Positions 1 to 11,872 of a stretch of 11,872 nt of DNA are shown here, piece by piece; position 1 is the stretch's first letter; every line of letters begins with the position of its first letter. Source of the stretch: Treponema sp. (lineage in GTDB: Bacteria > Spirochaetota > Spirochaetia > Treponematales > Breznakiellaceae); contig WQZT01000025.1 in NCBI GenBank assembly GCA_009780595.1, forward strand, positions 1 through 11,872, read 5' to 3'. The notes beneath the pieces were generated by a model. That model searched no databases, was not told the DNA's origin, and worked only from the letters and a program-made list of their open reading frames with translations. The position numbers and the translations under genes are program-made.

Positions 1-846
1 ACTACCATACAAATGCTTGCAATTTCTCAGGAACGGAACACTTACAGGCTTATCCATGAATTTACTGGCAAGCCATCCATACAATTTTCACATTTTAAGT
101 TTTCTGATGACAGGAGATCGGCAATTTGGAAGAGCGGCTATGACATTGCACCTTTATACCATATTGACGGCGAAAATGGTGTACTATCCTACTTATTCGA
201 GGTGGGAAATAGATATGCATTATCATCTGACGGGCGTTTTATTGCTTTTGTCCCTGCTTCCCAAGCCCATCGTAACACGCTTGCGCTTTTCAGCGTGGAA
301 GCAGGGGATGTTATAGCGCAATTCGCAATAACAATAGACGAAATTTTAATTTTTAGCCCGTTTATTCTTCAGGAAGGACAAAGTGACTTCAGGCTATTCA
401 ATGTCATTGATCATCCAGGGTTTACTAATGCGGAAGGAGTTCTTGATACAGAAAACTTGACGCTCCAGATGAACAAAATCTCTGGCTTTGCTCCCGAGTT
501 GAACCATGAGGATATGCTTGCCGTCCGCCTTAATAACTTTCCTCGTTTGCGGCACTCGCTTAACATAGAGCTGCCGTTCCCTGCACATGGAAGATCGCTC
601 ATCGCATCGGAATTGGTAAACGTATATTCAGAGCCTGATTTTTCAAGTGAAGTTATTCAAAGCGTTGAAAGGCTTTCCTTTGGGCAAGCGGGGTATTATT
701 TTGAGCTTCACGAGATTGGGGATGCAGTCGTTTTTGACGGCATCAGCTCGCATTGGGCGTATGTGGAGTTATGCAAATCAGATGGACAGGAGGGATGGTC
801 AATAGACACCTTCGGGTGGGTTTTTCTGGGGCTGATGGTTTATTGA
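1..846 (+). CDS. 3' part of a protein with a propeller-like segment and an SH3-like C-terminus
   Basis: The frame is open from the first base. The first ATG (13) has no ribosome-binding site in the 12 visible bases before it, and the protein there reads like the middle of a domain, so I treat this as a 5'-truncated gene ending at TGA 844-846. The first half holds beta-strand-like segments with a serine-aspartate-glycine-arginine turn followed by hydrophobic residues (SSDGRFIAF, about residues 76-84 from the window start). That pattern is typical of WD40 or TolB-like propeller blades. The last 85 or so residues (ASELVNVYSEPDFSSEVI onward, with a tryptophan-tyrosine-valine strand and a tryptophan near the end) resemble a bacterial SH3 (SH3b) domain. 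Such domains often bind peptidoglycan or mediate protein contacts. No signal peptide is visible because the N-terminus lies outside the window. The domain assignments come from pattern only, and the function is unknown. The next gene, thrS, is separated by 166 bp containing repeats, so an operon with it is unlikely. Confidence 0.7.
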   Translation, partial: TTIQMLAISQERNTYRLIHEFTGKPSIQFSHFKFSDDRRSAIWKSGYDIAPLYHIDGENGVLSYLFEVGNRYALSSDGRFIAFVPASQAHRNTLALFSVEAGDVIAQFAITIDEILIFSPFILQEGQSDFRLFNVIDHPGFTNAEGVLDTENLTLQMNKISGFAPELNHEDMLAVRLNNFPRLRHSLNIELPFPAHGRSLIASELVNVYSEPDFSSEVIQSVERLSFGQAGYYFELHEIGDAVVFDGISSHWAYVELCKSDGQEGWSIDTFGWVFLGLMVY

Positions 847-880
847 GGGTTGGATGTGTTACATGATGAATACTTCCCTA

Positions 881-914
881 AAAGAGCCAACACCGAAGGT
901 GTTGACCCGCCGCC
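881..914. repeat. 34-bp hairpin repeat, copy 1
   Basis: This is the first of two identical 34-bp copies, 64 bp apart from start to start. Inside it, CAACACC (888-894) and GGTGTTG (898-904) form a perfect 7-bp stem with loop GAA. The copy runs on into a GC-rich palindromic tail, CGCTAGCG at 917-924, and GCGGG at 922-926 can pair with CCCGC at 906-910. It resembles a REP-like intergenic element. Its family is not identified. Confidence 0.8.
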
Positions 915-944
915 TGCGCTAGCGGGCATTTAATCCCCTCCTTG

Positions 945-978
945 AAAGAGCCAACACCGAAGGTGTTGACCCGCCGCC
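945..978. repeat. 34-bp hairpin repeat, copy 2
   Basis: This copy is identical to the one at 881-914. The stem arms are at 952-958 and 962-968. Its TTGACC (966-971) falls where a -35 element for thrS would be expected. The 30 bp between the copies differ from the sequence that follows the second copy, so the exact repeat unit is 34 bp. Confidence 0.8.
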
Positions 979-995
979 CGCTAATTGCGTACAAT
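966..995 (+). promoter_or_regulatory. possible thrS promoter, partly made by the repeat
   Basis: TTGACC (966-971), a spacer of 18, then TACAAT (990-995) resembles a sigma70 promoter just upstream of thrS. Transcription would start near 1002, leaving a leader of only about 11 nt with the ribosome-binding site at its very 5' end. That makes the assignment uncertain. The -35 lies inside repeat copy 2. Confidence 0.3.
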
Positions 996-1012
996 AACCG
1001 AGAGGTTCTGCC

Positions 1013-2806
1013 ATGTCTGAAGTAAACAAAATAAACGCTGACCAACGGCTGGAGTCAATCCGCCACTCTGTCAGCCACGTTATGGCGCAAGCCGTTACCC
1101 GCCTTTTCCCCGGGACAAAGGTCGCTATCGGTCCGTCTATCGAAAACGGTTTTTACTACGATTTTCAGTTTCCTGCTAGCGAGAGCGGCAAGCCGGCGAT
1201 CACCGCAGAGGATCTGCCCGCCATCGAAGCGGAGATGAAAAAGCTCATCGACAGCCGGCAGGATTTTACGCGGGTGGAACTTGAGCGCGCTCAGGCGCTT
1301 GACCGCTTTGCCGATGAGCCGTTCAAGCAGGAGCTTATCAACGATCTTCCGCCCGGCGAGACGATGAGCGTTTACGAAAACCGCGCCTCAGACGGGGCGC
1401 TCCAGTGGGCGGATTTGTGCCGCGGACCGCACATTCAAAACACGCGCGAGATTCACAGCGGGGCGTTTAAGCTTATGAGCATCGCCGGAGCGTACTGGCG
1501 CGGGGACGAAAACCGCCCCATGCTCACGCGCATTTACGGCACGGCGTGGGAAACTCCCAAAGACCTGAAAGCCCACCTCGCGTTTCTGGAGGAAGTCGAA
1601 AAGCGCGACCACCGCCGCATCGGCAAGGAGCTCGACCTGTATTCTACGCACGAGGAAGCCGGGGCGGGGCTCGTGTACTGGCATCCGAAGGGCGGGCGTA
1701 TGCGGGTTGCCATCGAAGATTTCTGGCGGCAGGCGCATTACCGCAACGGCTACGAAATCCTGTACACTCCGCACATCGGCAAATCGTGGCTGTGGGAAAC
1801 TTCCGGCCACCTCGGTTTTTACAAAGAGGGAATGTACAGCTCGATGGAAATCGACAAGCAGGATTATTACCTCAAGCCGATGAACTGTCCTTTCCATATT
1901 ATGATTTACAACAACTCAGGCCGCTCGTACCGCGACCTGCCTCTGCGCTGGGCGGAACTCGGCACGGTGTACCGCTACGAGCGCTCAGGCGTTTTGCACG
2001 GCTTGCTCCGTGTGCGCGGTTTTACGCAAGACGACGCGCACATCATCTGTACGCCGCAGCAAATGGAAAGCGAGATTCTCGAAGTTCTGCGTTTTAGCCT
2101 GTGGATATGGAACGTGTTCGGCTTTAAGGACATCAAGGCGTACCTTGCCACCAAGCCTGCGGAGTCCGTGGGCGAGCAGAGCCGCTGGGATGCTGCGCTG
2201 GAAAGCCTTCGCAAAGCTATCGATGCCGAAGGGCTTGCCTACGAAATCGATGAAGGCGGCGGCGCGTTCTACGGACCTAAAATCGACTTGAAGATTAAAG
2301 ACGCGCTGGGACGCGAGTGGCAAATGACCACGATCCAGTTCGACTTTAACGAGCCTGAGCGTTTTGATATGACGTTCGTTGACGCTGACGGCACGCGCAA
2401 GCGCCCGTATATGATACACCGCGCGCTGCTGGGCAGCCTTGAACGCTTTTTCGGTGTGCTCATCGAGCATTTCGGCGGCGCGTTCCCGGTGTGGATTGCT
2501 CCGGAGCAGGTTGCCGTTATTCCCGTGTCGGATGTTTTCAACGAGTACGCGAACAAGATCGCCAATGAACTGAAGGCTAGAAACTTGCGGGTTTCTGCCG
2601 AGCTTGACGATAACCGGATGAACGCGAAAATCCGCGACTGCCAGAACCGGAAAATCCCGTATATGCTCGTGGTGGGCGAGCGGGAAGCCAGCGAAGGCAC
2701 GGTGTCGATTCGTCTGCGGGACGGCAGGCAAATGCCCGCGATGAAGGTTGCCGAGTTTGCCGATTGCGCGGCGAACAAGGTCGAAAGCCGCGCACTGGAT
2801 TTGTAA
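1013..2806 (+). CDS. thrS: threonyl-tRNA synthetase without TGS domain
   Basis: This class II synthetase attaches threonine to tRNA-Thr in the cytoplasm. The ATG at 1013 follows AGAGG (1001-1005) at a spacing of 7. An in-frame TAA at 995-997 rules out a longer start. The protein has 597 residues against 642 in E. coli. The missing part is the N-terminal TGS domain, and the protein opens directly in the editing domain. Editing-site residues are visible as H18-x3-H22 and C136-x3-H140. The catalytic zinc ligands C292 (in KPMNCPFH), H343 (in DDAHI) and H469 (in MIHRA) all lie 42 positions before E. coli C334, H385 and H511, so the core is colinear. Motif 2 (TVYRYERSG, then RVRGFTQDDAH) and the C-terminal anticodon-binding domain (from about AFPVWIAPEQ) are intact. 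It converges with the minus-strand operon after a gap of 30 bp. I see no T-rich terminator hairpin in that gap. Confidence 0.97.
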   Translation: MSEVNKINADQRLESIRHSVSHVMAQAVTRLFPGTKVAIGPSIENGFYYDFQFPASESGKPAITAEDLPAIEAEMKKLIDSRQDFTRVELERAQALDRFADEPFKQELINDLPPGETMSVYENRASDGALQWADLCRGPHIQNTREIHSGAFKLMSIAGAYWRGDENRPMLTRIYGTAWETPKDLKAHLAFLEEVEKRDHRRIGKELDLYSTHEEAGAGLVYWHPKGGRMRVAIEDFWRQAHYRNGYEILYTPHIGKSWLWETSGHLGFYKEGMYSSMEIDKQDYYLKPMNCPFHIMIYNNSGRSYRDLPLRWAELGTVYRYERSGVLHGLLRVRGFTQDDAHIICTPQQMESEILEVLRFSLWIWNVFGFKDIKAYLATKPAESVGEQSRWDAALESLRKAIDAEGLAYEIDEGGGAFYGPKIDLKIKDALGREWQMTTIQFDFNEPERFDMTFVDADGTRKRPYMIHRALLGSLERFFGVLIEHFGGAFPVWIAPEQVAVIPVSDVFNEYANKIANELKARNLRVSAELDDNRMNAKIRDCQNRKIPYMLVVGEREASEGTVSIRLRDGRQMPAMKVAEFADCAANKVESRALDL

Positions 2807-2836
2807 GAAAATGTGAGGCGGGTGCTATGGATAAAG

Positions 2837-4069
2837 CTAATTCCGCTTGACGGTAATCAGGTTGTCAAGGTAATTCCGAAACGCTACCTCGAATTCCTCG
2901 GTGATTCTTCGTTCCGCCGTCCGTAGCGCCCGCTGTTCCGCTTCCGCTATCGTCAAATGTCCTTCCCGCCCACTTATCATCGGGTGGGTGAACAGCCCGC
3001 TGTTCCCTTCGGCGGCATGTTCCAGCCGTGCGCTCAGTTCAAAGCGGACAAATTGATTTTGCTGGCCGGGGAGGTCTACACGGCTGGAGTTGTACGAAAC
3101 TCTCATCACATACCGCGAATTGTCCTGCCCGCTCCGAAAGCCCGCTCTCGTTATAACGCCGTCAAAAGCGTTGCGTATCCGGTTGTCCTGATCGCCAGTT
3201 ACCACAATGCCGACGGGGATGGTGCGGATAACGTCAGCCGCCGCAATGCGAAAATCGTTGCCGGTTTGCAGTGCGGCGGGATTTATGCCGCGCGTGTTTC
3301 CGATAACGGTCAGCACGTTGCCGTACATACGGTTGACATCGGCAATCGCCGCCGCCAGCCTCAGTCGCGCAAAGCCGTCGAGCGAATTCCGCACCTGCGG
3401 TGTCATATTCACAAGGTCGCTGATAATTCGTTCGTTCGAGCGGATGAGGTCGGCGTACAGGACAGACGTTCTCTCGTTTTCCATAACGGCAACCGCATAG
3501 TGAATGTTGTTCCGTGTGTCAAACCAGTTTCCGGCAATTTCCGCCCCGACTAAAGTGTCCATCTGCGCCGATGTTGTAATGGCGTTCTGTACAGCGGTGC
3601 TTTCTGACACCTGAATTACACCGCTCCGAATCGCCTCGCTGTAGCTCGTTGTGGTATGCAGTTCCGCTTGCACCGCTTGCCCGAATATTCCAACGATTTT
3701 TGCCAGCGCGTCTGCTTCCGCTTGCGCCCTGCCGGGGCCGTAGCCAACCGCCGCGACAAAGCGGCTTCTGGGATACACAGCGCTGGGATTGTCCACCCAC
3801 GCCGGGCGTGCCGTTACGGGCGAAGATGCGCCGCTTTGCGCCGCCGCGCCACCTTGTGCCGCCGCGCCGCCAGAACCAGCCCCGCCTGAAGGAGCGCCAC
3901 TTGAAGAGAGATCTCTTCCGCCGCCATCCATCGCAGCAAGCGCCGCCTGAGCTGCGGCTTCTGCCTCCGCCGCTTCCCGCTCCGCGTTACTGGGGGCGGC
4001 ACTGGCGCACGCCGCCAGAAGTGCGGCACACAACGCCGCCGCTGTAAACATCGACATCATCTTAAACAT
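2837..4069 (-). CDS. LPP20-family lipoprotein
   Basis: This is a predicted outer-envelope lipoprotein of 410 residues. A signal peptide ends in LLAAC with C21 as the lipidated cysteine. A low-complexity Ala/Gly/Ser linker follows, at about residues 26-87. The segment ARPAWVDNP near residue 87, then FVAAVGYGPGRAQAEADA and a stretch ending in VAVMENE, matches the general pattern of LPP20-type lipoproteins. A second domain fills the last 130 or so residues and ends in a charged helix (EAEQRALRTAERRITEEFE). The ATG at 4069 follows GAGG at a spacing of 5 and overlaps the end of the upstream COG3014-like gene by 13 bp, which suggests translational coupling. It is the last gene of the operon, and its stop is TAG at 2839-2837. 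In other bacteria LPP20-like, COG3014 and LpoB genes are found side by side, but the role of this member is not settled. An internal ATG at codon 4 is an alternative start. Confidence 0.85.
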   Translation of the reverse strand: MFKMMSMFTAAALCAALLAACASAAPSNAEREAAEAEAAAQAALAAMDGGGRDLSSSGAPSGGAGSGGAAAQGGAAAQSGASSPVTARPAWVDNPSAVYPRSRFVAAVGYGPGRAQAEADALAKIVGIFGQAVQAELHTTTSYSEAIRSGVIQVSESTAVQNAITTSAQMDTLVGAEIAGNWFDTRNNIHYAVAVMENERTSVLYADLIRSNERIISDLVNMTPQVRNSLDGFARLRLAAAIADVNRMYGNVLTVIGNTRGINPAALQTGNDFRIAAADVIRTIPVGIVVTGDQDNRIRNAFDGVITRAGFRSGQDNSRYVMRVSYNSSRVDLPGQQNQFVRFELSARLEHAAEGNSGLFTHPMISGREGHLTIAEAEQRALRTAERRITEEFEVAFRNYLDNLITVKRN

Positions 4070-5373
4070 ATAAACCTCGTTAAATTCAAAGTATGCTCGC
4101 CGACTTCCAGTAATTGCGATTGGGATTCAATAAGCCGCGAAGCTCCGTAAAAATTCACTGTAACCGTATACGAGCCGGGTGTCAGGTTAATTGCGCCCAC
4201 CAGCACGCGGGCAGGGAAAAAGCGGGAAATCCTCGTGTCAGCCCGCTCGGACGCTTCGGAAAACGTCCGCCCCAAAACGCCCACCAAAAGCCCCATTCCA
4301 TCACCGCCGCGATCCCGAGCTACGTTCGCCCCAATAGCGGCGGCAGTAGTCCGCGTAATTGCGCGGACGGTACTTCTAATCACCGTCAGCGTGTAGGTTG
4401 AGCGGAACGTTTCCCGCGCAACCGCGCTCATATCTTCCAAAAGTTCCAGATTAAAACGCTCCCCCGTATCCAAAACCACTTCCACCCGGCTGATGCTCTG
4501 CGGCCTGTCTACCATGACCGGAAGCGATATACGGGTTGAGTTGTTGGGAAATTCAAACGGCAGGGGAATGAGAATGTGACTTGATTCCTTTATGGGGGCA
4601 AGCCCGGTAAAGGCAATAACGTTCAGCCGCGCCCGCCCTGCGGGTATGGAAAGCTCCCCGTTCACCGAAGAGGGAATCGGGTGAGTGTAAATATCCGGCG
4701 CAAGATTAAAGGCGCGGGCGAGTTCCTGAGAATCAATCCGCGCGCTGTCCATATTTCCGATAGCACGGTAAAATAAAATCCCCAAATACCGCGACAGTGC
4801 CGAGTTGGAAAAACTGGATGCCTCCATCGGAATCTGCCGCGGGTCTACATTCTGGTTTGAATCGATCATCCGCCGCGCAACTCTCTGAAACCTATCCGCA
4901 AGGACAACCAGCTTTTCGTTCATCCGCCTGATTTCAACGAGGGAGCTTTCGATATTCCCCATCGCGTGAAAATTAAGCGCGTTAAAAACGTTGATGTACA
5001 AATCTTCGTAGTTTTCACCCTGATAATCGCGCACCGTGTCGTTCAGCAACAGAGCGCCAATATCCTGCGTGATACTTCTGGTGAAAGCTTCCTCGATGAG
5101 CCGCTCCGCATTGTTAAGGTCGTTGAAGGACTCCCGGTACATTCCGGCAAAATGCTGTATCATTCCCCGGTCGAGGTAAAACAGCACATCGTTTCTGGCG
5201 CTGTTGTACACGCTGCCCCGCGCCCCGCGCCTGTTGTTCAACGCAGCCAGCGCTTGCTGGTGAGAACCATCCCGCACCTGCTCGTCGATTTGAGTATAAA
5301 TCTTGGGATTGCTGGCGCACGACACAAGCACGAGGAACACCGCCGCCAGCACAAGGAGACGCAAACACTTCAC
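4057..5373 (-). CDS. COG3014-like lipoprotein
   Basis: This is a 438-residue predicted lipoprotein with a signal peptide ending LVLVSC and C19 as the lipidation site. The start is GTG (5373-5371), preceded by AAAGGGAG (5390-5383) at a spacing of 9. The N-terminal half looks alpha-helical and TPR-like, with repeated aromatic and alanine positions around residues 35-110 (for example HQQALAALNNRR and FNDLNNAERLIEEAF). The C-terminal half is beta-rich. Near its end, ERADTRISRFFPARV resembles the aspartate-arginine/proline motif I associate with the COG3014 family, followed by LTPGSYTVTV. The gene is the middle member of the operon, 57 bp after the LpoB-like gene and overlapping the LPP20-like gene by 13 bp. 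Its function is unproven. Its position suggests envelope or peptidoglycan-synthesis support together with the LpoB-like protein. Confidence 0.82.
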   Translation of the reverse strand: MKCLRLLVLAAVFLVLVSCASNPKIYTQIDEQVRDGSHQQALAALNNRRGARGSVYNSARNDVLFYLDRGMIQHFAGMYRESFNDLNNAERLIEEAFTRSITQDIGALLLNDTVRDYQGENYEDLYINVFNALNFHAMGNIESSLVEIRRMNEKLVVLADRFQRVARRMIDSNQNVDPRQIPMEASSFSNSALSRYLGILFYRAIGNMDSARIDSQELARAFNLAPDIYTHPIPSSVNGELSIPAGRARLNVIAFTGLAPIKESSHILIPLPFEFPNNSTRISLPVMVDRPQSISRVEVVLDTGERFNLELLEDMSAVARETFRSTYTLTVIRSTVRAITRTTAAAIGANVARDRGGDGMGLLVGVLGRTFSEASERADTRISRFFPARVLVGAINLTPGSYTVTVNFYGASRLIESQSQLLEVGEHTLNLTRFICLR

Positions 5374-5430
5374 CTCAGCAAACTCCCTTTGTACAAAGCA
5401 AAAAGCGAATCAAGCAACGTTTGAGCGCGC

Positions 5431-6057
5431 TTACGAACGGCGGCGAGGCTGTGTGATTACTTTTCTTATATCGCGGTTTTCGCCAATCCAGATTCGGGTG
5501 TTTCTCTCAAGGTGAGTCATTTCGGCGTTGATAAAATACGAACGCACCGTTGTGTTGCCTGACTGCTCGACAATGGAGTTAATTGATCCGGTTAAAAGAA
5601 GCACCGCGCCAGTTTCGTTCGCCAGCGCCGAAGCTGTTGCCTCGCTTGCGAACACCTGCTGATCCTGCCGCTCGGCGCGGAGTTCCACGCGGGTCGCGCC
5701 CCCGGCGACAAAGTCCATTTTCCCCGAATTGAAAATGGCGCTCTCCATCATCCGCGAGATGATGGCAGTATCAATATGCTCGCTCGATTCGTTTCTAAAC
5801 GAGCCAACCAAAACCGCCGGTAATCTGCCGTTGTTCTGGGCAGTATACTGTTGAATGAATTGCGCCAGGCGGGGGGAAGTCAAACTGTTGTTGATAAGGC
5901 TTTCCGCCACCATGCGGGCATCGGTATCGTTCCAGCGGCCAGTCAAATCGATAGCGGTGTCTGTCCCGACACGGGTAACTTTTGGACTAGAACTGCACGC
6001 GGAAACCAACGCGGCAACAAGCGCAACACATGAAAACACAACAAGAGATTTTCTCAT
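5431..6057 (-). CDS. LpoB-like penicillin-binding-protein activator lipoprotein
   Basis: This 208-residue lipoprotein resembles LpoB, the outer-membrane lipoprotein that in enterobacteria activates the peptidoglycan synthase PBP1B. The signal peptide ends LVSAC with C21 lipidated. After a short linker comes DLTGRWNDTDARMVAESLI, a start I associate with LpoB-like domains. The alternating strands and helices that follow (AVLVGSFRNESSEHIDTAIISRM and GAVLLLTGSINSI) fit the LpoB fold. I chose the ATG at 6057 because GGAGG (6068-6064) lies 6 nt before it. The TTG one codon upstream (6060) would be only 3 nt from that site. It is the first gene of a three-lipoprotein operon and has its own promoter. 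It is much shorter in the N-terminal linker than enterobacterial LpoB needs to be to cross the periplasm, so whether it reaches a PBP is inference. Confidence 0.85.
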   Translation of the reverse strand: MRKSLVVFSCVALVAALVSACSSSPKVTRVGTDTAIDLTGRWNDTDARMVAESLINNSLTSPRLAQFIQQYTAQNNGRLPAVLVGSFRNESSEHIDTAIISRMMESAIFNSGKMDFVAGGATRVELRAERQDQQVFASEATASALANETGAVLLLTGSINSIVEQSGNTTVRSYFINAEMTHLERNTRIWIGENRDIRKVITQPRRRS

Positions 6058-6118
6058 CAAAATCCTCCATAAACAAAATACAAAGATAAAAAATTAGGGC
6101 GATACAGCCCTCTATTAA

Positions 6119-6147
6119 AATATATCACAAAATTTGAGCTTATTCAA
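6119..6147 (-). promoter_or_regulatory. promoter for the lipoprotein operon
   Basis: On the minus strand TTGAAT (6147-6142), a spacer of 17, then TATATT (6124-6119) forms a good sigma70-type promoter. It lies about 60 bp before the LpoB-like start. It is back to back with the plus-strand promoter at 6190-6218. Confidence 0.55.
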
Positions 6148-6189
6148 CATTAAAGCAAGTTGTATAGTGCATCTTGTTTTACATGCGAG

Positions 6190-6218
6190 TTGAAAAATAA
6201 CTGTAAATTGTATAGTAT
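6190..6218 (+). promoter_or_regulatory. promoter for the 6257 gene and hisS
   Basis: TTGAAA (6190-6195), a spacer of 17, then TAGTAT (6213-6218) lies about 40 bp before the ATG at 6257. The 9-mer TTGTATAGT that overlaps the -10 also occurs at 6160-6168, 48 bp upstream, and may be an operator or a coincidence in AT-rich DNA. Confidence 0.5.
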
Positions 6219-6256
6219 TGATATAAGTAATATAAGGAAAGAATTAGGGTGAAAAA

Positions 6257-7072
6257 ATGGCTGGTGTAATATCGGGGTCAGCGCAATATTACACAAAGTT
6301 TGCAGAGCAAACAATACTTGGTAATTACTACGCGATAAGTAAGCTGGGAATTGATCGCGCTCAGTGTTTCCTAAAAATCGGGGGCTATTTAATTCTCTGC
6401 ACGCCGTTTCAGTTGGGCTTCAAACGGTCGATTTTTATGGCGTCAATTTCAAAAAAGGAAATGGTCTTTTTTCAGAGGTATATCAATACTATCGTAGGGC
6501 TTTCCATTTCGCTTAACCCCGACAAGCGTCCTGAACCCGTCAAGTTTTTCCTCCGCTGCACGCTTAATACGATTGGTCAGATGAAAGGCCGCGAGAATGT
6601 GGGGCTTTTTGTGGTGAATTATAAAAGTTCGCCAGACGAAATGGTTACGATGATGGGCAGTTTTATGGAAACGCTGGAGCGGCTGAAAACGCTGTACGAT
6701 GAGGACGCAAGTTCGCCGATCAGAATGACACCTGCTATTTCCAAAGCGATGGGCTACAACGTGTTTGCCACGGTTACTGGCGGAGCTGCGCCGCCAAAGC
6801 GGATGCAGGTTTTAGGGCTTGCTCCAAAACAGATAGAATATGTGGAAGCCGCGCCGCCGCCGTCCACGCCTGTGCTAAAAAATGGAGCTCAGGTGGCGTA
6901 CCAGCTTTTCTTCAGGCAGTACCGTGTTTCCGTCAACGGAACGATTAGCGCCAGTGAACCGCTGCGGCCGGGCATTGTGAGAAACACGGCGGCGTTGGAA
7001 TTTAGCCCTGAGTTGGTAGAAATAATAGAAGATTTCAGATACAATTCCCAAATGAATTTGCCTCCTGAGTAA
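6257..7072 (+). CDS. conserved protein of unknown function, possibly PilZ-associated
   Basis: This is a 271-residue protein. The ATG at 6257 follows AGGG (6246-6249) at a spacing of 7. No signal peptide is visible. One hydrophobic stretch at about residues 42-61 (GGYLILCTPFQLGFKRSIFM) looks like buried beta strands rather than a membrane anchor. Residues 1-150 or so form an alpha/beta domain with SISLNPDKRPEPVKFFLRC and a helix rich in methionine and leucine (VTMMGSFMETLERLKTLYDE). An Ala/Pro-rich linker follows at about 173-206, then a small C-terminal segment. The N-terminal pattern reminds me of the spirochaete domains found next to PilZ (c-di-GMP-binding) domains. I see no RxxxR or DxSxxG PilZ signature here, so a c-di-GMP role is only a guess. 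hisS starts 31 bp downstream on the same strand, which suggests a shared transcript. Confidence 0.75.
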   Translation: MAGVISGSAQYYTKFAEQTILGNYYAISKLGIDRAQCFLKIGGYLILCTPFQLGFKRSIFMASISKKEMVFFQRYINTIVGLSISLNPDKRPEPVKFFLRCTLNTIGQMKGRENVGLFVVNYKSSPDEMVTMMGSFMETLERLKTLYDEDASSPIRMTPAISKAMGYNVFATVTGGAAPPKRMQVLGLAPKQIEYVEAAPPPSTPVLKNGAQVAYQLFFRQYRVSVNGTISASEPLRPGIVRNTAALEFSPELVEIIEDFRYNSQMNLPPE

Positions 7073-7103
7073 ATTCGTTGAACGTTGTAAGTACGAGGTT
7101 GAT

Positions 7104-8405
7104 ATGGCTGATTTCATTGAACCTAAAATCTTAAAGGGTTTTCGGGATTTTTTGCCTCCGGCGGAAATCGCCCGCAAGAATCTGGTGGAAAAAATCGAGC
7201 GGTTTTTCCGCTCCTACGGCTTTGTTCCCATCGACACGCCTGCGCTTGAATACGCGGAAATCCTGTTGGGCAAAGGCGGCGGTGAAACGGAAAAGCAGAT
7301 TTACCGTTTTCGGGATAACGGCGATCGTGATGTCGCACTTCGCTTTGACCTGACCGTTCCCTTTGCGCGGTTTCTCGCCGAGCATCGCGCGGATCTTTGC
7401 TTTCCGTTCAAGCGTTACCACATCGCCAAGGTTTGGCGCGGGGAAAATAGCCAGCGGGGGCGCTACCGCGAGTTTACCCAGTGCGATATGGACATTGTTG
7501 GCAGCGACAGCGCGGCTTCGGATTTCGAGATACTCCACATTATGGCGTCAACGCTCCCCGCTATCGCTGGCGGGGACGTGATTATTCGCATCAACCATCG
7601 CGGGCTGTTTAACCGTTTCTTGTCGCGGCTGGGCGTGCTTGATTCATCGGTGAATATTCTCAGAAGTGTGGACAAGCTCGCCAAAATCGGCAGGGATGAA
7701 ACGCTCGCGCTCCTTTCGGAGTTCGCAGGGGAAAACAACGCGAAGGAGATTCTTGATTACATCGGGATTTCAGGCGATTTCAACCAGACGCTCGTGGCAA
7801 TGACTGCCGCAGCCGGTCCCTGCGCGGAATCCGAAAGACTGGGTTTAATTTACGAATTTATGGTTGATGCGGGGATAAGTAGCGCGGTTGTGCTTGACCC
7901 TTCCATCACACGCGGTCTAGATTATTATACTGGCATTGTTTTTGAGTCGTTCCTTGCAGAGATGCCCGGCATCGGTTCCATTTGCTCAGGCGGTCGCTAC
8001 GACAATCTGCTGGGGCTGTATTCCGCCGATAAAAAGAACGCGCTCACGGGCGTTGGCACGAGCATTGGCATCGACAGGCTTATCGCCGGGCTTGAAGCGC
8101 TGGGGCGGCTGCAAACCGCGCCGTCGTACGCACAGGCCGCCATTGCTTGCGTTGCGGAATCTTCAGGCGGCGCGTACCAGGCACTTGCCCGCAAGTTCCG
8201 CGATCAGGGCATTCCCTGCGAAGTGTTTTTGGAAGAGGACAAACTTTCAAAACAGTTCCAGATGGCGGAGAAAAAAGGCCTGCGCTGGTTTATTATTCCC
8301 GATGCCGCAAATCCGCTCGGCGGGAAATTGACGCTGCGGGATTTGTCGAAACGGGAGAGCAGGGAAGGGCTGACGCTGGAGGAAGTTTCAGCGGTTTTGA
8401 AGTAA
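7104..8405 (+). CDS. hisS: histidyl-tRNA synthetase
   Basis: This class II synthetase of 433 residues charges tRNA-His. The ATG at 7104 follows GAGG (7095-7098) at a spacing of 5. Motif 1 begins at KGFRDFLP (11-18). An ALRFDLTVPFAR stretch is at 78-89. Motif 2 is around R112, with the GRYREFTQCDMDI loop at 119-131. The histidine-binding RGLDYYTG is at 270-277 and motif 3 (GVGTSIGIDR) at 316-325. The C-terminal anticodon-binding domain runs from about residue 343 to the end. The LRFDLTVPFAR and QCDMDIVG forms are closer to archaeal/eukaryotic HisRS than to the E. coli type, which has an LRPEGT stretch instead. It probably shares a transcript with the gene 31 bp upstream. Confidence 0.97.
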   Translation: MADFIEPKILKGFRDFLPPAEIARKNLVEKIERFFRSYGFVPIDTPALEYAEILLGKGGGETEKQIYRFRDNGDRDVALRFDLTVPFARFLAEHRADLCFPFKRYHIAKVWRGENSQRGRYREFTQCDMDIVGSDSAASDFEILHIMASTLPAIAGGDVIIRINHRGLFNRFLSRLGVLDSSVNILRSVDKLAKIGRDETLALLSEFAGENNAKEILDYIGISGDFNQTLVAMTAAAGPCAESERLGLIYEFMVDAGISSAVVLDPSITRGLDYYTGIVFESFLAEMPGIGSICSGGRYDNLLGLYSADKKNALTGVGTSIGIDRLIAGLEALGRLQTAPSYAQAAIACVAESSGGAYQALARKFRDQGIPCEVFLEEDKLSKQFQMAEKKGLRWFIIPDAANPLGGKLTLRDLSKRESREGLTLEEVSAVLK

Positions 8406-8415
8406 AGCGCGGGGC

Positions 8416-8486
8416 TGCGGGTACTGCCTCGCCCGCATCCTGAGAGCGATTCTCGGCTACCGAGCGCTTGCCGCCCGGCAGCCGAG
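8416..8486. repeat. dense GC-rich inverted repeats after hisS
   Basis: Several stems lie side by side: TGCGGG/CCCGCA (8416-8421 and 8432-8437), CTCGG/CCGAG (8452-8456 and 8460-8464, loop CTA), and TGCCG/CGGCA (8469-8473 and 8476-8480). A larger alternative stem pairs CTCGGCT (8452-8458) with AGCCGAG (8480-8486). There is no T-run after them, so this is not a classic intrinsic terminator. It may be a REP-like element or an RNA-stabilising structure at the end of hisS. Confidence 0.55.
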
Positions 8487-8518
8487 TTAGTGAGTTAATC
8501 GAATTAGTCGAGTTAATC
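8484..8518 (+). repeat. 9-bp tandem repeat upstream of bioY
   Basis: Successive units GAGTTAGT, GAGTTAATC, GAATTAGTC and GAGTTAATC begin at 8484, 8492, 8501 and 8510. They end 34 bp before the bioY ATG. The units are direct rather than inverted, so they do not match the palindromic BirA operator. They could be direct-repeat binding sites or a simple slippage repeat. Confidence 0.6.
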
Positions 8519-8552
8519 GCAGCAAACTATTGTAATTTTTTGGAGGCACAGT

Positions 8553-9146
8553 ATGAGCGAAGAAAAAAATCGAGGCACGGAAGGTCGAACGAGGTCGAAA
8601 ACGCTGCCTAAAGTGGCATTTGTTGCCCTATTTGCGGCTCTTGTTGCGGCGGGGTCATTTATTTCCGTTCCGATAGGGCCGGTTCCCATCATTTTGAACA
8701 ACCTGTTTACTATGCTTGCGGGTCTTGTTTTGGGACCCGTCTTGGGCGGCGCGGCGGTGGGGCTGTACCTGTTAGGAGGGCTTGTCGGCTTGCCGATTTT
8801 TGCAGGCGGGTCAAGCGGCATTGCGCGGTTTGCAGGCCCCACCGGTGGCTACCTCATCGGCTTTCTTTTGTCTGCCATCGCGGTGGGGCTTATTGCCCGC
8901 CGCCCGGTTGCGGGTGAGAAACTACCGTTCCCGCGCATTGTTGCCGCAATCGTTGTCGGGATTGTCATCGTGTATATTCCCGGCGTGTTCTGGCTTAAAT
9001 CAAAGCTTGATCTTACCTGGGCGCGGGCGCTTATGGTGGGAGCCGTTCCCTTTCTTGTCGGCGACGCTCTGAAGGGTGTTGCCGTAGCGCTCATTTCACG
9101 ACGCCTCCGCAGAACTGCGGCTGATGTTCTTGACGGCACGAAGTAA
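8553..9146 (+). CDS. bioY: biotin ECF transporter substrate-binding subunit
   Basis: BioY is the membrane S-component that binds biotin for uptake by an energy-coupling-factor (ECF) transporter. The protein has 197 residues. The ATG at 8553 follows GGAGG (8542-8546) at a spacing of 6. About six hydrophobic segments are visible, roughly 21-38, 45-62, 63-82, 98-115, 128-146 and 158-182. Family hallmarks are the GPTGGY motif (95-100) followed by LIGF, and FLVGDALK (167-174) in the last helix. The N-terminus is basic and polar (KNRGTEGRTRSKTLPK). The ATPase gene follows closely, so uptake is probably driven by that ATPase. Some BioY proteins have been reported to transport biotin without partners, so biotin uptake may still work if EcfT is absent. 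Biotin regulation is expected, but no BirA-type palindrome is seen upstream. Confidence 0.95.
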   Translation: MSEEKNRGTEGRTRSKTLPKVAFVALFAALVAAGSFISVPIGPVPIILNNLFTMLAGLVLGPVLGGAAVGLYLLGGLVGLPIFAGGSSGIARFAGPTGGYLIGFLLSAIAVGLIARRPVAGEKLPFPRIVAAIVVGIVIVYIPGVFWLKSKLDLTWARALMVGAVPFLVGDALKGVAVALISRRLRRTAADVLDGTK

Positions 9147-9156
9147 AGCCAGAGCG

Positions 9157-9930
9157 ATGGAAGAAACCTCCCCAAAAACGCTTTTTTCAGTTCGAGGCGT
9201 ATCGAAACAATTCTCAGGCGGCATACAAGCGCTCTGCGGCATTGACCTTGATATGTTTGAAGGAGAGTGCGTTGTCGTTGCCGGGGCGAACGGCTCCGGA
9301 AAAACCCTGCTGATGCACATACTGGCGGGGCTTGTAGAGCCGTCTGCGGGGGAGATTTTTTTCCGGGGTAAACCAATCGGCGAATGCGGCAGGGAGTTGC
9401 GCCATTCGGTGGGACTGGTGTTTCAGGACTCTGACGCGCAAATCCTCGGCGAAACGGTGGAAGAGGATATACGCTTTGGGCCGGAAAACTTAAAACTGCC
9501 GCAGCCGGAAATCGAACGCCGCCTTGAAGCAAGCCTTGCCGCCCTTGAACTTGCACCCAAGCGGGATTTTACCTGCCGCCGTCTTTCCGGCGGGGAAAAG
9601 CGGCGGCTCGCGGTTGCCGGGATTTTGGCGATGGGCTGCAACACGGTCATTTTCGACGAGCCGTTTGCGAACCTCGACTGGCCGGGCGTGGTGCAGGTTC
9701 TCACGATAATCAGAAACCTGAAATCTGACGGCAAAACAGTCATCGTTCTTACGCACGAGCTTGAGAAAGTGCTCGCCTTTGCCAACCGCCTCGTGATTCT
9801 TGCGGCGGGAAAAATCAGAGATCAGGGAGAAGCCGAAGCGGTGCTGGATCGCCTTGCACCACAGTGGGGCGTGCGCGACCCGCGCGGAGTTTACACCAGC
9901 GCGAAAGACTGCACGTGGCTGGCGGGATAA
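9157..9930 (+). CDS. ECF transporter ATPase (BioM/CbiO-like)
   Basis: This cytoplasmic ABC ATPase powers an ECF vitamin transporter. From the ATG at 9157 it has 257 residues. Walker A GANGSGKT is at 43-50, the Q-loop glutamine (in FQDSDAQI) at Q90, the signature LSGGE at 143-147, Walker B with catalytic glutamate (VIFDEP) at E168, and the switch histidine (LTHE) at H200. It begins 10 bp after the bioY stop. An alternative ATG at 9124 inside bioY would add 11 residues (MFLTARSKARA). Neither start has a strong ribosome-binding site, and I prefer 9157 because the ABC domain starts soon after it. The gene fits the biotin role from its neighbour. The third partner, EcfT/BioN, is not present downstream. 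The last 18 bases up to the stop are one copy of a direct repeat flanking the next module. Confidence 0.93.
   Translation: MEETSPKTLFSVRGVSKQFSGGIQALCGIDLDMFEGECVVVAGANGSGKTLLMHILAGLVEPSAGEIFFRGKPIGECGRELRHSVGLVFQDSDAQILGETVEEDIRFGPENLKLPQPEIERRLEASLAALELAPKRDFTCRRLSGGEKRRLAVAGILAMGCNTVIFDEPFANLDWPGVVQVLTIIRNLKSDGKTVIVLTHELEKVLAFANRLVILAAGKIRDQGEAEAVLDRLAPQWGVRDPRGVYTSAKDCTWLAG
9911..9928. repeat. 18-bp direct repeat, left copy
   Basis: GCACGTGGCTGGCGGGAT occurs here at the very end of the ATPase coding sequence and again, perfectly, at 10471-10488. The two copies bracket the toxin-antitoxin unit. Confidence 0.9.
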
Positions 9931-9964
9931 CCAGCGGCGGCGGGCGAAAGCACGCACTCGTGCG

Positions 9965-10201
9965 CTATCTAATCCAAACTATTTTTATAGGTTCACTTTT
10001 TTGAACTATTTCCAGAGCTATTTGTTCATCGTATTTTTTGTAGATGTAATAATACACTTCAAGAACATTTACTTTATGCATGATAATTTTAATTTCTTCG
10101 TTTGCGGCTTTTTGCAGTAAATCTTTTACAACATTTGCGCCATTTTCATTAGCCAGAAGAGCTATTAAGGAACAGACATCAAAAACAAACGTATTGTTCA
10201 T
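9965..10201 (-). pseudogene. VapC-like PIN toxin with most of its second half missing
   Basis: The 78-residue product starts with FVFDVCSLIALLANE, where D8 is the first metal-binding acid of PIN ribonucleases. It continues to NVLEVYYYIYKK, where E48 is the second. PIN toxins are usually about 130 residues and need one or two further aspartates in the second half. Those are absent. The last residues (EPIKIVWIR and stop) resemble the normal end of some VapC proteins as I remember them, so an internal in-frame deletion of about 50-60 codons after ALEIV is more likely than a cut-off end. The ATG (10201-10199) overlaps the antitoxin stop as ATGA, giving translational coupling. The sequence is clearly more AT-rich than its neighbours, which suggests transfer. 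Without the missing acids the toxin is probably inactive. A small unrelated DNA-binding or accessory protein cannot be fully excluded. Confidence 0.7.
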
Positions 10202-10422
10202 GCTTCAAGTTCTTTGTCGCGTTGTTTTTCTTGCAAGAAATCGTCTATTGATATTTTCCCATCGGAAAACATTCCTATCAGATGATCAAACCGTGGTTTT
10301 TCTTCAGAAAACGGCGTTAATGTTATAGTCCCATTTTCCTCATAAACCTTCACTTTTTTGGTGTGGATTTTTGAGAAAACGCTTTCCGGCAATGTTTGAA
10401 CATCCAAAACCATTTCTGCCAC
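10198..10422 (-). CDS. VapB-like antitoxin
   Basis: This is a 74-residue protein. The start is GTG (10422-10420), preceded by AGAGGG (10435-10430) at a spacing of 7. An ATG three codons in (10413-10411) is an alternative. The N-terminal part (LPESVFSKIHTKKVKVYEENGTITLTPF) looks like a short beta-rich DNA-binding domain of the VapB kind. The C-terminal part (GKISIDDFLQEKQRDKELEA) is a charged helix of the sort that masks a PIN toxin. The TGA stop overlaps the toxin ATG. Together the two genes form a small minus-strand operon with its own promoter. The family assignment rests on pattern and on the PIN-like neighbour. If the toxin is dead, this gene may survive as a solitary repressor or an anti-toxin against related modules. 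Confidence 0.75.
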   Translation of the reverse strand: MAEMVLDVQTLPESVFSKIHTKKVKVYEENGTITLTPFSEEKPRFDHLIGMFSDGKISIDDFLQEKQRDKELEA

Positions 10423-10441
10423 AATGTTACCCTCTGGTTTT

Positions 10442-10470
10442 ACTATAAATTAAAACCCCAGCCTTGACAA
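10442..10470 (-). promoter_or_regulatory. promoter of the toxin-antitoxin unit
   Basis: On the minus strand TTGTCA (10470-10465), a spacer of 17, then TATAGT (10447-10442) lies about 20 bp before the GTG start. The -35 ends exactly where the 18-bp direct repeat begins, so the inserted segment carries its complete promoter. Confidence 0.55.
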
Positions 10471-10488
10471 GCACGTGGCTGGCGGGAT
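10471..10488. repeat. 18-bp direct repeat, right copy
   Basis: This is a perfect copy of 9911-9928. Joined to the ATPase gene in place of the left copy, it would keep the same last amino acids and end in TGA instead of TAA. An ATG would overlap that stop (ATGA, 10487-10490), opening a 13-codon frame that ends at 10528. Confidence 0.9.
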
Positions 10489-10524
10489 GATAGCGCTGAT
10501 CGTAAAAAAATACAAAAACTCTTA

Positions 10525-10553
10525 TTGACACACTAATTTCCCCGTGATAAAAT
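10525..10553 (+). promoter_or_regulatory. near-consensus sigma70 promoter
   Basis: TTGACA (10525-10530), a spacer of 17, then TAAAAT (10548-10553) is one of the strongest promoter matches in the window. Transcription would begin near 10560, upstream of the short leader ORF and in the direction of the lipoprotein gene. Confidence 0.6.
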
Positions 10554-10610
10554 AGTATAAACATCATAATTCATGGTGTATTTATGAAAAGAATTAAAAA
10601 GGAGGTTTCT

Positions 10611-10703
10611 GTGGTACTCTGTCCATGCTATGGTGAGCTCCCATGGAGCTTAGCTAGCTATAGCTTGAATTCACCCCCCCCCCCGAAAATTTCGCTGGTA
10701 TAA
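10611..10703 (+). CDS. possible short leader ORF through the poly-C tract
   Basis: GGAGG (10601-10605) with a spacing of 5 precedes a GTG (10611) that opens a 30-codon frame ending in TAA at 10701-10703. An in-frame ATG at 10584 would make it 39 codons. The peptide contains CPCYGELPW, then a run of four prolines encoded by the C tract. It resembles no family I know. Its ribosome-binding site and the promoter at 10525 are strong. Its sequence overlaps palindromes and a -10 element, so it may be regulatory or not translated at all. Its frame beyond the C run depends on tract length. Confidence 0.3.
   Translation: MVLCPCYGELPWSLASYSLNSPPPPKISLV
10634..10652. promoter_or_regulatory. AGCT-rich palindromic hairpin
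   Basis: TGAGCTCC (10634-10641) pairs with GGAGCTTA (10645-10652) around the loop CAT, giving 8 pairs including one G-U. Five AGCT tetramers occur within 30 bp (10636-10665), and TAGCTAGCTA (10651-10660) is itself a palindrome. This could be an operator array or an RNA structure ahead of the lipoprotein gene. Confidence 0.5.
10674..10684. repeat. homopolymeric tract of 11 C
   Basis: Eleven consecutive C form the longest homopolymer in the window. The tract lies between a TTGAAT (10665-10670) and an extended -10 (10696-10704), and also inside the short leader ORF. Poly-G/C tracts in treponemes are known to vary in length and to change expression of outer-membrane genes. Confidence 0.9.
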
Positions 10704-10704
10704 T
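10696..10704 (+). promoter_or_regulatory. extended -10 promoter of the repeat lipoprotein
   Basis: TGGTATAAT is a perfect extended -10 (TGn plus TATAAT at 10699-10704). The position for a -35 at a 17-bp spacing (10676-10681) falls entirely within the C run. The nearest -35-like hexamer, TTGAAT (10665-10670), is 28 bp away, so tract length would alter the promoter geometry. The start would be near 10711, about 100 nt before the ATG. The leader has a weak stem CTGTGC/GCACAG (10758-10763 and 10776-10781). Confidence 0.5.
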
Positions 10705-10814
10705 AACAATCTAAGCTCAACAGTTCTCTTTCCATCCAAAAACTATTCTCAACTCTGCTGTGCCGCCGCAGGTGCGCACAGGCAGCGCTTTCTTTATTCT
10801 CAGGAGGTTTTAGT

Positions 10815-11872
10815 ATGAAACACATTTCAAGTTTGCGGCAGGTTTTATTGAGCCTTGCCGTTCTTACATTCGTCGGATTTGCAGGGTGCAAGAGCCCCGC
10901 CGATCCTCCGCCGGATTCCTACACCACCACGATAAACGCAGGCGGGCAGGATTGCGCGGCAATACCCAAGGATGCGCTTGCAGGCGATATGGTAACATTG
11001 AACGCAGGCAGCCGCGCGGGCTACAAGTTCACAGGCTGGACGGTTACCAAGCCCGCGGGGATGAAAATCACCGGAAACCAGTTTGCGATGCCGGTCAATG
11101 GCATTGAGGTAACGGCGGAATGGGAGGCGATTCTTTACGACATCACGGTGAACAGCGAAGGAAGTTCCTCGGCAGATAAAAACCAGGCAAGCATAGGGGA
11201 GATTGTAACGCTGAGCCGAGGAACGCGCCCCGACTATGGCTTTACCAGGTGGGAGGTAGTTAAGCCCGCTGGCTTAACGATTACCGACGACGTCTTTACT
11301 ATGCCTGCGGCAGAGGTGGAAGTAACGGCAATCTGGAAGGCGGGCGAGTTCAGCACCAGAATAACAGACGGCGGCGACGGGGCTTCGGCAAATCCGCAGC
11401 CTGCGGAGCTTCACCAGACGGTAACGTTGAACCCGGGAAATAAGCCGGGGCACACCTTTGCTGGGTGGACAGTTGACTCGCCATCTTCCGGCGTTACGAT
11501 CAATAACAATACGTTTACAATGCCGAACTCGGATGTCGAGGTAACGGCAAGCTGGACAAAGATTGTCTATACCATCGAGGTGCAACAGGGTGGGGGAACA
11601 GGCTCTTCGGCGAGTCCGAAGTCGACGACCATCGGAGAAACGGTAATGTTGAGCCACGGAAATCGACCGGGATACAACCCCGATGGCTGGACAGTCATCG
11701 CGCCTTCAGGATTTAGCTTTAATGGCGACAGCTTTGCCATGCCGGCGGACAATGTCGAGGTAACGGCGAAGTGGAAGGCAATTTCCTACGACATCACCGT
11801 CAACCAGAACAGCGGAAGCGGCTCAGAGGCAAAGCCGAACCCGGCAACTGTTGGGCAAACGGTAACGTTAAG
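10815..11872 (+). CDS. lipoprotein with InlB-B-type repeats, 3' end outside window
   Basis: The frame is open from the ATG at 10815 to the window end (352 residues visible). AGGAGG (10802-10807) lies 7 nt before the start. A signal peptide ends VGFAGC with C25 as the likely lipidated cysteine, a relaxed spirochaete-type lipobox. A short proline-rich linker (PADPPPD) follows. Residues 38 to the end are tandem repeats of about 70-74 residues. Four are complete (about 38-107, 109-178, 181-250 and 253-322) and a fifth begins at about 327. Each has a T-V-T-L strand, a GY-F-x-GW-like core with tryptophans at 75, 146, 218 and 292, a F-x-MP turn, and a closing EVTA-x-W. This is the pattern of InlB B-repeat (Flg_new-type) domains of cell-surface proteins. 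It is probably anchored in the outer membrane with the repeats as a stalk. Its ligand or C-terminal domain lies outside the window. It is preceded by an unusual regulatory region with a poly-C tract. Confidence 0.9.
   Translation, partial: MKHISSLRQVLLSLAVLTFVGFAGCKSPADPPPDSYTTTINAGGQDCAAIPKDALAGDMVTLNAGSRAGYKFTGWTVTKPAGMKITGNQFAMPVNGIEVTAEWEAILYDITVNSEGSSSADKNQASIGEIVTLSRGTRPDYGFTRWEVVKPAGLTITDDVFTMPAAEVEVTAIWKAGEFSTRITDGGDGASANPQPAELHQTVTLNPGNKPGHTFAGWTVDSPSSGVTINNNTFTMPNSDVEVTASWTKIVYTIEVQQGGGTGSSASPKSTTIGETVMLSHGNRPGYNPDGWTVIAPSGFSFNGDSFAMPADNVEVTAKWKAISYDITVNQNSGSGSEAKPNPATVGQTVTL

Follow-up and report, generated by a model that had tools for sequence, protein, structure and literature searches.

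A poly-C tract within a probable translated leader as a candidate phase switch for a repeat lipoprotein gene of a Treponema genome

Described homopolymer switches and the tract of the window

Poly-G or poly-C tracts lie upstream of surface-protein genes in Treponema pallidum (tprL and tp0126), Bordetella (fim) and Neisseria meningitidis (opc), and T. pallidum is a spirochaete like the organism considered here. As these systems are described in the relevant parts of the sources, the tract belongs to the promoter: poly-C lies over the -35 of opc, poly-G lies in the promoters of tprL and tp0126 (PMC7864442), and the fim promoters carry poly-C (PMC1891110). Other described tracts act in the mRNA. 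The pilus G-tracts of Bifidobacterium breve, in the account given by the sections of PMC9187656 that treat them, sit in a translated 5' ORF and their length decides whether translation continues into surface products, with slippage fusing two ORFs into one protein. The mRNA leader of Helicobacter pylori tlpB holds a variable G-repeat that pairs with the small RNA RepG, and in the part of that paper concerned with a second gene the authors argue against direct translational coupling (PMC8295292). Stop/start overlaps with reinitiation are known from GeneTack clusters, although coupling and phase variation form separate classes in the portion of that study dealing with them (PMC3711429), and the relevant part of a Campylobacter Ribo-seq study deals with ordinary phase-variable ORFs (PMC11955535).

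We analysed a window of 11,872 nucleotides, the whole of one contig (C25) of a Treponema sp. assembly of 1.73 Mb in 277 contigs that is 64% complete. It shares with the promoter systems a homopolymer upstream of a surface-protein gene, but its C tract lies in a leader ORF, 120 nt downstream of the end of the best -10 match. As in B. breve the tract appears to be in a translated 5' ORF, but the predicted ON frame stops over the next start and would produce no fusion. Coupling and phase variation, separate in the GeneTack classification, are apparently combined in the window. None of the systems above, in the parts cited, joins a phase-variable leader to an overlapping stop/start, and searches of an open-licence literature collection brought up no paper on a leader ORF that varies in phase and is coupled to the gene after it.

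The C11 tract, a candidate slipped-strand switch within the leader ORF, occupies 10674-10684 on the forward strand (letters read back), and the window has just one other C/G run of at least 6, of length 6. The base composition of the window predicts 0.008 C/G runs of at least 11 per window and about 1.1 per genome, and the source genome has eight runs of at least 9, so the length of the tract carries modest weight by itself. Metagenome assemblies do not give homopolymer lengths reliably. An expectation near one such run per genome would suit an ordinary spacer that carries a chance or mutational homopolymer without regulatory role, but the sister loci, the open-frame statistics and the start-codon leaders described below all speak against this, and we consider it improbable.

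The initial annotation had assigned the tract to a promoter, and the letters bear out its landmarks. The C11 tract is directly upstream of a perfect extended -10-like site, TGGTATAAT (10696-10704, forward strand), a possible second promoter that starts 11 nt past the tract end and contains TATAAT at 10699-10704; an all-C hexamer lies at 17-nt spacing upstream of TATAAT, and a TTGAAT across the tract (10665-10670) is 28 nt from it. TGGTATAAT also overlaps the TAA of the frame predicted below to be OFF. These landmarks, and the opc, T. pallidum and fim precedents as far as the cited parts describe them, favour a transcriptional switch in which the tract replaces the -35 of the extended -10 promoter and its length tunes transcription. 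However, TATAAT follows 5-25 nt past only 1 of 97 tracts with enough sequence, that of the window itself, and is absent after the tracts of both sister loci (C7 and C82). Upstream promoters are common instead. With 200 nt of upstream sequence for each, we surveyed 72 leader loci plus 24 other tracts. A promoter match of at least 10/12 was present in 42 of the leader loci (shuffles keeping base counts only gave a mean of 2.5 and a maximum of 6), and its -10 ended 69-159 nt upstream of the tract, at a median of 103.5 nt; 9 of the 24 other tracts also had such a match. Both results argue against a general role of the tract in the promoter. The window itself has a stronger promoter match upstream, and a transcriptional switch would leave its leader ribosome site and the open frame reaching the next start unexplained, making this reading unlikely. 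Tract-driven phase variation of a surface lipoprotein thus remains the best general idea, while the tract as a -35 element is not favoured given the rarity of TATAAT, the better upstream promoter and the position of the tract in a leader.

The leader frame and the lipoprotein start

The best of four promoter matches in 10400-10900 (promoter scan) is TTGACA-N17-TAAAAT at 10525-10553 on the forward strand, with TG before the -10 and 11/12 agreement with the consensus. Downstream lie a ribosome-binding site, AAGGAGG (10599-10605, forward strand, letters checked), and a leader ORF (10611-10703, forward strand, frame reading) that starts with GTG at 10611, runs for 21 codons into the C tract and ends in TAA at 11 C; an ATG at 10584 shares its frame. 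Both this promoter and the leader ORF had been overlooked in the initial annotation. Judged by the ribosome site, the GTG and the 21 open codons, the tract appears to lie inside an ORF, as in intragenic phase variation. The spacer between the tract and the lipoprotein start (10685-10818, forward strand) has one frame open throughout: the post-tract frames stop at +27, +16 and +131 nt, and the last ends in a TGA (10816-10818) that overlaps the lipoprotein ATG as ATGA (10815-10818), the stop/start overlap typical of translational coupling. Because 11 C puts the leader into the frame ending in TAA at 10701-10703, the assembled allele is predicted to be OFF, and 10 or 13 C would be predicted to enter the long open frame.

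We think it fairly probable that tract length sets the frame of the leader and that the frame reaching ATGA turns the lipoprotein on, either by reinitiation with hairpin opening or by relief of polarity. The mRNA would start from the promoter at 10525-10553, placing the C tract in a short translated leader ORF where one-base slipped-strand changes would move ribosomes to another post-tract frame. At 10 or 13 C, ribosomes would translate the whole spacer, open the hairpin predicted at the ribosome site of the lipoprotein and terminate at the TGA overlapping the ATG, and the lipoprotein would then be made by coupling, or since translated mRNA escapes early termination. At 11 or 12 C, they would stop 16 or 27 nt past the tract and the lipoprotein would be poorly made. 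Tract, leader, promoter match, frames, overlap and recurrence are all present at the level of sequence. From them we infer an unstable tract length, switching and coupling. In line with this reading, related leaders within single genomes have unequal tracts, namely L216/L217 (C19/C16), L239/L240 (C14/C15) and L205-L208 (C18/C16/C15/C14).

As assembled, the window leader has four prolines encoded by the tract (own translation), which would also suit control at the RNA level: a proline run would stall ribosomes, or a G-rich small RNA or a protein would bind the C tract of the transcript, with graded output. Such control does not predict one open frame leading to ATGA. The window contains no Rfam family at gathering score, and a simple consensus scan of 10400-10900 returned no terminator-like site of the kind that a leader-peptide attenuator would have. 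We therefore give RNA-level control a low probability and retain the frame switch as the preferred reading.

The gene downstream (10815-11872, forward strand) encodes a repeat lipoprotein with InlB-type B-repeats and runs off the contig. Its match to PF18998 (E 1.3e-33) and, by eye, its lipoprotein-type N-terminus agree with the surface-type repeat lipoprotein proposed earlier. The last bases of the window (11750-11872) and the start of contig C182 share 123 identical bases, and because of this link the gene probably continues on C182. No match to the lipoprotein was found at E 1e-10 in any of three relatives (G001-G003), making an orthologous tract comparison impossible.

A hairpin, GCTTTCT/AGGAGGT (10787-10808, forward strand), is predicted over the lipoprotein ribosome-binding site in both the MFE and centroid folds, and the predicted unpaired probability of the site is 0.02 in the window fold, with an unremarkable total fold energy for the region (z 0.35 and z -0.41). 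The lipoprotein has a good ribosome site of its own, which counts against the frame switch. Across 10 coupled loci, main-gene ribosome sites had a mean unpaired probability of 0.256 vs 0.438 in 115 control genes (one-sided P 0.010), and the other three of the four window sizes tried in all gave P 0.012, 0.049 and 0.048. These predicted values are no more than suggestive of hidden ribosome sites at coupled loci.

Paralogues of the lipoprotein in the source genome show other repeats in comparable places. At L257, L258 and L263 (contigs C210, C205 and C55), an upstream ATG, which by eye closely follows a -10-like box, opens a frame that runs into (GCACGCAA)x3, and frame 0 past the repeat stays open for 183-213 nt and stops short of the main start; a repeat unit of 8 bases would shift the frame as poly-C does. 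At L268 (contig C123), TATAAT-N7-ATG precedes a frame open into (CACACTG)x4, with frame 0 beyond it open for 189 nt. Elsewhere in the source genome, an intragenic G12 tract (L014, 2549-2560, contig C143) lies within an 800-aa ORF that is repeat-lipoprotein-like by eye, and 18 C lie at the start of contig C1 (L009, 71-88), where on the opposite strand an ATG frame behind TGGAGG reaches the G run after 14 codons (by eye). The window also encodes a small PIN-domain protein (9965-10422, reverse strand; E 6e-4, below the Pfam cut-off) that overlaps a 74-aa ORF in a toxin-antitoxin-like arrangement.

Sister loci and open frames

A short sequence in the window leader, TAGCTAGCT (10651-10659, forward strand), is common to three sister leaders in the same frame (Leu-Ala-Ser; frame by own count). 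It has three forward matches and one reverse match in the source genome, of which the reverse match arises from a palindromic overlap with the forward one in the window, and poly-C occurs within 30 nt after all three forward sites. The combination of TAGCTAGCT and then poly-C was absent from the 96 other relatives searched, and in the named genome collection the pattern matched 32 stretches that are apparently unrelated by title. Sharing of TAGCTAGCT and poly-C at three loci indicates that the tract context is not due to chance.

The two sister loci, C7 (C10) and C82 (C11), repeat the layout of the window with a promoter, AAAGGAGG, a leader start, TAGCTAGCT and the tract, after which one frame is open over 66-67 nt and the next gene begins with ATGA. 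TAGCTAGCT lies 45 nt from the ribosome site in the window and 36 nt from it in each sister, a whole-codon difference. At C7, two frames rather than one reach the next start (+66 and +70), and the product is a lipoprotein by its start (by eye); the C82 contig ends 84 nt past the tract. Given the chosen start codons, all three alleles are predicted to be OFF as assembled.

We kept 125 distinct tracts of at least 9 C for frame analysis. Among these loci, we chose 55 from other genera (L201-L255) by eye among the pattern matches, mostly with a visible start codon, and the retrieved stretches of G001-G003 covered all 55 places listed for them. The open-frame test excluded tracts with less than 300 nt downstream, which dropped C7 and C82, as well as the tracts of C1, C51, C80, C143 and C170. 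Of the tracts with at least 300 nt downstream, 17 share the frame of an ORF of 150 aa or longer; a second set has 61 entries, and L253 appears in both. L176 was scored as in frame despite an additional open ATGA frame.

The 17 in-frame tracts have the layout of ordinary intragenic phase variation and lend some support to a classical version for the window, in which a longer gene has been wrongly split and carries the tract close to its 5' end. In the window, however, translation past the tract would not run on into the lipoprotein in any frame: the frame of the lipoprotein itself meets a stop at +16, the sole frame crossing the spacer ends in TGA over the ATG, and the lipoprotein has its own ribosome site and, by eye, a signal-type N-terminus. 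We regard this classical arrangement as very improbable here and keep to a leader that hands ribosomes on at ATGA.

The 61 other entries, with main genes called by a single rule on Shine-Dalgarno sequence and length, divided into 36 for which the rule gave no main gene, 9 whose main gene lacks ATGA at its start and 16 with ATGA. At these ATGA loci the frame was open from the tract to the TGA in 10 of 16, over 98-301 nt, and closed in the other 6, one of which (L166, minus strand) was scored closed despite a TAATG overlap. The expected number of open frames was 1.27 from 47 control genes when upstream ORFs of at least 300 nt were excluded (P 9e-9), 3.07 from 54 control genes when long upstream ORFs were included (P 1.4e-4) and 0.75 from shuffled spacers (P 8e-12), numbers that speak against a chance homopolymer.

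By rule, 6 of the 10 open ATGA loci have a leader start, and by our own arithmetic L230 is predicted to be ON and the other five OFF as assembled. L251 has a leader start at wider spacing and the sequence of L161 begins 21 nt before the tract; at L162 and L166 (plus strand) the upstream sequence is present and the rule found no leader start. We scanned nine main-gene products against Pfam (L241 omitted), four of which scored above the cut-off: Sortilin/DUF6242 (L162), RCC1 and Big_2 (L176), an acyltransferase (L216) and a TIM-barrel protein (L230). Matches were weak for L166, L207 and L228 and none were found for L161 and L251, and several main-gene products begin lipoprotein-like by eye.

Poly-C leaders across the family

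Among the best 120 of 299 listed relatives of a neighbouring window protein are Treponema sp. MAGs and Leadbettera azotonutricia, a member of the Breznakiellaceae, which is presumably the family of the 195 genomes we surveyed. The pattern AGGAGG-N3-10-ATG-N24-54-non-C-C9 occurred at 64 places in 40 of the 195 genomes and in 20 of 56 genera, whereas the reversed pattern had 5 places, each in a different genome; the window locus falls outside this count since its leader starts with GTG. The first ATG frame was open to the tract at 60 of the 64 places, where the naive expectation is 34, and the other two frames were open at 12 and 22. These counts, which lump short leaders with the 5' ends of long genes, indicate that translated frames with poly-C among their first 10-20 codons are genuine and widely distributed across the family, contrary to a chance homopolymer.

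Patterns that omit the start codon behaved differently, and their result is what a chance homopolymer would give. AGGAGG-N45-75-poly-C occurred in 75 of 195 genomes with C9 and in 62 of 195 with a non-C before C9, the latter no commoner than its reversed control (62 vs about 57 of 195, control hand-counted). In an order-level draw of 116 genomes, a looser pattern with C10 was found in 7 of 30 family and 4 of 86 other genomes, and the hand-counted reversed control in 7 of 30 and 5 of 86 (11/116 for the pattern vs 12/116 for the control). Because the reversed control is about as frequent, the start-codon-free counts were not used, and the spread of these leaders rests on the AGGAGG-ATG pattern.

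Tentatively, though we find it quite possible, the loci represent a modular switch of many treponemes of the family. It would consist of a promoter, a leader ORF indifferent to its peptide and a poly-C tract, placed before varied genes for surface proteins and other products, with one frame handing ribosomes to the next start. The leaders would be paralogous within a genome and differ between genera, and 8-mers and 7-mers may replace poly-C in sister loci. If true, treponemes of a large, mostly uncultured family of the termite-gut type would switch surface lipoproteins through a reusable leader rather than gene by gene or promoter by promoter, and a leader peptide free to vary would allow the switch to be placed before any gene. 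ON and OFF would then be readable as tract length modulo 3 in any long-read metagenome, so phase variation in uncultured gut spirochaetes would be directly testable.

A second leader family fits such freedom of the peptide. G001, a relative from the same genus whose genome is 97% complete, has 10 copies, which consist of TTGACG-N17-TATACT, 7-8 nt, an ATG and 26-27 open codons into the tract, without a ribosome site (spacing by eye), and the ATG frame is open to the tract in all 10. Nine aligned copies (L173 was omitted from the alignment, as it has one extra codon) contained 0 stops in the leader frame vs 17 and 11 in the other two. The differences among these peptides had no codon-position bias (243/266/249) and thus gave no sign of peptide selection. 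A stop-free frame with evenly distributed differences fits a leader that must stay open while its peptide is free to vary.

Many of these tracts are close to contig ends: 27 of 40 in G001, 10 of 14 in G002 and 1 of 1 in G003 are at most 150 nt from an end, where 2% or less would be expected. We considered contig breaks as evidence of length variation and dropped them, since Illumina reads fail after homopolymers (compare PMC9187656, in its part on this point). In G001, 13 contig ends retain the sequence upstream of the tract and 10 the sequence downstream of it, a balance that argues against a one-sided poly-G read artefact. Where G001 contigs end in 25-51 C, these tract lengths are probably not the true ones.

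Some further observations concern the variety of these tracts. One of the 4 genomes outside the family that match the looser C10 pattern (G240, of another family of the order) contains L284, which combines a promoter, a ribosome site, a leader and C15 with an open frame of 208 nt; this frame ends a few bases into an ATG-started frame preceded by AAAAGGAG. Across 12 chosen genomes, the number of C/G runs of at least 10 ranged from 0 (G024) to 179 (G111), both in the same family. A conserved sequence beginning AYGTAACTCCTTA follows eight of the G001 poly-C tracts (L173, L177 and L188-L193) and forms a second repeated part of the leader region.
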